DNA of 64,000 nt from assembly GCA_009780245.1 (NCBI GenBank), contig WRAJ01000004.1, positions 1-64,000 of the forward strand, written 5' to 3'. Origin of the DNA: Turicibacter sp. GTDB taxonomy: Bacteria > Bacillota_I > Bacilli_A > MOL361 > Turicibacteraceae. Both the position numbers and the translations under genes were made by a program. Below are positions 1-64,000 of the stretch, one piece after another (position 1 is the first letter of the stretch; each line of letters opens with the position of its first letter). The notes beneath the pieces are model-generated. The model had not been told where the DNA came from. It ran no database searches and saw only the letters and a program-made list of their open reading frames with translations.

Positions 1-414
1 AATACCTTGGCTTCCTAAAAGATTTCTTGCTAAACCTGCTGCTGCACCTACTACTTCTCCATCTACCAAAACAGGAATTGTTTGTGGCATTAAGATTAAG
101 AAACTTGCTAGTGCCATGATCCCGCCAGTCACACCGTTCTCACCTTCGTTCTTAGTGAACGTATAAGCAATGGTAAAACTGATATAGAGTGCCGTAATGG
201 TCTGCGTTGCTTCTAGCATCTCTTGCGCATGGAAGCGAATATCTGTCGTCTCTGTCAAGAAATACTGCCAGCCGTCCATCGGTAAGTTGATAAGTACCGC
301 CACCGCAGCTACCCCTAATGTGATTGGCATGATTGCCATTAATCCACCAATCAACGATTGGATATATTTATTCTCAGATATCCACTGAGCAACCTTTAAC
401 ATGAAATCTCCCAT
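1..414 (-). CDS. PTS sugar transporter subunit EIIC, N-terminal part
   Basis: Membrane permease domain (EIIC) of a phosphotransferase system, probably of the cellobiose/lactose family that imports and phosphorylates a beta-glucoside or similar sugar. The first 138 residues are present and the rest lies beyond the window edge. The ATG at 414 follows an AGGAGG-type site (AGGAGGAATCACA). Hydrophobic stretches at about residues 18-43, 72-85 and 95-115 are membrane segments, and the amphipathic start (MGDFMLKVAQWISENKY) is typical of this family. It lies downstream of a RpiR-type regulator on the same strand but has its own promoter and a cre-like site. The substrate cannot be told from this fragment. 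Confidence 0.8.
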   Translation of the reverse strand, partial: MGDFMLKVAQWISENKYIQSLIGGLMAIMPITLGVAAVAVLINLPMDGWQYFLTETTDIRFHAQEMLEATQTITALYISFTIAYTFTKNEGENGVTGGIMALASFLILMPQTIPVLVDGEVVGAAAGLARNLLGSQGI

Positions 415-464
415 TGTGATTCCTCCTATCGAATCTATATTTCATTTACAAACACGATTAATCA

Positions 465-478
465 CGTAACCGCTTTAT
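465..478 (-). promoter_or_regulatory. cre-like catabolite repression site
   Basis: On the minus strand this reads ATAAAGCGGTTACG, matching 11 of 14 positions of the CcpA consensus TGWAANCGNTNWCA, including the AANCGNTNWC core. It lies just downstream of the predicted PTS promoter, where CcpA binding would block transcription. The assignment is by consensus match only. Confidence 0.45.
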
Positions 479-491
479 GTTTATGCAAGAA

Positions 492-520
492 AATATAACA
501 AACTACACAACCTAAATCAA
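492..520 (-). promoter_or_regulatory. promoter of the PTS EIIC gene
   Basis: The -35 TTGATT (515-520) and -10 TATATT (492-497) are separated by 17 bp on the minus strand. This gives a leader of about 70 nt before the EIIC start. Confidence 0.55.
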
Positions 521-534
521 CTGGGTAGCGCGAC

Positions 535-572
535 AAAAAAACAGGTTCTCATTTTAAAAACCTGTTTTTTTT
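535..572 (-). terminator. terminator after the RpiR regulator gene
   Basis: Arms AAACAGGTT and AACCTGTTT enclose an 11-nt loop, followed on the minus strand by a run of T. It lies directly after the RpiR gene stop. Confidence 0.8.
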
Positions 573-575
573 GCA

Positions 576-1337
576 TTATTCATCATTTCTTCTTAGCTCT
601 AGATACTTCTTAGCAATCGATTCAATCAAATACATCACCGGCATCTGGGTTGTCGTATTAATTCTAATTAACATTTTACGAGGTCCCATCACATGATATT
701 CTTCTTTTGGCACTTTGTAAGCAAGTGGCAAATCCGATACACTCACTAACTTATTTTTAATGCCGTTTGTAATGGTAATAATTTGAGCACCTAACTCTTT
801 ATAACGAGCCAAGCGATCAAGCAGTCCAACGGTATCGCCTGAAACCGATAGACCGATCACCACCGCATCGCTGTGATCTTCTGGCGGAATCGGATAAAAA
901 GGGGTATCCGTATACTGAGAAGACTTCCCCATACTAGTTAAATACATCGAGCCGTATTTCGCCATAACGCCAGAGGTACCCTCACCAATAAAAACAACCT
1001 TTCGTGCTTTGCTCACCATCAAAGCTGCTTTGTTAACCTGCATTTTCTGGGTGATGTCCTCATTAAACGATTCAATGTATTCAATCGTAGCATCGTCCGC
1101 TAACGGTTCATCGCTTCGATTGTCTAATAAACTTTCCTTGTATTTAATCTTGAACTCCGTCCAACCGTCACATTGCATTTTTTTCACAAAATTCCAAACA
1201 ACCGTCACAGAAACATGACAAGCTTCAGCAAGTTCACGAATTTTCATGTCCAATACTTTACTTTCTAAGCTCAAAATATGGTTGTAAACTTCCAATTCAG
1301 ATTCATTCAAAGTTTGAATTCGCTCGTAAGTAAACAT
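576..1337 (-). CDS. RpiR family transcriptional regulator
   Basis: Sugar-phosphate-responsive DNA-binding regulator of 253 residues, the usual family length. Residues about 1-75 form the RpiR-type helix-turn-helix (IRELAEACHVSVTVVWNFVKK). Residues about 105-235 form a SIS sugar-isomerase domain (KARKVVFIGEGTSGVMAKYG, then VVIGLSVSGDT), which in this family binds a phosphosugar effector. The ATG follows GGAG with a spacing of about 10 nt. The adjacent PTS gene is the obvious target, but the terminator and separate promoter mean they are separate transcripts. It could activate or repress; the sequence does not show which. Confidence 0.85.
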   Translation of the reverse strand: MFTYERIQTLNESELEVYNHILSLESKVLDMKIRELAEACHVSVTVVWNFVKKMQCDGWTEFKIKYKESLLDNRSDEPLADDATIEYIESFNEDITQKMQVNKAALMVSKARKVVFIGEGTSGVMAKYGSMYLTSMGKSSQYTDTPFYPIPPEDHSDAVVIGLSVSGDTVGLLDRLARYKELGAQIITITNGIKNKLVSVSDLPLAYKVPKEEYHVMGPRKMLIRINTTTQMPVMYLIESIAKKYLELRRNDE

Positions 1338-1353
1338 CTTGCATCCACTCCAA

Positions 1354-1375
1354 TTTCAAAAATGTTTCAAAAATG
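1354..1375. repeat. tandem 11-bp direct repeat at the rpiR promoter
   Basis: Two perfect adjacent copies of TTTCAAAAATG (1354-1364 and 1365-1375) lie between the -10 of the RpiR gene and its start codon. This position and the tandem form suggest an autoregulatory operator (inference). Confidence 0.5.
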
Positions 1376-1376
1376 T

Positions 1377-1406
1377 ATATTATCTAAATATATCACAAAC
1401 TAGCAA
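1377..1406 (-). promoter_or_regulatory. promoter of the RpiR regulator gene
   Basis: The -35 TTGCTA (1401-1406) and -10 TAATAT (1377-1382) are 18 bp apart on the minus strand. Confidence 0.5.
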
Positions 1407-1526
1407 AAAATGAAAGTGATAACCGAATGCAAAATGTAAATGTTTTATTCTGCAATCTTAACCTATCCATTTTAGATTGAAAAACATCAGACAAGCACAG
1501 TTTTAAGAGGCCACTGAAAAGTAAAG

Positions 1527-1569
1527 AAAATATCAGTGAAACACTGTTTGAGTGAAACACTGATATTTA
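1527..1569 (-). terminator. terminator after the tandem esterase gene
   Basis: Arms AAATATCAGTG and CACTGATATTT (11 bp) are followed on the minus strand by a T-rich tract (TTCTTTACTTTT). It ends the transcript of the esterase and probably of the whole sucrose operon. Confidence 0.55.
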
Positions 1570-1587
1570 TCATACTAACTAACAAGC

Positions 1588-4365
1588 TCATCGCGCAATG
1601 TTTGACCAAGGCCTTGGAAGCCATGGGAACCAAGGAAAGCTCGGAAGCTCTGGAAGTGGTGGCAATGGTGGAAGTGGTGGCAATGGTGGAAGTGGTGGCA
1701 ATGGTGGTAATGATGGAAGCCCAGGCAAACTCGGAAACTCTGGAAGTGGCGGCAATGGTGGAAGTGGCGGAAGCCATGGTGGTCGCACCGGTGGTCGCTC
1801 ACACGCTACTTCTGTTTGCCACAAATAATCACGAGCAAAAATCGCAAACATTTGCGACCATGCTTCACCAGAATGCGCACCTGGCACACGATACAAAGCA
1901 TGCTCAATATCAACACTTGCTAAAGCATGAGAGAATGGCATATACTGAGCCGAATTAGCAAACATCCCATAACCAAACACAATCGTCGGTAACTCTCTAC
2001 TTGCAAGGTCGTCAAGGTCACGATCTCTCATGTCCCCGCCACCGCTAAATAAGCCGAAATACGCAAACTCATTCGTGTGCTCATAAAGGAGATGACTCGC
2101 AACAGCGCCACCCATTGAAAGACCAACAAACGAGCGTCCTTCTGGGCGATTTGAAGCGTTAAAGTTTTCCTCAACAAACGGCATAATGTTATACCGTATA
2201 TTTTCAACTGGATTCGGATGTCGACCGTTAAAGCCACCACCAGCAAAACCAAAGCCAAACGGGTTTTGATTCATCGTGACAAAGATCGTTGGCTCTAAAC
2301 CGTAATCAGCAATCAAGTTATCTAGAATATGCTGGGCACTTCCAATATTAAACCAATCAGTCTGATCACCAAAGATGCCGTGTGACGCATAAACAACCGG
2401 AAATTCTTCAGCGCGATTCACATCAAACCCATACGGTAAATAAATACCTAGATATTGTCTACCCCAATCGTTATCACTATTGTTAGCGTAATAAGGAATG
2501 AACTGAACCACACCTGTTTGCCCATCTGCTCTTGGCATTTCCAGATGACGATTATTCAATTCATGCTGCAACTCATTATGCCAAGGAACATGCACAACAC
2601 TGAGGACATCGTTGTTATTACCTGTTCTAAAGTCTCCTGGCGATTGCGGCGGCATGTTGTACGGGTCAGCAAGTCTTCTTGATGCATTTGGATTTTCTGC
2701 GTTATCCCATACTTGGAGCCAATACCCAGTCCCGCCGCCTGTCATCGGGAAGCTCGTTGTCCAATACCCATTACCAAGGTACACCATCGGCTCATGCAAG
2801 TTCGGCGATCCACCTACTGGGAACAAACCAGCACGATAATCACGAGGATGATACCTAGCCGTATTTTCCATGTTATAAATGTCACGCATCATCATATCCC
2901 CACGCACTTCTACCCGCGTTGCATCCGGATTATAATAAACAAATGTTGCGGTATAACCCGTTGGCGAAGCCGCATCTGCCATCACCGTCACGCCACGCTC
3001 AGCCGGCGGTGTGATGACCACTTCATCCGATTGCCATAAATAATCACGAGCAAAAATCGTAAAGAGTTGCGCCCAAGCATTCTGGTCGTGTCCTGCTGGT
3101 ACCTGATAATTGGTTGTTTCAATCCCCGCATCTGCCATCGCAGTTCTAAACGCTTGATACATATTAACAAAGAAGCCTGGTGCAAACATCCCATGTCCAA
3201 AGAAGATCGTTGGCGCATCAATGTTTGGAATATCTGCAAATCCTGGGAATGGCACCATGTTGCCGCCACCACTCATCATACCAAAGTACGAGAACTCATC
3301 GGTATAGTAAACTAGTAGGTGCGTAGCAAAAGCACCTCCCATTGAAAGACCCGCAACCGCTCGGTCTTCTGCCTGGCTTGATACGTTAAACTCTGCTTCA
3401 ACAAGCGGTAAGATATAATGCATCAAGTTTTCCACAGGACCGTAGAATGGTCCATTAAAGATCGAAACACCAGGTAGTGGCACCATAAAATCATGGTGAT
3501 TTTGATTCATCGTCACAACGACCGCTGGTTCCGTTAAGCCCTGAGCAATCAAGTTGTCCATAATATTCGGAACGCCACCAACCCATAACCAATCCGTTTG
3601 ATCCCCACCCATACCATGAGAAAGGAAAATAACGGGATACGGCTCTGCGCGATCGGCATCAAAGCCAGGTGGTAAGTAAACACCTAAATATTGCTGCCCG
3701 TCTCGAGAATCGTACGGAACAAATTGGACGCTTCCTCTTTGCGCTTCGTCTAGTAACGGCAGTTCAACGTCACGGTTATTCAGTGAATGTTGCAGGTCAG
3801 CATGCCAAGGAACATGAACTACACTATATGCCTCATTTTCGTGAATACGACGCCCCCCATAGCTTGGTCTTGGCGGTGCGTTATAAGGATCGTAAACGCG
3901 AACACCGTCGACAACAAACCAATAAGGCAGCCCACCGCCTGGTAATGGCACCGAGTAAACCCAATACCCATTGCCAATATCAGCCATCGGTGCATCTAAA
4001 TAAGCACCACCAGCAGGGAATAATCCTGGACGAAAATCTCTCGGGTGATAATGAGTTATATTCTCACGATTATAATAATCACGTAACATCATATGTCCTG
4101 TTAAAATGACTTCTTCAGCGTCTGGATTATGATAAACAAACGTCGCCGTGAAACCAGTTGGTGAATCAGCATCTGCAACTACGGTTACGCCACGCACTAG
4201 CTCGCTTGGAAGCGATTCTTGCTCATCTTCGGCAGAGTAAACGCCGGTTTCAATGATGATACCTTCATTGTTTTCATCCTGATCATCATTGTGATTAACA
4301 AAGATAGAACCGATTGGTGCCAAAGCAAGATTCAAGGACAATAGGGTTAATAACATTTTCCTCAT
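1588..4365 (-). CDS. secreted tandem-repeat esterase with a Pro-Leu repeat tail
   Basis: Predicted exported two-unit esterase of 925 residues. Residues 1-20 form a hydrophobic signal-like start. Two homologous units follow (about 58-449 and 457-851). Each has an N-terminal beta-rich module (starting RGVTVVADADSPTG or RGVTVMADAASPTG) and a C-terminal alpha/beta-hydrolase of the esterase D/feruloyl-esterase type. The GLSMGG nucleophile elbow puts the serines at 341 and 750. Likely catalytic His are 426 and 831, so both units look intact. Residues 858-925 are a proline-leucine tail of repeated PLP units with no LPXTG motif or membrane helix. It follows the sugar ABC permeases on the same strand with a 65-bp gap and no terminator, so it may belong to the sucrose operon. 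Related domains deacylate plant polysaccharides or mycolates; the substrate here is unknown. Confidence 0.8.
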   Translation of the reverse strand: MRKMLLTLLSLNLALAPIGSIFVNHNDDQDENNEGIIIETGVYSAEDEQESLPSELVRGVTVVADADSPTGFTATFVYHNPDAEEVILTGHMMLRDYYNRENITHYHPRDFRPGLFPAGGAYLDAPMADIGNGYWVYSVPLPGGGLPYWFVVDGVRVYDPYNAPPRPSYGGRRIHENEAYSVVHVPWHADLQHSLNNRDVELPLLDEAQRGSVQFVPYDSRDGQQYLGVYLPPGFDADRAEPYPVIFLSHGMGGDQTDWLWVGGVPNIMDNLIAQGLTEPAVVVTMNQNHHDFMVPLPGVSIFNGPFYGPVENLMHYILPLVEAEFNVSSQAEDRAVAGLSMGGAFATHLLVYYTDEFSYFGMMSGGGNMVPFPGFADIPNIDAPTIFFGHGMFAPGFFVNMYQAFRTAMADAGIETTNYQVPAGHDQNAWAQLFTIFARDYLWQSDEVVITPPAERGVTVMADAASPTGYTATFVYYNPDATRVEVRGDMMMRDIYNMENTARYHPRDYRAGLFPVGGSPNLHEPMVYLGNGYWTTSFPMTGGGTGYWLQVWDNAENPNASRRLADPYNMPPQSPGDFRTGNNNDVLSVVHVPWHNELQHELNNRHLEMPRADGQTGVVQFIPYYANNSDNDWGRQYLGIYLPYGFDVNRAEEFPVVYASHGIFGDQTDWFNIGSAQHILDNLIADYGLEPTIFVTMNQNPFGFGFAGGGFNGRHPNPVENIRYNIMPFVEENFNASNRPEGRSFVGLSMGGAVASHLLYEHTNEFAYFGLFSGGGDMRDRDLDDLASRELPTIVFGYGMFANSAQYMPFSHALASVDIEHALYRVPGAHSGEAWSQMFAIFARDYLWQTEVACERPPVRPPWLPPLPPLPPLPEFPSLPGLPSLPPLPPLPPLPPLPPLPPLPELPSFPWFPWLPRPWSNIAR
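1630..1794. repeat. minisatellite encoding the PLP tail of the esterase
   Basis: Short tandem units of the type GGTGGAAGTGGTGGCAAT (plus strand) recur, interrupted by variants. On the minus strand they encode the repeated Pro-Pro-Leu-Pro tail. Such arrays often vary in copy number between strains. Confidence 0.75.
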
Positions 4366-4430
4366 AGTATCTCTCCTTCTTGTTTTAATGTTTTCATTAC
4401 TGCAAATCTATTCTAAACTTAACATTCATG

Positions 4431-5303
4431 CTAACCTTTGACCGAGCCCTCAACCATTCCTTTAATAATGTGTTTCTGTAAGAACAAGAACACGATCACG
4501 ATTGGTAGCATCGCCATAATGGTTGAGGTCAGAATTAAATCCCATCTTCTAACAAACGAACTAACAAAGTTCGCAACCGCAAGCGGTAACGTCTGAACAT
4601 TCCCCGTCATTCCCAACATCAATAATGGTAACAGATAGTCGTTCCAAATCCAGATCCCATTTAAAATCATCACGGTCACGGTAATCGGCTTTAAAATCGG
4701 GAAAATAATGCGAAAGAACACGCCCACTTTTGAACAACCGTCGATAATCGCTGCCTCTTCTAATTCCAACGGCACCCCTTTAATAAAACCGTGGAACAAA
4801 AAAATCGATAACGGTAAGCCAAAACCTAAGTAAGCCAAGATAATCCCAGGGTAATTTTGCAACAGTCTAAAAGGCGTATTTAGTAAGCCGAGTGTTGACT
4901 CAATGCGGTGAAACCATGAAATAAGTGGGAACATGACCACCTGAAACGGGACGATCATCGCGGCCACAAAGATCATAAAAATGACGTTCGCTAGCTTTGT
5001 TTCAGCGCGCACTAACACCCATGCCGCCATCGATGAAACAAGGATGATCACCGCAACGGATACCACCGTAATAATCACCGATGACATAAACGATGACACG
5101 TAATTCACCGAAGGGCTCGTTAAGATGTATTGCACGTTTTCAAGGAACTGACCAAAATTTTGTGGCCAAGCGAGTGGGTCAACGATGATCTCTAACGTTG
5201 GCTTTGCCGAGTTAATGAAAATTAAGAAGAACGGGATCATAAAAATAAGAAATAGTAGAATGGTAAATATTTCTAATGTCATTAATTTTCTTTTTTTCAT
5301 CAC
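4431..5303 (-). CDS. sugar ABC transporter permease (MalG/UgpE type)
   Basis: Second inner-membrane subunit of a carbohydrate ABC importer (CUT1 family), 290 residues with about six hydrophobic segments. The cytoplasmic EAA loop is clear at about residues 180-200 (ELEEAAIIDGCSKVGVFFRI), where the ATPase docks. A GTG at 5303 lies 8 nt after GGAG and overlaps the stop of the upstream permease gene; an ATG at 5300 is the alternative. It works with the adjacent permease and the lipoprotein. No ATPase gene is present in the operon. Confidence 0.92.
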   Translation of the reverse strand: MMKKRKLMTLEIFTILLFLIFMIPFFLIFINSAKPTLEIIVDPLAWPQNFGQFLENVQYILTSPSVNYVSSFMSSVIITVVSVAVIILVSSMAAWVLVRAETKLANVIFMIFVAAMIVPFQVVMFPLISWFHRIESTLGLLNTPFRLLQNYPGIILAYLGFGLPLSIFLFHGFIKGVPLELEEAAIIDGCSKVGVFFRIIFPILKPITVTVMILNGIWIWNDYLLPLLMLGMTGNVQTLPLAVANFVSSFVRRWDLILTSTIMAMLPIVIVFLFLQKHIIKGMVEGSVKG

Positions 5304-6211
5304 ATCGTAATCTCCTTGCGTTTATTGAAATACACTTGAATCAAAGCAATCGTTGTGATCGTAATAAAGAAGATCACCGCTTGGGCTTGTCCTTGCGCGA
5401 GTTCTCTAAATGCGAACGCCGTGTTGTAAATATTAAGTGCTAAAAATTCCGTCGTGTTTAATGCTCTTCCCATAAACATACCAGCAGGTCCACCAGCAGT
5501 TAAGGCTAAATTGACATCGAAGATTCTAAACGAATTAAGCAACGTTAAGAACGTAGAAATGGTGAACGCCGGTGCAATGAGTGGCAACAACACGTGCCGA
5601 ACTCTTTGTAAATAAGTCGCCCCGTCAATTTCTGCTGCTTCGAGTAACGAAGCGGGAACACCTTGAATCGCTGCCACATAAATCATCATGATGTAACCGG
5701 CAAATTGCCACGTACTAACAATGACAATGGCTAAAATCGCCAAATTTCTTTCAGCCAGAAATGGATTCTGTGCTAACCAGCTAAACCCAATTGTATTTCC
5801 GAATGCCGGGATGGCATTGTTGAAAATAAATTGCCAAATGTACCCAAGGATAATCCCACCGATTAAATGAGGCAAGAAAAATCCTGCGCGGTAAATATTT
5901 GTGAACTTAAGCTTATTTGTCACAATCATCGCCAATCCAAAAGACACTAAGTTAATGACAATCATATTAATGACGGCAAAAACACTTGTTACAATGAAAG
6001 AATGCAAAAACGTGACGTCGTTAAAAACGGCGGTATAATTTTGTAATCCAACCCAATTTACCTGTGTGCCACTGACAGCGTTCCAATCTGTAAACGAATA
6101 GTAAACGCCTAAGATGAACGGGATAATGATAACAAGTGTGAGGGCAAAAACTGCTGGAAACAAGAATAGGTAAAATACTGGTGAATGCTTCCTTGTCTTC
6201 GCTTTAGCCAT
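5300..6211 (-). CDS. sugar ABC transporter permease (MalF/UgpA type)
   Basis: First membrane subunit of the same CUT1 importer, 303 residues. An N-terminal membrane helix at about 12-34 is followed by the periplasm-facing region and five further segments. The EAA loop is at about 200-220 (LLEAAEIDGATYLQRVRHVL). The ATG follows AGGAGG with 8 nt spacing. Its stop overlaps the start of the next permease, so the two are translationally coupled. Confidence 0.92.
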   Translation of the reverse strand: MAKAKTRKHSPVFYLFLFPAVFALTLVIIIPFILGVYYSFTDWNAVSGTQVNWVGLQNYTAVFNDVTFLHSFIVTSVFAVINMIVINLVSFGLAMIVTNKLKFTNIYRAGFFLPHLIGGIILGYIWQFIFNNAIPAFGNTIGFSWLAQNPFLAERNLAILAIVIVSTWQFAGYIMMIYVAAIQGVPASLLEAAEIDGATYLQRVRHVLLPLIAPAFTISTFLTLLNSFRIFDVNLALTAGGPAGMFMGRALNTTEFLALNIYNTAFAFRELAQGQAQAVIFFITITTIALIQVYFNKRKEITM

Positions 6212-6237
6212 AAAACAAACCTCCTGTTATTAAATTG

Positions 6238-6268
6238 GGTAAGTCTTGTCGCAAAACAAGACTTACCC
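6238..6268. other. intercistronic stem-loop between binding protein and permeases
   Basis: Perfect 13-bp arms GGGTAAGTCTTGT and ACAAGACTTACCC surround a short loop. No T-run follows on the minus strand, so it is unlikely to terminate. Hairpins at this position usually protect the binding-protein message and keep it in excess over the permeases. A second nested hairpin (ACGCAA to TTGCGT, with TCGCATC to GATGCGA inside) lies at about 6370-6400. Confidence 0.6.
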
Positions 6269-6399
6269 TGATAAACTTAATCAAAATAGATATACGATTT
6301 AAACAAACACAGACGTAGTGGCTTCTATATCACTCCTGCGTCGTGAAGAAGCTCTTACGGAACGCAATCGTAATCGCATCAAGATGCGAACTCGTTGCG

Positions 6400-7737
6400 T
6401 CACTCATTCGGACCGATATTCTCCACCGCGTCTCTTACTAAATCAACAAATTCTTGTGGATCAATCGCACCTGAAGCTAATTGCTCGAAGATTGGGCCTA
6501 ATGTGTTCATACCAAACCCAGCTGGCATGTTCGTTGCTAACATTGGATAGAAGTTGCCAGCGTTTGCCCACGCTTGTACCGATTGTGACAATGCACCTTC
6601 TGGCGATAGTGTCACCGAATTAAACGCTGGTACCATGCCCGCTTCGTTTACCATGTAGTTGTGCCCTTCTGGTGATGTTGCCATGAAATCTAAGAATTGT
6701 AAAGCCGCTTCAGTCCCTTCAGACTGACCGTTAACCACGTACCAAGATGGGACAAACGCAAAGATACCGTTCGTGTCTTCTGGTAAAAACGCATGTGGCA
6801 AGAACCCCATATCAAAGTCAATGCCTAATTCAGCAAATGCTGGATCAGTCCAGTTTCCTTGGTGCAGGAACACGGTTCTTCCAATAGCAAAATCACCTAA
6901 TTGCTGGTCATAACCACCCGTTAATAACGTCGTTCTAATTGAATGTTCGAATAATAACTCGTAGTACTCAGCAAATAATAACATACGCTCTTCGTCAATG
7001 ACACCATCAAGTAAATCATCTAAAATGCTTGCATCGTCAAAGTCCATTCCTAATGCTAAGTAACCGTTGAATCCGTGGATACCCGTTACCCAAGTCATAC
7101 CAGCACCAGCTGCTAATGAAATAACACCTTCGATGCCTAACTCGTCGCTCATCGCATCAATTTGCTCAAACGCTGCGCGAATACCCTCAACGTTCGTCAT
7201 GGTGCTTGGATCAACACCAGATGCTTCAAGTAGCGCTCTGTTATAAGCTAAACCGTATCCTTCAATCGATACTGGGAAACCGTACACACCACCGTTATAG
7301 TTGAACGCAACGTCCGTATCGTTTAACCAAGCCTCACCTGTCAGATCAAAAATACGATCAGAGTCTCTCGCAATAACAAAATCCGTCATCCCTTCGATAA
7401 CAAAGATTTCCGGCTCATCACCAGCGTTAAACATCGCCGTTAAAGAAGCCGCATAAGGCGTTTCGCCACCGAACGTGACGATGTTCACGCGAATCCCTGT
7501 TTCCGCATAAAACACATCTGCAAAAGCGTTAAGCGCTGCATCCGTTTCAGGCTTGTTATTCACTAGCGTGATTTCCGTTACGTCTGGTGTTTCAACGTCA
7601 CCGTTATCCCCGTTTTCCTCATAACCATTTTCATCGTAACCGTTATCAGCCGTATCCGTATCACCGTTGTCGCCGCAAGCCACTAGAACCGTCACCATCG
7701 CGAATACCGCTACAAACATCAATAATATTTTTTTCAT
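6400..7737 (-). CDS. sugar ABC transporter substrate-binding lipoprotein
   Basis: Extracellular solute-binding protein (family 1) of 445 residues. The signal peptide ends in a lipobox (LVAC), giving a lipid-anchored cysteine at about residue 20. A linker rich in Asp, Asn and Gly (about 21-50) follows, then the two-lobed binding fold. The ATG at 7737 sits 7 nt after AGGAGG; the ATG two codons earlier is too close to the site. It lies between the sucrose phosphorylase and permease genes, so sucrose or a related glucoside is the likely ligand. Confidence 0.9.
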   Translation of the reverse strand: MKKILLMFVAVFAMVTVLVACGDNGDTDTADNGYDENGYEENGDNGDVETPDVTEITLVNNKPETDAALNAFADVFYAETGIRVNIVTFGGETPYAASLTAMFNAGDEPEIFVIEGMTDFVIARDSDRIFDLTGEAWLNDTDVAFNYNGGVYGFPVSIEGYGLAYNRALLEASGVDPSTMTNVEGIRAAFEQIDAMSDELGIEGVISLAAGAGMTWVTGIHGFNGYLALGMDFDDASILDDLLDGVIDEERMLLFAEYYELLFEHSIRTTLLTGGYDQQLGDFAIGRTVFLHQGNWTDPAFAELGIDFDMGFLPHAFLPEDTNGIFAFVPSWYVVNGQSEGTEAALQFLDFMATSPEGHNYMVNEAGMVPAFNSVTLSPEGALSQSVQAWANAGNFYPMLATNMPAGFGMNTLGPIFEQLASGAIDPQEFVDLVRDAVENIGPNE

Positions 7738-7760
7738 TGTCATTCCTCCTGAATGTTATT

Positions 7761-9230
7761 TTATACTTGATAAGTAACCCTTTCCCCCGTTTCATCTGTA
7801 TACGCAATCACCGCTTGATTCGTTGTTAAGTCGATGTGCAAGTGACACACTGACTGCTCTTTCGTCCACGTTAGCTTGATCTCTGTATCCGAAGAGTCTA
7901 GGACACTGAACGTTCCATCAAAAGCTTCATAATCGTTTCTGAATTTAATGAGCTTAATGAGCCGTTGCACGACCTCTTTTTCAAGCGATTTTTCAATCTC
8001 TGCTTCTGTGAAGTTTTGGCGGTTAATTTCACGTCGCTCGCCTGTTTTTTCCACAGCCTCCAAATCGTTCTCGCCCGCTAACAGCCCGACGTAATACACT
8101 TGCGGAACCCCCGGCACAAACAACTGAATCGCCCGCGCCACCAAGTACGCATCGTCGTCACAATCGAGCACCGAATAATACGAACACGCGATTTGGTGAA
8201 CGTCAAAGCCATCCGCATCCTTGTGTTCCTCGGAAATCACACGACTTAGCAAAGCCCCGCGCGACACACAAACATCGACCAATTCACGTGCTTTTTTTGT
8301 TTGGATCAACCCATCAAGATCAGGCTTCACCGGCACCCCATCGTGGCAATCCAACATCGTAAACTGTTTCGCCGGGCGCGTTTTCAGATAGTCACGAAGC
8401 GCGGCACTCGACTGGTTAATGATGGTATCTAGCACCCGGTAGGGGAGGATAAAATCATAAATCCAGCAGCCGTGCTCAGCTAATTTATACTGAATCGAAT
8501 AATGCGAGTGAACTTCCGGTAGGAGCTCGATATCTAACGATTTAGCTAGCGCCATGATCCAATCTAGGAATTCGTAAATATCCGGTTCAACGAAGAAGCA
8601 ACTGGTGCCGAGCTTCTTGATGATGTAGCCGATCGCGTCTAGCCTGACGATTTTAATGTTTTGTTCTTTGAAGTTTTTAAAAATATCGGTGAAGAGTTGT
8701 CTGACTTTCTTTGAATGAATGTCCAAATCAATTTGTTCAGACGGTTCTGTTTTGCCAAACGTCGTCCAGACCGATTCTTCCTTACCCGTTTTTTCAATGG
8801 TAAACGTTGAATAAGGGACTTCTCGTCGTCTAAACATTTTGTCGATATCAGCTTGGACGGGGTTGCCATCCGGCCAAATTTTATCAAGGGTTAAGAATAA
8901 ATCAGCGTACCTAGATGTGCGACCGTTTTTCAAAAAGTCTTGGAAGTACGCTGACTGCCTTGAAATGTGGTTGACCATGACGTCGACTAACACGTCGTGC
9001 GTTTCACCGATTTTTTTGATGTCGTCCCAACCGCCGAAGCTCGGTTCGATTTCAAAATAAGTCAGGGGCGCAAACCCACGGTCTCCTGAAGAGGGAAACG
9101 GAGGTAGAATATGAACGCCGCCTTGGAAGACGTCTTTTAAGTGGGTCTGTAAGACGTGATTGAGAGACTTCAAATCACCGCCCAACGAATCGGGGTAAGT
9201 GATGAGTTGCACTTTGTTTTTTACTGGCAT
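7761..9230 (-). CDS. sucrose phosphorylase (GH13_18)
   Basis: Cytoplasmic enzyme that converts sucrose and phosphate to alpha-glucose-1-phosphate and fructose. It has 489 residues, the usual family length. The beta/alpha-barrel motifs are visible: DVMVNH (about 83-88), RLDAIGY with nucleophile Asp198, EVHSHY with acid/base Glu239, and CHDGV with the transition-state Asp297. The family-typical start (QLITYPDSLGGDLKSL) supports sucrose phosphorylase rather than amylase. The ATG at 9230 follows GGAGG by 7 nt. The fructose released would be used by the adjacent fructokinase. Close relatives act on sucrose 6'-phosphate, which the sequence alone does not exclude. Confidence 0.9.
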   Translation of the reverse strand: MPVKNKVQLITYPDSLGGDLKSLNHVLQTHLKDVFQGGVHILPPFPSSGDRGFAPLTYFEIEPSFGGWDDIKKIGETHDVLVDVMVNHISRQSAYFQDFLKNGRTSRYADLFLTLDKIWPDGNPVQADIDKMFRRREVPYSTFTIEKTGKEESVWTTFGKTEPSEQIDLDIHSKKVRQLFTDIFKNFKEQNIKIVRLDAIGYIIKKLGTSCFFVEPDIYEFLDWIMALAKSLDIELLPEVHSHYSIQYKLAEHGCWIYDFILPYRVLDTIINQSSAALRDYLKTRPAKQFTMLDCHDGVPVKPDLDGLIQTKKARELVDVCVSRGALLSRVISEEHKDADGFDVHQIACSYYSVLDCDDDAYLVARAIQLFVPGVPQVYYVGLLAGENDLEAVEKTGERREINRQNFTEAEIEKSLEKEVVQRLIKLIKFRNDYEAFDGTFSVLDSSDTEIKLTWTKEQSVCHLHIDLTTNQAVIAYTDETGERVTYQV

Positions 9231-9243
9231 CTGCACGCCTCCT

Positions 9244-10191
9244 TTACAGTTGATAAATGCCTTTTAATTCTTCTAATCTAGGTAAATCCACGATGGCACC
9301 GACGCGCTTTAATTTATGAGCACTCGTGGCACTCCCGAAGACGGTGGCTTCTTTGATGGTATACCCGTTTATCATTGCCGCGTAGAACCCAGACCAGAAC
9401 GCATCACCAGCGCCGGTTGTATCCGCAATTTCGGTAGCTAATGTGTCGTATTTTATGGTCTCTTTGCCGTTAGAAACAATGAGTCCGTCTTTTCCTAATG
9501 TCATTAAGACCAACTTGGCTCCAAGCGCTAAGAATTTTTTTACTTGATTCTCAGGGGTGTCTGGGCCGAAAATTCTTTCCGCGTCATCTTCTGATGGCTT
9601 GATAATATCGGCTTTTGCAATGATTTCTTTCACATAGCTAATCCCATCTTCGCCCTCTTGCCAAATGAGTGCGTGGTAATTAGGGTCGAAACACACCAAG
9701 GTTTGATTTTCTTTTGCAACCTCAATCGCACGTTCAATCGCATTCCTAGATGGGAAGCGTGAAATCGGCCAGCAAGAGAAATGCAAGATTTTCGAATCAA
9801 CGATGGCTTGTTCGAGTTTTTCTTCAAAAGAAAGTTGGAAGTCTGCCTGCCGATAAAAGATGGGAACAGGTGTGCCGTTGCTTTTGTTAAGCACGACCAT
9901 GCTGGTGGCGTGTTTTGTTCTTTGCACGAGCGTGGTATCGATGTGGTTGTTTTCTAAATGATTAACTAGGAAATCACCGATCCGGTCTTCGCCTACCGAT
10001 GTGGCAAGTAGTGAATTTATCCCTAGCTTCTTGACGTTCATCGCAATGTTGGCAGGCGCACCACCGAAAAACTGTTGATAAGTTGGAATCTTTTTCTCGT
10101 CGGTCGCAATCAAATCGACTAACAATTCGCCCATGGCTAGCACATCGTTACTTTTACTCTTAAATGTTAGTTTCTCATCCAAAGTAAACAA
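9244..10191 (-). CDS. PfkB family carbohydrate kinase, probable fructokinase
   Basis: ATP-dependent sugar kinase of the ribokinase/PfkB family, 315 residues. The N-terminal GGAPANIAMN substrate motif (about 43-52) and the C-terminal DTTGAGDAFWSGF (about 255-267), with the catalytic Asp, are both intact. It begins with a TTG 8 nt after GGAG. It is the first gene of the operon, 13 bp before sucrose phosphorylase, so phosphorylation of released fructose is the natural role. It differs from ROK-type fructokinases. Confidence 0.88.
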   Translation of the reverse strand: MFTLDEKLTFKSKSNDVLAMGELLVDLIATDEKKIPTYQQFFGGAPANIAMNVKKLGINSLLATSVGEDRIGDFLVNHLENNHIDTTLVQRTKHATSMVVLNKSNGTPVPIFYRQADFQLSFEEKLEQAIVDSKILHFSCWPISRFPSRNAIERAIEVAKENQTLVCFDPNYHALIWQEGEDGISYVKEIIAKADIIKPSEDDAERIFGPDTPENQVKKFLALGAKLVLMTLGKDGLIVSNGKETIKYDTLATEIADTTGAGDAFWSGFYAAMINGYTIKEATVFGSATSAHKLKRVGAIVDLPRLEELKGIYQL

Positions 10192-10236
10192 GGTATCATC
10201 TCCTTTCTTTAGTTTATTAACGTTTTGACTTCTCGG

Positions 10237-10256
10237 ATTGTCATTCGGTTGACAAT
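10237..10256. promoter_or_regulatory. operator O1 of the sucrose operon
   Basis: Palindrome ATTGTCATTCGGTTGACAAT with perfect 7-bp arms around TTCGGT. It lies downstream of the transcription start, between the promoter and the fructokinase gene, and is identical to O2. Confidence 0.8.
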
Positions 10257-10278
10257 TTTAAAAATATAATCATCAACC

Positions 10279-10298
10279 ATTGTCATTCGGTTGACAAT
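10279..10298. promoter_or_regulatory. operator O2 of the sucrose operon
   Basis: Second identical 20-bp palindrome, 42 bp from O1 (about four helical turns). It overlaps the expected transcription start, about 7 nt after the -10 at 10303-10308, so repressor here would block initiation. Confidence 0.8.
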
Positions 10299-10302
10299 CA
10301 CT

Positions 10303-10331
10303 AGAATAGCACATAGAAAAGGGTTTGTCAA
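10303..10331 (-). promoter_or_regulatory. promoter of the sucrose operon
   Basis: Perfect -35 TTGACA (10326-10331), 17-bp spacer, -10 TATTCT (10303-10308), minus strand. It is flanked by operators O2 (downstream) and O3 (upstream). Confidence 0.8.
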
Positions 10332-10349
10332 CAGGGAAATTGATTTTTT

Positions 10350-10365
10350 TGTCATTCGGTTGACA
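10350..10365. promoter_or_regulatory. operator O3 of the sucrose operon
   Basis: Third copy of the core TGTCATTCGGTTGACA, upstream of the -35 and 69 bp from O2. The outer arm bases differ from O1 and O2. Its position suggests repressor looping across the promoter. Confidence 0.75.
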
Positions 10366-10395
10366 TTTAGTGTAAAATGGTTACATTATGGTGAA

Positions 10396-10422
10396 TGAAA
10401 AACCATGCTTCGCGGCATGGTC
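10396..10422 (-). terminator. terminator after the LacI-type repressor gene
   Basis: Minus-strand arms ACCATGC and GCATGGT with a short loop are followed by TTTTTC. It separates the repressor transcript from the sucrose operon. Confidence 0.7.
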
Positions 10423-10428
10423 TATGGT

Positions 10429-11406
10429 CTAATAAATACTTTCAATGAGTGTTACGGGCAGGATAAATTCTTGGTTGTCCTGGTGATGATAATCGCCAGC
10501 AAAGATGCCTGACATGACGTCGATCGCGACTTGTGCCATTTCTTTGATCGGTTGCCTGATTGTACTAATGTTACCGCAGAACTTTAAAAAAGTATCCGTC
10601 CCATCATAACCAACGATTTTTATCTGGTTTCCTCGACTAGAGGCGACGGTGTTTAAGATGCCAGCCAACGTATCACCGGTTGCAAAAGCACCGTCAATAT
10701 CAGGGTAGGCGTCCAAATATTCAGCGACCCTTTTTCTTTGGAACGCTTCATCCTCATCAAAGCTGACTTGTAAGATCAATGGGTCGTAGTCTTGTTTTTC
10801 GAGTGTGTCGATGTAGCCTTTAATCCGTTGGTCGCCGCGCATGATTTCTTCTTCGGGGCTACCGGTGAACAGGGCGATTTTTTTGCATTTTTTGTCGATG
10901 AGGTATTCGGTTGCCATACAAGCACCTTGGTAGTTATCCGAACGGATAATCGGGACTTTTTCAGATAACACACGGTCAATCGCAACAATGGGGAGGTGTG
11001 CTTTTTGATAAATGTCACTTGGCAAGTTTCGAGAACCAACGATAACACCGTCTACTTGATTAGAAAGTAACATCTTTAAATATTTGGCTTCTTTTTCCGG
11101 GTTGTTGTTCGTGTTGCAAATGAGCACTTTATAGCCTTTTTCAGAGAGAATGGTTTCAAGCTCCGTCACCATTTCACCGTAAAACGGGTTGGAAACGTTC
11201 GGAAATAAAACGCCGATAATGTTCGTTTTGTTGCCGTACAAGGAGCGTGCGATTTCATTGGGAAAATAGCCCAACTCTTCGATCGCATCGTTGACTTTCT
11301 TTCTCGTTTTATCGCTAATGGCACCGCGATTGTTTAAAACCCGTGATACGGTCGTTGGCGAAACACCGGCGTGTTCGGCAACGTCTTCTAATCTAACTTT
11401 CTCCAT
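10429..11406 (-). CDS. LacI family repressor of the sucrose operon
   Basis: DNA-binding repressor of 325 residues. The LacI helix-turn-helix is at about residues 4-23 (RLEDVAEHAGVSPTTVSRVL) with the hinge near 48-60. A periplasmic-binding-type effector domain follows (NIIGVLFPNVSNPFYGEMV). I chose the ATG at 11406 because AGGCAGG lies about 8 nt before it; the ATG at 11430 lacks a site. The three palindromes found immediately downstream, before the sucrose genes, are its likely operators. The inducer is unknown, probably sucrose or a product. Confidence 0.88.
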   Translation of the reverse strand: MEKVRLEDVAEHAGVSPTTVSRVLNNRGAISDKTRKKVNDAIEELGYFPNEIARSLYGNKTNIIGVLFPNVSNPFYGEMVTELETILSEKGYKVLICNTNNNPEKEAKYLKMLLSNQVDGVIVGSRNLPSDIYQKAHLPIVAIDRVLSEKVPIIRSDNYQGACMATEYLIDKKCKKIALFTGSPEEEIMRGDQRIKGYIDTLEKQDYDPLILQVSFDEDEAFQRKRVAEYLDAYPDIDGAFATGDTLAGILNTVASSRGNQIKIVGYDGTDTFLKFCGNISTIRQPIKEMAQVAIDVMSGIFAGDYHHQDNQEFILPVTLIESIY

Positions 11407-11450
11407 TGTTTTTACCTGCCTTGTTTGCATGATGCTGTTCGTTAGTTATT

Positions 11451-11459
11451 ATCATACCA
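11451..11459 (-). promoter_or_regulatory. possible promoter of the repressor gene
   Basis: Extended -10 TGGTATGAT on the minus strand; no convincing -35. Confidence 0.35.
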
Positions 11460-11564
11460 CAAATTTCTTTGATTATCTATCATAAAAAGATCATTACGTG
11501 GTAAAATTTTTTTAATTTTCAGGCTAAAATCAGGCTTAAGACGCTAACACCTTCGCTTTTTTTA

Positions 11565-11573
11565 TGGTATACT
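11565..11573 (+). promoter_or_regulatory. promoter of the DUF1002 gene
   Basis: Extended -10 TGGTATACT, about 43 bp before the start codon. No clear -35 box is present. Confidence 0.5.
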
Positions 11574-11615
11574 AGTGCTTCTAGTAGTTGTAATTTATGT
11601 TAGAGGTGATTTAAA

Positions 11616-12803
11616 ATGAAAAAATACATAGCAGGGGTTATGGCGGTGTTACTGTTGGTGATGTCGATCGTGCCAGCGCACGCATCTTCAGGCAATGATT
11701 CGGATGACAATGACGCTGTCATTGATGAGCGTTGGGGCTTACCCATACTGGCATACGGTAGCGCGCTAAACGATGAGCAAAAAGACACGGTTCTGGCACA
11801 CTTAGATTTAACCGATCGTCAATTTGATTCGGTGTATGTAACAGGACAAGACATGGTGCGCTTTTTAGGTTCTGGTAACCCTAATGCACAGATGTTCTCT
11901 TCTGCTTTGATCACGCGTCAATCGGCAGGGTTCGGTATTATCGTTGACATTGTAACGCCTGATAATATTACACACGTAACCGCCACGCAATATGCAAATG
12001 CGATGATCACAGCAGGTGTCACAGATGCGCTAGTGGAAGTTGCTGCACCGTTTCCTGTAACAGGTGAAGCGGCCCTTACCGGTATCTACAAAGCCTTTTA
12101 TGAGCGCGGCGAGGAATTAGATGAAGATCGCATGGCAGTAGCGCAAGAGCAGCTGGAAGTGACTTCTAGCATTTCCAATTACCACGACGATAACGACGAT
12201 TTCGATCCTTATGTATTGGATCAAGTCATGTTGGATATCCTGGCACAATTGGTTGCGCTTTATGACCGTACGAACGAATTAGCCACGCGCGAAGACATTG
12301 AAAGCATCGTGCGTGAAGTGTTGGCTGAATCTGACATTGAAGGCGTGTTAACCGAAGGGCAAATCGGTAGCATCGTTGGTTTTACGGCTAACTTCCAAGA
12401 AACAGACGCGATTCGCAGCGAGGATTTTAGAACGCAGTTGTCGGTAGCGGGCGATCGACTAGCAGATATGATTAGTGGGATACTACCTAATGTCGACACG
12501 GGCTGGTTTAGTAACTTGTTATCTTCAATCGGCGACTTCTTTGTCGGTATCTGGGAATGGGTGATGGGACTATTCGATTCTACGGACGACAACGGGGACG
12601 ATGTGGATGACGAGGTTGAAGAGTATGAAACAGAAGAACCGACTGATGCAGATGAAACGGACGACCTTGATGAACTTGAAGTGGATGACGTAGACGACAC
12701 TGAAGAGCCAAACGACGATATCGAAGATGACGTAGATCAAGAAGAAACTGGTGACGAAGGAGCAGACGAAGAGCCGGAAGACGACGACGAGTCAGATGAC
12801 TAA
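11616..12803 (+). CDS. secreted DUF1002 family protein with acidic tail
   Basis: Exported protein of unknown function, 395 residues. The signal peptide (about 1-24) ends at AHA. The DUF1002 region (about 35-280) includes a family-like block at about 145-160 (VEVAAPFPVTGEAALTGIY). A hydrophobic stretch at about 305-325 (WFSNLLSSIGDFFVGIWEW) could touch or enter the membrane. The last 65 or so residues are mostly Asp and Glu. The ATG follows AGAGGTGA. It is a single-gene plus-strand unit between its own promoter and terminators. Confidence 0.8.
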   Translation: MKKYIAGVMAVLLLVMSIVPAHASSGNDSDDNDAVIDERWGLPILAYGSALNDEQKDTVLAHLDLTDRQFDSVYVTGQDMVRFLGSGNPNAQMFSSALITRQSAGFGIIVDIVTPDNITHVTATQYANAMITAGVTDALVEVAAPFPVTGEAALTGIYKAFYERGEELDEDRMAVAQEQLEVTSSISNYHDDNDDFDPYVLDQVMLDILAQLVALYDRTNELATREDIESIVREVLAESDIEGVLTEGQIGSIVGFTANFQETDAIRSEDFRTQLSVAGDRLADMISGILPNVDTGWFSNLLSSIGDFFVGIWEWVMGLFDSTDDNGDDVDDEVEEYETEEPTDADETDDLDELEVDDVDDTEEPNDDIEDDVDQEETGDEGADEEPEDDDESDD

Positions 12804-12823
12804 TTTGAGATTTTTGGATATGA

Positions 12824-12852
12824 AGAAAAGACGAGGCTACTCGTCTTTTTTA
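12824..12852 (+). terminator. terminator after the DUF1002 gene
   Basis: AAAAGACGAGG and CTCGTCTTTTTT form a tight hairpin with a T-run. Confidence 0.85.
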
Positions 12853-12892
12853 ACTATTAATTAAGTAGTGATCACGATTGATCAATAGTCGG

Positions 12893-12924
12893 GAAGAAGG
12901 CTCCTCAGAGTCTTCTTATTTTTT
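12893..12924 (+). terminator. second plus-strand terminator
   Basis: AAGAAGGCTC and GAGTCTTCTT pair with one G-T and are followed by ATTTTTTT. It overlaps the 3' end of the aldo/keto reductase remnant and backs up the previous terminator. Confidence 0.6.
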
Positions 12925-13188
12925 TATCCCATCTAAATAAATCATGTCTTCATCAGAAATTGTGAATGCTAATTGTGTGTTTTGAATAATGCGTTCGTTA
13001 TTAGCAGATTTAGGTAGTGGCAGAATCTCATGTTGAAGCACGTATTTGATGCACAGCTGTGCAATCGAAACATCGTACTTCTTTGCCATTTCACCTACTT
13101 CTGCATCGTCTAATAAACGTCCCGTTGCAATCGGCGAGTACCCTTGCACAAGTATGTCGTGTTCACGGCAGAATGAAACAGCTTCTTT
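12916..13188 (-). pseudogene. aldo/keto reductase, C-terminal remnant
   Basis: About 90 codons match the last third of an aldo/keto reductase (EAVSFCREHDILVQGYSPIA, then KYDVSIAQLCIKYVLQHEIL and PKSANNERI, the NADPH-binding end). The family is about 275-290 residues, so the barrel with the catalytic Tyr, Lys and His is missing. The reading frame is closed upstream by TAA at 13189-13191 and no further homologous sequence is seen up to 13349. I see no ribosome site at the internal GTG at 13149. It is interpreted as a decayed gene. Confidence 0.8.
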
Positions 13189-13349
13189 TTAAAATTGTTT
13201 CAACTAATTTTATTATTGCTACTTTATGATAGCATTATTTTCTTGAAACATCAAATAATACATTTTTTCTGTTTTTAAGGCAAAACCTGTGTTTTAGGGT
13301 TGCCTTCTCTCCTAGAAGAATACGACATTTTCTTAGGACTAGTTTTCTT

Positions 13350-14726
13350 TTAATTTTTCCTAACTAACAGCGAAACACACTCGACGTGCGAGGTTTGTGG
13401 GAACATATCTACTGGTTGAACAATTTCTAACTGATACCCACCTGCTTCTAAAATGGCGACATCCCTCGCAAGAGTGGCTGAGTCGCATGAGACGTAGACG
13501 ACGCGAGCAGGCTTTGCTGCGGTGATGGCTTCCAATAACGCCATGTCGCACCCCTTACGCGGCGGATCGACCACGATGACATCCGGTTTTACGCCTTCGC
13601 TAATCAAACGTGGGATGACCACTTCCGACTTTCCTACTTCAAAATGCGTATTTTCAAATCCGTTCATCTTAGCATTCTTCTTTGCATCGGCGATCGCATC
13701 TGGGACAATTTCCACCCCGTAAACCTTCTTTGCAGCACGCGCTAAAAATAACGTGATCGTCCCAATGCCACAATACGCATCAAACACGGTATCCTCTTTT
13801 CCGATCGCTGCGTAATCCACAGCCAATTTGTATAGTATTTCCGTTTGAATCGGGTTCACTTGGTAGAAGCTTCGTGCAGAAATCAAGAATTCGAGGCCAT
13901 CCAGCTCATCTTTGATGTAATCTGACCCGTAAATTGTGTTTGTTGTGTCGCCAAAGATCACATTTGTTGCGCGGGGGTTTGTGTTGTGAACGATCGATTT
14001 AATGGCTGGGAAGCTTTCTAGGAGAGGTTGACACAAACGCTCTTGATGTGGTAAATCTGGTGTTATTGTTACAAAAATAACCATGAGCTCATCCGTTTTA
14101 AAGCCCGCACGAATGACGACGTGGCGCAGTACTCCCGTCTGATTTTGCTCGTTGTATGGCTCGATGTTCAACTTTTCCACAAGTTGCTTCACTTTAGCGA
14201 TGATTGCATCCGCGACTTCGGTTTGAACGAGGCAACTTGGCATGTCGATGATCTCATGACTGCGGCTTTTATAGAACCCCGCCACAACGTTGCCTACCGC
14301 ATCGCGACCAAACGGCACCTGCGTTTTGTTTCTGTAGCGCCACGGTTCGTCCATCCCGATCACGTCTAGCACTGGTGGGTTGGTGATGTTAGCAAATTTT
14401 TCCATGTTTCGAACGACGATATTCTTTTTAAACGCCAACTGTTTCTCATAGCTCATGTGCTGAATTTGACAACCGCCACACGCATCGAACAGTGGACAAG
14501 GTGGTGTGATTCGATTTGGTGACGTTTTAACTCTTTCAATCGTCCTTGCATGGCCGTAATTTTTCTTCGCACCTGTGACTTTAGCCACGACCCGTTCACC
14601 AGGGAGTGCGTCTTTAACAAACAGTAAAAAGCCCTCGATGCGGGCGATCCCTAAGCCATCATGACTTAAGTCTTCGATTGTCGTGTCATAAAGCTTCCCT
14701 ATTTCTACTGGTATTTTTTTCTTCAT
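13350..14726 (-). CDS. 23S rRNA (uracil-5-)-methyltransferase, RumA/RlmD family
   Basis: SAM-dependent RNA methyltransferase making 5-methyluridine in 23S rRNA (or tRNA; paralogues cannot be separated here). It has 458 residues. A TRAM RNA-binding domain (about 4-60) is followed by an Fe-S-type Cys cluster (C77, C83, C86) and the Rossmann methyltransferase fold with FDAYCGIGTITLFLA. The DPPRKGCD motif and the catalytic cysteine in YVSCDSATLARD follow. The ATG at 14726 follows AGG by 8 nt; the GTG three codons earlier overlaps the site. Confidence 0.9.
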   Translation of the reverse strand: MKKKIPVEIGKLYDTTIEDLSHDGLGIARIEGFLLFVKDALPGERVVAKVTGAKKNYGHARTIERVKTSPNRITPPCPLFDACGGCQIQHMSYEKQLAFKKNIVVRNMEKFANITNPPVLDVIGMDEPWRYRNKTQVPFGRDAVGNVVAGFYKSRSHEIIDMPSCLVQTEVADAIIAKVKQLVEKLNIEPYNEQNQTGVLRHVVIRAGFKTDELMVIFVTITPDLPHQERLCQPLLESFPAIKSIVHNTNPRATNVIFGDTTNTIYGSDYIKDELDGLEFLISARSFYQVNPIQTEILYKLAVDYAAIGKEDTVFDAYCGIGTITLFLARAAKKVYGVEIVPDAIADAKKNAKMNGFENTHFEVGKSEVVIPRLISEGVKPDVIVVDPPRKGCDMALLEAITAAKPARVVYVSCDSATLARDVAILEAGGYQLEIVQPVDMFPQTSHVECVSLLVRKN

Positions 14727-14735
14727 CTTTATCAC

Positions 14736-14776
14736 CTAAAAACAAAGATGGGCTACGTTGCTGTTGCCCATCTTTC
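14736..14776 (-). terminator. terminator after the 14783-15607 gene
   Basis: Arms AAAGATGGGC and GCCCATCTTT, then GTTTTT on the minus strand. It lies just before the RNA methyltransferase ribosome site. Confidence 0.8.
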
Positions 14777-14782
14777 TTGTTA

Positions 14783-15607
14783 TTAATTCCAATCGATTCT
14801 TGATCGACGATTGTTCCATACGCCCCAGTTTGGGAAGTCTGAGATGTTTGTTGGTGGTACTTGCCAAACCCCTGAATATTCTGGGATGTAGCCTTGGCTT
14901 TCGATGAAGGCACTTTCTTCTTCATCTGTCATAGGCGTGATCGCTGCAAAACGTGTTCTCATGCTCTCAAGTTCTTCTTCACCACCTGCTGCAAGAATTG
15001 AAGCTGTGAAAAGACTGTTAATATTATCATTCGCACGCGTCATATTTGCCCTAGAAGGGTATCTTTCAGCGTATTCCAACGTTGATTCAGCAAAAGACCT
15101 GTGATACTCATGCGTATGTGCCGCTACTTCCCGCTGATTATCTGCTCGCAATCCTGCCAGATTCCCATCGCCGTCAAGATACGCAATTTCACCATAAGAA
15201 ACCACCACCTGCAAACTATAATCAAGAGCAGCCTCGTTACTCGTTTCAATAAAGTATTCAAGAATTGGTACGGCTGCTGAATGAGCCTCTGATAACGAAA
15301 TGCCTTCTTCAACGCGAATATTAAAGTAAATAACCGGTCCCGACATCCAGATCACTTCGACGTAGTCCACATGCACCTGATTGCCACCAAATTCTTCGGT
15401 CGCGCTTAACCATGCCTCATTAAGCTCAGGCATTTCTTCCATGCGATAACCAAATATCGGATTCCCCGTCGCCACTCTTGGTTGCCACCAAAGTTGATAC
15501 AAAACCACTCCTGCAAAAACAGCCGTTGCTACGAATAGCCCAATGCCATACAAAAAGGCAACTCGCGGCTTCGTTCTTCTCTTTTTTAAATCTCTTTTTT
15601 CCATCAT
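14783..15607 (-). CDS. single-pass membrane protein, function unknown
   Basis: I do not recognise this family. It has 274 residues: a basic N-terminus (residues 1-15), one membrane helix (about 18-38), then an acidic extracytoplasmic domain. It has no cysteine and no recognised catalytic motif. The type II topology suggests an envelope protein. The ATG at 15607 follows AGGTG by 6 nt; the GTG nine bases earlier is inside that site. It has its own terminator, so it appears to be monocistronic. Confidence 0.7.
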   Translation of the reverse strand: MMEKRDLKKRRTKPRVAFLYGIGLFVATAVFAGVVLYQLWWQPRVATGNPIFGYRMEEMPELNEAWLSATEEFGGNQVHVDYVEVIWMSGPVIYFNIRVEEGISLSEAHSAAVPILEYFIETSNEAALDYSLQVVVSYGEIAYLDGDGNLAGLRADNQREVAAHTHEYHRSFAESTLEYAERYPSRANMTRANDNINSLFTASILAAGGEEELESMRTRFAAITPMTDEEESAFIESQGYIPEYSGVWQVPPTNISDFPNWGVWNNRRSRIDWN

Positions 15608-15719
15608 TGTATTCACCTAATAATCTGTCATAATTTCAAATACTTAACTTTATTATTATACCACAAATCGAAAGAGAAACACAAATTTTTTATGTGGTAG
15701 CATCATGCTTTCAGTCATT

Positions 15720-15765
15720 CTAAAGAGCAAAAGTCACATGTGGCCCTTCTTTTTTGCTGCTCTTT
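15720..15765 (-). terminator. possible terminator after uvrB
   Basis: AAAGAGCA and TGCTCTTT with additional AAAA/TTTT pairing directly after the uvrB stop; no strong T-run follows, so termination is uncertain. Confidence 0.4.
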
Positions 15766-17733
15766 TCACTTCCCTTTCAACTCAATGATCACATCACGCA
15801 AGCTCGCCGCCGTCTCGAAATCAAGCGCCTTCGCCGCGTCAGACATTTCAATTTCAAGCCTAGAAATGAGCTGTTCTTTTTCAGATTTAGTCATTTTCTT
15901 TGTCGACCCTACAGCATCAACTTCAGCATCTTCAGTGGCACGGATGGACGCTCTAATATCCTTTTTAATGGTTTGCGGAACAATCCCGTTCGCCTCGTTA
16001 AAGGCTAGCTGAATCTCCCGGCGTCGCTCGGTTTCTTCGATCGCTTTGGTCATAGAATTCGTCATCTTATCTGCGAATAAAATAACACGCCCTTCGGCAT
16101 TTCGCGCCGCACGACCGATCGTTTGAATCAACGAACGCTCACTTCGTAAGAAGCCTTCCTTATCCGCATCCAGTATCGCAACGAGGGATACCTCCGGGAT
16201 ATCGAGCCCTTCTCTAAGTAAGTTGATCCCGACTAACACGTCGTAAACACCGGCGCGTAAATCGCGAATGATCTCGATCCGTTCTAGCGTTTTGACTTCA
16301 GAGTGTAAGTAGGCGACTTTGATCCCTGCATCTTTTAGGTAATTCGTGAGCTCTTCAGCCATTTTAATGGTAAGGGTTGTGACAAGCACACGTTCTTCTT
16401 TTTCGATGCGCTGATGGATCTCACTTAAAAGATGATCGATTTGCCCCTCGCTTTTATGCACCTCGATGATCGGATCCACCAGTCCCGTCGGACGAATGAT
16501 CTGCTGAATCACGTGTGGCGTCCGCTCTAATTCATAATCGCCCGGCGTCGCCGAGACGTAGATCGCTTGGTCGATTTTTTCTTCGAATTCCTCGAATCTG
16601 AGTGGACGGTTATCAAGTGCCGATGGTAGGCGGAAGCCGTGATTCACAAGCGTTTCTTTTCTTGCACGATCCCCGTTATACATCCCGCGCACTTGCGGTA
16701 GCATCACGTGCGACTCATCGACAACGAGCAACCAATCGTCTTCGTAAAAATCAATCAAGCAATAAGGCGTTGCGCCAGATTCCCTAAGCGATAACGGCCC
16801 CGAATAATTCTCAACCCCTGAGCAAAAGCCCATTTCCCCTAGCATCTCTAAATCGTAGCGCGTCCGTTGCTCAATACGCTGTGCCTCAATTAATTTCCCT
16901 TCTTCTTGGAACAGTGCTACTTGCTTCTCCATTTCTGCTTCGATGTTTTTCATCGCAATTTTAAGACGCTCTTCCCCGGTAACAAAATGAGAAGCCGGGA
17001 AAATGGTCACGTGTTTCCGCTCCGCTGTCGCTGCTCCGGTCACCGTGTCGATCTCGCGAATCCGGTCAATTTCATCGCCGAAAAACTCAACGCGAATCGC
17101 ACTGCGCTCACCGCCAACCGGGTAAATCTCCACCACATCGCCGCGCACCCGAAACGTCCCGCGCGAAAAATCAATGTCGTTACGGTCATACTGAATCCGC
17201 ACCAACTCATTGAGTAACTCATTACGCTCAATGTTTTGCCCCACGCGCAACGACACCATCATCCGCTTATACTCGCGCGGATCTCCAATCCCGTAAATAC
17301 AAGAAACCGATGCCACAACGATCACATCCCGGCGCTCCAAAATCGAAGCCGTCGCCGAGTGCCTAAGCTTATCAATTTCATCGTTGACCGATGAGTCTTT
17401 CTCGATAAACGTATCCGATGACGGCACATAAGCCTCCGGTTGATAATAGTCGTAATAACTCACAAAATACTCCACCGCATTGTTCGGAAAAAATTCCTTT
17501 AACTCGCCATAAAGCTGACCCGCCAACGTCTTATTATGCGCCAAAACCAACGTCGGCTTCTGCACCTCCTGAATCACATTCGCAATCGTAAACGTCTTCC
17601 CCGTCCCGGTCGCCCCAAGCAGAACCTGCTCCTTAACCTCGTCATTTAAATTATTAACCAACTCATCAATGGCCACCGGCTGATCACCAGAAGGCGTATA
17701 CGAACTCACCACTTGAAATAAATTCTCACTCAT
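15766..17733 (-). CDS. uvrB: excinuclease ABC subunit B
   Basis: Damage-verifying helicase of nucleotide excision repair, acting with UvrA and UvrC. It has 655 residues, the normal length. The Walker A motif GATGTGKT is near residue 36, the beta-hairpin region follows ([15 protein letters not shown]), then the DESH box and helicase motif VI (QTIGRAARN). The C-terminal UvrC-binding UVR motif is at about 615-650. The reading frame is open further upstream, but the ATG at 17733 follows GGGAG by 8 nt and begins with the conserved F-x-V-x-S-x-Y-x-P-x-G-D-Q-P block. uvrA is not adjacent. Confidence 0.96.
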
Positions 17734-17795
17734 ATATAAAACTCCCATCTCAAACCTAACAAACCCAAACTCCCCCAAACCAACCCAACATAAAC

Positions 17796-17869
17796 AATTA
17801 TTTTTGGAGTGGGATTGCTTGTAGCTGCATGCTACAGAAAAACACTGCAATTCCACTCCAAAAATAATT
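17796..17869. repeat. long inverted repeat upstream of uvrB
   Basis: Two 23-bp arms (17796-17818 and 17847-17869) match at 22 positions, the exception being a G-T pair. The 28-bp centre contains a second stem (TGTAGC/GCTACA). No T-run follows on either side. It could be a miniature mobile element, a regulatory hairpin in the uvrB leader, or a protein-binding site. Confidence 0.75.
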
Positions 17870-17921
17870 CCAGTAAGCCAAAAGGCGCGCAAGCTAAAGA
17901 GCACTAAACAAATGCAATGAC

Positions 17922-17956
17922 CAAAAAACCATCAAGAGTCGCATCATCTTGATCAC
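17922..17956 (-). terminator. terminator after the transglutaminase-like gene
   Basis: Minus-strand ATCAAGA and TCTTGAT arms followed by GGTTTTTTGG. Confidence 0.6.
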
Positions 17957-17967
17957 CGAAAGGGCGC

Positions 17968-19188
17968 TCACTCATAAACCCAATAAATCGTAATCTTATT
18001 CAAATTCCCCTTCTCACGAATCATATACTGCACACTTTCCAACCCGTACCACTCCGCCAAAGTACGCGCGGCTTGTGGTGCGAGATCGTCCAAGATAATC
18101 GGTCGCATCTGATCAAACAACGCTGGCGTTGCAAATTGAAAAGCGATCCAAGCTTCACCGGTCATCACACTCGCGTTCATCGCCTCTAATACCCGCTCTG
18201 CATCGTGATCCTCATAAAACATCCCGTTCACCACAAAAAAGTTGTGTCGCAACGAAGTCGCTGCCGGGACGCTCATCCCAGGCGTAATCGTATGAGTTCG
18301 GAAGATTAATTCATCGTTGATCAAGAAATAATCATAGACGATGCCAGGGTGATTCGCCATGCCCTCATTTTGAAAATTAGGACTTCCCCAAGTCACATCT
18401 AAATGATAGTACTCCCCAGCAAGACGCACTAAATTCCAAGCGTGGGCAATGGGTTCTACAGATGTACCCGGCACATAAGCAACGCCGGCGACGTAGATGG
18501 TCGGCACCCCTAGCTGGTTAAGCAGGAGTTGAGCCGCTCTTGCAAACCCGGCGCAGACGGATTCCTGGTTCACAAAGACACTGTAAATATTCTGATGGTC
18601 GCTAGCGTCTAAGTTATAGCTCGTGGTGAAAATGATGTGCTCGTACACGGCTAGCACGACGTCATAATCGCTCATCCCAGGATTAATGGTCGACACAAAC
18701 GCTTCTACTGCTTCATCAATTTCGATTTGCATGGTTGCGCGAGCCTCTAATGTGTGTGCGTATTCAGGCTGAAAGGTGATGTAGGCGGTGCCGTCCGACC
18801 AACGTGTAATGGTTGACATACCAGCGCCCGTGATCCAGAAAAACTCGGGATAGTCAAACAAAATCAGCTGGTAAATTTCGTGCACGCGCTCCGCATCGTC
18901 CGTCTCTAAACGGATTTCCAAATCACCGCGGTAAACCCCGTCTCTCAGTTCGCGATAAATCACTTGCTCGGCTTCGTCTAACTGGTTGTAAAAAAACCGC
19001 TCTACGATGTGCGCCTCAAATGTTCGTTCAATGATTTCTGGGTCAGTGGCCACTTCTGGCTCAGTAGCTGGCACGGTCGGTTCGATCAGGTGCTCTCTTC
19101 TTTCCACTTCGTTGTCATGATCATGCCACCAAAACCAAGCCGTTGCCCCGACTCCGATAATTAAAAGGAAAACTAATATTTTTTTCAT
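17968..19188 (-). CDS. membrane-anchored transglutaminase-like protein
   Basis: Extracytoplasmic protein of 406 residues with an N-terminal membrane anchor (about 3-21). A transglutaminase-like cysteine-protease fold follows. The triad is visible: Cys212 in ESVCAGFARA, His249 in AHAWNLV and Asp264 in YYHLDVTWG. A linker of Glu, Pro and Thr (about 33-52) joins anchor and domain. Such proteins are usually peptidases or cross-linkers at the cell surface; the substrate is unknown. It is transcribed alone. Confidence 0.82.
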   Translation of the reverse strand: MKKILVFLLIIGVGATAWFWWHDHDNEVERREHLIEPTVPATEPEVATDPEIIERTFEAHIVERFFYNQLDEAEQVIYRELRDGVYRGDLEIRLETDDAERVHEIYQLILFDYPEFFWITGAGMSTITRWSDGTAYITFQPEYAHTLEARATMQIEIDEAVEAFVSTINPGMSDYDVVLAVYEHIIFTTSYNLDASDHQNIYSVFVNQESVCAGFARAAQLLLNQLGVPTIYVAGVAYVPGTSVEPIAHAWNLVRLAGEYYHLDVTWGSPNFQNEGMANHPGIVYDYFLINDELIFRTHTITPGMSVPAATSLRHNFFVVNGMFYEDHDAERVLEAMNASVMTGEAWIAFQFATPALFDQMRPIILDDLAPQAARTLAEWYGLESVQYMIREKGNLNKITIYWVYE

Positions 19189-19224
19189 GAAGCCCCTCCT
19201 TATCCTCTAATTATACTACAAAGC

Positions 19225-19256
19225 CAAAAAAAAAGCACCTCTCACAAAGTGCTTCT
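19225..19256 (-). terminator. terminator downstream of the HD-domain gene
   Basis: GAAGCAC and GTGCTT arms followed by nine T on the minus strand. It lies about 160 nt after the HD-domain stop; the intervening stretch holds no supported gene. Confidence 0.75.
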
Positions 19257-19414
19257 TTCACTTAAGTTTACCACACTTAATATGACAAGGCCTGTCACAT
19301 TAAACGTCTTGCCCTAATGTTCGTTTACTAAACACGATCCCGGTGCCGTCTTCCTCGTAAAGGTAAGCCTCAAAATCCGGCATTTTCCATTGCCTATCGA
19401 CTCCTAGAAATTCG

Positions 19415-20014
19415 CTATCTAATCTTAACTTTACCTAGCACACCATAAAGGTTCTCACCCATCAACTTTTCAAAATAATCCTTAATTTCAAACACCTTTT
19501 TCCAACGCTCTACGGTATAATCGTAAACGCCGTACCTCATGGCCACATCAACAAAGCGCTGCTCTAACACGCAGAATCCGTCGGCCATCGCCAGGCTATC
19601 CGCTAATTGAACTAGCCGGTCATAGTCGTTATGCACAGACGATTCGATGACTTCCCACATCAACTGCTCGTGCTCAAGCGGAATGTCCCAATTCCCGACA
19701 CCCTTCTGCGCATCTTGCACCACAAACGAATGGGTGATGCAAATACGCGCAAGCTCCTGCCACCCGTTTTCCTCGCAAAGAAGATACCCCTCTAAGCCAT
19801 GACGCTGATGAACCATGCCAATGTACCGGCCGATGTCATGCAAAAGGCCGTAGACATAAGCTTTGTCTTGGTCTAATCCTTCACACCGCGCAGCGATCTT
19901 TTGACAAGCAAGCGCCGCATAACGAGAATGGTCCCCCCAAGGACCTGGATTTAATTCTTCGGCCCATTCCAGCAACGTTTTAGCTTCTTCTATTGTTGGA
20001 TATAAATCACCCAT
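19415..20014 (-). CDS. HD domain phosphohydrolase-like protein
   Basis: Metal-dependent phosphohydrolase-like protein of 199 residues. HD signature residues are His29, His59-Asp60 (YGLLHDIGRY) and a later Asp in QLADSLAMADG. The family hydrolyses nucleotides or other phosphate esters; this member's substrate is not known. The ATG follows GAGGAG by about 10 nt. It sits between an M20 peptidase and a transglutaminase-like gene with no functional link visible. Confidence 0.82.
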   Translation of the reverse strand: MGDLYPTIEEAKTLLEWAEELNPGPWGDHSRYAALACQKIAARCEGLDQDKAYVYGLLHDIGRYIGMVHQRHGLEGYLLCEENGWQELARICITHSFVVQDAQKGVGNWDIPLEHEQLMWEVIESSVHNDYDRLVQLADSLAMADGFCVLEQRFVDVAMRYGVYDYTVERWKKVFEIKDYFEKLMGENLYGVLGKVKIR

Positions 20015-20041
20015 TCTCTATCATCTCCTCACCGACTTAAC

Positions 20042-20065
20042 AAAAAAGACAGCATAAATGCCGTC
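20042..20065 (-). terminator. terminator after the M20 peptidase gene
   Basis: Minus-strand GACGGCAT and ATGCTGTC (one G-T pair) with a 2-nt spacer between the arms, followed by TTTTTT. Confidence 0.7.
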
Positions 20066-20070
20066 CCTTC

Positions 20071-21189
20071 TTATTCTGCTACCGTTTGAATCAGCGCCAC
20101 AACAAGCTCGGTTAGTTTCACTAATTCCGAAATTGGCATTTTCTCATCTTTCGAATGAATATCTAAATAACCCACGCCTAAATTAGCAGTCGGAATGCCA
20201 CCAATCGTGAAAATATTCGCATCACTTCCGCCACCCGTCGCTTTTAACTCAGGCTCGCGCCCCACTTTCACAATCGCCGCCTTAGCAACCTCAACCACAC
20301 GGTCAGTTTCCTCTAATTTGTACCCAACACGCTCATAATTAACTTCCACGTCAACCGTACAGCCACGTTCTTCAGCTGCACCCTCGAGCGCTTCGCGCAT
20401 TGCCTTCATCTGGTTTTCCAGTTTAGAGAAGGTAATGGCACGGGCTTCACCATTTAATTCCACCAAGTCACAGACGATGTTAGTACGATCGCCACCTTTG
20501 ATAACCCCGATGTTTGCGGTTAATTCCTCGTCTAAGCGACCAAGTGGCATCATCGTAATCGCCTTAGCTGCAATTTCAATCGCTGACACACCGGCCTCAG
20601 GCGCCACGCCAGCATGCGCAGCTACGCCGTGAATTTTCGCGTTGATTTTCGCATGATCCGGGCTTGCTACAATCACTTCACCAACTGGTCCGCCACTATC
20701 AAGGGCAAATCCATACTTCGCAGCGAGCGCTTTTTTATCGACAGCACTTGCGCCAACCAGACCGATTTCTTCACCGCCGGTTAACACAAATTCAATATCA
20801 CCGTGCGCGATGTCGTTTTCTTTTAATAAGCGAATCCCTTCGAGCAAGGCGGCAATACCCGCCTTGTCGTCAGCACCTAAAATCGTGGTTTTGTCGCTTT
20901 CGATGATGTCGCCGTTGATCACTGGCTTGATGCCATTTCCAGGCGTTACCGTATCAAAGTGACAGCTAAACAAAATCGGATCTGCTGCTGCTACCGTTCC
21001 TTTTAATTTTGCGATTAAGTTTCCTGAGCCTAATCCCGTTTGCTCTTTCGTGTCATCCTCACGCACTTCTAACCCTAATGCCTCTAATTTTTCTGTTAAA
21101 ACACGTGCGATTTCAGCTTCGTTTTTTGACTCTGAATCAATTTGGATGAGCTCTAAAAATTCTTTAACTAATCTATCCTTGTTTACCAT
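20071..21189 (-). CDS. M20 family metallopeptidase (PepT/YqjE-like)
   Basis: Zinc aminopeptidase or amidohydrolase of the M20 family, 372 residues. Metal ligands are seen as His77 in SCHFDT, Asp107 in LGADDKAG, the catalytic pair Glu140-Glu141 in TGGEEIG, Asp164 and a C-terminal His in YLDIHSKDE. The dimerisation domain with HGVAAHAG lies in the middle. The ATG at 21189 follows GGAGG by 8 nt. It follows an AbgT-type transporter gene, so it may hydrolyse an imported peptide or aminoacyl compound; tripeptidase activity is the family default. Confidence 0.87.
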   Translation of the reverse strand: MVNKDRLVKEFLELIQIDSESKNEAEIARVLTEKLEALGLEVREDDTKEQTGLGSGNLIAKLKGTVAAADPILFSCHFDTVTPGNGIKPVINGDIIESDKTTILGADDKAGIAALLEGIRLLKENDIAHGDIEFVLTGGEEIGLVGASAVDKKALAAKYGFALDSGGPVGEVIVASPDHAKINAKIHGVAAHAGVAPEAGVSAIEIAAKAITMMPLGRLDEELTANIGVIKGGDRTNIVCDLVELNGEARAITFSKLENQMKAMREALEGAAEERGCTVDVEVNYERVGYKLEETDRVVEVAKAAIVKVGREPELKATGGGSDANIFTIGGIPTANLGVGYLDIHSKDEKMPISELVKLTELVVALIQTVAE

Positions 21190-21210
21190 CTTAACTGCCT
21201 CCAATTTTCA

Positions 21211-21247
21211 TTTTTTATCTTAAAGGGCACCTTTTTTAAGATGCCCC
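21211..21247 (-). terminator. weak hairpin between AbgT and M20 genes
   Basis: Minus-strand GGGCATC and GGTGCCC can pair, but only a mixed T/A tract follows. It may attenuate rather than stop transcription. Confidence 0.3.
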
Positions 21248-21259
21248 ATTCATTCGTTT

Positions 21260-22795
21260 TTATAAATAAATACCGATACCTGGTCCAATATTTAACCCAA
21301 GCACATAGAAAATAATTAACAACAACGTCCAACCAATGGTAAACACAACCGTGTAAGGGACCATCGTAGAAATCAACGTTCCCACACCGGCTTTCTTATC
21401 GTACTTCTGGAAGAAGACAACGACTAATGCGAAGTAAGCCATTAACGGTGAAATGATGTTTGTCGTTGAGTCCGCTACGCGGTAAGCCGCTTGAACAAAT
21501 TCTGGTGTGAATCCCATTTCCATTAACATCGGCACAAACACTGGTCCTAAAATCGCCCATTTTGCCGACATTGAACCAATCAAGAAGTTAACAATGACAA
21601 CCACAACCATGAACATCAAGATTAATGGGATACCCGTTAAGTTCCATCTAACTAATAGATCTGCACCGTTAACCGCAACGATTGTTCCTAAGTTCGTGTA
21701 ACTGAAGTAAGCGATAAATTGCGCAGCGAAGAACGCTAAGACAATAAATCCTGACATCGACGTGATCGACTTTTCCATTAACGTAACGACTTCTTTGTTG
21801 TTTTTAATCGCCCCACTTCCAATTCCAAATGCAATCCCAAGAATCGCAAAGAAAAGCGATAGAACAACTACGAGTGATGTCATAAATGGTGATTCTAAAA
21901 TAGGACCACCGTCTACCCCGCGTAACGGTCCCCATGACGGAATTAAGGCAATCAAAATAATCGCTAATGTTACTAATCCTGCAATTCCTGCAAAACGCAA
22001 ACCACGCTTATCTTCTTGTGACACAGTGGTTAACGCTTCGTCCACTTCCACTTCACCTTCGTATTTACCTAAACGCGGCTCAACGATTTTTTCCGTAACA
22101 AACGTTCCGAGTATCGTAAGTAAGAAAACAGACACAGCTCCAAAGATCCAGTTTGCTTCAATCCCAACGACATAAGTTGGGTCGACAATTTGTGCGGCTT
22201 CCGTTGTTAATCCTGCCATCATCGCATCAATCGGGCTTAACAATAAGCTTGCGCCAAATCCACCCGCAACACCAGCAAAACCAGTCGCAAGACCCGCGAT
22301 TGGGTGACGCCCAACGCTCATGAAAATAATCGCTGCAAGCGGGATAACGATAACGTACCCCGCATCCGATGCCAAGCACGATAAAATCCCGACAAAGACA
22401 ATCACGGCTGTTAATAACACGCGCGGTGTCTTCGTGACCACACCTTTAAGCGCTGACGTTAATAAACCACTACCATCTGCAATCCCAATCCCAAGCATCG
22501 CAACGAGTACGACACCAAGCGGTGCAAAGCCAGTGAAGTTCGTTACCATTGAGGTCAGCATAAACTGTAAACCTTCTACCGATAGTAAGCTTCTAGCCGC
22601 GATGGTCATCTCTTCAATTTCACGCGTCGCCATGTTAATACCAGTGAAATCAACTTCTGTCCCCATTGCTGCAAAGAGCGCTGATAAAAGAATCAGAATC
22701 CCTGCTAAAATAATGAAGATCACGGCTGGATGAGGGAGTTTATTTCCGACTCTTTCCACGCGATCTAATAATGTAACTCTTTCTTTTTTTGCCAT
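21260..22795 (-). CDS. AbgT family transporter
   Basis: Polytopic membrane protein of 511 residues with about 11-13 hydrophobic segments. It matches the AbgT family, known from p-aminobenzoyl-glutamate uptake in E. coli and from antimetabolite efflux in other species. The family-typical start (LLDRVERVGNKLPHPAVIF) and internal SDAGYVIVIPLAA and VADSTTNIISPLMAYF motifs are present. The ATG follows AAGGAAG. The M20 peptidase downstream resembles the AbgA/AbgB pairing, where imported aminobenzoyl-glutamate is cleaved. Direction of transport is not decided by sequence. Confidence 0.88.
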   Translation of the reverse strand: MAKKERVTLLDRVERVGNKLPHPAVIFIILAGILILLSALFAAMGTEVDFTGINMATREIEEMTIAARSLLSVEGLQFMLTSMVTNFTGFAPLGVVLVAMLGIGIADGSGLLTSALKGVVTKTPRVLLTAVIVFVGILSCLASDAGYVIVIPLAAIIFMSVGRHPIAGLATGFAGVAGGFGASLLLSPIDAMMAGLTTEAAQIVDPTYVVGIEANWIFGAVSVFLLTILGTFVTEKIVEPRLGKYEGEVEVDEALTTVSQEDKRGLRFAGIAGLVTLAIILIALIPSWGPLRGVDGGPILESPFMTSLVVVLSLFFAILGIAFGIGSGAIKNNKEVVTLMEKSITSMSGFIVLAFFAAQFIAYFSYTNLGTIVAVNGADLLVRWNLTGIPLILMFMVVVVIVNFLIGSMSAKWAILGPVFVPMLMEMGFTPEFVQAAYRVADSTTNIISPLMAYFALVVVFFQKYDKKAGVGTLISTMVPYTVVFTIGWTLLLIIFYVLGLNIGPGIGIYL

Positions 22796-22849
22796 GTTTT
22801 ACACTTCCTTATTCATAATATGTGTTAATATGATTTTGCAAACAAAACC

Positions 22850-22878
22850 ATTATACACTAATCACGTCGGAAATGGAA
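22850..22878 (-). promoter_or_regulatory. promoter of the AbgT gene
   Basis: Perfect -10 TATAAT (22850-22855) with a weak -35 TTCCAT (22873-22878) at 17 bp on the minus strand. Confidence 0.5.
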
Positions 22879-22932
22879 GCCTTTTAAAAACAAAATTTGC
22901 GTCGTTTCACCATTTATTTTTACACGTTAACA

Positions 22933-23892
22933 TTATCTTGAAAAGTGCTTGACCATCTCAATAATGTAATCGCTGACGGGCATTTCTATGCCCTTTTCAT
23001 GGGTACGTAAATATTCTAACACATCACTTGCAAACGGGTAATCATCGACTAATGTTACTTCCGCCGATTCTGGCGTCGTTTCTACTAAGTAAATGCGTTT
23101 AGCCATTCTCAAACAAGACTCAATGTAAACACTCAATTTGCGATAAGTGCGTCGCTTAGCGTGCATTTTAAATTCATTTTTCAACAAAGCACTCGGTTTA
23201 AATTTTCGAAGCATGCCCCTGTAATCTTGCTGCCGGAGCGCATAAGAAATCATTTTTTCAAATAGATCAATCGCCGAAACAACCGGTGACACCACATTGA
23301 AATGTTTAAGGAGTACGTCAAAATCATCGCCACTAAAACTAAGGACATACCAGTGATCTTCGCTCAGCTGGCTTCGCTCCACCATCCAATTGTCGATGTG
23401 TGCTTTAATATCAAATTGATCAAGCCTTGTTTCGTATTCAGCGATCCGCTCTTTTAAAACGGGTAGCTTTTCTTCTAACCAAAACTTTTTAAACCCTAGA
23501 CGCTCTAAATCGGTTGTGATCACTTTAATATAACCCATTGATTTGCTAAAATCAGCGCTTAGGAATTTTTTTAGCTCACTGCCTGCATGCTTAAAATGAT
23601 TGGATCTTTTAAACTCACCAATCAAACTTTTAAACTGACTAAACAAATCCGCTGTTGTCCAGTTATGCAAATGATGATTATCAACGAGTATCGCGACAAT
23701 GTGTACGATGAAGTTAGGGTTCTTTTCATTCAACTTCTCTAATTTATGTAGGTACTTATCACTAACCGTTCCAAGCATCGGCATAAATCTTTCAATGTCT
23801 TCCTCGTATAATTTCTTTTTATCTTCGTTGATCATACAGTTGATGTAACAGAGCACATCAAGCGTATATGAAATTTGAAACTCTTTTTTCAC
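22933..23892 (-). CDS. hypothetical cytosolic protein
   Basis: I do not recognise this 319-residue protein. It is soluble, mixed charge and predicted mostly helical, with a basic central stretch (about 235-262: FKPSALLKNEFKMHAKRRTY). There is no signal peptide, membrane segment or recognised catalytic motif. It starts with a GTG after AGAGGTGGG. It follows queF by 53 bp without a terminator and is probably co-transcribed with it; no role in queuosine synthesis can be claimed. Confidence 0.65.
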   Translation of the reverse strand: MKKEFQISYTLDVLCYINCMINEDKKKLYEEDIERFMPMLGTVSDKYLHKLEKLNEKNPNFIVHIVAILVDNHHLHNWTTADLFSQFKSLIGEFKRSNHFKHAGSELKKFLSADFSKSMGYIKVITTDLERLGFKKFWLEEKLPVLKERIAEYETRLDQFDIKAHIDNWMVERSQLSEDHWYVLSFSGDDFDVLLKHFNVVSPVVSAIDLFEKMISYALRQQDYRGMLRKFKPSALLKNEFKMHAKRRTYRKLSVYIESCLRMAKRIYLVETTPESAEVTLVDDYPFASDVLEYLRTHEKGIEMPVSDYIIEMVKHFSR

Positions 23893-23945
23893 AGCTCATC
23901 CCACCTCTGCTGGTTAATTTTCAGGTATCCCCTTACCCGGTGCAT

Positions 23946-24443
23946 TTACCTATTATCAATGTCTTCAGGGTTTAAATCGTGGTTCATCAACCGGAAATTC
24001 GCCATTTCCTCGTACTTTGTTCCAGGTCGTCCGTAATTGGCGTACGGGTCGATCGAAATACCACCACGTGGTGTGAATTTCCCCCATACTTCAATGTACC
24101 GTGGATTCATTAGTTTAACCAAATCTTTCATAATAATGTTAATGCAGTCTTCATGAAAGTCACCGTGATTTCTAAAGCTAAATAAGTAGAGTTTTAATGA
24201 TTTGCTTTCTACCATTAACTCATCAGGCACGTAAGAGATGTAAATTTTTGCAAAGTCCGGTTGATTTGTGATGGGACACAAGCTTGTAAATTCAGGGCAA
24301 TTAAACTTCACAAAGTAATCGTTGCCTGGGTGTTTATTCTCAAACGTCTCTAGCACACTTGGTGTGTAGGTTGTCGGGTAATGAACGCCCTGTGAACCTA
24401 ATAAAGTCAAATCTTTTAAATTTTCGTTGTCGCGACCTGCCAT
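23946..24443 (-). CDS. queF: NADPH-dependent 7-cyano-7-deazaguanine reductase
   Basis: Reduces preQ0 to preQ1 in the queuosine tRNA-modification pathway. It has 165 residues, the short type I form. The QueF motif [20 protein letters not shown] is present. The catalytic Cys56 (FTSLCPIT) and Asp63 match the Bacillus enzyme in position. The ATG at 24443 follows a near-perfect AAAGGAGGT site. Other queuosine genes (queC, queD, queE) are not nearby and no preQ1 riboswitch is recognisable upstream. Confidence 0.96.
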
Positions 24444-24478
24444 TGCCTTTGACCTCCTTTGATTTAAGCATATCTTGA

Positions 24479-24484
24479 AATTAT
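24479..24484 (-). promoter_or_regulatory. -10 box of queF
   Basis: Perfect TATAAT about 35 nt before the queF start; the -35 is poor. Confidence 0.4.
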
Positions 24485-24588
24485 AACACAAACGGTAAAG
24501 AAAGGGTAGTTATAATTGTGTGGTTTCATCCATCTGTTTCCATTTAGAAGAAAAGCCATCAAGCGCTTTAATCATCAAAATACCATTG

Positions 24589-24621
24589 TTTTAGGGGATT
24601 CGTAGGTCTTTTTAGGGGATT
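24589..24621. repeat. two direct repeats 21 bp apart
   Basis: TTTTAGGGGATT occurs at 24589-24600 and again at 24610-24621, a centre distance of 21 bp (two helical turns). It lies in the divergent intergenic region between queF and the 24732 gene. The arrangement resembles binding sites of LytTR-type response regulators. Confidence 0.55.
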
Positions 24622-24684
24622 TGAAAAATACACGTTAGATTTTCTGCCCTTTTCTCCTTAAGCATACCACCGCCAGCTATCATT

Positions 24685-24693
24685 TGTTATAAT
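24685..24693 (+). promoter_or_regulatory. promoter of the 24732 gene
   Basis: Extended -10 TGTTATAAT; the -35 region is not consensus, which would fit activator dependence. Confidence 0.5.
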
Positions 24694-24731
24694 GGGGTTT
24701 AACAAAAATAAGGCATAGGGTAGGCTGGAAA

Positions 24732-25115
24732 ATGAGTCGGAGAGAACGTTTAAAATCATTGGAAAACAAAATCATCGCGTTTAATAATGCGCATCAACAT
24801 CTGTTTAATGAACATTCACGGATTCTCATCGCATTACCAGGCTTAGACTTAGGCATCGATAAAAATGTTAATTTCTCACCCGAAAAAGAAATCAAAGAAG
24901 CGGAACGGTTTGCCGAGTACTTAAGAACCATCATCGGTGCCACGGTGATCGTTTTAAGTGAGTTAACTGAGATTGATCACGTTTTAGCATATGGCCCCGT
25001 CGATTGCTTAATTGATCTCTACGAGCTACACCCGCTCCAACGAGAATTCTTATTCGCAAAACTAAAGTTCTCTGATGAAACACATTATTATCGCTACATT
25101 GAACTATTCATATAA
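24732..25115 (+). CDS. small hypothetical protein
   Basis: Unrecognised 127-residue cytosolic protein, one of the few plus-strand genes here. The N-terminus is basic (MSRRERLKSLENK) and the rest is mixed. It has no signal peptide, Cys pattern or known motif. A promoter with a direct-repeat pair upstream and a strong terminator downstream show it is a real single-gene unit. The ribosome site is weak (GGCTGGAAA before ATG). Confidence 0.6.
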   Translation: MSRRERLKSLENKIIAFNNAHQHLFNEHSRILIALPGLDLGIDKNVNFSPEKEIKEAERFAEYLRTIIGATVIVLSELTEIDHVLAYGPVDCLIDLYELHPLQREFLFAKLKFSDETHYYRYIELFI

Positions 25116-25125
25116 AAACGGACTC

Positions 25126-25170
25126 GAAAAAGCCAATGAATCGCTAGCATCAGCATTCATTGGCTTTTCT
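25126..25170. terminator. bidirectional terminator
   Basis: Perfect 14-bp arms AAAAGCCAATGAAT and ATTCATTGGCTTTT, T-tracts on both strands. It serves the convergent 24732 gene and the GerMN-domain gene. Confidence 0.9.
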
Positions 25171-25185
25171 ATCTATTTCTCGTTA

Positions 25186-26229
25186 TTAATAAGCCACAAC
25201 AAACCCATCGTTTTCTAAAATGCTGTTTCGGCTGACTGGCACTGTAATCGGATTACCAGCATCATCAAACACCCGCGAGCTGCCTTCGACCACAACCGAT
25301 ACCTCGTGCACCTCTTCAAATTCCGTCATCGTCATCACGAGTTGCCTAATCACCTGTGAAGAAACCTGTGTCTGCTCTTGATTATAGAAGATCCCTGAGC
25401 AGAAATTCAAAGTTAAAATCCCATCTTCTAATTTCGGTTGCTCCAATAACGTCGTCTGATGATTAAAGACACTAATATAAGTTGCCCCTGCCGGACCACG
25501 AACGAGCTCAGAAACTGCTTGCTCAACTGGATGATTACCGTGCTCTCCCACTAAGCGTGTGACTGGAACTAGCAGCGCCTCGTCTGAATCATCGGTTAAG
25601 AAAAATAATTTCATCATCTGCGCGTCGGTAACTCTTGGTGCATTAATCTCAAGGTTAATCCCCATGTCTCGTGTTAAACCACGACCAACGTCAATCCCGG
25701 TGTTTAAATTATTCACCTGCTCACCTTCAATTTCAAGATGAACGCGATTTACTTGTGGTAATTCCGTCAAGCTCCATACTAATGACGATAACAAATTCTC
25801 TTCTTGCGAAACGCGGTAGTATAAAAATGATTCAGATAAGTTTAGCGTTAGGATATCGCCATTCAACTGATAATCACGAAGGATGGCATTGGCTGGTATT
25901 AACCCCTCTGTGTGTTCTGGCAAGCGAACTGATGCACTCTGAATACCTGCAAACACCGATTCCACCTCAGAACACGTGCCACAAACCGCTATTTCTGTCT
26001 TAACCAAGTAACCAGACTCGTGCTCAACGTAGACAACGTGAGTCCCTTCCGCCTCTTCCTCATCGCTTTCTTCGTAAGAATACCCCATACTCCCCACTAG
26101 GTTCGTCTGCTGTGCCTCATCGGTTGTGATCGTTAAAAAATAAATAGCGACCATCACAATACACATCGCGACCACTTGCTTAACTGTTATCTTCTTGACC
26201 CATGCTAATTTCTCTAATTTCACCCTCAT
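25186..26229 (-). CDS. GerMN domain protein (GerM-like)
   Basis: Membrane-anchored protein of 347 residues with one N-terminal helix (about 18-35) followed by an acidic linker and two GerMN domains (about 75-195 and 200-330). In Bacillus, GerM is needed for sporulation and germination and helps assemble the SpoIIQ-SpoIIIAH complex; GerMN domains also occur in non-sporulating relatives. The ATG at 26229 is preceded by GGGGG; the ATG five codons earlier lacks a site. It is downstream of no other gene in its transcript. Confidence 0.82.
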   Translation of the reverse strand: MRVKLEKLAWVKKITVKQVVAMCIVMVAIYFLTITTDEAQQTNLVGSMGYSYEESDEEEAEGTHVVYVEHESGYLVKTEIAVCGTCSEVESVFAGIQSASVRLPEHTEGLIPANAILRDYQLNGDILTLNLSESFLYYRVSQEENLLSSLVWSLTELPQVNRVHLEIEGEQVNNLNTGIDVGRGLTRDMGINLEINAPRVTDAQMMKLFFLTDDSDEALLVPVTRLVGEHGNHPVEQAVSELVRGPAGATYISVFNHQTTLLEQPKLEDGILTLNFCSGIFYNQEQTQVSSQVIRQLVMTMTEFEEVHEVSVVVEGSSRVFDDAGNPITVPVSRNSILENDGFVVAY

Positions 26230-26276
26230 CTTTTTTACCCCCATCGTCTGATACCACTACATTACTGAAATATATG

Positions 26277-26310
26277 AAAACCCGATTGGATTTATGCCAA
26301 TCGGGTTTTA
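26277..26310. terminator. terminator after rpoC
   Basis: AAAACCCGATTGG and CCAATCGGGTTTT, perfect 13-bp arms with a 7-nt loop, immediately after the rpoC stop. Confidence 0.9.
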
Positions 26311-26313
26311 GTG

Positions 26314-29300
26314 TTATTCAGTTGCTTCAATGACTAGCGTCTGCTCTTCAACCATCTCTGGCATTGGGGCTGCAACTTCAGCTACGACTTTTTCTTCTTT
26401 CGCTTCATCGTTTTTGGCTGCTTTTCCTTTTTTATCTTTTTCTTTTTCTTTCTCATCTTTTTCTTCAACTGGCGGCTCTGGAATTGGCATCGGCATCTCT
26501 GGTTGGATAAACTTCTCTTTCAAGATACCAGTTCCAGCAGGAATGAGTTTACCTAAAATAACGTTCTCTTTTAGTCCAACTAATTCATCGACTTTCCCTT
26601 TAATCGCCGCATCCGTTAGCACACGCGTTGTTTCCTGGAACGAGGCTGCTGATAAGAAGCTTTCTGTTTCCAATGAAGCTTTCGTGATTCCAAGTAAAGT
26701 TGGAATCCCTACTGCTGGGCGCTTATCTTTCGCAATGGATTCTTTATTAACACGCGTGTACTGCACAATGTCAATTAAAGAGCCAGGCAGGATATCCGTG
26801 TCTCCACCATCGATAATCTTAACTTTTTTCATCATTTGATGCAGCATGATTTCGATGTGCTTATCAGAAAGCTCTACCCCTTGCGCACGATAAACGTTTT
26901 GTACTTCCTTCAAAATATAAGCTTGTACAAGCGCCGAATCTGCTACACGTAACAATTCTTTCGGATCGATTGACCCTTCCGTGATCATCTCTCCAGCTTG
27001 TAATTCATCTTTTTCAGCCACAAGCGGGCGAACGCCGTAAGCAAGTAAGTAAGAACGGCTTTCTAATTTATTCGTAACCACCACTTCGTAACGTTTACGA
27101 GCGTTTCCACGTATTTCAGTAACCGTACCATTGATTTCAGAAATAACGGCACGACCCTTCGGATTACGCGCTTCAAAAAGCTCTTGAATACGAGGAAGAC
27201 CTTGCGTGATATCCGCGCCGGCTACCCCACCGGTATGGAACGTTCTCATCGTTAACTGCGTACCCGGCTCACCGATTGACTGAGCTGCCATAATACCAAC
27301 AGCCTCCCCAACTTCCACATCTTTACCGGTTGCTAAGTTACGACCGTAACATTTCTTACAAATCCCTTTCTCCGCATTACATGAGAAAATGGTACGGATT
27401 GGCACTGAGCCAATTCCCGACTCAATAATCCTACCTGCAATGTCATCGGTGATGTATTCATTTGGACCAATGATCACTTCTTCCGTTTTTGGATGAATAA
27501 TCACTTTTGACGTGTAGCGACCAGAAATACGCTCGAATAACGGCTCAATGACTTGTCCGCGCTCGGTTAAATCCGTCACGTATTGGCCTCTATCCGTTCC
27601 GCAATCCACTTCACGGACAATCACGTCCTGGGCAACGTCAACGAGACGACGCGTTAAGTAACCTGAATCCGCTGTCTTAAGTGCCGTATCGGCTAGACCT
27701 TTACGCGCACCGTGAGTTGAAATAAAGAATTCAGTTACGGTTAAGCCCTCACGGAACGAAGATTTAATCGGTAACTCAATCGTCTTACCAGACGGGTTTG
27801 CCATTAATCCACGCATCCCTGCAAGCTGTGTAAAGTTCGAAGCATTACCACGGGCACCAGAATCACTCATCATGTAAATGTGATTATCTTTTGGCAATTC
27901 ATCCATTAAGGCATCTTGAATTTCATCTTTCGCTTTTGACCAGACATCAAGAACTAAGCGATAACGCTCAGCATCTGTTAATAACCCTTGATCGTAGTAA
28001 GCTTTTATTTGCGCAACGCGTGTGTCTCCATCTGTTAAAATAACTTTCTTCCCTTCAGAGACAACAACGTCTGAAATACCCACTGAAATACCAGCCATCG
28101 TTGAATAGACGAAACCTAAATCTTTTAATTCATCTAGCATGCGCGATGTTTCCGTCGTTTTATACGTACGGAAAATCTCGGCAATGATATCGCCCAAAAA
28201 CTTTTTCTTAAACGGTTCAATGATCGACGTGTATTCAAGGTGCTCGTGAATGTTTGTTCCTTTAGCAATAAAGTGTTGGCTAGGTGTCTCCTGAATTAAA
28301 TTAACCATCGTTGGCTCGTTCAAATACGGGAACTCTTTTGGTAAAATGCTGTTGAAGATCACTTTCCCTAGCGTGGTGACCAAATATTGTTCAGATTGCG
28401 AAGGCGTAAACTTATCTTGATCAAACGATGAACGCACATCAAGTGCAACACGTGCATGCAAAGCGACGTATCCGTTCGCATAAGCCATGCGTAACTCGTC
28501 CGTGTCTTTATAAATATTACCTTCACCCAACGCACCAGCTTCCTCTTTCGTCAAGTAATAATTTCCTAATACCATATCCTGAGAAGGCGTAACAACCGGC
28601 TTCCCATCTTTTGGGTTAAGGATGTTATTCGCAGCAAGCATTAATAACCTTGCTTCGGCTTGCGCTTCTTGCGATAAAGGCACGTGAACCGCCATCTGAT
28701 CCCCATCGAAATCGGCATTGAAGGCTGTCGTTACAAGTGGGTGTAGTCTAATCGCACGACCTTCGACAATTTTAGGTTCGAACGCTTGAATCCCAAGACG
28801 GTGAAGCGTCGGTGCACGGTTAAGAAGCACCGGGTGTTCACGAATGACGTCTTCCACAACGTCCCATAAAGCGTCGTCCATGCGCTCAATCATCTTTTTC
28901 GCACTCTTAATGTTTTGCGTCAAATCACGCGCGACTAATTCCTTCATCACAAACGGCTTGAATAATTCCAGCGCCATTTCTTTTGGCAGACCACACTCAG
29001 ACATCTTCAAGTCAGGGCCTACAACGATGACCGAACGTCCCGAGTAGTCAACACGTTTTCCAAGTAAATTCTGACGGAAGCGCCCTTGCTTACCTTTTAA
29101 CATGTGTGACAGCGACTTCAATGGACGGTTTCCTGGTCCCGTTACTGGACGACCGCGGCGACCGTTATCAATCAACGCATCCACGGCTTCTTGGATCATC
29201 CGCTTCTCATTGTTGATGATAATGTTCGGTGCTCCGATTTCCAAATACCTAATTAAACGGTTATTTCTATTTATCACGCGTCGATACAAATCATTTAAAT

Positions 29301-30057
29301 CCGATGTCGCAAAGCGCCCCCCATCTAATTGTACCATCGGACGAATGTCTGGCGGAATAACCGGCAGGACATCTAAAATTAAATTCACCGGCTGATTACC
29401 TGAGTTTCTAAACGCTTCAACCACTTCTAAACGCTTAATCAGCTTGGCACGTTTTTGTCCAGATTGGATTTTCAATTCTGCCCGCAGATCTGCTGCCTCA
29501 GCGTCTAAGTCGACACTTTCTAGCAACGATTTAATGGCTTCAGCGCCCATCCCAACCGTAAAAACTTCACCGTATTCTTCCAAAGCATCGCGGTATTCTC
29601 TTTCTGTTAAAACCGTTCCTTTCGTAAAGTCTGTCTTCCCAGGATCGGTAATAACGTGGTTCACGAAATAGATGACTTCTTCAAGTTCACGCGGCGACAT
29701 GTTTAAAAGTAGCCCCATGCGACTCGGAATCCCTTTTACGTACCAAATATGCGCAACAGGCGCTGCTAATTCAATGTGACCCATGCGCTCACGACGAACT
29801 TTGGCCACCGTTACTTCAACGCCGCAACGCTCACAAATAATCCCTTCGTATCGCACGCGTTTGTACTTTCCACACGCACACTCACAATCTTTTTGTGGTC
29901 CAAAAATTCGCTCACAAAATAGGCCGTCACGCTCTGGCTTAAGGGTACGATAATTAATGGTCTCCGACTTTTTAACTTCACCGTATGACCACTCGCGAAT
30001 CGTGTCTGCGCTAGCTAAACCAATTTTCATATACTTAAACTTATTAACATCTATCAA
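26314..30057 (-). CDS. rpoC: DNA-directed RNA polymerase subunit beta'
   Basis: Catalytic subunit of RNA polymerase, 1247 residues. An N-terminal zinc finger (Cys near 59-78, [20 protein letters not shown]) and the catalytic NADFDGD motif (about 447-453), whose three Asp bind magnesium, are intact. A second zinc-binding group (CGTD..., then [13 protein letters not shown]) lies at about 810-895. The start is TTG, 9 nt after AGGAGG. The last 60 residues or so are a charged Glu/Lys/Pro tail beyond the conserved end. It is 48 bp downstream of rpoB and co-transcribed. Confidence 0.98.
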
Positions 30058-30105
30058 AGTTGGATCCTCCTTTTGAGGTTGTTATCTATAAAGTCTTCTG
30101 TTTTC

Positions 30106-33100
30106 CTATTCAACGACATCAATGACTTCTTCAGTCGTTTCAACCGTTTCTTCAATGGTTTGTTCTTCAGCTGCTTCAACTACTTCTTCCGTGATTAGCT
30201 CTTTAGCTATTTCTTCAGTTGCTTGTTCTTCAGCGGTTTCAACTGCTTCTTTTTCAACGTTTTCAGATGCGACAATTTTGCTTGATTCGTAGGTACTTAA
30301 TTCACGACTTGAAATCTCTTCTTTGTTTTCATCTAAGATTTTCATGTCCATACCAAGTGCTTGTAATTCTTTAACAAGCACGCGGAACGATTCTGGAATG
30401 CCTGGTTCAGGTACATTCTCACCACGAACAATTGCCTCGTAAGTTTTTACACGCCCGTTAATGTCATCCGACTTAACCGTTAAGACTTCCTGTAAGATAT
30501 AAGCCGCACCGTAAGCCTCAAGTGCCCAAACTTCCATCTCTCCGAATCGCTGTCCACCAAATTGTGCTTTTCCACCAAGCGGTTGTTGCGTTACCAATGA
30601 ATAAGGACCAATTGAACGCGCATGTAACTTATCATCAACCATGTGCGCAAGCTTAATCATGTACATGACACCCACAGCGATGCGATTATCAAACGCCTCT
30701 CCCGTGCGACCGTCGTATAAAATCGTCTTCCCGTCTGCATCCAATCCAGCCTCAGCCATGATTTCATCTAAGTCTGCTGTTTTAACCCCATCAAAAACTG
30801 GTGTTGCGACATGGATGCCCAGGTTTTTTGCAGCCATTCCCAAGTGAATTTCTAAAATCTGACCAATGTTCATACGCGACGGAACCCCAAGCGGGTTTAG
30901 CATGACATCAACCGGTGTCCCATCGGGTAAGTATGGCATGTCTTCTTCAGGTAAAATCTTCGAGATAACCCCTTTATTACCGTGACGACCTGCCATCTTA
31001 TCACCCTCAGAAATTTTACGTTTCTGAGCGATGTAAATACGCACAACTTCATTCACGCCAGGCGCAAGCTCATCACCATTTTCACGTGAGAACGTCTTAA
31101 CATCGTGCACAATCCCATTACCACCGTTAGGCACACGCAATGAAGTGTCACGCACTTCGCTTGCTTTTTCACCAAAGATCGCATGCAATAAACGCTCTTC
31201 TGCTGTTAGTTCAGCTTGTCCTTTTGCTGTTACTTTACCAACTAAAATGTCATCTTCTTTTACTTCTGAACCAATTTTGATAATCCCATACTCATCTAAG
31301 TTCCCAAGTGCATCACCACTAGCGCCAGGAATATCGCGCGTGATCTCTTCTGGACCAAGTTTCGTATCACGAGACTCTAATTCGTATTCTTCAATGTGAA
31401 TCGACGTATATACATCGTCTTTCACCAGACGCTCACTCATAATGATCGCATCTTCATAGTTATAACCGTTCCAAGTCATGAACGCCACGACAACGTTACG
31501 TCCGAGTGCTAACTCCCCGTTTTCCATCGAAGAAGAATCCGCTAAAATTTGACCTTTTTCAACTTCATCGCCGATTTCAACAATTGGGATTTGATTCAAT
31601 ACCGTGCTTGAATTTGAACGTTGGAATTTCGTTAACGGGTAACGCTCTAGTTCATGATCCGCTGTTCGGCGAACATTAATCATACGTGAATCAACGCGCT
31701 CAATGATACCTGCTGATTCTGCGACAATCGCTTGACCAGAGTCACGCGCGTTCACATACTCCATACCCGTCCCAACAAATGGTGCCTCAGGAATCAATAG
31801 TGGGATCGCCTGACGCTGCATATTCGCTCCCATTAAGGCACGGTTCGCATCATCGTGCTCTAAGAACGGAATACAAGCCGTTGCTACTGAAACGATCTGC
31901 TGCGGCGATACCTCAATAAAATCAATCTCATCAGGTGCCACAATTAACGTTTCATCGTTAAAACGAGCAACAAGTTCACCAATGATTTCATCACCAATGC
32001 CGATTTCTAACGATGACTGGGCGATGACATAGCGATCTTCTTCATCAGCGGTTAAATATTCAATATCTCCGGTTAAGATGGCAATCGCCTTACCGTCTTC
32101 GTTCACAGTTTTTTCAACGCGGCAATAAGGCGTTTGAATAAAGCCGTATTTATTTACTTTTGCGTAGCTAGATAACGCGTTGATCAGACCGATGTTCGGT
32201 CCCTCAGGCGTCTCGATCGGACACATTCTTCCGTAATGCGAGTAGTGAACGTCTCGCACCTCCATGCCCGCACGCTCACGCGTTAAACCACCGGGCCCAA
32301 GCGCAGATAAACGACGCTTATGCGTTAACTCTGATAACGGATTCGTCTGATCCATGAACTGCGATAACTGCGACGACCCAAAGAATTCTTTGATAGATGC
32401 CGTAACCGGTCTAATGTTAATTAAACTCGAAGGCGTAATCCCTTCTTCTTCTTGGATCGACATACGCTCACGAACCACTCTTTCCATACGAGAAAGGCCG
32501 ATGCGCAACTGATTTTGCAATAATTCACCAACAAGGCGTAAACGACGATTTCCTAAGTGGTCAATGTCATCAATGCCGCCAACGTCATATAGCAGATTCA
32601 AAAAGTAACTAACTGAAGCAAAGATGTCAGACGTTGTAATGTTTTTGATTTCAGGATCGCCGATGTTTCCAACGATTTTAACAACCTCTTCTTCGCCGTT
32701 CATGTCAGTAGAGTAAATCTCAAACTCTTGCACATACGTTTTCTCGTTACCTTCTAGCTCACTATCTAACGTGACTTCACGCACGTTTAATGTTTCCATC
32801 TTCTCTGCGAGATCGTTTTCGATGATGTCGCGTGTCATGACCGTGCCAGCTTCTACTAAAATTTCGCCAGTCTCAGCATCAAAAACATCACTCGCTAATT
32901 TCTTTCCAAGTAAACGATCGATGACATTTAATTTTTTATTGAATTTGTAACGACCCACGTTTGCTAAATCGTAACGCTTCGGATCGAAGAAACGTGAAGC
33001 AAATAAATTACGAGCACCTTCAATGGTAGCAGGCTCTCCTTGACGTAACTTACCAAAGATTTCCATTAACGCTTCATCCGGTGTCGTCGTCGCGTCTTTA

Positions 33101-33783
33101 TCCAACGTGTTTAGAATGTACTGGTTTTCACCAAACACAGCAATAATGTCTTCACGCGTCGTTAAACCAAGCGCTCTTAAAAGCACCGTGATTGGCATTT
33201 TTCTCGTACGATCCACACGCACGTACAAGATGTCTTTTGAATCCGTTTCATACTCTAACCAAGCACCACGGCTTGGGATCACTTGTGCTAAATATTTAAC
33301 TTTACCACTTTTCTTGTCCGTGTCTTTGCTGTAATACACACCAGCAGAACGCACCAATTGCGAAACAACAACACGCTCTGAACCGTTGATAATAAAAGTA
33401 CCAGTTGGTGTCATTAATGGGAAATCGCCCATGTAAATTTCACTTTCTTTCACCTCTTCAACTAGCCCCGTTTCTTCGTTTTTAATGTGCAACCTTACTT
33501 TCACACGCAAAGGCGCTGCATAATTAACGTCACGCTCTTTCGATTCCAACACTGAATACTTCGCTTCCCCTAGCGTATAATCAATGAACTCCAACGCAAA
33601 AACCCCATTCGTATCCTCGATTGGGGAAATATCTTTAAACATCTCTTTAATCCCTTGATCTAAAAACCACTCGTACGAAGCCGTTTGAATCTCAATCAGA
33701 TTTGGGAGCTCAAGCGCAACATTAATCCGCGAATAATTACGTCGCTCTCTCTTTTTTCCATATTTTACTACTTTTCCTGCCAC
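30106..33783 (-). CDS. rpoB: DNA-directed RNA polymerase subunit beta
   Basis: Second large subunit of RNA polymerase, 1225 residues. The rifampicin-pocket region reads [20 protein letters not shown] followed by [11 protein letters not shown], the sensitive-type sequence. The [10 protein letters not shown] and [12 protein letters not shown] signatures are present. A GTG at 33783, 8 nt after AGAGG, gives the Bacilli-like start V-A-G-K-V-V-K-Y-G; the GTG at 33792 overlaps the site. The C-terminal 60 residues are rich in Glu, Val and Thr and extend past the conserved core. Confidence 0.98.
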
Positions 33784-33970
33784 ACACTTCACCTCTATTA
33801 AATAGTTTGAATGTTACAATTGCCAACTCTTTGACAATCCGCTCATCATGCGTCAATGAAAATTGAAAACATTGGAAATCACAGTCTCTACAGGTCTTTT
33901 CTCCAAATGAATCGACCACAAAATTCCTTGTTCGACAAGGGCCTTTGTGAAATTGACCATTATTAGGCAT
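33784..33970 (-). other. long 5' leader of rpoBC
   Basis: About 185 nt separate the predicted transcription start from rpoB. A small hairpin (CCTTG, loop, CAAGG) lies at 33926-33940. An open frame across it overlaps rpoB in another phase and lacks a ribosome site, so I read it as untranslated leader. No ribosomal protein genes precede rpoB. Confidence 0.5.
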
Positions 33971-33976
33971 TTTAAT

Positions 33977-34006
33977 ATATTATCACAAAATAGCAATCCC
34001 AGTCAA
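33977..34006 (-). promoter_or_regulatory. promoter of rpoB-rpoC
   Basis: -35 TTGACT (34001-34006) and -10 TAATAT (33977-33982), spacing 18; an overlapping GATAAT gives spacing 16. Confidence 0.7.
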
Positions 34007-34017
34007 GCACAAAATTC

Positions 34018-34053
34018 AAAAAAGTCATTAGATTTCAAAAAATCCAATGACTC
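34018..34053 (-). terminator. terminator after the P-type ATPase gene
   Basis: AGTCATTGGAT and ATCTAATGACT pair over 11 bp (one G-T) and are followed by TTTTTT. Confidence 0.8.
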
Positions 34054-34062
34054 CTACACACC

Positions 34063-36678
34063 CTACTTCCTAACCGCCTTAACAATCTCAACCACAACCA
34101 ACTGCATCAACGCCAACCCCACAACAATCGCCCAATGCGTCCCACTCAAAGCAACAACTTCAAAGACACTCATCAAAGGCGCAATCGTAGCAACTGCTAA
34201 CGTCACCAACACCGATCCCAGTGCACTAAAGAAGATGTGCGGGTTTGAGAAAAGACCAATTTTGAAAATCGATTTTTCACTACGAACGTTGAAGATATTA
34301 ATCACCGATGCCCACGATAAGACGATAAACGCCATCGACACACCCACTTCATAGCTTGGGGTAATCGCATCGCTTAACTCTACGTTCATCCCTAGCCAAA
34401 ACGCTGTCAACGTTAAGATCACAAACATTGACCCACGGAAAGCAATCGTCGTGCCAATCCCGCCAGAGAAAATACCAGCGTCTTTCTTGATTGGTTTGCG
34501 CTGCATAATGTCATCAGCTGCTTTTTCTTGACTAATAAATAAACCAGGAATACCGTCACTCACCACGTTAATAAATAGTAACTGCAACGCAACAACCGGT
34601 GGTCCCCATCCTAAAATAACACCGATGAGCATGATGAAGATCTGAGCAAAGTTAACCGATAATAGGAACGAAACAGTCTTACGAATGTTATCGTATGACG
34701 TACGACCTTCTGCTACGGCATCGACAATCGTCGCAAAGTTATCGTCTGTGATCACCATGTCCGCCGCATTTTTCGATACTTCTGTTCCTGTAATCCCCAT
34801 CGCTGCGCCAACGTCTGCCGCTTTCAGTGCTGGTGCATCGTTAACACCATCACCGGTCATGGTGATGACTTCACCTTGCGACTGCCACGCTTGAACAATG
34901 CGAATCTTATCTTCCGGACTTACGCGGGCATACACCGAGATATTGCGTACGTTCGCACGTAAATCGTCCTCGCTCATTGCCTCTAGTTCAACCCCCGTAA
35001 TCGCGCGATCTCCCGCTTCGTAAATCCCAATCTCTTCTGCGATCGCCTTCGCTGTTAAAATGTGATCTCCGGTAATCATGACCGTTTTAATCCCAGCTTC
35101 TTTAGCAACACGCACCGCTTCTTTACTTTCTGGACGCGGCGGATCAATCATGCCGATCATCCCAATAAATTCTAAACTAATCTCTAAATGCTCTGGTGAT
35201 AAATCTTCTGGCATCGCACGCCACTTACGGATCCCCACGGTAATCACGCGTAACGCTTTTTCAGCAAACGAGTCATGAATATCAACCGCAATACCAGCTT
35301 CGGTACTGTTACATCTAACCGGCAAGCGGTCAAAAGCACCTTTTGTTACCTGTAAATAACCGTCTGCCATTTTATGAATGGTTGTCATTAGTTTACGATC
35401 TGAATCAAACGGTATTTCATGCACACGTGGGTACTTCTCATCTAACATCGCACGCGTTAAACCTTTATCACGCATCAAACGAACAATCGACGCCTCTGTT
35501 GGATCACCGACAATGATGTCTTTGCCTTCTACCACATTGATGACCGCATTCGTACAAGCACCTAAGTACTCCAACATCTGCATCTTATCGTCATTGAAGT
35601 CTTCTTCCACTGCTTTCGGCTCATGATCCACGTGCCAGACGCGCTGAATGCGCATCTTGTTCATCGTTAACGTTCCCGTTTTATCCGAACAAATCACCGA
35701 TGTGTTACCGACCGTCTCAACCGCAGGAATGCGTTTAATAATCGTATTTTTAACGACCATGCTGTGCACACCGCGCGCTAAAATCATCGTCACGATAATC
35801 GGCAATGCCTCTGGTACCGCTGCGACCCCTAATGCTACCGCAACCAATAACATCTCCGCCACTGAATCGCCGTGAACAAGTACACCGATAGCGAAGATTA
35901 ACGCGCCAGCTGCTAACGCCACCACCGATAAGTTAATCGATAACTTCTTAAGTCTAAGCTGCAATGGCGTCTGCTGCTTCTTCGTGTTATTAAGAAGCTT
36001 TGCAATTTTACCCATTTCCGTTTCCATCGCCGTCTCAACCACGACTGCCTTCCCACGTCCAGCTGTGACTAAACACCCTGAGTAAACCATGTTTTTTCTG
36101 TCACCTAATGCCGTGTTCTCATCCACACGTAAACGGTGGTCTTTCTCGACCGGCACACTTTCACCCGTTAAACCAGACTCATCCACTGCCAGTGATGAGC
36201 AGTCTATTAAACGTGCATCAGCGGAAATCATGTCTCCCGCGACCAATTCGATGATGTCACCTGGCACTAGTTTTGACGCGTCAATGATTTTTTTCTCGCC
36301 GTCTCGGATGACGGTTGACTCAAAAGAATTTAACTTTTTTAGTGCGTCAAGTGCTGCTTCGGCTTTTCCTTCTTGGTAAATACCCAAGAACGTGTTAATG
36401 ATGACAACGCCTAGGATCACCCAAACTTTCGCCCAACCGTCTCCGGTTGTGATCGCCATGTATGCCGCAATCCCCGCTGCAACTAAAAGAATGATCGCTG
36501 AAATTTCAAGCAAATGGTGCATGATTTTCGCAAACAGCGTCTCTTTCTTTTCCGCTTCAAACTCATTTAAACCGTATTTCTCAATGCGAGACTCAGCTTC
36601 TTTTTGAGTTAAACCTTCCGATACATTCGTATCTAATCTTTTGATGACCTCATCAATTTTATCTTTTGTCCATAACAT
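34063..36678 (-). CDS. P-type calcium-transporting ATPase
   Basis: Cation pump of the P2A type, 871 residues, probably exporting Ca2+ at the expense of ATP. In order: N-terminal cation ATPase domain, TGES phosphatase motif (171-174), membrane helix with PEALP (289-293), phosphorylated Asp332 in SDKTGT, the nucleotide domain, MTGDGVNDAPALK, and six C-terminal membrane helices. The PEALP sequence and overall match fit bacterial SERCA-like pumps. The ATG follows AGGAGG by 9 nt. Transport of Mn2+ is an alternative. Confidence 0.9.
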   Translation of the reverse strand: MLWTKDKIDEVIKRLDTNVSEGLTQKEAESRIEKYGLNEFEAEKKETLFAKIMHHLLEISAIILLVAAGIAAYMAITTGDGWAKVWVILGVVIINTFLGIYQEGKAEAALDALKKLNSFESTVIRDGEKKIIDASKLVPGDIIELVAGDMISADARLIDCSSLAVDESGLTGESVPVEKDHRLRVDENTALGDRKNMVYSGCLVTAGRGKAVVVETAMETEMGKIAKLLNNTKKQQTPLQLRLKKLSINLSVVALAAGALIFAIGVLVHGDSVAEMLLVAVALGVAAVPEALPIIVTMILARGVHSMVVKNTIIKRIPAVETVGNTSVICSDKTGTLTMNKMRIQRVWHVDHEPKAVEEDFNDDKMQMLEYLGACTNAVINVVEGKDIIVGDPTEASIVRLMRDKGLTRAMLDEKYPRVHEIPFDSDRKLMTTIHKMADGYLQVTKGAFDRLPVRCNSTEAGIAVDIHDSFAEKALRVITVGIRKWRAMPEDLSPEHLEISLEFIGMIGMIDPPRPESKEAVRVAKEAGIKTVMITGDHILTAKAIAEEIGIYEAGDRAITGVELEAMSEDDLRANVRNISVYARVSPEDKIRIVQAWQSQGEVITMTGDGVNDAPALKAADVGAAMGITGTEVSKNAADMVITDDNFATIVDAVAEGRTSYDNIRKTVSFLLSVNFAQIFIMLIGVILGWGPPVVALQLLFINVVSDGIPGLFISQEKAADDIMQRKPIKKDAGIFSGGIGTTIAFRGSMFVILTLTAFWLGMNVELSDAITPSYEVGVSMAFIVLSWASVINIFNVRSEKSIFKIGLFSNPHIFFSALGSVLVTLAVATIAPLMSVFEVVALSGTHWAIVVGLALMQLVVVEIVKAVRK

Positions 36679-36777
36679 ATATGCATTCCTCCTGAGAATT
36701 TATATAAGCTACATTTAGAAACTCCTCAAGCCTGATCTCGAACTCGAATAACCCTAACCGCAGTCATTTATCACATT

Positions 36778-36806
36778 ATATTATCACTTTTTCAACTGAA
36801 TGTAAA
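36778..36806 (-). promoter_or_regulatory. promoter of the P-type ATPase gene
   Basis: -35 TTTACA (36801-36806), 17 bp, -10 TAATAT (36778-36783), minus strand; leader about 90 nt. Confidence 0.6.
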
Positions 36807-36875
36807 CAAAATGTAAATGAAAGTCGTTGCTTTACGTTTACACGACGACGCTTTGCGCTTACATGAAAAGCATAA

Positions 36876-36902
36876 GAAAAATCAGCCTTTTTCAGGCTGA
36901 TT
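36876..36902 (-). terminator. terminator after the murI operon
   Basis: AATCAGCC and GGCTGATT arms with a 7-nt loop and TTTTTC on the minus strand. Confidence 0.85.
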
Positions 36903-36904
36903 GA

Positions 36905-37081
36905 CTAAAACGGAAAATTTTCCAAAATCGATGGGTCCTTGTAAATGTCACTAATTTTTTTACTTAACGGCCCGTCGATCTCTTCTTGCAGGCGCTCGTT
37001 CTCCAACTCCGAGAACTCATCTGCAAACTCCTCGTCATACTTAGGAAGCTTATTTTTGTCTTGATGTTGATATAATTTCAT
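36905..37081 (-). CDS. small acidic hypothetical protein
   Basis: 58-residue soluble protein, rich in Glu, Asp and Lys, with no recognised domain. The ATG at 37081 lies 8 nt after GAGGTGA; the longer open frame back to 37132 lacks a site. It is 51 bp downstream of murI and ends just before the operon terminator, so it is the last gene of the spmA-spmB-murI transcript. Confidence 0.6.
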   Translation of the reverse strand: MKLYQHQDKNKLPKYDEEFADEFSELENERLQEEIDGPLSKKISDIYKDPSILENFPF

Positions 37082-37132
37082 CTTAAAAATCACCTCAGCA
37101 TTAGTTTGCCCAGGCGATAAGATTGTATGCAT

Positions 37133-37879
37133 TTATTTGTTTAGTAACGACTGAATGCGATCGAACAATTCCCCTTGCTCAAGGTGCTCACCTGATAAAA
37201 ACAGCTTCACACTCGGAGTGGGACTGTTTTCAGTAATAAAAGCTTTCACTCGGTTCACGGTACCGTGGCTACCATCGAAAATCTGCACTTCCTCGGGTAA
37301 AACCTTGCGAAATTGGTTGTAGAATAACGGAAAATGCGTACACCCTAAAACAATGCTTGCATAATCACCCAAGCGAAAACGAGCGAGCTTTTCTTCTAAA
37401 TACGGCACGATTGTGGCATCAGAAAAATTGCCAGCTTCAGCATAGCCGACCAATTCCGTTAGCGGGCAACAATCAATCTGATGGTCGACACCCATTTCAG
37501 CGACCAATTCTTTAAACTTCTTCGATGCCAATGTTAAATGAGTCGCGGTGACTAAAACACGCTTTTCTTTTGCCGCATGAAGAGCTGGCTTAATCGCCGG
37601 TTCCATGCCAATAATGGGCGCAGCGCAATGTTGACGCAGACCACGTGCAGCCGCACTCGTCGCAGTGTTACACGCCAACACGACCACATCAGCACCTTCA
37701 GCTAACAGAAAATTCACAGCTGCTTCAGTCAATTCGTACACCTCTTCACTGGACTTCGTGCCATACGGGGCATTTTTCGAATCAGCGTAATACAGATATT
37801 CATGTTCTGGGATTTGTGCCAAACATTCTTTTAAAACCGTTAACCCCCCAATACCTGAATCCATAATTCCGATTTTCAT
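37133..37879 (-). CDS. murI: glutamate racemase
   Basis: Interconverts L- and D-glutamate, supplying D-Glu for peptidoglycan stem peptides. It has 248 residues. The two catalytic cysteines are Cys70 (ACNTATS) and Cys180 (GCTHFP); the N-terminal DSGIGGLTV motif (about 7-15) binds substrate. The ATG at 37879 follows GAGG by 9 nt, and the extra upstream frame is not conserved. It follows spmB by 58 bp. Confidence 0.95.
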   Translation of the reverse strand: MKIGIMDSGIGGLTVLKECLAQIPEHEYLYYADSKNAPYGTKSSEEVYELTEAAVNFLLAEGADVVVLACNTATSAAARGLRQHCAAPIIGMEPAIKPALHAAKEKRVLVTATHLTLASKKFKELVAEMGVDHQIDCCPLTELVGYAEAGNFSDATIVPYLEEKLARFRLGDYASIVLGCTHFPLFYNQFRKVLPEEVQIFDGSHGTVNRVKAFITENSPTPSVKLFLSGEHLEQGELFDRIQSLLNK

Positions 37880-37937
37880 TTTCGGTAACCTCGCAGTCTC
37901 TGTGTTACCCAAATTATACCGCAAAATCACCCTTAAA

Positions 37938-38456
37938 TCAACCGAAGAAAATGCTCACAAACAACACCGCTAAAACGATCGAAATGATATCCACAATAAT
38001 CCCTAATTTCAATGCGTGGCGCATGTTTCTAATACCCACTGCTGCTAGATAGATGGTAATGACATAAATCGTTGTATCGCTACTTCCTTGCAGGACAGAT
38101 GTTAATCGCCCCACCATGGAATCCGGACCGTGGACTTGGATGAGCTCGCTCGCATAACTTAAAGACGCAGATCCCGAAAGCGGACGTAAAATCAATAATG
38201 GCAGTGTCGCCGCTTCCACACTAAAACGGCTTAAAAACGGCTCTGCCCAACTCGTCAACGTGTCAACAATGCCCGAGGCTAAAAACACTTTTGTTCCCAC
38301 GATCATCCCCACTAGATTAGGCACGATCGCCTTCACCGAATCAATCCCATCTCTGGCTCCTTCAGCAAAATCATCAAAGGCAGCCGTTTTATTCCAAAAA
38401 GCCATCCCAAAAGCCACCAACAAAAACACTGGCACAATGTAAATCCCGATGCTCAT
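37938..38456 (-). CDS. spmB: SpmB family spore maturation-like protein
   Basis: Integral membrane protein of 172 residues with a nucleoside-recognition (Gate) fold. Bacillus SpmB works with SpmA in dehydrating the spore core; homologues also occur in non-sporulating bacteria. The match includes PNLVGMIVGTKVFLASG and the RPLSGSASL block near residues 88-96. The ATG, 9 nt after GGAGG, overlaps the spmA stop by 4 bp. Confidence 0.85.
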   Translation of the reverse strand: MSIGIYIVPVFLLVAFGMAFWNKTAAFDDFAEGARDGIDSVKAIVPNLVGMIVGTKVFLASGIVDTLTSWAEPFLSRFSVEAATLPLLILRPLSGSASLSYASELIQVHGPDSMVGRLTSVLQGSSDTTIYVITIYLAAVGIRNMRHALKLGIIVDIISIVLAVLFVSIFFG

Positions 38457-39064
38457 GACGATCGACCTCCCGTTCCTGAGGAGGCGACTTTTTTAATCCG
38501 AGTCCACACGTTGTGCACAACTAAGCCAATCACCAAACTAATCGAAGCGGTCAACACAATCGGCAAATACACGTCCGTCGGGTTAATCGCGTTAAACGTC
38601 GAACGCAAGGTAATCACCGTTGTGGGGATCAAAGCCAACCCTGCTGTGTTAACCACAAGCAACGTATACATCTCAAAGCTCGGCTTAGTCTTATCCGGAT
38701 TCGTCTCCTGCAACGCGCGGATCGCCTTAATCCCCGAACCGGTTGCCACGCTAGATAAGCCCAACAAGTTGCTGATCATATTCGTCGTCAAATACTTTGT
38801 TGCCGCATGATCATGAGATAGTTTTGGGTACAAAATTTTCGTCACTGGCATTAATAAAATAGCAAGCAAATCTAGCATTTTCGCTTTGTTCGCCACCTGC
38901 AAAATTCCCGTCCAAAAAATGAGAATTCCCGCCAAACTAAAGACTAACGTCACCGCCGAAGTTGCCCCTTGCAAAATGGCCTGATTAACCAAATCAACAC
39001 GTCCCGTGATAAAGCTATATGTAATTCCGATAATGAATAGTGCCATCCATATTTTATGTATCAC
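38453..39064 (-). CDS. spmA: SpmA family spore maturation-like protein
   Basis: Membrane partner of SpmB, 203 residues with several hydrophobic segments. The conserved core includes TNMISNLLGLSSVATGSGI and NTAGLALIPTTVI. A GTG at 39064 lies about 8 nt after GGGG; the GTG at 39073 is inside that site. It is the first gene of the spmA-spmB-murI transcript. Confidence 0.85.
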   Translation of the reverse strand: MIHKIWMALFIIGITYSFITGRVDLVNQAILQGATSAVTLVFSLAGILIFWTGILQVANKAKMLDLLAILLMPVTKILYPKLSHDHAATKYLTTNMISNLLGLSSVATGSGIKAIRALQETNPDKTKPSFEMYTLLVVNTAGLALIPTTVITLRSTFNAINPTDVYLPIVLTASISLVIGLVVHNVWTRIKKVASSGTGGRSS

Positions 39065-39113
39065 TGCTACCACCCCTAGCTGAAAGATGTTCTACTCAAT
39101 AGTATGCAAAAGT

Positions 39114-39147
39114 GCTAAAGAAAAGAAGACTAAAGTTGCGTCTTCTT
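39114..39147 (-). terminator. terminator after the 39151 gene
   Basis: AAGAAGAC and GTCTTCTT arms followed by TTCTTT on the minus strand. Confidence 0.65.
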
Positions 39148-39150
39148 AAC

Positions 39151-39654
39151 TTAACCATACAAGCCAATTCGAACCAATTTCCCAAGTGGGTTTTTAATCA
39201 CAGCTTGGACGGCTTTTTCAAAATGATACAGCGAATGATAGTCACTCAACTTAGCCTCGTAAGTACCGTCATAAAACAGCCACGTCAACTTCGGCAAGCC
39301 GGTCACGCAGTAAAAAGCATTACCTTCGCAAGTGAATGGCAGATTGTCGTTGCGCTTCTTGATCTGCCAAAAGGCACAAAACTCGTCCATCGTTTTAAAA
39401 TCCGGTATGTCCTCCCAAGTTAAAGAACGCTCTTCCTCGTGGTGACACCCGATCTCCTCAATCTCAAAAAAATCATTAAACTCTTGTAAAAACGATTTAA
39501 AATTCGCTAAGAAGAACGCTTCTTTCATCTGATACAAAGTGCCTTCTTCGCTCACTAATTCGTAATGATCCAAAAACTCATCTGAAAAATTTGTGATCGT
39601 TCGAGAAATGACTTCAAATTCTAAAAACAGCCCTGCAGAAATACGTTTACCCAT
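39151..39654 (-). CDS. hypothetical cytosolic protein
   Basis: 167-residue protein of unknown family with many aromatic and acidic residues and no membrane segment. A Cys/His-containing patch (EEIGCHHEEE) near residue 70 has no partner suggesting a metal site. The ATG at 39654 is 11 nt from GGAG; a TTG two codons earlier is possible. It has its own promoter and terminator. Confidence 0.65.
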   Translation of the reverse strand: MGKRISAGLFLEFEVISRTITNFSDEFLDHYELVSEEGTLYQMKEAFFLANFKSFLQEFNDFFEIEEIGCHHEEERSLTWEDIPDFKTMDEFCAFWQIKKRNDNLPFTCEGNAFYCVTGLPKLTWLFYDGTYEAKLSDYHSLYHFEKAVQAVIKNPLGKLVRIGLYG

Positions 39655-39697
39655 GTTCAAAACATCTCCTTTGAGTTGTAGAATTAATTATAGAAAA

Positions 39698-39726
39698 ATA
39701 CTACCACATTCGAGCTGTCTTGTAAA
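39698..39726 (-). promoter_or_regulatory. promoter of the 39151 gene
   Basis: -35 TTTACA (39721-39726), 17 bp, -10 TAGTAT (39698-39703). Confidence 0.6.
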
Positions 39727-39757
39727 TAGTTTTTAGAGCAAAATAACAAGAAAATTG

Positions 39758-40861
39758 CTAAGAACCAACAATCCAGTCGACAATACGCCCCCACCAGCTA
39801 TTAGTTGGCGCATCAAAGAACGCATAAACGTCAATCTGATCCACCACTTCATCGTCGATTAAGATCTCAAGCACACCTACTGCCTCCTCATTATCTAGGT
39901 TTTCCATCACGAGGTGTTTGCGCACATACTCACCGGGCCTTACAAACACACTACGCTCCTCTCTTACAAATAATCGATCAAATCCGGCAAGTTCCAATAA
40001 ATCGTCTTCCAGCATTTGCAACTCTCCAATTTCAAGCACTTGTCGCAATTCAAAATTCTTAAACCCGTATTCAAACATCCGCGTGTGATCGTTCCAGTCG
40101 TTGCCGCCTTTAATCGTGACCGCCACAAGCTCGATTTCTCCGTTATTCGCCGATGTCACTAGCGTGCGCTTCGCTTGCTCCGTGTAACCCGTCTTCCCAG
40201 AAATCGCATGCTCATAGCGACCGTTTAACAAACGATGCTTGTTTTTCCACACAAAACGTTTCCCTTGCTCGGAAGTTGTTTCATATAGAGACTCGTAAGT
40301 AATTTCCCTAAAAATCGGATTGTTCATCGCATATCGTTGCAAAAGTGCCATGTCTCGCGCCGTCGATAAATTATAAGTCGTCTCATCGAGACCCGACGGG
40401 TTTTGAAAAAGTGAATTCGTCATCCCAATCTCAGCGGCCTTTTCGTTCATCAAGGCTACAAACACAGCAACATCCCCACCCCCAACATACCTAGCAATCG
40501 CCCAAGCCGCATCGTTACCCGAACGCAACATTAGCCCGTATAACAGATCCTCCAGCAACATCCGATCGCCGTCGACCAAATACAGCGACGACCCCACCTG
40601 ATGCACGTCTTCAGAAGCGATGTCAACCCAATCGTCTAACTCCGCATTTTCAATCGCAATGATCGCCGTCAAAATTTTCGTAATACTCGCTACGTACATC
40701 TCTTCATCCGCGCACTTCTCAAACAACACCCGTCCGGTAATCTGCTCCATCACAATGCCGCATTCCGAAGTAATATCCTCAATGGCATAAACAACACCAT
40801 TTGCTGCAACCGCCCCTACCAGGCCAATCACAAGTAACACCTTCAACATCTTTTTCTTCAT
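39758..40861 (-). CDS. dacA: D-alanyl-D-alanine carboxypeptidase (PBP5 type, S11)
   Basis: Low-molecular-mass penicillin-binding protein that removes the terminal D-Ala of peptidoglycan pentapeptides. It has 367 residues. The signal peptide covers about 1-26. The catalytic motifs are complete: Ser59-x-x-Lys62 (SITK), Ser114-Gly-Asn and Lys223-Thr-Gly. A C-terminal beta-rich domain and an end helix (WWGRIVDWIVGS) probably attach it to the membrane surface. The ATG at 40861 begins the signal peptide. Confidence 0.9.
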   Translation of the reverse strand: MKKKMLKVLLVIGLVGAVAANGVVYAIEDITSECGIVMEQITGRVLFEKCADEEMYVASITKILTAIIAIENAELDDWVDIASEDVHQVGSSLYLVDGDRMLLEDLLYGLMLRSGNDAAWAIARYVGGGDVAVFVALMNEKAAEIGMTNSLFQNPSGLDETTYNLSTARDMALLQRYAMNNPIFREITYESLYETTSEQGKRFVWKNKHRLLNGRYEHAISGKTGYTEQAKRTLVTSANNGEIELVAVTIKGGNDWNDHTRMFEYGFKNFELRQVLEIGELQMLEDDLLELAGFDRLFVREERSVFVRPGEYVRKHLVMENLDNEEAVGVLEILIDDEVVDQIDVYAFFDAPTNSWWGRIVDWIVGS

Positions 40862-40929
40862 CAACACCCACACCTTTACAAGCTATACTATAAAAGTATG
40901 AGGCAAGATGAAGAAAAATGCCCGTACAA

Positions 40930-40963
40930 AAACGAAAAAAACAGCCCTGAAAATCAGAACTGC
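40930..40963 (-). terminator. terminator of the purine cluster
   Basis: CAGTTCTGA and TCAGGGCTG pair (two G-T) and TTTTTTT follows, directly after purN. Confidence 0.75.
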
Positions 40964-41521
40964 CTATTTTAATAATTGTTCGATTACCCGTGGGTAAAGG
41001 TCGTGCTCAATCGCATGAATTTTTTCTTTGCTTTGCTGTTCTGTTTCACCGTCTGCTCGTTTAAAACTGTCCTGATCGATGATTCTCCCGGTGTCCACGC
41101 CTGCGTCAACGTAGTGCACGGTGACGCCCATGACGCGCACGCCGTATCGTAGCGCGTCGCCGATCCCGTCAGCGCCCGGAAAAGCCGGGAGTAGCGCTGG
41201 GTGGATGTTGATGATTTTTCCTTCGTATTCGGCGAGCAAGACCTCACCGATTAGCTTCATGTAACCGGCGAGGACAATCAGCTCGGGTTCAACCTTTTGC
41301 AAATGCTTAATAATCGCCAGCTCATAATCGGCCTTTGAGGCAAAATCTTTTAAGCTCACCTGCAGCGTGGCAATGCCGAGTTTTTCTGCTCGTTCCAAGC
41401 AGTAAGCACCCGGTTTATCGCACACCAAGAGCGCCACCTCGCAAACTTTGCCGTGTAGCTTCTGAACGATCGTCTCAAAATTGGAACCTGACCCCGAGGC
41501 AAAAACAACGATTCTTTTCAT
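40964..41521 (-). CDS. purN: phosphoribosylglycinamide formyltransferase
   Basis: Transfers the formyl group of 10-formyl-THF to GAR in purine synthesis. It has 185 residues. The N-terminal FASGSGSNFE motif, the central NIHPALLPAFPG (catalytic Asn and His) and HYVDAGVDTGRII with the conserved Asp are all intact. It is the last gene of the cluster, starting 2 bp after the purM stop. Confidence 0.95.
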   Translation of the reverse strand: MKRIVVFASGSGSNFETIVQKLHGKVCEVALLVCDKPGAYCLERAEKLGIATLQVSLKDFASKADYELAIIKHLQKVEPELIVLAGYMKLIGEVLLAEYEGKIINIHPALLPAFPGADGIGDALRYGVRVMGVTVHYVDAGVDTGRIIDQDSFKRADGETEQQSKEKIHAIEHDLYPRVIEQLLK

Positions 41522-41523
41522 CG

Positions 41524-42549
41524 CTAGATCACCTCAACGCCGTCGCCTTCTTCCACGCGACCAATGACATACGCGGTTTCGCCCGCTTCTTTTAAGGTTG
41601 CCACCGCTAAGTCAGCGTCATCCGCCGCTACGATGATCGCATAGCCAATGCCCATATTGAAAATGTTGTACATTTCACGCTCTTTGATCTTTCCAAGGTT
41701 CATTAAATAGTCAAAAATCGCTGGTCTTGGGAAAGTATTTGTGTCAACCACCGCTTTTAAGCCTGTCCCGTACGCACGTGGTAAGTTCTCGTCAAAGCCA
41801 CCGCCCGTAATGTGAGACATGCCGTGAATCGACACCTTGTCTTTTAACGCGAGGACAGGTTTCACATAGATGCGGGTTGGTTCAAGGATGGCTTCGCCGA
41901 CAGTTGTTCCAAGGCTATCAACGTACGTATCCAGCTTCACGTCGTTATCTTTGAAAAGTACCTTACGCACGAGGGAATACCCGTTAGAATGAATCCCGCT
42001 TGACGGTAAACCGATGATGACGTCGCCCGCTGCCACCTTCTCACCGGTGATGATGTCCGACTTCTCAACCGCGCCCACCGTAAAGCCAGCTAAATCATAA
42101 TGACCTTGCGCATACATATCCGGCATCTCAGCTGTTTCACCGCCGATTAACGCAGCGCCTGCTTGCACACAGCCCTCAGCTACACCGGCTACGATCGCTT
42201 CGATTTGCGCCGGGTCGTTTTTCCCTACTGCCACGTAATCCAAAAAGTAAAGCGGCTCGGCACCTTGAACCACCACGTCATTCACGCACATCGCCACCGC
42301 ATCGATCCCAATGGTATCGTGCTTGTCCGCTTCAATCGCCACTAGCAACTTCGTACCCACACCATCCGTGCCAGAAACAAGCATCGGTTCTTTCATATTT
42401 AATGCTGATAAATCAAACATGCCACCAAACGCACCAACGCTTGATGCGACACCTGGCCGATCCGTGCGCGCCACGTGCTTCTTAATTCTTTCAACCGATT
42501 CGTATCCCGCTTCTAAATTAACACCTGATTGTTCGTATGCTTTACTCAT
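41524..42549 (-). CDS. purM: phosphoribosylformylglycinamidine cyclo-ligase
   Basis: ATP-dependent AIR synthase, closing the imidazole ring of purines, 341 residues. The signature [13 protein letters not shown] and the [11 protein letters not shown] block are conserved, with no missing key residues seen. The ATG follows AGGTGG by 9 nt. Its substrate FGAM is made by PurL/PurQ/PurS, whose genes are not in the cluster. Confidence 0.95.
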
Positions 42550-42576
42550 CTTTCGTAACCACCTTTAATTTTTGAA

Positions 42577-43131
42577 CTAATCTACCTTTTCTTTTTTATC
42601 TCGAAACAAAATCCCTTTGTCATTTAAATCAACTTCTTTTGACGTCGCATTGATGTAAATATCCTCCGCAAACACAATCATGGCAAACGAAAGTAAAACG
42701 ATTAAAATGGGATCGGCTGCCATGAACGTATAAAAAATCGGGAATAGGCATAACAAGAAAATAAACGTTTTACCTAAATAGGTGTGCAAGAAAATAATTT
42801 CTTTGTGCCTCATGTAACCGACCACACTTGCTGACAATTTCATCACCACGGCAATGACAATCCAAACAACGATCCAACGTGATATTTCGATCACCGGAAT
42901 CAATCTAAACAACACAACAATAACAAGTAATACATCCGCACCGCCGTCTAACGCTGCTCCAAATTGTGACGTCACATTAAACTTCCTCGCAATGGGGCCG
43001 TCTAGCATATCCGAAAGGCACGCTAACACATAGGCCACCATAAAAGGCACGCTGAATGGTGCAAATAGTAGCAGTGGAATGATCATAAATAATCTGAAAA
43101 TTGACAATGCATTAGGGATATATTTCATCAC
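42577..43131 (-). CDS. CDP-alcohol phosphatidyltransferase family protein
   Basis: Membrane enzyme of 184 residues with about five or six hydrophobic segments. The family motif D-x2-D-G-x2-A-R-x8-G-x3-D-x3-D is complete at about residues 41-67 (SDMLDGPIARKF, then GAALDGGADV). It transfers a phosphatidyl group from CDP-diacylglycerol to an alcohol such as glycerol phosphate; the acceptor is not known. A GTG at 43131 overlaps the purF stop (GTGA), with an ATG one codon later. Its placement between purF and purM is unusual. Confidence 0.85.
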   Translation of the reverse strand: MMKYIPNALSIFRLFMIIPLLLFAPFSVPFMVAYVLACLSDMLDGPIARKFNVTSQFGAALDGGADVLLVIVVLFRLIPVIEISRWIVVWIVIAVVMKLSASVVGYMRHKEIIFLHTYLGKTFIFLLCLFPIFYTFMAADPILIVLLSFAMIVFAEDIYINATSKEVDLNDKGILFRDKKEKVD

Positions 43132-44495
43132 GTCGTTACCTCATCGTTGTATAAATGCGTCGCATACTCACCTGTAAAACAAGCCGTACAATGCCCACAT
43201 TTTTTCCCAAACTTTTCCGCTCGGCCCACCCCTTTCATCAAACCGCTCACACTGATAAACCCTAAAGAATCCGCTCCGATTCTTTCCCTGATTTCCTCGG
43301 TCGTGTGCTTCGCACTAATCAATTCCTCATAGCTCGAGTAATCCACACCATAAAAGCACGGGTGCTTAATTTCAGGCGCCGCAATGCGCATGTGAACCTC
43401 TTTTGCACCGGCATTCTTTAACATCGTAATTAAATTACGCGAAGTCGTCCCACGAACAATCGAATCGTCAACCAACACAACCGACCGACCCTGTACAACT
43501 TTTGCAATCACCGATAATTTCATCTTAACCCCTTGCTCACGGAGTTCCTGCGTTGGCTCAATAAAGGTTCTACCAATGTACCTATTTTTCACCATTCCCG
43601 TCTCAAAAGGAAGGCCTGCCGCTTCCGCATAACCAATGGCCGCTGAGAGGCCCGAGTCAGGCACCCCTATGACAATGTCAGCGGTTGGTGCCGGTGATTC
43701 TTTAGCAAGGACTGCCCCACAACGCTTACGCGACTCGTACACGTTGATTTCTTCAATGTCACTATCCGGACGCGCAAAGTAAATGTATTCCATGCTACAC
43801 ATGAGGTGCCGCGTCAATTTCGCGTAATTGTCTGTCGTAATGCCGGCTGCACCAATGCGTAACACTTCACCAGGTAACACGTCACGCACATACTTAGCCC
43901 CCACCGCATCAAACGCACACGTCTCTGCTGCTACGACATAACCGCCGTTTGTGAATTCACCGATTGACATTGGTCGCATGCCGTCTTTATCGATTGCGAC
44001 GTACAACGCATCCGGTTCCATCACTAAAAAGGAAAACGATCCTTCCATATAATTCAATGCTTCTTTTAACCGGGACATCATATCCCCACGGGTTCTTTTT
44101 AAGAGATGCGCTAGTAATTCCCCGTTTGAATTGGTCTGGAAAATGCTGCCTTCCCGCTCTAAAAACGCTTGGATTTCTTTGGAGTTGACGATGTTCCCGT
44201 TGTGGCAAATCGCCAGTTCACCACCTGCTGATTTAAATAGAAAGGGTTGCACATTAAGGGCTTCACTCTCTGCGATGCTGGCATAATTAACGTGCCCGAT
44301 GGCATGAGCGCCTTTTAAGCGATCCATTTCCATTTGCGAAAAGACATTGCGGACTAGGCCCTCACCTTTGTGGATGTGCATCCGATGCCCATCACTCGTC
44401 ACAATGCCAGCACTTTCTTGGCCGCGATGTTGCAAGGCATGCAGACCATAATAGGATAATTCTGCTACATTCTTTTGATTAAAAATTCCAATCAC
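43128..44495 (-). CDS. purF: amidophosphoribosyltransferase homologue with degenerate glutaminase domain
   Basis: Homologue of the first enzyme of purine synthesis, 455 residues. The C-terminal half is intact: PRPP motif VVLVDDSIVRGTT (339-351) and Fe-S cysteines C233, C380, C433 and C436. The N-terminal Ntn glutaminase half is not. The expected catalytic Cys after the start is Ile2 (MIGIFN for MCGIFG), the glutamine-binding Arg in GHVRY is Asn70, and the Asp in SD-x-E is replaced (SNGE, 123-126). HNGN (98-101) remains. The GTG start, 9 nt from AGGAGG, is preceded by an in-frame TAA, so no missing N-terminus is hidden upstream. It probably uses free ammonia or has another role. Confidence 0.88.
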   Translation of the reverse strand: MIGIFNQKNVAELSYYGLHALQHRGQESAGIVTSDGHRMHIHKGEGLVRNVFSQMEMDRLKGAHAIGHVNYASIAESEALNVQPFLFKSAGGELAICHNGNIVNSKEIQAFLEREGSIFQTNSNGELLAHLLKRTRGDMMSRLKEALNYMEGSFSFLVMEPDALYVAIDKDGMRPMSIGEFTNGGYVVAAETCAFDAVGAKYVRDVLPGEVLRIGAAGITTDNYAKLTRHLMCSMEYIYFARPDSDIEEINVYESRKRCGAVLAKESPAPTADIVIGVPDSGLSAAIGYAEAAGLPFETGMVKNRYIGRTFIEPTQELREQGVKMKLSVIAKVVQGRSVVLVDDSIVRGTTSRNLITMLKNAGAKEVHMRIAAPEIKHPCFYGVDYSSYEELISAKHTTEEIRERIGADSLGFISVSGLMKGVGRAEKFGKKCGHCTACFTGEYATHLYNDEVTT

Positions 44496-44534
44496 GATTT
44501 AAGACCTCCTACTTTGCTTATGTGTTTGCCATCA

Positions 44535-45230
44535 TCAGCGCATCAATCTTTTTAAAATGACTTCGTATGCTTCTTTCACATCCCCTAAATCGCGACTAAA
44601 GCGATCTTTATCCAGATGTTCGCCGGTTTTAATGTCCCACAGACGACTCTTGTCAGGCGTAATTTCATCAGATAGGACAATTTCGCCCGTTTTCAAGCGC
44701 CCAAACTCAATTTTAAAATCAACGAGTTTGATGTCTAACTGAGCGAAGAATGGCTTTAACAGCTCATTAATGTGAAGCGCCTGTTTGCGAATAAAGACAA
44801 GTTCCTCTGGGGTAACTAGTTCCAATGCTAACGCATGGTCCTCGTTAATCAGTGGATTCCCTAATTCAAAATCCTTATAAAAAATTTCATAAACCGGCTT
44901 TTCGGGCGTATACCCCTCCGGCACACCCAGGCGTTTTGCCATACTCCCGGCGACAACGTTCCTAACAACGACGTTAATTGGGATGACCTCTACCTTGTGG
45001 CAAAGCTGTTCGTTATTGTTTAATTTCTTGATGAAATGCGTCTTAATGCCTTGCTCCTCTAACCGTTCAAACATGCGGGTTGCAATCGCATTAATGACGG
45101 CGCCTTTGCCAGGAATAAGCGCCCGTTTTACATTATGAAACGCCGTCGCTTGATCCGTAAATCTAATGATCACTTCATCGTCGCTTGCAGCATTTAAAAC
45201 TTCTTTACCTCTACCGTTATTCTGTATCAA
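44535..45230 (-). CDS. purC: SAICAR synthetase
   Basis: Joins CAIR and aspartate in purine synthesis, 231 residues. Motifs VVVRNVVAGSMAKRLG, LVDFKIEFGR and LSDEITPDKSRLWD are clear. The usual EGKAK near the N-terminus appears as NGRGK, a mild divergence. A TTG start 8 nt after GGAG is preceded by an in-frame TAG. First gene of the cluster, with a 115-nt structured leader. Confidence 0.92.
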   Translation of the reverse strand: MIQNNGRGKEVLNAASDDEVIIRFTDQATAFHNVKRALIPGKGAVINAIATRMFERLEEQGIKTHFIKKLNNNEQLCHKVEVIPINVVVRNVVAGSMAKRLGVPEGYTPEKPVYEIFYKDFELGNPLINEDHALALELVTPEELVFIRKQALHINELLKPFFAQLDIKLVDFKIEFGRLKTGEIVLSDEITPDKSRLWDIKTGEHLDKDRFSRDLGDVKEAYEVILKRLMR

Positions 45231-45264
45231 CGCCTACACTCCTCACATCAGAATTTAATGTGCT

Positions 45265-45329
45265 ATTGCGAAATTCGAGTTGCTACACCAAAATCTCTGC
45301 TATTTCATAGAAATGGTGTGTTTCGCAAT
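45265..45329 (-). ncRNA. structured purC leader, candidate cis-regulatory RNA
   Basis: Nested stems: ATTGCGAAA (45265-45273) with TTTCGCAAT (45321-45329), ACACCA (45285-45290) with TGGTGT (45314-45319), and an apical ATTTC-ATA-GAAAT (45302-45314). It starts about 16 nt after the predicted transcription start. The known purine riboswitch core is not recognisable and no T-run follows. Confidence 0.5.
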
Positions 45330-45350
45330 GCCTATGAGAATCAAAAGCTA

Positions 45351-45359
45351 ATTTTATCA
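45351..45359 (-). promoter_or_regulatory. promoter of the purine cluster
   Basis: Extended -10 TGATAAAAT on the minus strand; the -35 is only T-rich. Confidence 0.45.
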
Positions 45360-45370
45360 CAGTCACACCA

Positions 45371-45404
45371 ACAAAAAAAGAGTTTTTGAAAACAAAAACC
45401 CTTT
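45371..45404 (-). terminator. terminator after pyrR
   Basis: GGGTTTTTG and CAAAAACTC arms followed by TTTTTT. Confidence 0.75.
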
Positions 45405-45411
45405 CTGTTCG

Positions 45412-45930
45412 CTAATCTTTTATAACGACCAAATCTTCGCCGTCGATTTCATTCAAGAAAACACTTACAATTTCCGATTTTGAGGTTGGGATGTTTTTCC
45501 CGATGTAATCCGCTCTAATTGGCAACTCACGGTGTCCGCGATCAATCAGCACGGCTAATTGAATGCAACGCGGTCTCCCGTAGTCTAGCACAGCCTCCAT
45601 CGCCGCTCGAACGGTGCGCCCCGTGTATAACACATCGTCCACAACAATGACGATTTTTTCAGAAAGCGCCATATCTGGCCGCTCGGTATTAACCGTGTCT
45701 TCGCGCATCACATCGTCGCGATACCCACGCACATCCAGCGCTAAAAAAGGCACCTCAATCCCTTCAAACTCATGGATCAATTGGCACAAACGCTCAGCCA
45801 AAAACACCCCGCGCGTCTTAATTCCCACCAGCACGACATCTTTAAAATCACGGTTTTTCTCCAGCAACTCATGCGCAACGCGCTTCAACGTCCGATCAAT
45901 GGCACTTTGATCAAAAATTACCTTTTCCAT
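45412..45930 (-). CDS. pyrR: PyrR, pyrimidine operon attenuator / uracil phosphoribosyltransferase
   Basis: RNA-binding attenuation protein of 172 residues that in Bacilli senses UMP on pyr leader RNAs; it also has weak uracil phosphoribosyltransferase activity. The PRPP loop VVDDVLYTGRTVRAAMEAVL (about 96-115) and the preceding VLVGIKTRGVFLAERL are conserved. No pyr genes are adjacent. It follows the antitoxin gene by 14 bp and is probably co-transcribed with it. Confidence 0.93.
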   Translation of the reverse strand: MEKVIFDQSAIDRTLKRVAHELLEKNRDFKDVVLVGIKTRGVFLAERLCQLIHEFEGIEVPFLALDVRGYRDDVMREDTVNTERPDMALSEKIVIVVDDVLYTGRTVRAAMEAVLDYGRPRCIQLAVLIDRGHRELPIRADYIGKNIPTSKSEIVSVFLNEIDGEDLVVIKD

Positions 45931-45944
45931 TCGTCATCACCTAC

Positions 45945-46247
45945 TTAATTGTTTTTCATTGCCTCTAATTCTGAGATTTTATCTTGTAAATATTGACGTG
46001 CGTCTACTGTTCTTCCCAGTGAAATATCTTGCTCAGATTTTAGCAGGCCCTCCTCAATTTTTTTGATTTCCTGTTCAGTAAAACTAGTTGTATTGTATTT
46101 CACTTCAAAAGGTAAACCTTGCTCTCTTATAACCGCTCGTGCAAAAAGATTAATCGCAGTGCTCATGCTTAAGCCCAAACCCTGTAATAGTTCTTCAGCT
46201 TGTTGCTTGACCGTTTCATCTATTCGTACATTCATTTGAGTTGTCAT
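45945..46247 (-). CDS. RelB/DinJ family antitoxin, no toxin gene adjacent
   Basis: 100-residue protein with a ribbon-helix-helix N-terminus (MTTQMNVRIDETVKQQAEEL, then GLSMSTAINLFARAVIREQ), typical of RelB/DinJ antitoxins that repress their own promoter. The C-terminal half would bind a RelE/YafQ toxin, but the next gene is pyrR and no toxin frame is seen on either strand. The ATG is 7 nt from AGGAGG. A consensus promoter and a palindrome over the start site fit autoregulation. Confidence 0.82.
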   Translation of the reverse strand: MTTQMNVRIDETVKQQAEELLQGLGLSMSTAINLFARAVIREQGLPFEVKYNTTSFTEQEIKKIEEGLLKSEQDISLGRTVDARQYLQDKISELEAMKNN

Positions 46248-46259
46248 CAAACCACCTCC

Positions 46260-46279
46260 TGTATATCAATCACTATACA
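46260..46279. promoter_or_regulatory. probable operator of the antitoxin gene
   Basis: Palindrome TGTATA-N8-TATACA, located from the transcription start to the ribosome site. Confidence 0.5.
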
Positions 46280-46282
46280 ATT

Positions 46283-46311
46283 ATTATATACTATTTGGCT
46301 TGATTTATCAA
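46283..46311 (-). promoter_or_regulatory. promoter of the antitoxin-pyrR transcript
   Basis: -35 TTGATA (46306-46311), 17 bp, -10 TATAAT (46283-46288). Confidence 0.75.
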
Positions 46312-46350
46312 CAATTTTAGAGAAAAATTCAAACTTCCTGCCACCTCTCC

Positions 46351-47604
46351 CTACACCGCTTGAATCGTTCGCATCTGTTCCAACCGATTCCGAAACTGTT
46401 CGAGTTTTCGGTAAGTCAGCGCCACGCCCTTATGACTTTTCTTCCCCTCATAAATCACAATCAAATCCTTCAAATACATCGTTGCGTGTGCCACATCCAA
46501 ATCTTGTAGCGCTATGGGAATCGCATCGTCCAATAAAAACAACTCAAAATCATTCACATCCGTATCCGTTATTTTGTAGTAATAATATTCTAACCACATT
46601 TTCATCCGGTTATTTAACTTCTGCACTTCCACCTCAGCAATCAGCTCTCGCACTACTTCCATCCTTCCTGCCCGATAATAAAAGTCAACCAACGCCTCTA
46701 AGCATGCCGATGAGCATCGTATGTGCTTTTCATTTCTCAACTGGGCGAAAATACGCTCTGCTACAACCCGATCGCCACGTCCTTCGGCGATTTGCCCTGA
46801 TAATCTTAAATAATCATGCATCGTCCCTGCAGATGCTTCTAGATCTAACAAGCGTTCAATTTGCGCAAGTTTACGGGTAGCAACGTCGTATTCTCCGATC
46901 TTAATATATTCCTCACATAAAACAACCAAACATGCCACCATCAACTTCTGCGCAAGGAATTTCTGCAATAACTGGTAGGCTTCTTCAAGAAAAGTAAAGC
47001 CCAAGTGCACCCGTCCAATCTTAACATAATACTTACCCAATGCCATCAACAACAACGGATCTTCAATCCCCTTTTCAAGCGCAATCCGATAAGACATTTC
47101 CAAAAAATTCACACCGGCTTCCCACTCTTGCCTTGAAAAACAGTCCATCGCATGAAACAACGTGTACATCTGCTTTTCCCTTGGATTCAAATGCTCAGCC
47201 CACTTGTCGATCATTTTTTTTAGCTGGAGCGCTTTTGCCACATCCTGTTTCTCAACGCTAAGCAGAAATTCAAGCAGTGCTTTTTCGTAATCAAATAAGT
47301 CATCGCCTACAAGTAATTGCTCTAGCTTTTCAAATTCACGGCGACAGAGCAGCGTTCTAAACGTTTCAATCGGATCGCGCCGATGTTGCGTCGGAAATGT
47401 CAAATCCAACCGCCGAGAAAGTTTCTCAAAAATAGTCGGCGTTGGTTCAAAAGTGCCCGACTCAATACGGGAAAGCAGTGAGACGGCACAAATCCCCTGT
47501 GCCACCTCCGTCAAGCGATAACCTTGGCGCAATCGCGCTTCTTTAATGTATAACCCTAAATGATGCCCCTGACTAGTTCTAAAATTCATCTGTTTTTCAT
47601 TCAT
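46351..47604 (-). CDS. XRE family regulator with TPR-type repeats (RRNPP-like)
   Basis: Predicted transcriptional regulator of 417 residues. An XRE helix-turn-helix is at about residues 14-68 (LGLYIKEARLRQGYRLTEVA, then SLLSRIESG). A long helical domain with TPR-like repeats (about 80-410) resembles Rgg/PlcR/PrgX-type peptide-sensing regulators. It begins 18 nt after the comGG stop with no promoter or terminator between, so it is probably transcribed with the comG operon. No peptide gene is recognised next to it. Confidence 0.82.
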   Translation of the reverse strand: MNEKQMNFRTSQGHHLGLYIKEARLRQGYRLTEVAQGICAVSLLSRIESGTFEPTPTIFEKLSRRLDLTFPTQHRRDPIETFRTLLCRREFEKLEQLLVGDDLFDYEKALLEFLLSVEKQDVAKALQLKKMIDKWAEHLNPREKQMYTLFHAMDCFSRQEWEAGVNFLEMSYRIALEKGIEDPLLLMALGKYYVKIGRVHLGFTFLEEAYQLLQKFLAQKLMVACLVVLCEEYIKIGEYDVATRKLAQIERLLDLEASAGTMHDYLRLSGQIAEGRGDRVVAERIFAQLRNEKHIRCSSACLEALVDFYYRAGRMEVVRELIAEVEVQKLNNRMKMWLEYYYYKITDTDVNDFELFLLDDAIPIALQDLDVAHATMYLKDLIVIYEGKKSHKGVALTYRKLEQFRNRLEQMRTIQAV

Positions 47605-47622
47605 CTTAACGCCCCGCTTCTC

Positions 47623-48009
47623 CTATTCTAAAAACACAACCCCCTCTCCAAACCGATACTGCAACTCGCGTTCTCTCACAAAATCATTATACACAATTTG
47701 AATAAACATTTCCAAACTATTTTGCAAAAAATCAATCTCTACCGTGAGCAGCGCCCCTCTACTTAATGAAAACCGCTCCGAAATCCCAGTCCCTATCATC
47801 TGATCGCTCACCTCAAAATCCGTCAAAAATGCCCCCAATACCTGCAACGCCTCCTGCTCCAACACATTCATCCGCAAATAATCCCGCGTCCTCGCGTAAG
47901 ATGCCGCCTTTATCTCAAGACGCGCCGATAACATCAAAAGCAACGCCGCCGTCATTAACAGCAGCCCCAACATCAGCGGCAAAACAAAGCCCTCTTCTTT
48001 CCTAGCCAT
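47623..48009 (-). CDS. comGG: competence pseudopilus protein ComGG-like
   Basis: Minor pseudopilin-like protein, 128 residues with one hydrophobic helix near the N-terminus (about 8-30) after KEEGF. Assigned by position as last structural gene of the comG operon and by size; sequence conservation in ComGG is low. The ATG at 48009 follows GAGG by 9 nt and overlaps the comGF stop; an in-frame ATG at 48051 is possible. Confidence 0.7.
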   Translation of the reverse strand: MARKEEGFVLPLMLGLLLMTAALLLMLSARLEIKAASYARTRDYLRMNVLEQEALQVLGAFLTDFEVSDQMIGTGISERFSLSRGALLTVEIDFLQNSLEMFIQIVYNDFVRERELQYRFGEGVVFLE

Positions 48010-48514
48010 CTTCATCATCCTCGTCATTTTCTTCTGTAACCCTAACGACATCGACGTCCAACCTTAACACCGTCACGTAAAGCTCAAACACCTCCCCTTC
48101 TACCGACATGAGTCTTATCCGTGCACTCTGATCGGCAAAAACATGCACGTCCAAGCCACTCACATGATAGCTCACAATTTCACCGCCAACCCCGTTAACT
48201 TGACGCAGCAGCCGGTTGTTAGTCGCCGTGAAGCTCACCACGTCGCCAGTTTCTGAAAAGTAAAGTAGCAGACCGCCCCTTCCGGCAGAGATCGAGGTGG
48301 CTAATCGCCCTTCATTTTGCAATCTAAGTGCGATCGTATTCGCCTCGTGTTTCGTTAACGCGTTGTAATCTTGTCGGTACACCGCAATCAAATGCATCAG
48401 GGTTAACGCAACCACACTTAAGATGCCGACGATGGCCAGTGATAGTAAATGTTCCACGAGCAAAAAGCCTTTTTCACAAGCAAATCGTTCGCGTTTTGCC
48501 GTCTTGCCACACAT
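48002..48514 (-). CDS. comGF: competence pseudopilus protein ComGF-like
   Basis: Minor pseudopilin, 170 residues. The type IV prepilin start CEKGFLLVEHLLSLAIVGIL provides a cleavage site after Gly and the membrane helix. A very acidic end (EENDEDDEDG) closes the protein. The ATG at 48514 follows AGGTGG and overlaps comGE by about 40 bp. Confidence 0.78.
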   Translation of the reverse strand: MCGKTAKRERFACEKGFLLVEHLLSLAIVGILSVVALTLMHLIAVYRQDYNALTKHEANTIALRLQNEGRLATSISAGRGGLLLYFSETGDVVSFTATNNRLLRQVNGVGGEIVSYHVSGLDVHVFADQSARIRLMSVEGEVFELYVTVLRLDVDVVRVTEENDEDDEDG

Positions 48515-48773
48515 AACGACCGCACCACCTTTCACCTTGTCTGAAGGCCTCAAAGTCATCTGCACCACTGAGGATCGGCAAGCCATTGAGCTCCTGAATA
48601 TGAAATTCTGCTAAGCGGTGATAAATCGCTTGTTCTTTGTCAAGCCGCGCACCGGCCTCCAGCAAAACCGGTAACGCAGTGACCAGCGACAAGGCCATGA
48701 TGCCTAGTAAAACCAATCCCAGTAAACTTTCGATCAGCAAATACCCGTTCTCGTTTTTCAAATCATCTAACAT
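48474..48773 (-). CDS. comGE: competence pseudopilus protein ComGE-like
   Basis: Minor pseudopilin, 99 residues. Prepilin-like start NENGYLLIESLLGLVLLGIM, with Tyr in place of the usual Phe after the cleavage Gly. Overlaps comGD and comGF at its two ends, as is usual in this operon. Confidence 0.75.
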   Translation of the reverse strand: MLDDLKNENGYLLIESLLGLVLLGIMALSLVTALPVLLEAGARLDKEQAIYHRLAEFHIQELNGLPILSGADDFEAFRQGERWCGRYVWQDGKTRTICL

Positions 48774-49200
48774 CAAAACCACCTACTCCTACAGAAAATA
48801 CAATGTCTCGCGTATGCGCGCGGCTTTCGATTCGCAACGTGCGCCCTTGTCCTAAATTCCCTCTCGCATTAAAACTGATTTCTGAAATGGCGCTACCATG
48901 TGGCATGCTCACACGGCTGGGAAAGGTCCTTTCTGCTATCACATTGCCGCCCATGAGCAGCACGTAACGACCCTCGTTGTGATGAATGTGCAAAGCCATC
49001 CGCGCCCCTGGTTGCAACGGCATCATGTTAACATCACGCACGCGATGGAGATCCGCTTGCAGCGTCGTGATCGCCTGATTCAATTGCATGTAATCGTACA
49101 GATCCACAATGAATGGATAGCTAATCAACGACAACATCGCGACAATCACCAGCGAAATCAACGCCTCAATCAATGTAAAACCACGCTCGCTCCTCATCAT
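48763..49200 (-). CDS. comGD: competence pseudopilus protein ComGD
   Basis: Pseudopilin, 145 residues, with the classical ERGFTLIEALISLVIVAML prepilin sequence (peptidase cleavage before Phe). The start overlaps the comGC stop (TGATG), so translation is coupled. Confidence 0.85.
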   Translation of the reverse strand: MMRSERGFTLIEALISLVIVAMLSLISYPFIVDLYDYMQLNQAITTLQADLHRVRDVNMMPLQPGARMALHIHHNEGRYVLLMGGNVIAERTFPSRVSMPHGSAISEISFNARGNLGQGRTLRIESRAHTRDIVFSVGVGGFDVR

Positions 49201-49442
49201 CAATTGCAGACGCGATCAAACGATTCCTGTGGAATACTCGCATTGTCACCGGTCAAATCATTCGCAATTTGAAGCGCCGCGTCCGAGGACGTTAATGCCT
49301 CACACCCTTGCTCGTTTGCCGTTCCCAAAATCGTCAACGCATTGGGAATGACCAGTAGGACTAAGATGGAAATCACAGCTAGGACAATGAGCATTTCTAC
49401 TAACGTGAAACCCTTTTCATTTTTCAATAATTTTCTTATCAT
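49200..49442 (-). CDS. comGC: major competence pseudopilin ComGC
   Basis: Main subunit of the DNA-uptake pilus. The prepilin motif NEKGFTLVEMLIVLAVISIL is perfect. At 80 residues it is on the short side. Two Cys (about 47 and 79) could form the stabilising disulfide known for Bacillus pseudopilins. Requires a prepilin peptidase (ComC), not in the window. Confidence 0.93.
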   Translation of the reverse strand: MIRKLLKNEKGFTLVEMLIVLAVISILVLLVIPNALTILGTANEQGCEALTSSDAALQIANDLTGDNASIPQESFDRVCN

Positions 49443-49457
49443 CGTAAACCTCTCCTT

Positions 49458-50489
49458 TTAAATAATGGTGATTAATTCAAACACAGGCTGCAAAATACTC
49501 AAGTATAACATCACAATGAGCCCGCCTGTTAAAGCTAAAAATGTCCCTTGAAACAGCTTAATAAAACTAGTCATTACCGCATTTAAACTGGCTAATTCGG
49601 CATCGACAAATCGCTTCAATTCCACATCCAATTTTCCAATTCGCAAAGCATGTGTCGTAATCAAACGAAAATACGGCGTGAAACAATTACACCCTCTAAT
49701 CAATTGCTCGATGGACTCGCCACCTTCAATACGCTGTTCAATTTCTTTGACAACCACTTGTACCAGCGGCACGGTTTCAAATTGGCGAATGGTCGCCATG
49801 CTATCCTTAAAAGATAACCCACAGCTAATAAACATTTCCATCTGTGTCGCAAAATAGTAGGAAAAGATTCTCGCCGCTAATTGACGAACACCGTAAACAC
49901 TAAAAAGTAGCTTGCGACATTTCAATTGAAACTTCTCGTTATCCCATTTTAAAACAAGCAACACAAACAAACTGATAGCTAGAAAGATAAACAAAACCGT
50001 CCCGATGATGGCAATGACACCGGTGATCATGGTTTGATCGCCTTCAATCCCAAACGTCGTGTAAAAATCAGAAAGACGCGGAATGAAGAGGATAAACACC
50101 GCGGCAATGACGACCATGACCATGCTAAACAAAAATAACGGGTAGCGTAATTTCTTTGCTAATTCGGTTCGATTTGCCAAATAGTTTGAGCTGTAATTTC
50201 GAGCACCTTGCAACCCTTTTACTAAGGCATGGTTTTTCTCGCCAGCACGTACGATGTAGACGATGCGTGATTCGAATTTCAGCTTTTCTAGTGCGTCTGA
50301 AAAGGGTTCGCCTTTTGCGCAACTAGCCTGCATGTGCATCATCGTTTTAGGTGTCATGAAGGCTGCCATGACTTCCAACGCTGCGGTAATCGCAAAGCCA
50401 TTCTCGACTAACTCAGTAAATCTTTGCAAAAATTTTACTTGCGTTTTGAGCGCGAGCTTTTTTGTTTTTTCGATTTTTGTGATTTCCAT
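49458..50489 (-). CDS. comGB: competence pilus membrane platform ComGB
   Basis: Type II secretion F-domain membrane protein that anchors pilus assembly, 343 residues. Two F domains (about 18-140 and 210-335) and membrane segments near 115-140, 160-190 and 310-335 are visible. The ATG follows GAGGAG by 8 nt and overlaps comGA by 55 bp. Confidence 0.92.
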   Translation of the reverse strand: MEITKIEKTKKLALKTQVKFLQRFTELVENGFAITAALEVMAAFMTPKTMMHMQASCAKGEPFSDALEKLKFESRIVYIVRAGEKNHALVKGLQGARNYSSNYLANRTELAKKLRYPLFLFSMVMVVIAAVFILFIPRLSDFYTTFGIEGDQTMITGVIAIIGTVLFIFLAISLFVLLVLKWDNEKFQLKCRKLLFSVYGVRQLAARIFSYYFATQMEMFISCGLSFKDSMATIRQFETVPLVQVVVKEIEQRIEGGESIEQLIRGCNCFTPYFRLITTHALRIGKLDVELKRFVDAELASLNAVMTSFIKLFQGTFLALTGGLIVMLYLSILQPVFELITII

Positions 50490-51439
50490 TTCAAACGCTC
50501 CTCATCTAAGGTTGTGTACGGGAGTGTGATCACGCTCCCTTCTATGACCTGCTCCATTAAATGCCCTAGTGGTTTTGCTGCACAAATCTCCATGAGTGCT
50601 TTTCGGCTTTTCCCCACAGGCACTAAGCGCTGGTTGACTAAGGCAATCACCGATTGATCTAGATCATGCACAGAAACACCGAGATCTAGCAAACGGTGAA
50701 TCGTGCCCAAAATGTCCTTTGAATGGACGGTTGAAATGACAAGATGACCCGTTAGTGCTGCTCGAATAGCTTGCTTTGCTGTTATCGCATCCCGAATTTC
50801 ACCGATCACGATGACATCCGGGTCGTGCCTCAAAATTTCTTTGATGCCGATGTCGTAATTCATCCCTGCGTTTTCATTGACTTGCATTTGGACGATATCC
50901 GGTTGCTGATATTCGATCGGATCTTCAATGGTAATCACACTTTTGCCTAGTTTGTTTTTCAGATGATCAATTAGTGCATAAGCCGTCGTCGTCTTGCCGC
51001 TTGATGTCGGCCCACTGATTAAGATTAAGCCTGCTTCGTTTTGCAAAATTTCTTTTAGTAAGGTTGTGTTGTTTAGAAAGAACGGTATTTCTTCTAAGTC
51101 CTTACCCATTTTTATGTTGATGATCCGTAGCACCATGCTGTGAAATTTTACGGTTGGTAAAAGGGAGACCCGACAAGAAAACACCTCGCTTTCTTCTTCA
51201 ATCACTAAACTTCCTGACTGTGGTTGCATCGGACTCGCTAAGTCTAGCGATGCATTGAACCTCACATAAGATAACAATTGTTCATATTTACTACGTTCTA
51301 AACGCAAATAAGGCAACATGTCGCTACCCGCTCTATACCCAACTAACACAACTCCTTCCTCTTCTAGTGTAAAATGAATATCACTAGCATTAATATCAAT
51401 CGCATCGGAAACGATTTTGATTAATTCTTTTTTTACCAT
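50435..51439 (-). CDS. comGA: competence pilus assembly ATPase ComGA
   Basis: Traffic ATPase of the GspE/PilB family that powers pseudopilus assembly, 334 residues. Walker A GPTSSGKTTT (143-152), Asp box, Walker B-like VIVIGEIRD (about 208-216) and His box (TGHLVISTVHS) are intact. The C-terminal end is highly basic (KWKSQKSKKQKSSRSKRK). The ATG follows AAAGGAGG. First gene of the operon. Confidence 0.95.
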   Translation of the reverse strand: MVKKELIKIVSDAIDINASDIHFTLEEEGVVLVGYRAGSDMLPYLRLERSKYEQLLSYVRFNASLDLASPMQPQSGSLVIEEESEVFSCRVSLLPTVKFHSMVLRIINIKMGKDLEEIPFFLNNTTLLKEILQNEAGLILISGPTSSGKTTTAYALIDHLKNKLGKSVITIEDPIEYQQPDIVQMQVNENAGMNYDIGIKEILRHDPDVIVIGEIRDAITAKQAIRAALTGHLVISTVHSKDILGTIHRLLDLGVSVHDLDQSVIALVNQRLVPVGKSRKALMEICAAKPLGHLMEQVIEGSVITLPYTTLDEERLKWKSQKSKKQKSSRSKRK

Positions 51440-51520
51440 CTACAAGCCTCCTTTTCGTTTTTTGACCGTTGATCCTCCTTTCAAAGTTTTAACTCTAGCG
51501 AGTTCACCCTTTATATACGC

Positions 51521-51610
51521 AAAAAAAAAAAAATCACCTGCAAGATTTTAAATGAAAGCGCCGATCATTCTTCGAGAAAGCGTTTTCTGTTTAAAACCCA
51601 TAGGTGATTC
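51521..51610 (-). terminator. large terminator between ftsW and comGA
   Basis: Minus-strand AATCACCT pairs with AGGTGATT across about 60 nt. The interior also pairs (TTTTAAA with TTTAAAA), and 13 T follow. It ends the ftsW transcript, about 80 nt before comGA. Confidence 0.75.
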
Positions 51611-51649
51611 CATTTTTCTTATGATTTTAAAAATGTGATGCGATGATTT

Positions 51650-52906
51650 TTAGGTTGTCGGGAATTTGATGATTTTTTCTTTCATCATCTCTTCTTGCAT
51701 GAGGGCTTGTTCTTCTTCTTCAATTTCTGCTTGTGCAACGGTAAGTAAGACATGTTTTCTCACGTTAAAGTAAATACCCAACATCACAAACGTCGATAAT
51801 TTACTTGTCATCCCGTAACTAATTAAAGGGAGTGTCACACCAGAAAGTGGAATAATCCCACTGGCACCACCCAAGTTTACAAACGGTTGTAACAAGAAAA
51901 ACGATCCGATGCCAATGCACACTAAAGCACTAAACACATCCCGTGCTTTAAACGCAGTGGTAAAGCAGCGCCACGCGATCCAAAAGTAGAGGATAATAAC
52001 AACCAATACCGCGACAAACCCTAGTTCTTCCGCTAGAATCGTCACGATTAAATCGGTGTGAGGCTCAATCGCAAAGCCAAGCGCTTGCGTGCTATGCCCT
52101 AGACCAACGCCGAACCTGCCACCAAGTGCAATAGAAACAAAGCCCATGGCCGTCTGTAGCCCGTTGTCATGTTCAAATGGCGTTAACCAAGCTGCAATAC
52201 GCGTGATTTGATAGGGACGGATAAGGCCATACAAACCAAAAACAGCGAGAACCACCACAAAGCCACCGGCAATCAAGAAGAGAAAGACAAGCTGTTTAAC
52301 CGCCAAGCCGCTACTTAAGAAAACGATGACTCCCATGCCAAAAATAACCAGTGCACTTCCTAAGTCAGGCTGCATAATCACCGTTAACGCACAAAAAATA
52401 ATAAAGGCAAGCGGAATTAAGTAGGGCCCACTTAGTTTGTTTGAATAATACCGCTTGTTGTCAATGAGCTGCTGAATCAGCCAGGCTAGTGAAAGCACAA
52501 AACCAATTCTCGCCAGATCAACGGCCTGAAAAACAAAATTCCCGATCGCCAACCAACGTCTTACATCAGGCGATGCATAAGCACCACGCCCAAAAAAGGG
52601 CGTGATGATAAAAATCACTGCCGTTGCAACAATAATTAAATAACCTAATTTTCCCCGATACCATTGGTTCGGAATAAACGCAACGATCATCATCGCAATC
52701 ACGCCCAGCACAACACCGGTCACAGAATGCGTCATATAGCTCAAACGATCGCCAGCGTGGTTATTGAAAATAGACGTTCCCGTAATGCTAAAAACCATCA
52801 AAACACCGAACGCAGATAAAATCAAAGACGCAACAAAAACGCTACCATCAATGTACTCTGACCTAGCTTTTTGAGTTTTAAATTTATTATTCGCATCCAC
52901 ACGCAT
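51650..52906 (-). CDS. ftsW: FtsW/RodA/SpoVE family peptidoglycan polymerase
   Basis: SEDS-family glycosyltransferase that polymerises lipid II, 418 residues with about ten membrane helices. The signature near the C-terminus (SGIIPLSGVTLPLISYGMTS) is close to the family P-x-T-G-x-x-L-P-x-x-S-Y-G-G-S pattern, with Thr-Ser in place of Gly-Ser. FtsW versus RodA cannot be settled from sequence alone. The C-terminal tail is acidic. Confidence 0.88.
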   Translation of the reverse strand: MRVDANNKFKTQKARSEYIDGSVFVASLILSAFGVLMVFSITGTSIFNNHAGDRLSYMTHSVTGVVLGVIAMMIVAFIPNQWYRGKLGYLIIVATAVIFIITPFFGRGAYASPDVRRWLAIGNFVFQAVDLARIGFVLSLAWLIQQLIDNKRYYSNKLSGPYLIPLAFIIFCALTVIMQPDLGSALVIFGMGVIVFLSSGLAVKQLVFLFLIAGGFVVVLAVFGLYGLIRPYQITRIAAWLTPFEHDNGLQTAMGFVSIALGGRFGVGLGHSTQALGFAIEPHTDLIVTILAEELGFVAVLVVIILYFWIAWRCFTTAFKARDVFSALVCIGIGSFFLLQPFVNLGGASGIIPLSGVTLPLISYGMTSKLSTFVMLGIYFNVRKHVLLTVAQAEIEEEEQALMQEEMMKEKIIKFPTT

Positions 52907-52971
52907 CACCTATCCCATTTAAACGACATACTCTCTACAAAATCATCAGCTTTTCAATCCGCAACGTTTCT

Positions 52972-54378
52972 TCATTCATCATCAAAGAGATTTAGAACAA
53001 TTTCCAGTAGTTGCATAAACTTCCCATCAAACACACGCGTGCTAATATAAACCTCTTCGTGCTTCGACACCAATTCTTCAACGATTGCCAACCCTCTTCC
53101 ACGCCCCTCGCCCTTCGTTGAAACGCCTTTTCTATTAATCGCATCTAGACTAGCGTCAGCCATTTGGCGACAGCTGTTTGTCACTCGTATCTCTAGCGTT
53201 TCCATACCGTTTTGATCTTTTTCTAAAATAAAGCTAGTGTGAACCCACTTATCTTCGGTTAAAACGGCTTCTTCAATCGCGTTATTAAGCCAAATGCCAA
53301 GAATGTCTATTAAATCCAACACTGGTATTCTAACCTCTTGAATTTCTTCAGATACTTCTGTTGTAAATCTAATGCCTTCCTTAATCGCAGCATCCGCTTT
53401 TGAAAGGAGGAAGAAACGAAGCGGCATAAGCTGCGAACTTTTGAATTGGCTAATCACGGGAAATTCGACCTCACGTTTTGACACGTCTTTAACTTTTGTT
53501 CCGTACTGCTCTAGCATTTCATAAATGACACTCTTATTACCAGACTCAATGGCACCACAAAGTGCCGCTAACAATTCATTTTGCCCGTGATTAAACACTC
53601 GCAACTGTTCGTGGATGTCACCAACGTGTATCAGTTTCCTATCTAAATCTTCAATGAGAGATTCTTGTTGAAGCACTTCGTTTTGCTTTTCAACGTATCG
53701 CGTATTGATGTTTGATAAAGCGAGATTACGATTGAACAAATCTCTTTCCTTCTTCATAATCATGTGATACAAATGAATAAATCCGGTGACAATCGACGTT
53801 AACAAGGTAACATAGAAAAATTGCATGAAAACAAGGCTTAAAGAATTTTCCAAATTGAAAATAATGGGAACAAGGATGACCAAATAATAACAAGTTAAGA
53901 GTAGGCTCATACCTAATGTCAAAAATTCGCGATACTCAACGTCAATTTTTCCTAGCAACGTTTTAATTTCTGATTTTTCAAATAGTTTGCGGCGAGCTAA
54001 TAAGCTTAAAATAAAAAAGAGGCTCATGCTAAAAAGCAGCAACAGTAACGATTCTGAAATATCCACTGACATCCCGATTAAACTAACCCCTACTTCGATG
54101 GCGATGATGAGCATAAACACAACGGATAAATAAAAAAAGTTCTCCCGCGCTTCAGATACCCAACCAGTTCGACGAACATTCGAAATTAAAAAGGTAAAAA
54201 CAAACAATACCGGGATGAACCAATGAGATAATAACAAAGCGCTATAAAGAGTAAAGATAAACGTTGCAAGCGTATAAAAAAGCAACGACTGCCATTGATG
54301 CTTTTTATTGAATAACAACGCTATTCCCAGCCAAATGAAAATTGATTTTTCCAATGCGATTATCAATGACTGTGCCAT
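52972..54378 (-). CDS. AgrC-like sensor histidine kinase
   Basis: Membrane sensor kinase of 468 residues. Six or so membrane helices fill residues 5-205. A coiled linker (205-255), a DHp-type helix with His264 (FNHGQNELLAAL) and a GHKL ATPase domain follow. The N-box is GIWLNNAIEEA (361-371) and the G-box KGEGRGRGLAIV (422-433). This is the HPK10 layout used by peptide-pheromone kinases. The residue after His is Gly, not the common Asp. No response regulator or pheromone gene adjoins it. The ATG at 54378 is 9 nt from GGAGG. Confidence 0.82.
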   Translation of the reverse strand: MAQSLIIALEKSIFIWLGIALLFNKKHQWQSLLFYTLATFIFTLYSALLLSHWFIPVLFVFTFLISNVRRTGWVSEARENFFYLSVVFMLIIAIEVGVSLIGMSVDISESLLLLLFSMSLFFILSLLARRKLFEKSEIKTLLGKIDVEYREFLTLGMSLLLTCYYLVILVPIIFNLENSLSLVFMQFFYVTLLTSIVTGFIHLYHMIMKKERDLFNRNLALSNINTRYVEKQNEVLQQESLIEDLDRKLIHVGDIHEQLRVFNHGQNELLAALCGAIESGNKSVIYEMLEQYGTKVKDVSKREVEFPVISQFKSSQLMPLRFFLLSKADAAIKEGIRFTTEVSEEIQEVRIPVLDLIDILGIWLNNAIEEAVLTEDKWVHTSFILEKDQNGMETLEIRVTNSCRQMADASLDAINRKGVSTKGEGRGRGLAIVEELVSKHEEVYISTRVFDGKFMQLLEIVLNLFDDE

Positions 54379-54399
54379 TTGAAACACCCTCCTCTAAAA

Positions 54400-54951
54400 T
54401 TAAGCATTTACTGATAAGTGGTAACTTTTAATTTTTTCAACTGTGCGCTCACATTTCATCTGAAACGACGTATCAGCACCTAAAAAGGACTGTTGAATGG
54501 TGTGTATGTAGGAGAAGCCCCACTTATTTAAGGCCTCTTTCATTTCGCGCGTATTTTTACCCAACACAAAACTCTTATCAGCTGTTAATACAACCGCTTG
54601 TCTACTGATCATATTAGCTTCAGGCGCATCAGCCATATAGCTCGCGTAATAATGATCAAGTAAAGCGTTAAGATGCTCTGGAACGTTTAGCGCATCGGCT
54701 GGTAAAATAAAGACAAACAAATTTGTTTTCAAAAACTTTTCCCAAAGAGGTACCGTGTATTGTGAAAAAGGACATTCCGAAAGACCCGTTTCGCACGTAC
54801 AGTTGTAACACCTGATGCAAGAGCCTGGAAAGTCGCGCGGTAAAAAAACCTCAGAAGTGAGATTTCCCTCTCCCATTGCATTGAGAAAAGTGTCTTTCAT
54901 CTTCTGTGTGTTTCCCTTTTCTTCAGTAGCGTTAACAAGTGTGATGTTCAT
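54400..54951 (-). CDS. flavodoxin-like NAD(P)H-dependent reductase family protein
   Basis: 183-residue protein of the FMN-binding flavodoxin-like fold, with an N-terminal beta strand and nucleotide loop (NITLVNATEEKGNTQKM). A Cys-rich insert at about residues 45-62 (CIRCYNCTCETGLSEC) resembles iron-sulfur flavoproteins. It may reduce quinones or other small molecules. It lies 21 bp upstream of the kinase gene and is probably co-transcribed; any sensory link is speculative. Confidence 0.72.
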   Translation of the reverse strand: MNITLVNATEEKGNTQKMKDTFLNAMGEGNLTSEVFLPRDFPGSCIRCYNCTCETGLSECPFSQYTVPLWEKFLKTNLFVFILPADALNVPEHLNALLDHYYASYMADAPEANMISRQAVVLTADKSFVLGKNTREMKEALNKWGFSYIHTIQQSFLGADTSFQMKCERTVEKIKSYHLSVNA

Positions 54952-55123
54952 TAATATCTATCCTTCAATTATAGAAATCTTTTCTTATTAAAATTGATTA
55001 CTAAATAATCAAGTTAATAACTAGATAAATATTATATCTCATTTCCAGTGCGAACACAACACTTGGCATGACAAAATTCACAATAAATCACATAAAAACC
55101 CCAGTTTTAAAAGGTACCCTGTC

Positions 55124-55903
55124 TCATAGTATCATCATCGTTACGTTATAAATATTCAATAAAATGGTTCCTGATACGACTAGTTTGAAAACTTTCATCA
55201 CCGATGCTTCTGGTAGTAGGACGTTTAATCGACCACCAATGACACCACCGATAATCGCTGCTGGAATAACGAAAAACAAGGTACTTAAATCAAACGTTGA
55301 AAACCCGTGTTCGACTCCCATCGAGCTTAGACGGGCTGCCTGTGCAAAGAAAATCGTTGTGATGGAATAAACCGTCGCTTCTTTCAGAGTGATGCCAAAT
55401 AACACAACAAATACAATCACGTTGATCGGGCCACCACCAATCGCAAGCACGGTTGCAAAAGTTCCAAGAGCCAAACCAGTTAATACGTACCAAAGTGTCC
55501 CTTTAAAATCATATTTCTTAACGTTTTCACGCGTGAACGCCAAAACGAAAATAAGTGAGGCAATGGATAAGACACCTTGAATAATTTGAAGCACATCGCC
55601 GCCAACGTTAGCTAAGATGACATCCATAATAAATTGACCGATAACGCCACCGGTGAATGAACCAGCTGCTAAAGCGAAAACTTTAGAAAAATTAATTTTT
55701 GTTCCCATCACAATCTGCTTGATCGTTGATGAAACAGCCATGGTCAAAACCGCAACACCCATGTAAAATGCGATGGACAATGGATCGTGATAGCCAATTA
55801 AATCGAAAACGGGCCTTAAGATAACCCCACCACTAATACCAGCAATTGCACCGGTTGAAATAACAACTAAAATCACGAAAAAATATATAATACCTATTAA
55901 CAT
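55124..55903 (-). CDS. TauE/SafE family membrane permease
   Basis: Polytopic anion exporter-like protein of 259 residues with about eight membrane helices in two homologous halves. Family motif G-x-I-A-G-I-S-G-G is near residue 19, and a second such loop (LAIGGGPIN) lies in the latter half. Members export sulfite, sulfoacetate or similar anions; substrate unknown here. The ATG at 55903 follows AAGGAAG; the longer upstream frame is not plausible. Confidence 0.85.
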   Translation of the reverse strand: MLIGIIYFFVILVVISTGAIAGISGGVILRPVFDLIGYHDPLSIAFYMGVAVLTMAVSSTIKQIVMGTKINFSKVFALAAGSFTGGVIGQFIMDVILANVGGDVLQIIQGVLSIASLIFVLAFTRENVKKYDFKGTLWYVLTGLALGTFATVLAIGGGPINVIVFVVLFGITLKEATVYSITTIFFAQAARLSSMGVEHGFSTFDLSTLFFVIPAAIIGGVIGGRLNVLLPEASVMKVFKLVVSGTILLNIYNVTMMIL

Positions 55904-56237
55904 TCTGCCACTTCCTTTGATTCTCGGCTCACTGACCGAATTTGATCGTACAACAGTATACCACAGTTTGCACCGGTTTAGCACTATGAAAACGCCAGCC
56001 TTTTTTACAAAAATAATCCTCACTCACAAATAAAAGCATTGAAAACCCATCCAAAATTGGGTTCCAATGCTTTATTTTCTTTTTTAATGTCTATTGTTCA
56101 TCACTTTCGATTGCAATAATTTCTTCTAATCTAAGCAGGTTAGGTAGATAATAGGATAATTGTTGATAAAATTACAATGATTAATGGTAAAAGTTTTGAG
56201 CGTTGTAATCCCGTTTGAACAATCGTTTTCATTTATT
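55904..56237. other. intergenic region with promoter, terminator and gene remnant
   Basis: Holds the promoter of the TauE gene (extended -10 TGGTATACT at 55955-55963, minus), then a strong terminator (56031-56078). At about 56090-56232 are two short minus-strand frames. One has 30 codons and begins MKTIVQTGLQRSKLLPLIIV, like the start of an FtsX-type permease. The other is in the next frame and ends RLEEIIAIESDEQ. They may be debris of a frameshifted gene; neither has a ribosome site. Confidence 0.45.
56031..56078. terminator. terminator after the FtsX-permease cassette
   Basis: AAAGCATTG and CAATGCTTT enclose a second stem AACCCA/TGGGTT; T-rich sequence lies on both outer sides. Confidence 0.8.
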
Positions 56238-57803
56238 CTAACCGATATTGCTTTTAAGTAGAATATTTTTCGGATTCATTTTTAGCAGATAAAGCATTGG
56301 CATTGTTGTTGCAATCATGATCGTACCGACAACCATCAAATAAAAGGTTAATACAACCTCAAACGTAAGGTGGACACGGTAAGCTTCTATCATCTCTTCT
56401 TCCGTCATCTCAATGCGAAATCCCATTGCTTCAAGTGAGTCACTCCCGTAAAATCCTTCATGCTCTTGCATCATCTGATTTGAAAGTTCTCTTGCCATCA
56501 TTTCTGAGGAGATTTGATCAGCCAGAAAATAACCAACACCAAGAGCCAAGGTTACAGCAACCATTGAAATCAACAAAATTTCTAATGTATTTTGAACATA
56601 TAATTTCACTTTCCGCTCGCCTAGTGCAAGATAAACACCAATTTCTTGTTTTCGCTCTTGAAGAAGCATTAAAATCAGGAGTGTCAGCGTTACACTCGTT
56701 GCAATTATTGACCCGATGAGTAACCCATTTGCCATATCACGCACGGTTTCCATGGCAGTAGCCATTGGGGCATAAGCATTAGAAAGATCGCTCACCATCC
56801 AAAAATCTGGCAATAAATTCAATGCTGCACGATGAAAGCCCAATAAATATAAGGGATCATGCAACAAAAAAACAATGTTTTCATATTGAATCACCTCTTC
56901 CAAGTCGTCAATCATTAAGAAGTCCTCAATGATCTCATCACCTTCTGAAAAGGTCTCAAGATATAGATCGATAGTTGATTCAATCACCCGATTAGGTACG
57001 TAAAATCGATTTGAAATTTCAAAATGTTCTCTAATCATCCACGGTTCAAGTTCTCGATCGTAGGTGATTTCATGTATAAACACACCGATTATTTCCAATT
57101 CAAACGACGTCGAGTTTAAAAGATTTTCAGAAGAAAATTCCTCTTGTGCAACAGATACACCGCCTTCAACGTGATAAATGCGATAATCTAATTCAATGAT
57201 ATCGCCTATTATGAAATCATTTGACTCCATGAAATCATGGGATACTAACACAACCGAACTTCCATTTTCAACCTCTTCAAGTGTAAAAGTTCGACCGTCG
57301 ATTAACTGGATTAATCCAGCTTCAACATCCATGACATAGGGATGATGAATCCCTTTTAGCATGAAGCGCTCAGAATTTAGTCCTTGAGCTCTTAGGCTGT
57401 CATGATCCCTAATGCTTTCCATTGGAACATTAATTGCAACAAACATTTCTGAATCAAAAACACGAACAAGATCATCGCCAAAAAAACTGAATCCCCATGT
57501 TGAGTAATCAAAGCTATTGACATAAGGGAGTGATCCGATTTCTCTAATTAAATGACCACTTACACTTTCGAATCGTAGTTCTAATCCTTCATTGAAAGCT
57601 TGAGAAATAGCTTCTTGATCTTGCCTAATCGTTGCCATAGCAGGCAATTGACGGCGCAAATTTTCATCGGCATTTATAATCGCCCTTCTAATAGAAATCG
57701 CTCCTGCCATCAGAGTCGCTAGTAAAAAGACCAAACTAAAAGCCAGCATTGTTTTTACCCATTGTCTTTTTATGCTAATTAAAATACGATTAAATAATTT
57801 CAA
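56238..57803 (-). CDS. FtsX-like ABC permease, no cognate ATPase nearby
   Basis: Membrane protein of 521 residues with MacB/FtsX topology: one N-terminal helix (about 19-41), a large extracytoplasmic domain (about 42-350), then three helices. The cytoplasmic loop after helix 2 has ERKQEIGVYLALGERK, the family coupling sequence that contacts the ATPase. A TTG at 57803, 8 nt from GGAG, gives M-K-L-F-N-R; longer frames start without a site. Such permeases export peptides or act mechanically, but need an ATPase partner, not found here. It follows the anchored protein gene in a cassette. Confidence 0.83.
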   Translation of the reverse strand: MKLFNRILISIKRQWVKTMLAFSLVFLLATLMAGAISIRRAIINADENLRRQLPAMATIRQDQEAISQAFNEGLELRFESVSGHLIREIGSLPYVNSFDYSTWGFSFFGDDLVRVFDSEMFVAINVPMESIRDHDSLRAQGLNSERFMLKGIHHPYVMDVEAGLIQLIDGRTFTLEEVENGSSVVLVSHDFMESNDFIIGDIIELDYRIYHVEGGVSVAQEEFSSENLLNSTSFELEIIGVFIHEITYDRELEPWMIREHFEISNRFYVPNRVIESTIDLYLETFSEGDEIIEDFLMIDDLEEVIQYENIVFLLHDPLYLLGFHRAALNLLPDFWMVSDLSNAYAPMATAMETVRDMANGLLIGSIIATSVTLTLLILMLLQERKQEIGVYLALGERKVKLYVQNTLEILLISMVAVTLALGVGYFLADQISSEMMARELSNQMMQEHEGFYGSDSLEAMGFRIEMTEEEMIEAYRVHLTFEVVLTFYLMVVGTIMIATTMPMLYLLKMNPKNILLKSNIG

Positions 57804-57850
57804 AAAAAACACTCCTCTTAAAAAAGAACAGACAGCGTTCAAGTCGCTCT

Positions 57851-58918
57851 CTATTCTACTACTTCTATAGTAAACCTCAGCCCTGTTTCAATGGGTACAA
57901 AGTTTCCCTGAGAGTTAGGACTTGTTGGGTTCACAATTAATAAACTACCAATCTCATAAAACCCTGGTTCTTCTGGTGCGATAAAAACAAAACGACTGTA
58001 ATTCCCGATATTTTCATTGTCCTCAGCATAAAAATGCAAATAAGGTTGCCCGTTTATCGGTACTTGTTGCCAATCTACCATTAAAAGAATTAGGAAACTA
58101 TGAACGTCTTCATCAACAAATCCGTAAGGGTTGGTTTGAAACGAAAACGCAACTTCTTCTCCTGGGGATACCTGAAAGCGATGTGGTGGAATCACTTCGC
58201 TAGTAAAACCATCAGTACTTAGATCCGTAACACCGATAATCAAGGCATGCATGTTCATCTCTGGACCTGATTCTAGCGGGTGCACAGGCTGAATAGGTAA
58301 CGAAAGGGGTTCCTCTCCTCCGTAGCTGATTTCAAAATTCAAAACAAATCCGTAACTCATATCGTAGAAAGGATCAAATCGCACGTATTCTTCGACACCC
58401 CTGAATAGAGCGAAGGTCAATTTGTTTAACATCTCGTCAGCTTCAAGCTCCGGTGAAAGATAAATAGGCAAGTGCATCTCATGATCACTTTCAATCATAA
58501 ACAAAAACTCTGTCACATATTCTTCGGTAGCAGCAATCCGAAAAGGCACTGCTTCATAATTATAGAAAAGCTTCATTAAAAAGGGGTACGGTTCCGCTCT
58601 GCCATTCATTACCCGAAATGTAATAAGATCTTGAGGGCTTTCAAGGTTTAAACGACCATCCAAAATAACGCCATCTTGAATACCGAATACAATCTCTTCG
58701 ATGTGATGATTTAGCTGTTCCTCATTCATGGGCTGTTTAAGGATATCAGAGTTTTCGATCACAGCTTCACTTTCTTCAAGAGCCATCACACGAAGATCAT
58801 TAGCTACTACATCCTCTATTACTACTACTTCGTCATCTTGAGATAAAAAAACAATTAAAATGGGAATAGTAACAGCAATCACAAAAATTGCTGTCACCAT
58901 CAATGTTTTTTTCTTCAT
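57851..58918 (-). CDS. membrane-anchored extracytoplasmic protein, unknown
   Basis: Unrecognised 355-residue protein with an N-terminal anchor (about 5-26) and a large acidic, aromatic-rich outer domain predicted as beta. There is no lipobox or known motif. It starts only 3 nt after the stop of the secreted polypeptide gene, so translation is likely coupled. It is followed by the FtsX-type permease. Possible roles are immunity, maturation or adaptor protein for the secreted polypeptide (inference). Confidence 0.7.
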   Translation of the reverse strand: MKKKTLMVTAIFVIAVTIPILIVFLSQDDEVVVIEDVVANDLRVMALEESEAVIENSDILKQPMNEEQLNHHIEEIVFGIQDGVILDGRLNLESPQDLITFRVMNGRAEPYPFLMKLFYNYEAVPFRIAATEEYVTEFLFMIESDHEMHLPIYLSPELEADEMLNKLTFALFRGVEEYVRFDPFYDMSYGFVLNFEISYGGEEPLSLPIQPVHPLESGPEMNMHALIIGVTDLSTDGFTSEVIPPHRFQVSPGEEVAFSFQTNPYGFVDEDVHSFLILLMVDWQQVPINGQPYLHFYAEDNENIGNYSRFVFIAPEEPGFYEIGSLLIVNPTSPNSQGNFVPIETGLRFTIEVVE

Positions 58919-58921
58919 GGC

Positions 58922-59359
58922 TTAGTTCCACGTACGCTCGTATGATAAATCTCCAGCCCATGAACCGCTAGCGCTGAGGCGTCGTTGTCCCTCAAGTCTC
59001 ACTCGCCCTCTTCTTGCTGTTCCAGTATGAGTTTCAACATGAGCAGCTTCCCACAAGTTTAGCGCTCCTGATGCAAGCGTTCTTGAACGCCAAGTACTGT
59101 TGTTATTGCCAAGAACGCCACCGTTTGCATTTCTACTTTGGACTAATACCCGTACCCGAACACCGTTAACAACTGTGGTATTTGTCTCTACAAATCCATT
59201 ACCAAATATGTTCCCGATAATTGGCCTGCTTGCTACGCCATTCAAGTTAATAGATGTGTTACTACGAAGCGGCAATGCGTGTGCGATTGTTGTCCCAACA
59301 CCTAAACCTAGCAATATTACACTCAAACAAATGACAATATTTTTAATTTTTCTTCTCAT
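58922..59359 (-). CDS. secreted cationic polypeptide of unknown function
   Basis: 145 residues; signal peptide 1-28 ending AHA, leaving a mature chain of about 117 residues. The mature part has 14 Arg, no Lys, no Cys, four Trp and six acidic residues, a net charge near +8 in a genome region whose exported proteins are acidic. It is rich in Asn and Gly (GGVLGNNNSTW). A strong ribosome site (TTGGAGG) and a perfect consensus promoter indicate high expression. The set secreted peptide, anchored protein, FtsX-type permease recalls lactococcin 972-like loci, but no sequence identity is claimed. Confidence 0.72.
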   Translation of the reverse strand: MRRKIKNIVICLSVILLGLGVGTTIAHALPLRSNTSINLNGVASRPIIGNIFGNGFVETNTTVVNGVRVRVLVQSRNANGGVLGNNNSTWRSRTLASGALNLWEAAHVETHTGTARRGRVRLEGQRRLSASGSWAGDLSYERTWN

Positions 59360-59450
59360 AGTAAACCTCCAAATTTTTATTTATTCATTTTCCTGTCATT
59401 GATTCGTACGCAACCAATGACCAAGAAGTGAAATTTATGTCGACAATTGA

Positions 59451-59479
59451 ATTATAGCCTTTGTTGAGATCTTTGTCAA
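59451..59479 (-). promoter_or_regulatory. consensus promoter of the secreted-polypeptide cassette
   Basis: Perfect -35 TTGACA (59474-59479), 17-bp spacer, perfect -10 TATAAT (59451-59456). It is the only promoter in the window I see with both boxes perfect. A 13-bp A/T homopolymer lies just upstream of the -35. Confidence 0.88.
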
Positions 59480-59534
59480 CTTTTTAAGCCAAAAAAAAAA
59501 AAACTTTTATATTTTACACTAATAGAAGCAATTA

Positions 59535-59554
59535 AAGCCAGCTTGCGCTGGCTT
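59535..59554 (-). terminator. probable terminator after the LCP unit
   Basis: AAGCCAGC and GCTGGCTT with a 4-nt loop; followed by TAATTGCTTC, a weak T-tract. Confidence 0.5.
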
Positions 59555-59708
59555 CACTTCCTTATAAAACCCCTAAACTGCAACTGATCACTATTCAGTT
59601 GGCTTCCATTAACATTCATTTTAACTTTAACTTTATTTGTGTCAATGCACTTGCGAAAGCCACGATACTTATAATGATCTTATTAACTATTTTCATATCA
59701 AAATGCTT

Positions 59709-60521
59709 TTAATAAGTAGTTGGCGGTACACATTCGCCCCAGATGTTTTCTACGCAGGTTTGAACGATGTCGATTTGGAAAATGCGTAAACCTTCATCCT
59801 CCACTTCCATTAGCACTATTCGGGCTGCTGTTTGAAATTGATCAATTTCTAAGAGATGCGTTGGTGCAAACGTCCATTCAAGATAAACAACGATCGTCGT
59901 TTCAAATTGTGGCTCATCAAGACAGTTGCCCCAAAAATCATAAAACTCACATTCGGTGTTTTCCATTAATCTTGGCTCGAGGTATACTTCAGTGACCGTC
60001 ACCGAGTCAACCATCGGCATGAGATCAGATCCGTACGTTTCAAGGTGTCGTCCCAGATGTAAATAAAACGTACTTGTTGCATCTAATGCAAAATCAGCTG
60101 CGATTTCATCTGGAAAGAATTGCACGCCTCCGACATCCGAACGTGATTCTTTATTGGATAGTGTGAAGAAGTCTGCGATAAAGTTCCTTGCCATTTCAGA
60201 CGCGTAGTCTTGCAACGCTGCTTCTGTTCCTAATTCTTCAAATTGCTGGTGTGCTCGCATTAATTCCTCAAACAACTCAATCTGTAAGTCCGTTGCATTG
60301 ATGCTTAATTCATAAGGACTTACATCTTCGTCGTAATCTTCTACTTCGTCAGGTTGTTGTTCTTCGACAACTGGCTCGTCATTTTGATCGACTTGGTCAG
60401 AATCAGACCTGATGTCTCTCGTTTGAAAAATCAAAACACCCATCGTAGCTAAGAAAAGCAATCCGAAAAACACACTGAAAAGTAATAAAACTTTACCTTT
60501 TTTATTATTTAATTCGCTCAT
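59709..60521 (-). CDS. membrane-anchored acidic protein, unknown
   Basis: Unrecognised 270-residue protein: N-terminal helix (about 10-32), an Asp/Glu/Pro linker (35-68) and an extracytoplasmic domain (about 70-270). Four Cys in C-x-F-x5-C and C-x6-C spacing (near 193-200 and 255-263) could form two disulfides. It begins 53 bp after the LCP gene stop with no terminator, so the two are probably co-transcribed and it may assist wall-polymer attachment. Confidence 0.68.
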   Translation of the reverse strand: MSELNNKKGKVLLLFSVFFGLLFLATMGVLIFQTRDIRSDSDQVDQNDEPVVEEQQPDEVEDYDEDVSPYELSINATDLQIELFEELMRAHQQFEELGTEAALQDYASEMARNFIADFFTLSNKESRSDVGGVQFFPDEIAADFALDATSTFYLHLGRHLETYGSDLMPMVDSVTVTEVYLEPRLMENTECEFYDFWGNCLDEPQFETTIVVYLEWTFAPTHLLEIDQFQTAARIVLMEVEDEGLRIFQIDIVQTCVENIWGECVPPTTY

Positions 60522-60574
60522 TTATAAAATACCTTTCCTTTTCGGTTTATTCATTTATCATCGTCATGATACTG

Positions 60575-62344
60575 TTACCAAGCCTCGGTTGGTTCATTCC
60601 CATTACCATACACTTGATCAGCTGGAAGCGTTGGTGGCACCGGCGGATCTGTAGGGGGCTGTTCATCAGCTGGTGGCCGATCAACCGGTTGATCAGTTGG
60701 TGGGGATGAATCTGGCATCCCCGGATCCACTGGTGGTATCCACGGATCATGCGGTAAAGCTGGCTCCGTCGGTGTGATAATCCCATTGCCAAAATAGTCG
60801 TACGGCAACCAATTAATTCTTCTTCTATCAAAACCATTAAAATCAAAAGCAAGGATGAAAGGAGGTTCTTCTAACCCTAAGTTGATCATCATAATTCTTC
60901 TAGCCTCTTCAATTTGAAGCTGAGATAGCACGACAACACTTGACTCGTCCACGTACATATCATGACCAATGATCGCCATGCTCATAACGTGCACTTCATT
61001 CATCAAGTCATTCATGCCAGTGCTTGGGAGAAACTCAACCAAATATTGCGCCAACGCCGTGATTTCATGCGTCGTCATGTTCGTTCTCATGTTTAAACTA
61101 AGCACTTCAAGAAGATTAACCGCATCACTAACGCTTGATAAACTTCCGACCATCTCTCTGATCATGGCTTCTAATACCAATTGGGTATTCTCAGAACGCT
61201 GAAAATCGTTAGCCAATGTGTCTCGGTGTCTAATGAGTGCCAAAGCTTGTTCGCCATCAAGCACCTGCAACCCTTGTTCAACAAAAATGCGATACGCCGG
61301 TCCGGTCCGACGGCGGCTATCTTGCTCATCAAATGTGAACGGCACGTCCACTTCAACACCACCAAGCTCATTAACCACATCAACCACACCGGTCATATTA
61401 ACCAACACGTAATAAGGGATTTCCATATCAAATAAATTTTCCACGGTTCTAACGGCACAATCAACGTCACCGTGTGCCGTGGCATGCGCCAATCGGTCAT
61501 AAATGAAACTACAAGCGTTCATCACCCAGCCATCTCTTGGAACGGAAGTCAAGGTAAACGATAATTCATCAATGTTAAACGTCGCTAACATGATGGTATC
61601 AATACGGCCATAATCCAATTCCCCGGCCTGGTGAGAATCGAGTCCCAAGATCAAAAGGGAAAACGGCTCCCCTGGCTCTAATACTTCGCGCTCTTCTCTT
61701 TCAATAGTGACATCAAACCGCCCCAGAACAACAGTGTCAAATTCGATGTTCTCAAAACCAACTTCGTCTTCGAAGAAGCGAACGAAATTGCTCGTAATGA
61801 TAATCGTGTCGACTTCACCTGCGTACAAGGCTTCTAACAACGCTGTTGGTGAAGCGAAATCCGTTGTAATCGGGTTGGGAATGTAGCTTTGGCCCTCTAA
61901 AAAGATGATTCTCGCTTCGGAGATTTCAGTGGCAACGTTCGTTAAAACACCTGTGCGTCCGTACCCGTTTAGCGTTTCTGCATCAAAACCTGCCATGGCA
62001 ACCAAGCTATACCCACGCTCAAGCGGACGTTCGGTGACAATATCCAAAACATTGCTGACACGATGCGCCATCACCGCACCATAAGTTGTCCCGAAGAAAA
62101 AACCGACGGTTAACAACACGACCAAACCTTTCCCTATTTTTCGTTTGTTAATTGAAAAATAAGACCCACTAAAGATTAAAAATAAATATAATAAAACGAT
62201 TGCCATTGAAACTAAAAGTCGTAAAAAACCATCAATCCCAGTGAATCTATCTAAACTCATGACCAACCACACAATCGGAATGCTCGGTAAAAAGAATAAA
62301 ATCTTAAGCCAATTCTTTTCTACTGACTTCTTTAAAAAACTCAT
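60575..62344 (-). CDS. LytR-CpsA-Psr (LCP) family glycopolymer ligase
   Basis: Cell-surface enzyme that links wall teichoic acid or capsule polymers to peptidoglycan. It has 589 residues. Three membrane helices (about 15-32, 41-61, 72-94) are followed by an accessory domain (about 100-215) and the LCP domain (about 227-400) with the conserved Asp, Arg268 (SVPRD) and RHRDTLANDFQRSENTQ (372-388). The last 70 residues are Pro-rich. Three helices plus an accessory domain match capsule CpsA-like members. The ATG at 62344 follows AGAAGG by 8 nt. Confidence 0.88.
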   Translation of the reverse strand: MSFLKKSVEKNWLKILFFLPSIPIVWLVMSLDRFTGIDGFLRLLVSMAIVLLYLFLIFSGSYFSINKRKIGKGLVVLLTVGFFFGTTYGAVMAHRVSNVLDIVTERPLERGYSLVAMAGFDAETLNGYGRTGVLTNVATEISEARIIFLEGQSYIPNPITTDFASPTALLEALYAGEVDTIIITSNFVRFFEDEVGFENIEFDTVVLGRFDVTIEREEREVLEPGEPFSLLILGLDSHQAGELDYGRIDTIMLATFNIDELSFTLTSVPRDGWVMNACSFIYDRLAHATAHGDVDCAVRTVENLFDMEIPYYVLVNMTGVVDVVNELGGVEVDVPFTFDEQDSRRRTGPAYRIFVEQGLQVLDGEQALALIRHRDTLANDFQRSENTQLVLEAMIREMVGSLSSVSDAVNLLEVLSLNMRTNMTTHEITALAQYLVEFLPSTGMNDLMNEVHVMSMAIIGHDMYVDESSVVVLSQLQIEEARRIMMINLGLEEPPFILAFDFNGFDRRRINWLPYDYFGNGIITPTEPALPHDPWIPPVDPGMPDSSPPTDQPVDRPPADEQPPTDPPVPPTLPADQVYGNGNEPTEAW

Positions 62345-62391
62345 CCGATACACCTTCTCAATTACACTAATTTTTTTTCTATTGCTCAATC

Positions 62392-62420
62392 ATTATACAC
62401 GACCTAGTGCACTTTTTCAA
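62392..62420 (-). promoter_or_regulatory. promoter of the LCP unit
   Basis: -35 TTGAAA (62415-62420), 17 bp, -10 TATAAT (62392-62397). Confidence 0.75.
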
Positions 62421-62529
62421 CTCACATACAGCCTAATCTTGGCTTGAAAACGAAAAGGAACGGACTTAGTTTATTATAAAGTGTGCCCCTTCCAATTTGA
62501 TAATATTCTTAAAAGGTATTTGCGCCAGA

Positions 62530-62557
62530 TTGATTTTTCGCTGACTTGTGATAAAAT
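62530..62557 (+). promoter_or_regulatory. promoter of tex
   Basis: -35 TTGATT (62530-62535), 16 bp, -10 TAAAAT (62552-62557), with an upstream TG. Confidence 0.6.
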
Positions 62558-62648
62558 AGGTATTAACTTAGTCCTTTATTTTTTTTAGTTCTCAAGAGCT
62601 AGATAATAAAGGATGATGGGATGACGTTAATAAGTGAGGTTTTTTACC

Positions 62649-64000
62649 ATGGCAGTGAGTTATGTAGAGTCGTTGTATCAGCAGATTGAAAAGGACTTAA
62701 AAGTGAAGAGTAAGCAAATCGAATCCGTGTTAAGCATGCTTAAGGAAGGATCGACGGTGCCGTTTATTGCGCGTTACCGTAAGGAGCAGACGGGCGGGCT
62801 TGATGAGGATCAGATCAGAGAAATTAGCAAGGCTTATGAGTACGGAGTCAACCTTGAAGAGCGGAAGCTAGACGTGATTCGTTTAATCACTGAAAAAGGC
62901 ATGATGACACCGGAGCTTGACGCACAGATCAAAGCGGCGCAAAAATTAACGGAAGTCGAGGATTTGTATCGCCCGTTCAAAGAGAAGAAAAAGACCAGGG
63001 CAACCGAGGCGAAGCGTAAAGGGCTTGATCCATTAGCAGCCTTTTTGTTGACCTATCCACAGGAAGATGTGCTCGCGAAAGCGTCTGAATTTCTGGGGGA
63101 GGAGGTTACAACACCAGAGGAAGCCTTGCAAGGTGCGATGGACATTGTCGCAGAAATTGTCGCGGACGATCCGGACTTTAGAAAGCTCGTGCGGACGCAA
63201 ATTATGAAATCAGGCAAGCTCATTTCGAAAGTCAAAGACGAATCGTTGGATGAAAAATCGGTTTATAAGCAATACTATGAGTACCAGTCGCCGATGAACA
63301 AGGTGGCGAATCATCACGTGCTAGCCATGAATCGTGCGGAAAAAGCCAAAGTCATCCGTGTGTCAATCAGTGAAGACGCGGAATTTATTGTGCAACGCAT
63401 TAAGGCAAAATTCATTACAACTGACGCTTCTACAACCGGCAAGTACGTGGCCGCGGCTATCGAAGACGGGTACAAACGTCTCATTAAACCGTCAATTGAA
63501 CGCGAGATTCGCGCGGAACTCAAGGAGAAAGCGGAGACCGGGGCGATTCATATTTTCTCGGAAAACTTACGTCAGTTGCTATTACAACCGCCGATGAAAG
63601 GGCGCGTCGTCTTAGGCGTTGACCCAGCGTTTAGAACGGGTTGTAAGTTGGCGGTTGTGAGTGCGACGGGGGCGGTCCAAGATATCGACGTGATCTACCC
63701 GCATGAAGCATCGAAAGGGTCGAAGCCAAACCCAGCGAAAGTAGAAGCGGCGAAGAAGAAAGTGACGGCTTTGATTAACAAGCATCAGGTTGAAATCGTG
63801 TCAATTGGTAACGGGACAGCCAGCCGCGAGACAGAGGGCTTCATTGCCGACGTGCTTCGCGGGATTAACGCGGATGTGAAATACGTCATTACAAACGAAG
63901 CGGGAGCGTCGGTGTATTCAGCCGGCCCTGTGGCACAAAAGGAATTCCCTGACTATGCCGTCGAAGAAAGATCAGCCGTGTCGATCGCGCGTCGTTTGCA
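62649..64000 (+). CDS. tex: Tex-like RNA-binding transcription accessory protein, N-terminal part
   Basis: First 450 residues of a protein usually 720-780 long; the rest lies past the window edge. It begins with the Tex N-terminal domain (VPFIARYRKEQTGGLDEDQI at about 38-57, then EDLYRPFKEKKKTRATEAKR). The RNase H-like YqgF domain starts near residue 318 (GRVVLGVDPAFRTGCKLAVV). The helix-hairpin-helix and S1 domains are outside the window. Tex binds nucleic acid and affects transcription. ATG follows GAGG by 9 nt. Confidence 0.95.
   Translation, partial: MAVSYVESLYQQIEKDLKVKSKQIESVLSMLKEGSTVPFIARYRKEQTGGLDEDQIREISKAYEYGVNLEERKLDVIRLITEKGMMTPELDAQIKAAQKLTEVEDLYRPFKEKKKTRATEAKRKGLDPLAAFLLTYPQEDVLAKASEFLGEEVTTPEEALQGAMDIVAEIVADDPDFRKLVRTQIMKSGKLISKVKDESLDEKSVYKQYYEYQSPMNKVANHHVLAMNRAEKAKVIRVSISEDAEFIVQRIKAKFITTDASTTGKYVAAAIEDGYKRLIKPSIEREIRAELKEKAETGAIHIFSENLRQLLLQPPMKGRVVLGVDPAFRTGCKLAVVSATGAVQDIDVIYPHEASKGSKPNPAKVEAAKKKVTALINKHQVEIVSIGNGTASRETEGFIADVLRGINADVKYVITNEAGASVYSAGPVAQKEFPDYAVEERSAVSIARRL

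Follow-up and report, generated by a model that had tools for sequence, protein, structure and literature searches.

A predicted lysine-free secreted protein of Turicibacter belongs to an amplified, new-looking family of secreted-protein and FtsX-type permease modules

We analysed a 64,000-nucleotide stretch of DNA from Turicibacter sp. (the window; positions 1 to 64,000 of contig WRAJ01000004.1, assembly GCA_009780245.1), in which an initial annotation made from the letters alone had singled out the range 58922-59479. This range comprises an open reading frame together with its promoter. The reading frame is the first of a same-strand unit of three genes, which encode a small secreted protein (the window SSP), a 355-aa exported protein and an FtsX-type permease, in that order. 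The features of the unit are as follows:

59533..59556, minus strand: terminator-like hairpin, stem of 10 bp, separating the promoter from the upstream gene at 59709-60521 (pattern match only)
59451..59479, minus strand: promoter TTGACA-17-TATAAT, perfect sigma-70 consensus (sequence pattern)
59366..59370, minus strand: ribosome-binding site GGAGG, 6 nt 5' of the ATG (read from the sequence)
58922..59359, minus strand: window SSP, 145 aa, ATG start (open reading frame, model and homologues)
59276..59359, minus strand: predicted Sec signal peptide, residues 1-28, AHA cleavage (read from the sequence, without a dedicated predictor)
57851..58918, minus strand: gene 2, 355-aa exported or lipoprotein-like protein (family A2/A6)
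56238..57803, minus strand: gene 3, FtsX/MacB-type permease (PF02687, E ~5e-10), likely TTG start at 57803
56042..56065, minus strand: terminator-like hairpin closing the unit (pattern match only)

The intergenic gaps are 3 nt between the first two genes and ~47 nt between the second gene and the likely TTG at 57803. The permease matched the FtsX C-terminal domain (PF02687) at E = 5e-10, above the curated cut-off, and no ATPase gene adjoins the unit. By pattern match, the hairpin at 59533..59556 may insulate the unit from the upstream gene. The promoter is the sole exact match to TTGACA-17-TATAAT in the window, for which 0.55 matches with at most one mismatch to the consensus are expected by chance over its whole length. 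A perfect promoter and a strong ribosome site (GGAGG, 6 nt ahead of the ATG) had both been described in the initial annotation, and both were found as described; from these two elements we infer that the window SSP may be highly expressed. Elsewhere in the window, a competence-pilus-like cluster (ATPase, membrane protein and prepilin-like proteins) was read by eye at 47623-51439 on the minus strand.

The signal of the window SSP was recognised by reading, with a basic start (MRRKIK), a hydrophobic core and AHA cleavage after residue 28. Counting after this site gave a mature chain of ~117 aa with 14 Arg, no Lys and no Cys, as previously reported. The results showed that its Arg-richness is unusual even against the exported proteins of its own genome (P ~9e-4), and that zero Lys has P = 0.41 on the exported-protein background and 3e-4 on the cytosolic background, all with the cut placed after residue 26. 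The earlier statement that no family could be recognised also held, since the protein had no Pfam or NCBIfam match at E <= 1 and no match at E <= 0.1 among the anti-phage defence profiles of PADLOC, which matched none of the three operon genes. The SH3_3 and SH3_4 profiles did not match it either, a plasmid search returned no matches, and the sole match in the PDB by sequence profile was a depolymerase at E = 0.11. A match on a viral contig (L207) fell in a phage tail-fibre-like region and was set aside as a chance match around LGNNNSTW.

Structure prediction, which the initial annotation had named as a way to place the protein, yielded a fold and only generic relatives. The AlphaFold model is an 8-strand beta sandwich with a mean pLDDT of 67, and Foldseek comparison with the PDB and with viral models returned low-scoring matches of a generic kind only, Ig-like or beta-sandwich, none of the PDB matches listed lying above TM 0.45. 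DNA binding, one of the functions suggested earlier, found no support in these results; binding to the wall or cell surface is plausible.

We then compared the unit with related genomes, namely the window's own genome (G000, assembly ~76% complete), one other genome of the genus (G001) and a genome of another genus of the same family (G002). The window SSP family (A1) has a homologue in G001 (L005:13629-14126, 35-37% identity) and a paralogue in the own genome (L004:2486-2944, contig C7), and beyond these three known members none turned up when 395 genomes from the class were searched by profile. Both homologues adjoin a 355-400-aa family protein and an FtsX permease, and their wider surroundings differ. 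The same neighbours recur at both homologous loci, indicating that the SSP, the 355-aa gene and the permease travel together. The permease homologues of the unit are 46-48% identical, and the family of the 355-aa protein (A2/A6) accompanies the permease clade of the window unit. The model of the 355-aa protein contains Ig-like beta domains at low confidence (mean pLDDT 66); fold matches of the A2 family to RbmA, transglutaminase beta domains and WxL-interacting proteins reached TM 0.2-0.35, too weak to use. Directly after the window SSP paralogue, and before another FtsX gene, lies a second small Lys-free secreted protein of 127 aa (L004:2938-3321, plus strand).

The FtsX family proved to be amplified in these genomes, with 27 matches in G000, 27 in G001 and 31 in G002, some of them fragments, and 0-6 in five other genomes of the family. 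An FtsX relative (29% identity) was found at L116 (WRHI01000002.1, Peptococcaceae bacterium isolate Nt197P3bin107), from another termite-gut assembly, of the P3 compartment of Neocapritermes taracua. The recurring plan is an SSP of ~95-200 aa, sometimes a lipoprotein, and then the FtsX gene, mostly without an ATPase gene. SSPs lay at most two genes upstream in 31 of 64 FtsX genes and in 16 of 303 other genes of the same stretches, giving an odds ratio of 17; the p-value of this association is descriptive, because SSPs were defined (signal-like start, no more than one Lys and three or more Arg beyond residue 45) on the basis of the first examples. For about half of the FtsX genes, no SSP was recognised within two upstream genes. 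By sequence, the 31 SSPs form several groups that resemble one another weakly or not at all; three SSPs match SH3_3 and two match SH3_4. They are cationic as a class, with 235 Arg, 9 Lys and 108 Asp plus Glu in the 2,685 residues after position 45, so the cationic charge is specific to a class of ~30 SSPs upstream of FtsX-type permeases and is not a property of the window SSP alone. Promoters scoring 11-12 out of 12 were also more frequent in this class (8 of 27 SSP-class genes, compared with 17 of 194 others; p = 0.005). By sequence, the window SSP is a member of an amplified, new-looking family of secreted-protein and permease modules.

In a maximum-likelihood phylogeny covering 65 permeases, the type of SSP tracked the clade of its permease for several families, including some that span genera. 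The type a clade (the window, L004, L005 and the distant match L056) was recovered with support of 100/98, as were the type b clade and the type e clade, which joins genera (L084 from G001 and L099 from G002). The permeases next to the SH3-like SSPs L062 (G000) and L104 (G002) also group together (100/99), and type f forms a clade at 96/93; elsewhere, partners of the SH3-like and d types are spread over the tree. Since most SSP families comprise one to three known loci, co-inheritance was tested on few groups, and on these groups the long shared inheritance of pairs in different genera argues for a specific working relation. Association and co-inheritance of SSP and permease are well supported by the sequences.

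One dedicated and strongly conserved ATPase occurs per genome in G000-G002. The copy at C7:15063 of G000 is 88% identical in G001 and 72% identical in G002, where the next-best ATPases are 39-42% identical to it. Reciprocal-best permeases of G000 and G001 are only 34-55% identical. A second G000 ATPase is 50% identical to the first and lies beside a permease of another clade. The coupling loop of the window permease, RKQEIGVYLALG, carries the same motif as in ATPase-linked copies, and the coupling motif RxxEIGxYLALG was found by a strict pattern in 42 of 65 permeases, including most of those without an ATPase neighbour. The gene after the C7:15063 ATPase encodes a PASTA-domain protein, with one match per genome in G000-G002. 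An operon in the order FtsX, ATPase and PASTA protein lies at L063:3327-7239 (own genome, contig C7) and at L074:5544-9361 (G001), and a similar order was seen in G015 (L113). This operon is possibly the core that drives the amplified permeases. The PASTA neighbour of the ATPase and the SH3 matches in SSPs point to the cell wall, and the simplest reading is that one ATPase would serve most of the permeases in trans at this site.

The near-absence of Lys is not particular to the window SSP. In G000, exported domains contain 0.75% Lys and 4.5% Arg, compared with 6.48% Lys and 4.3% Arg in cytosolic proteins (p = 6e-16); exported proteins were classified by a simple hydropathy rule, which may err in single cases, but any such errors are very small beside the contrast. 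Thirteen of 34 sampled G000 exported proteins over 200 aa are lysine-free. Exported Lys is as low in G001 and partly so in G002, and is normal (5.6%) in four genomes of another genus of the same family. The change follows the membrane within single proteins. In the FtsX proteins of G000, Lys:Arg is 16:245 outside and 89:53 inside (p = 5e-35), corresponding to Lys/(Lys+Arg) values of 0.06 and 0.63, respectively. The SSPs retain Lys in their signal n-regions (Lys:Arg 81:21), and their mature parts have 9:235. LCP domains contain 0-1 Lys in G000 and G001 and 5-14 in most other genomes compared. G023, G098 and G139 were considered as further low-Lys cases and rejected, as a single LCP protein was low in Lys and the wider exported proteins were normal. 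These findings indicate that Lys loss is limited to the extracytoplasmic parts of proteins, which we regard as well supported at the sequence level.

Within the window, most exported proteins are low in Lys, among them those at 1588-4365, 60575-62389 and 14783-15616, all on the minus strand. The 925-aa esterase at 1588-4365 and a 277-aa exported protein have no Lys in their mature parts, and a LytR-CpsA-Psr protein has none in its LCP domain. The transglutaminase-like protein at 17968-19188 (minus strand) has two Lys in its own exported part.

The initial annotation had taken the lysine-free profile, set among acidic exported proteins, as a pointer to function, with a bacteriocin among the options. 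The acidic background was borne out, with Asp plus Glu at 16% across the other exported proteins of the genome. The lack of Lys, on the other hand, is uninformative about the window SSP, because it spans the whole exported proteome of the lineage; the genome-wide loss is the more interesting observation.

High pH is the likely cause of the replacement of exported Lys by Arg. The G001 contig WRKJ01000108.1 is labelled 'MAG: Defluviitaleaceae bacterium isolate Th196P1bin8', a family placed in Clostridia by NCBI. Th196 denotes Termes hospes, whose P1 hindgut compartment has been called highly alkaline (PMC7024585); P1 has also been described as 'sometimes highly alkaline' (PMC4660790). By extension from this sister genome, the window's genome would also originate from termite P1. 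The Mrp antiporter subunit MnhB was matched only in G000 (C39:4942-5220), G001 (C67) and G002 (C191) among 11 genomes searched. Lys has a pKa of ~10.5, and Arg keeps its charge at high pH. Exported Lys may have been lost because it loses charge near the pH of the habitat, where Arg stays charged. Alkaline adaptation of M-protease has likewise involved fewer Lys and more Arg (PMC8153356).

Causes other than pH, such as avoided cross-linking by a secreted transglutaminase or Lys economy in proteins lost to the medium, are very improbable. The transglutaminase-like core (PF01841, E = 7e-9) of the secreted protein at 17968-19188 (minus strand) would speak for the former, but PF01841 proteins are often not cross-linkers. 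Arg, which is costlier to synthesise than Lys, was kept or raised, and membrane-bound extracellular domains, which are not lost, are equally depleted. The lysA gene is present in G000, G001 and G002, so low Lys is not explained by a missing final step in Lys synthesis, and the Mrp matches and the P1 origin fit alkaliphily.

We give about an even chance to the reading that the window SSP is an extracellular client, handled by its cognate permease with the shared ATPase at the boundary of membrane and wall, by analogy with known ABC systems. The three-gene operon, the permease amplification, the pairing and the side-specific Lys loss on which it builds are well supported by sequence comparison; we infer that the ATPase acts in trans, in which direction the mechanical step runs, that the SSP binds the wall and that pH caused the Lys loss. 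In this mechanism, a Sec-secreted, beta-rich SSP whose cationic charge comes from Arg only would act outside the cell as the partner of the co-encoded FtsX-type permease. ATP hydrolysis by the shared cytosolic ATPase would move the extracellular domain of the permease, as in the type VII ABC systems FtsEX, LolCDE and MacB. The permease domain and the 355-aa surface helper would then capture, release or activate their own SSP at the membrane-wall interface, after which its Arg charge could hold it to the polyanionic wall or surface. The absence of Lys would reflect an alkaliphilic lineage that swapped exported Lys for Arg, whose charge persists under the conditions of pH in the termite P1 hindgut.

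The main rival of the client reading is a bacteriocin with self-immunity, in which the SSP would be a wall-targeting toxin like lactococcin 972, the FtsX permease and shared ATPase would protect the producer, and the many modules would form a toxin-immunity arsenal. The window SSP is small, cationic, Sec-secreted and predicted to be beta-rich, and has a strong promoter; SSPs are many and diverse in sequence, each with a cognate membrane protein; and homologues are low in identity (35% for the SSP and 46-48% for the permease). The layout also resembles that of lactococcin-972 loci, in which a small Sec-secreted beta sandwich is followed by an integral membrane protein and an ATPase (PMC11796350). 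However, a match to this family, which the initial annotation had suggested searching for, was not obtained by Pfam, NCBIfam or profile-profile comparison. PF09683 was unmatched in G000, G001 and G002 and in the 31 SSPs at E <= 0.1, and hhalign of the A1 profile against the lactococcin-972 profile was empty. The pattern GG-W...G...S-Y-H...H, invariant in seven aligned class members, is missing from the window SSP, the FtsX/MacB-type permease and the DUF1430 protein of G005 did not align, and the ATPase lies outside the operon. We did not file the window SSP in the lactococcin 972 family, because profile, motif, permease type and ATPase all disagree with it. The SH3-like and PASTA parts further suggest housekeeping at the wall, and we consider the bacteriocin explanation less probable than the client reading, though a live rival to it.

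Still less probable is a structural protein or adhesin of the wall or surface whose link to the permease is regulatory only, for instance through a wall-stress sensor that induces the operon, with no handling: the Ig-like beta-sandwich prediction, the SH3 domains in several partner SSPs, a cationic charge suited to polyanionic walls and a large secreted protein beside the G001 homologue (L005:14598-17507, minus strand), whose adhesive domain is pectate-lyase-like (PF20585), agree with it, but type-specific co-inheritance with permease clades suggests specific recognition and not co-location alone, and the window SSP showed neither sortase nor S-layer nor repeat features.

The client reading, extended to the whole family, describes a platform that has no description in the literature searched: at least about two dozen FtsX-type permeases per genome that share one ATPase, each dedicated to its own SSP, together with a near-lysine-free exoproteome arising from extreme pH. 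We advance this tentatively, as somewhat short of an even chance. It raises the testable question of whether one ABC-type ATPase can serve many extracellular clients via interchangeable FtsX permeases, for which the SSP-permease pairs and clades are ready-made cognate and non-cognate sets. Exoproteomes with so many lysine-free members offer a natural experiment on how proteins adapt to extreme pH, and Arg-only enzymes could be drawn from them; the approximately tenfold shift in Lys/Arg ratio across the membrane within one protein is a possible marker of topology and habitat.

Compared with known systems, the modules share with lactococcin 972 loci (PF09683; lcn972 / scbABC) a small protein in first place that is predicted to be Sec-secreted and beta-rich, followed by an ABC-permease-type membrane protein, and those loci are often strongly regulated and strain-variable. 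Lactococcin 972 itself inhibits septum formation by binding lipid II. The modules differ from these loci in a permease that is FtsX/MacB and not DUF1430, in an operon without an ATPase, in a 355-aa exported protein between the two genes, in the many modules per genome and in the lack of sequence or profile similarity. Bacterial SH3 (SH3_3 / SH3_4) wall-binding proteins offer a second comparison, since several sister SSPs have SH3 domains or weak similarity to SSPs that bear them, whereas the window SSP itself has no such match.

The modules resemble type VII ABC systems (FtsEX with its extracellular partners, LolCDE and MacB) in having an FtsX-domain permease whose extracellular domain is large and whose cytosolic coupling loop is conserved, in their extracellular or lipoprotein partners and in the LolD/MacB-like type of the putative shared ATPase. 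In contrast to these systems, most of the permeases have no ATPase neighbour and seem to share one, and the partner is small, non-catalytic, cationic and different between modules. FtsEX partners normally carry hydrolase domains, which the SSPs do not, and this counts against the client reading, as do the FtsX genes that have no recognised SSP nearby, the small number of groups behind the co-inheritance and the scatter of SH3-like and d-type partners. Finally, alkaline exoenzymes such as M-protease (PMC8153356) share fewer Lys and more Arg with this lineage. In M-protease, a single enzyme is affected and acidic residues fall, whereas here nearly the whole exported proteome is Lys-poor and acidic residues are high (16%), with the SSPs, which are low in acidic residues, forming the exception within it.
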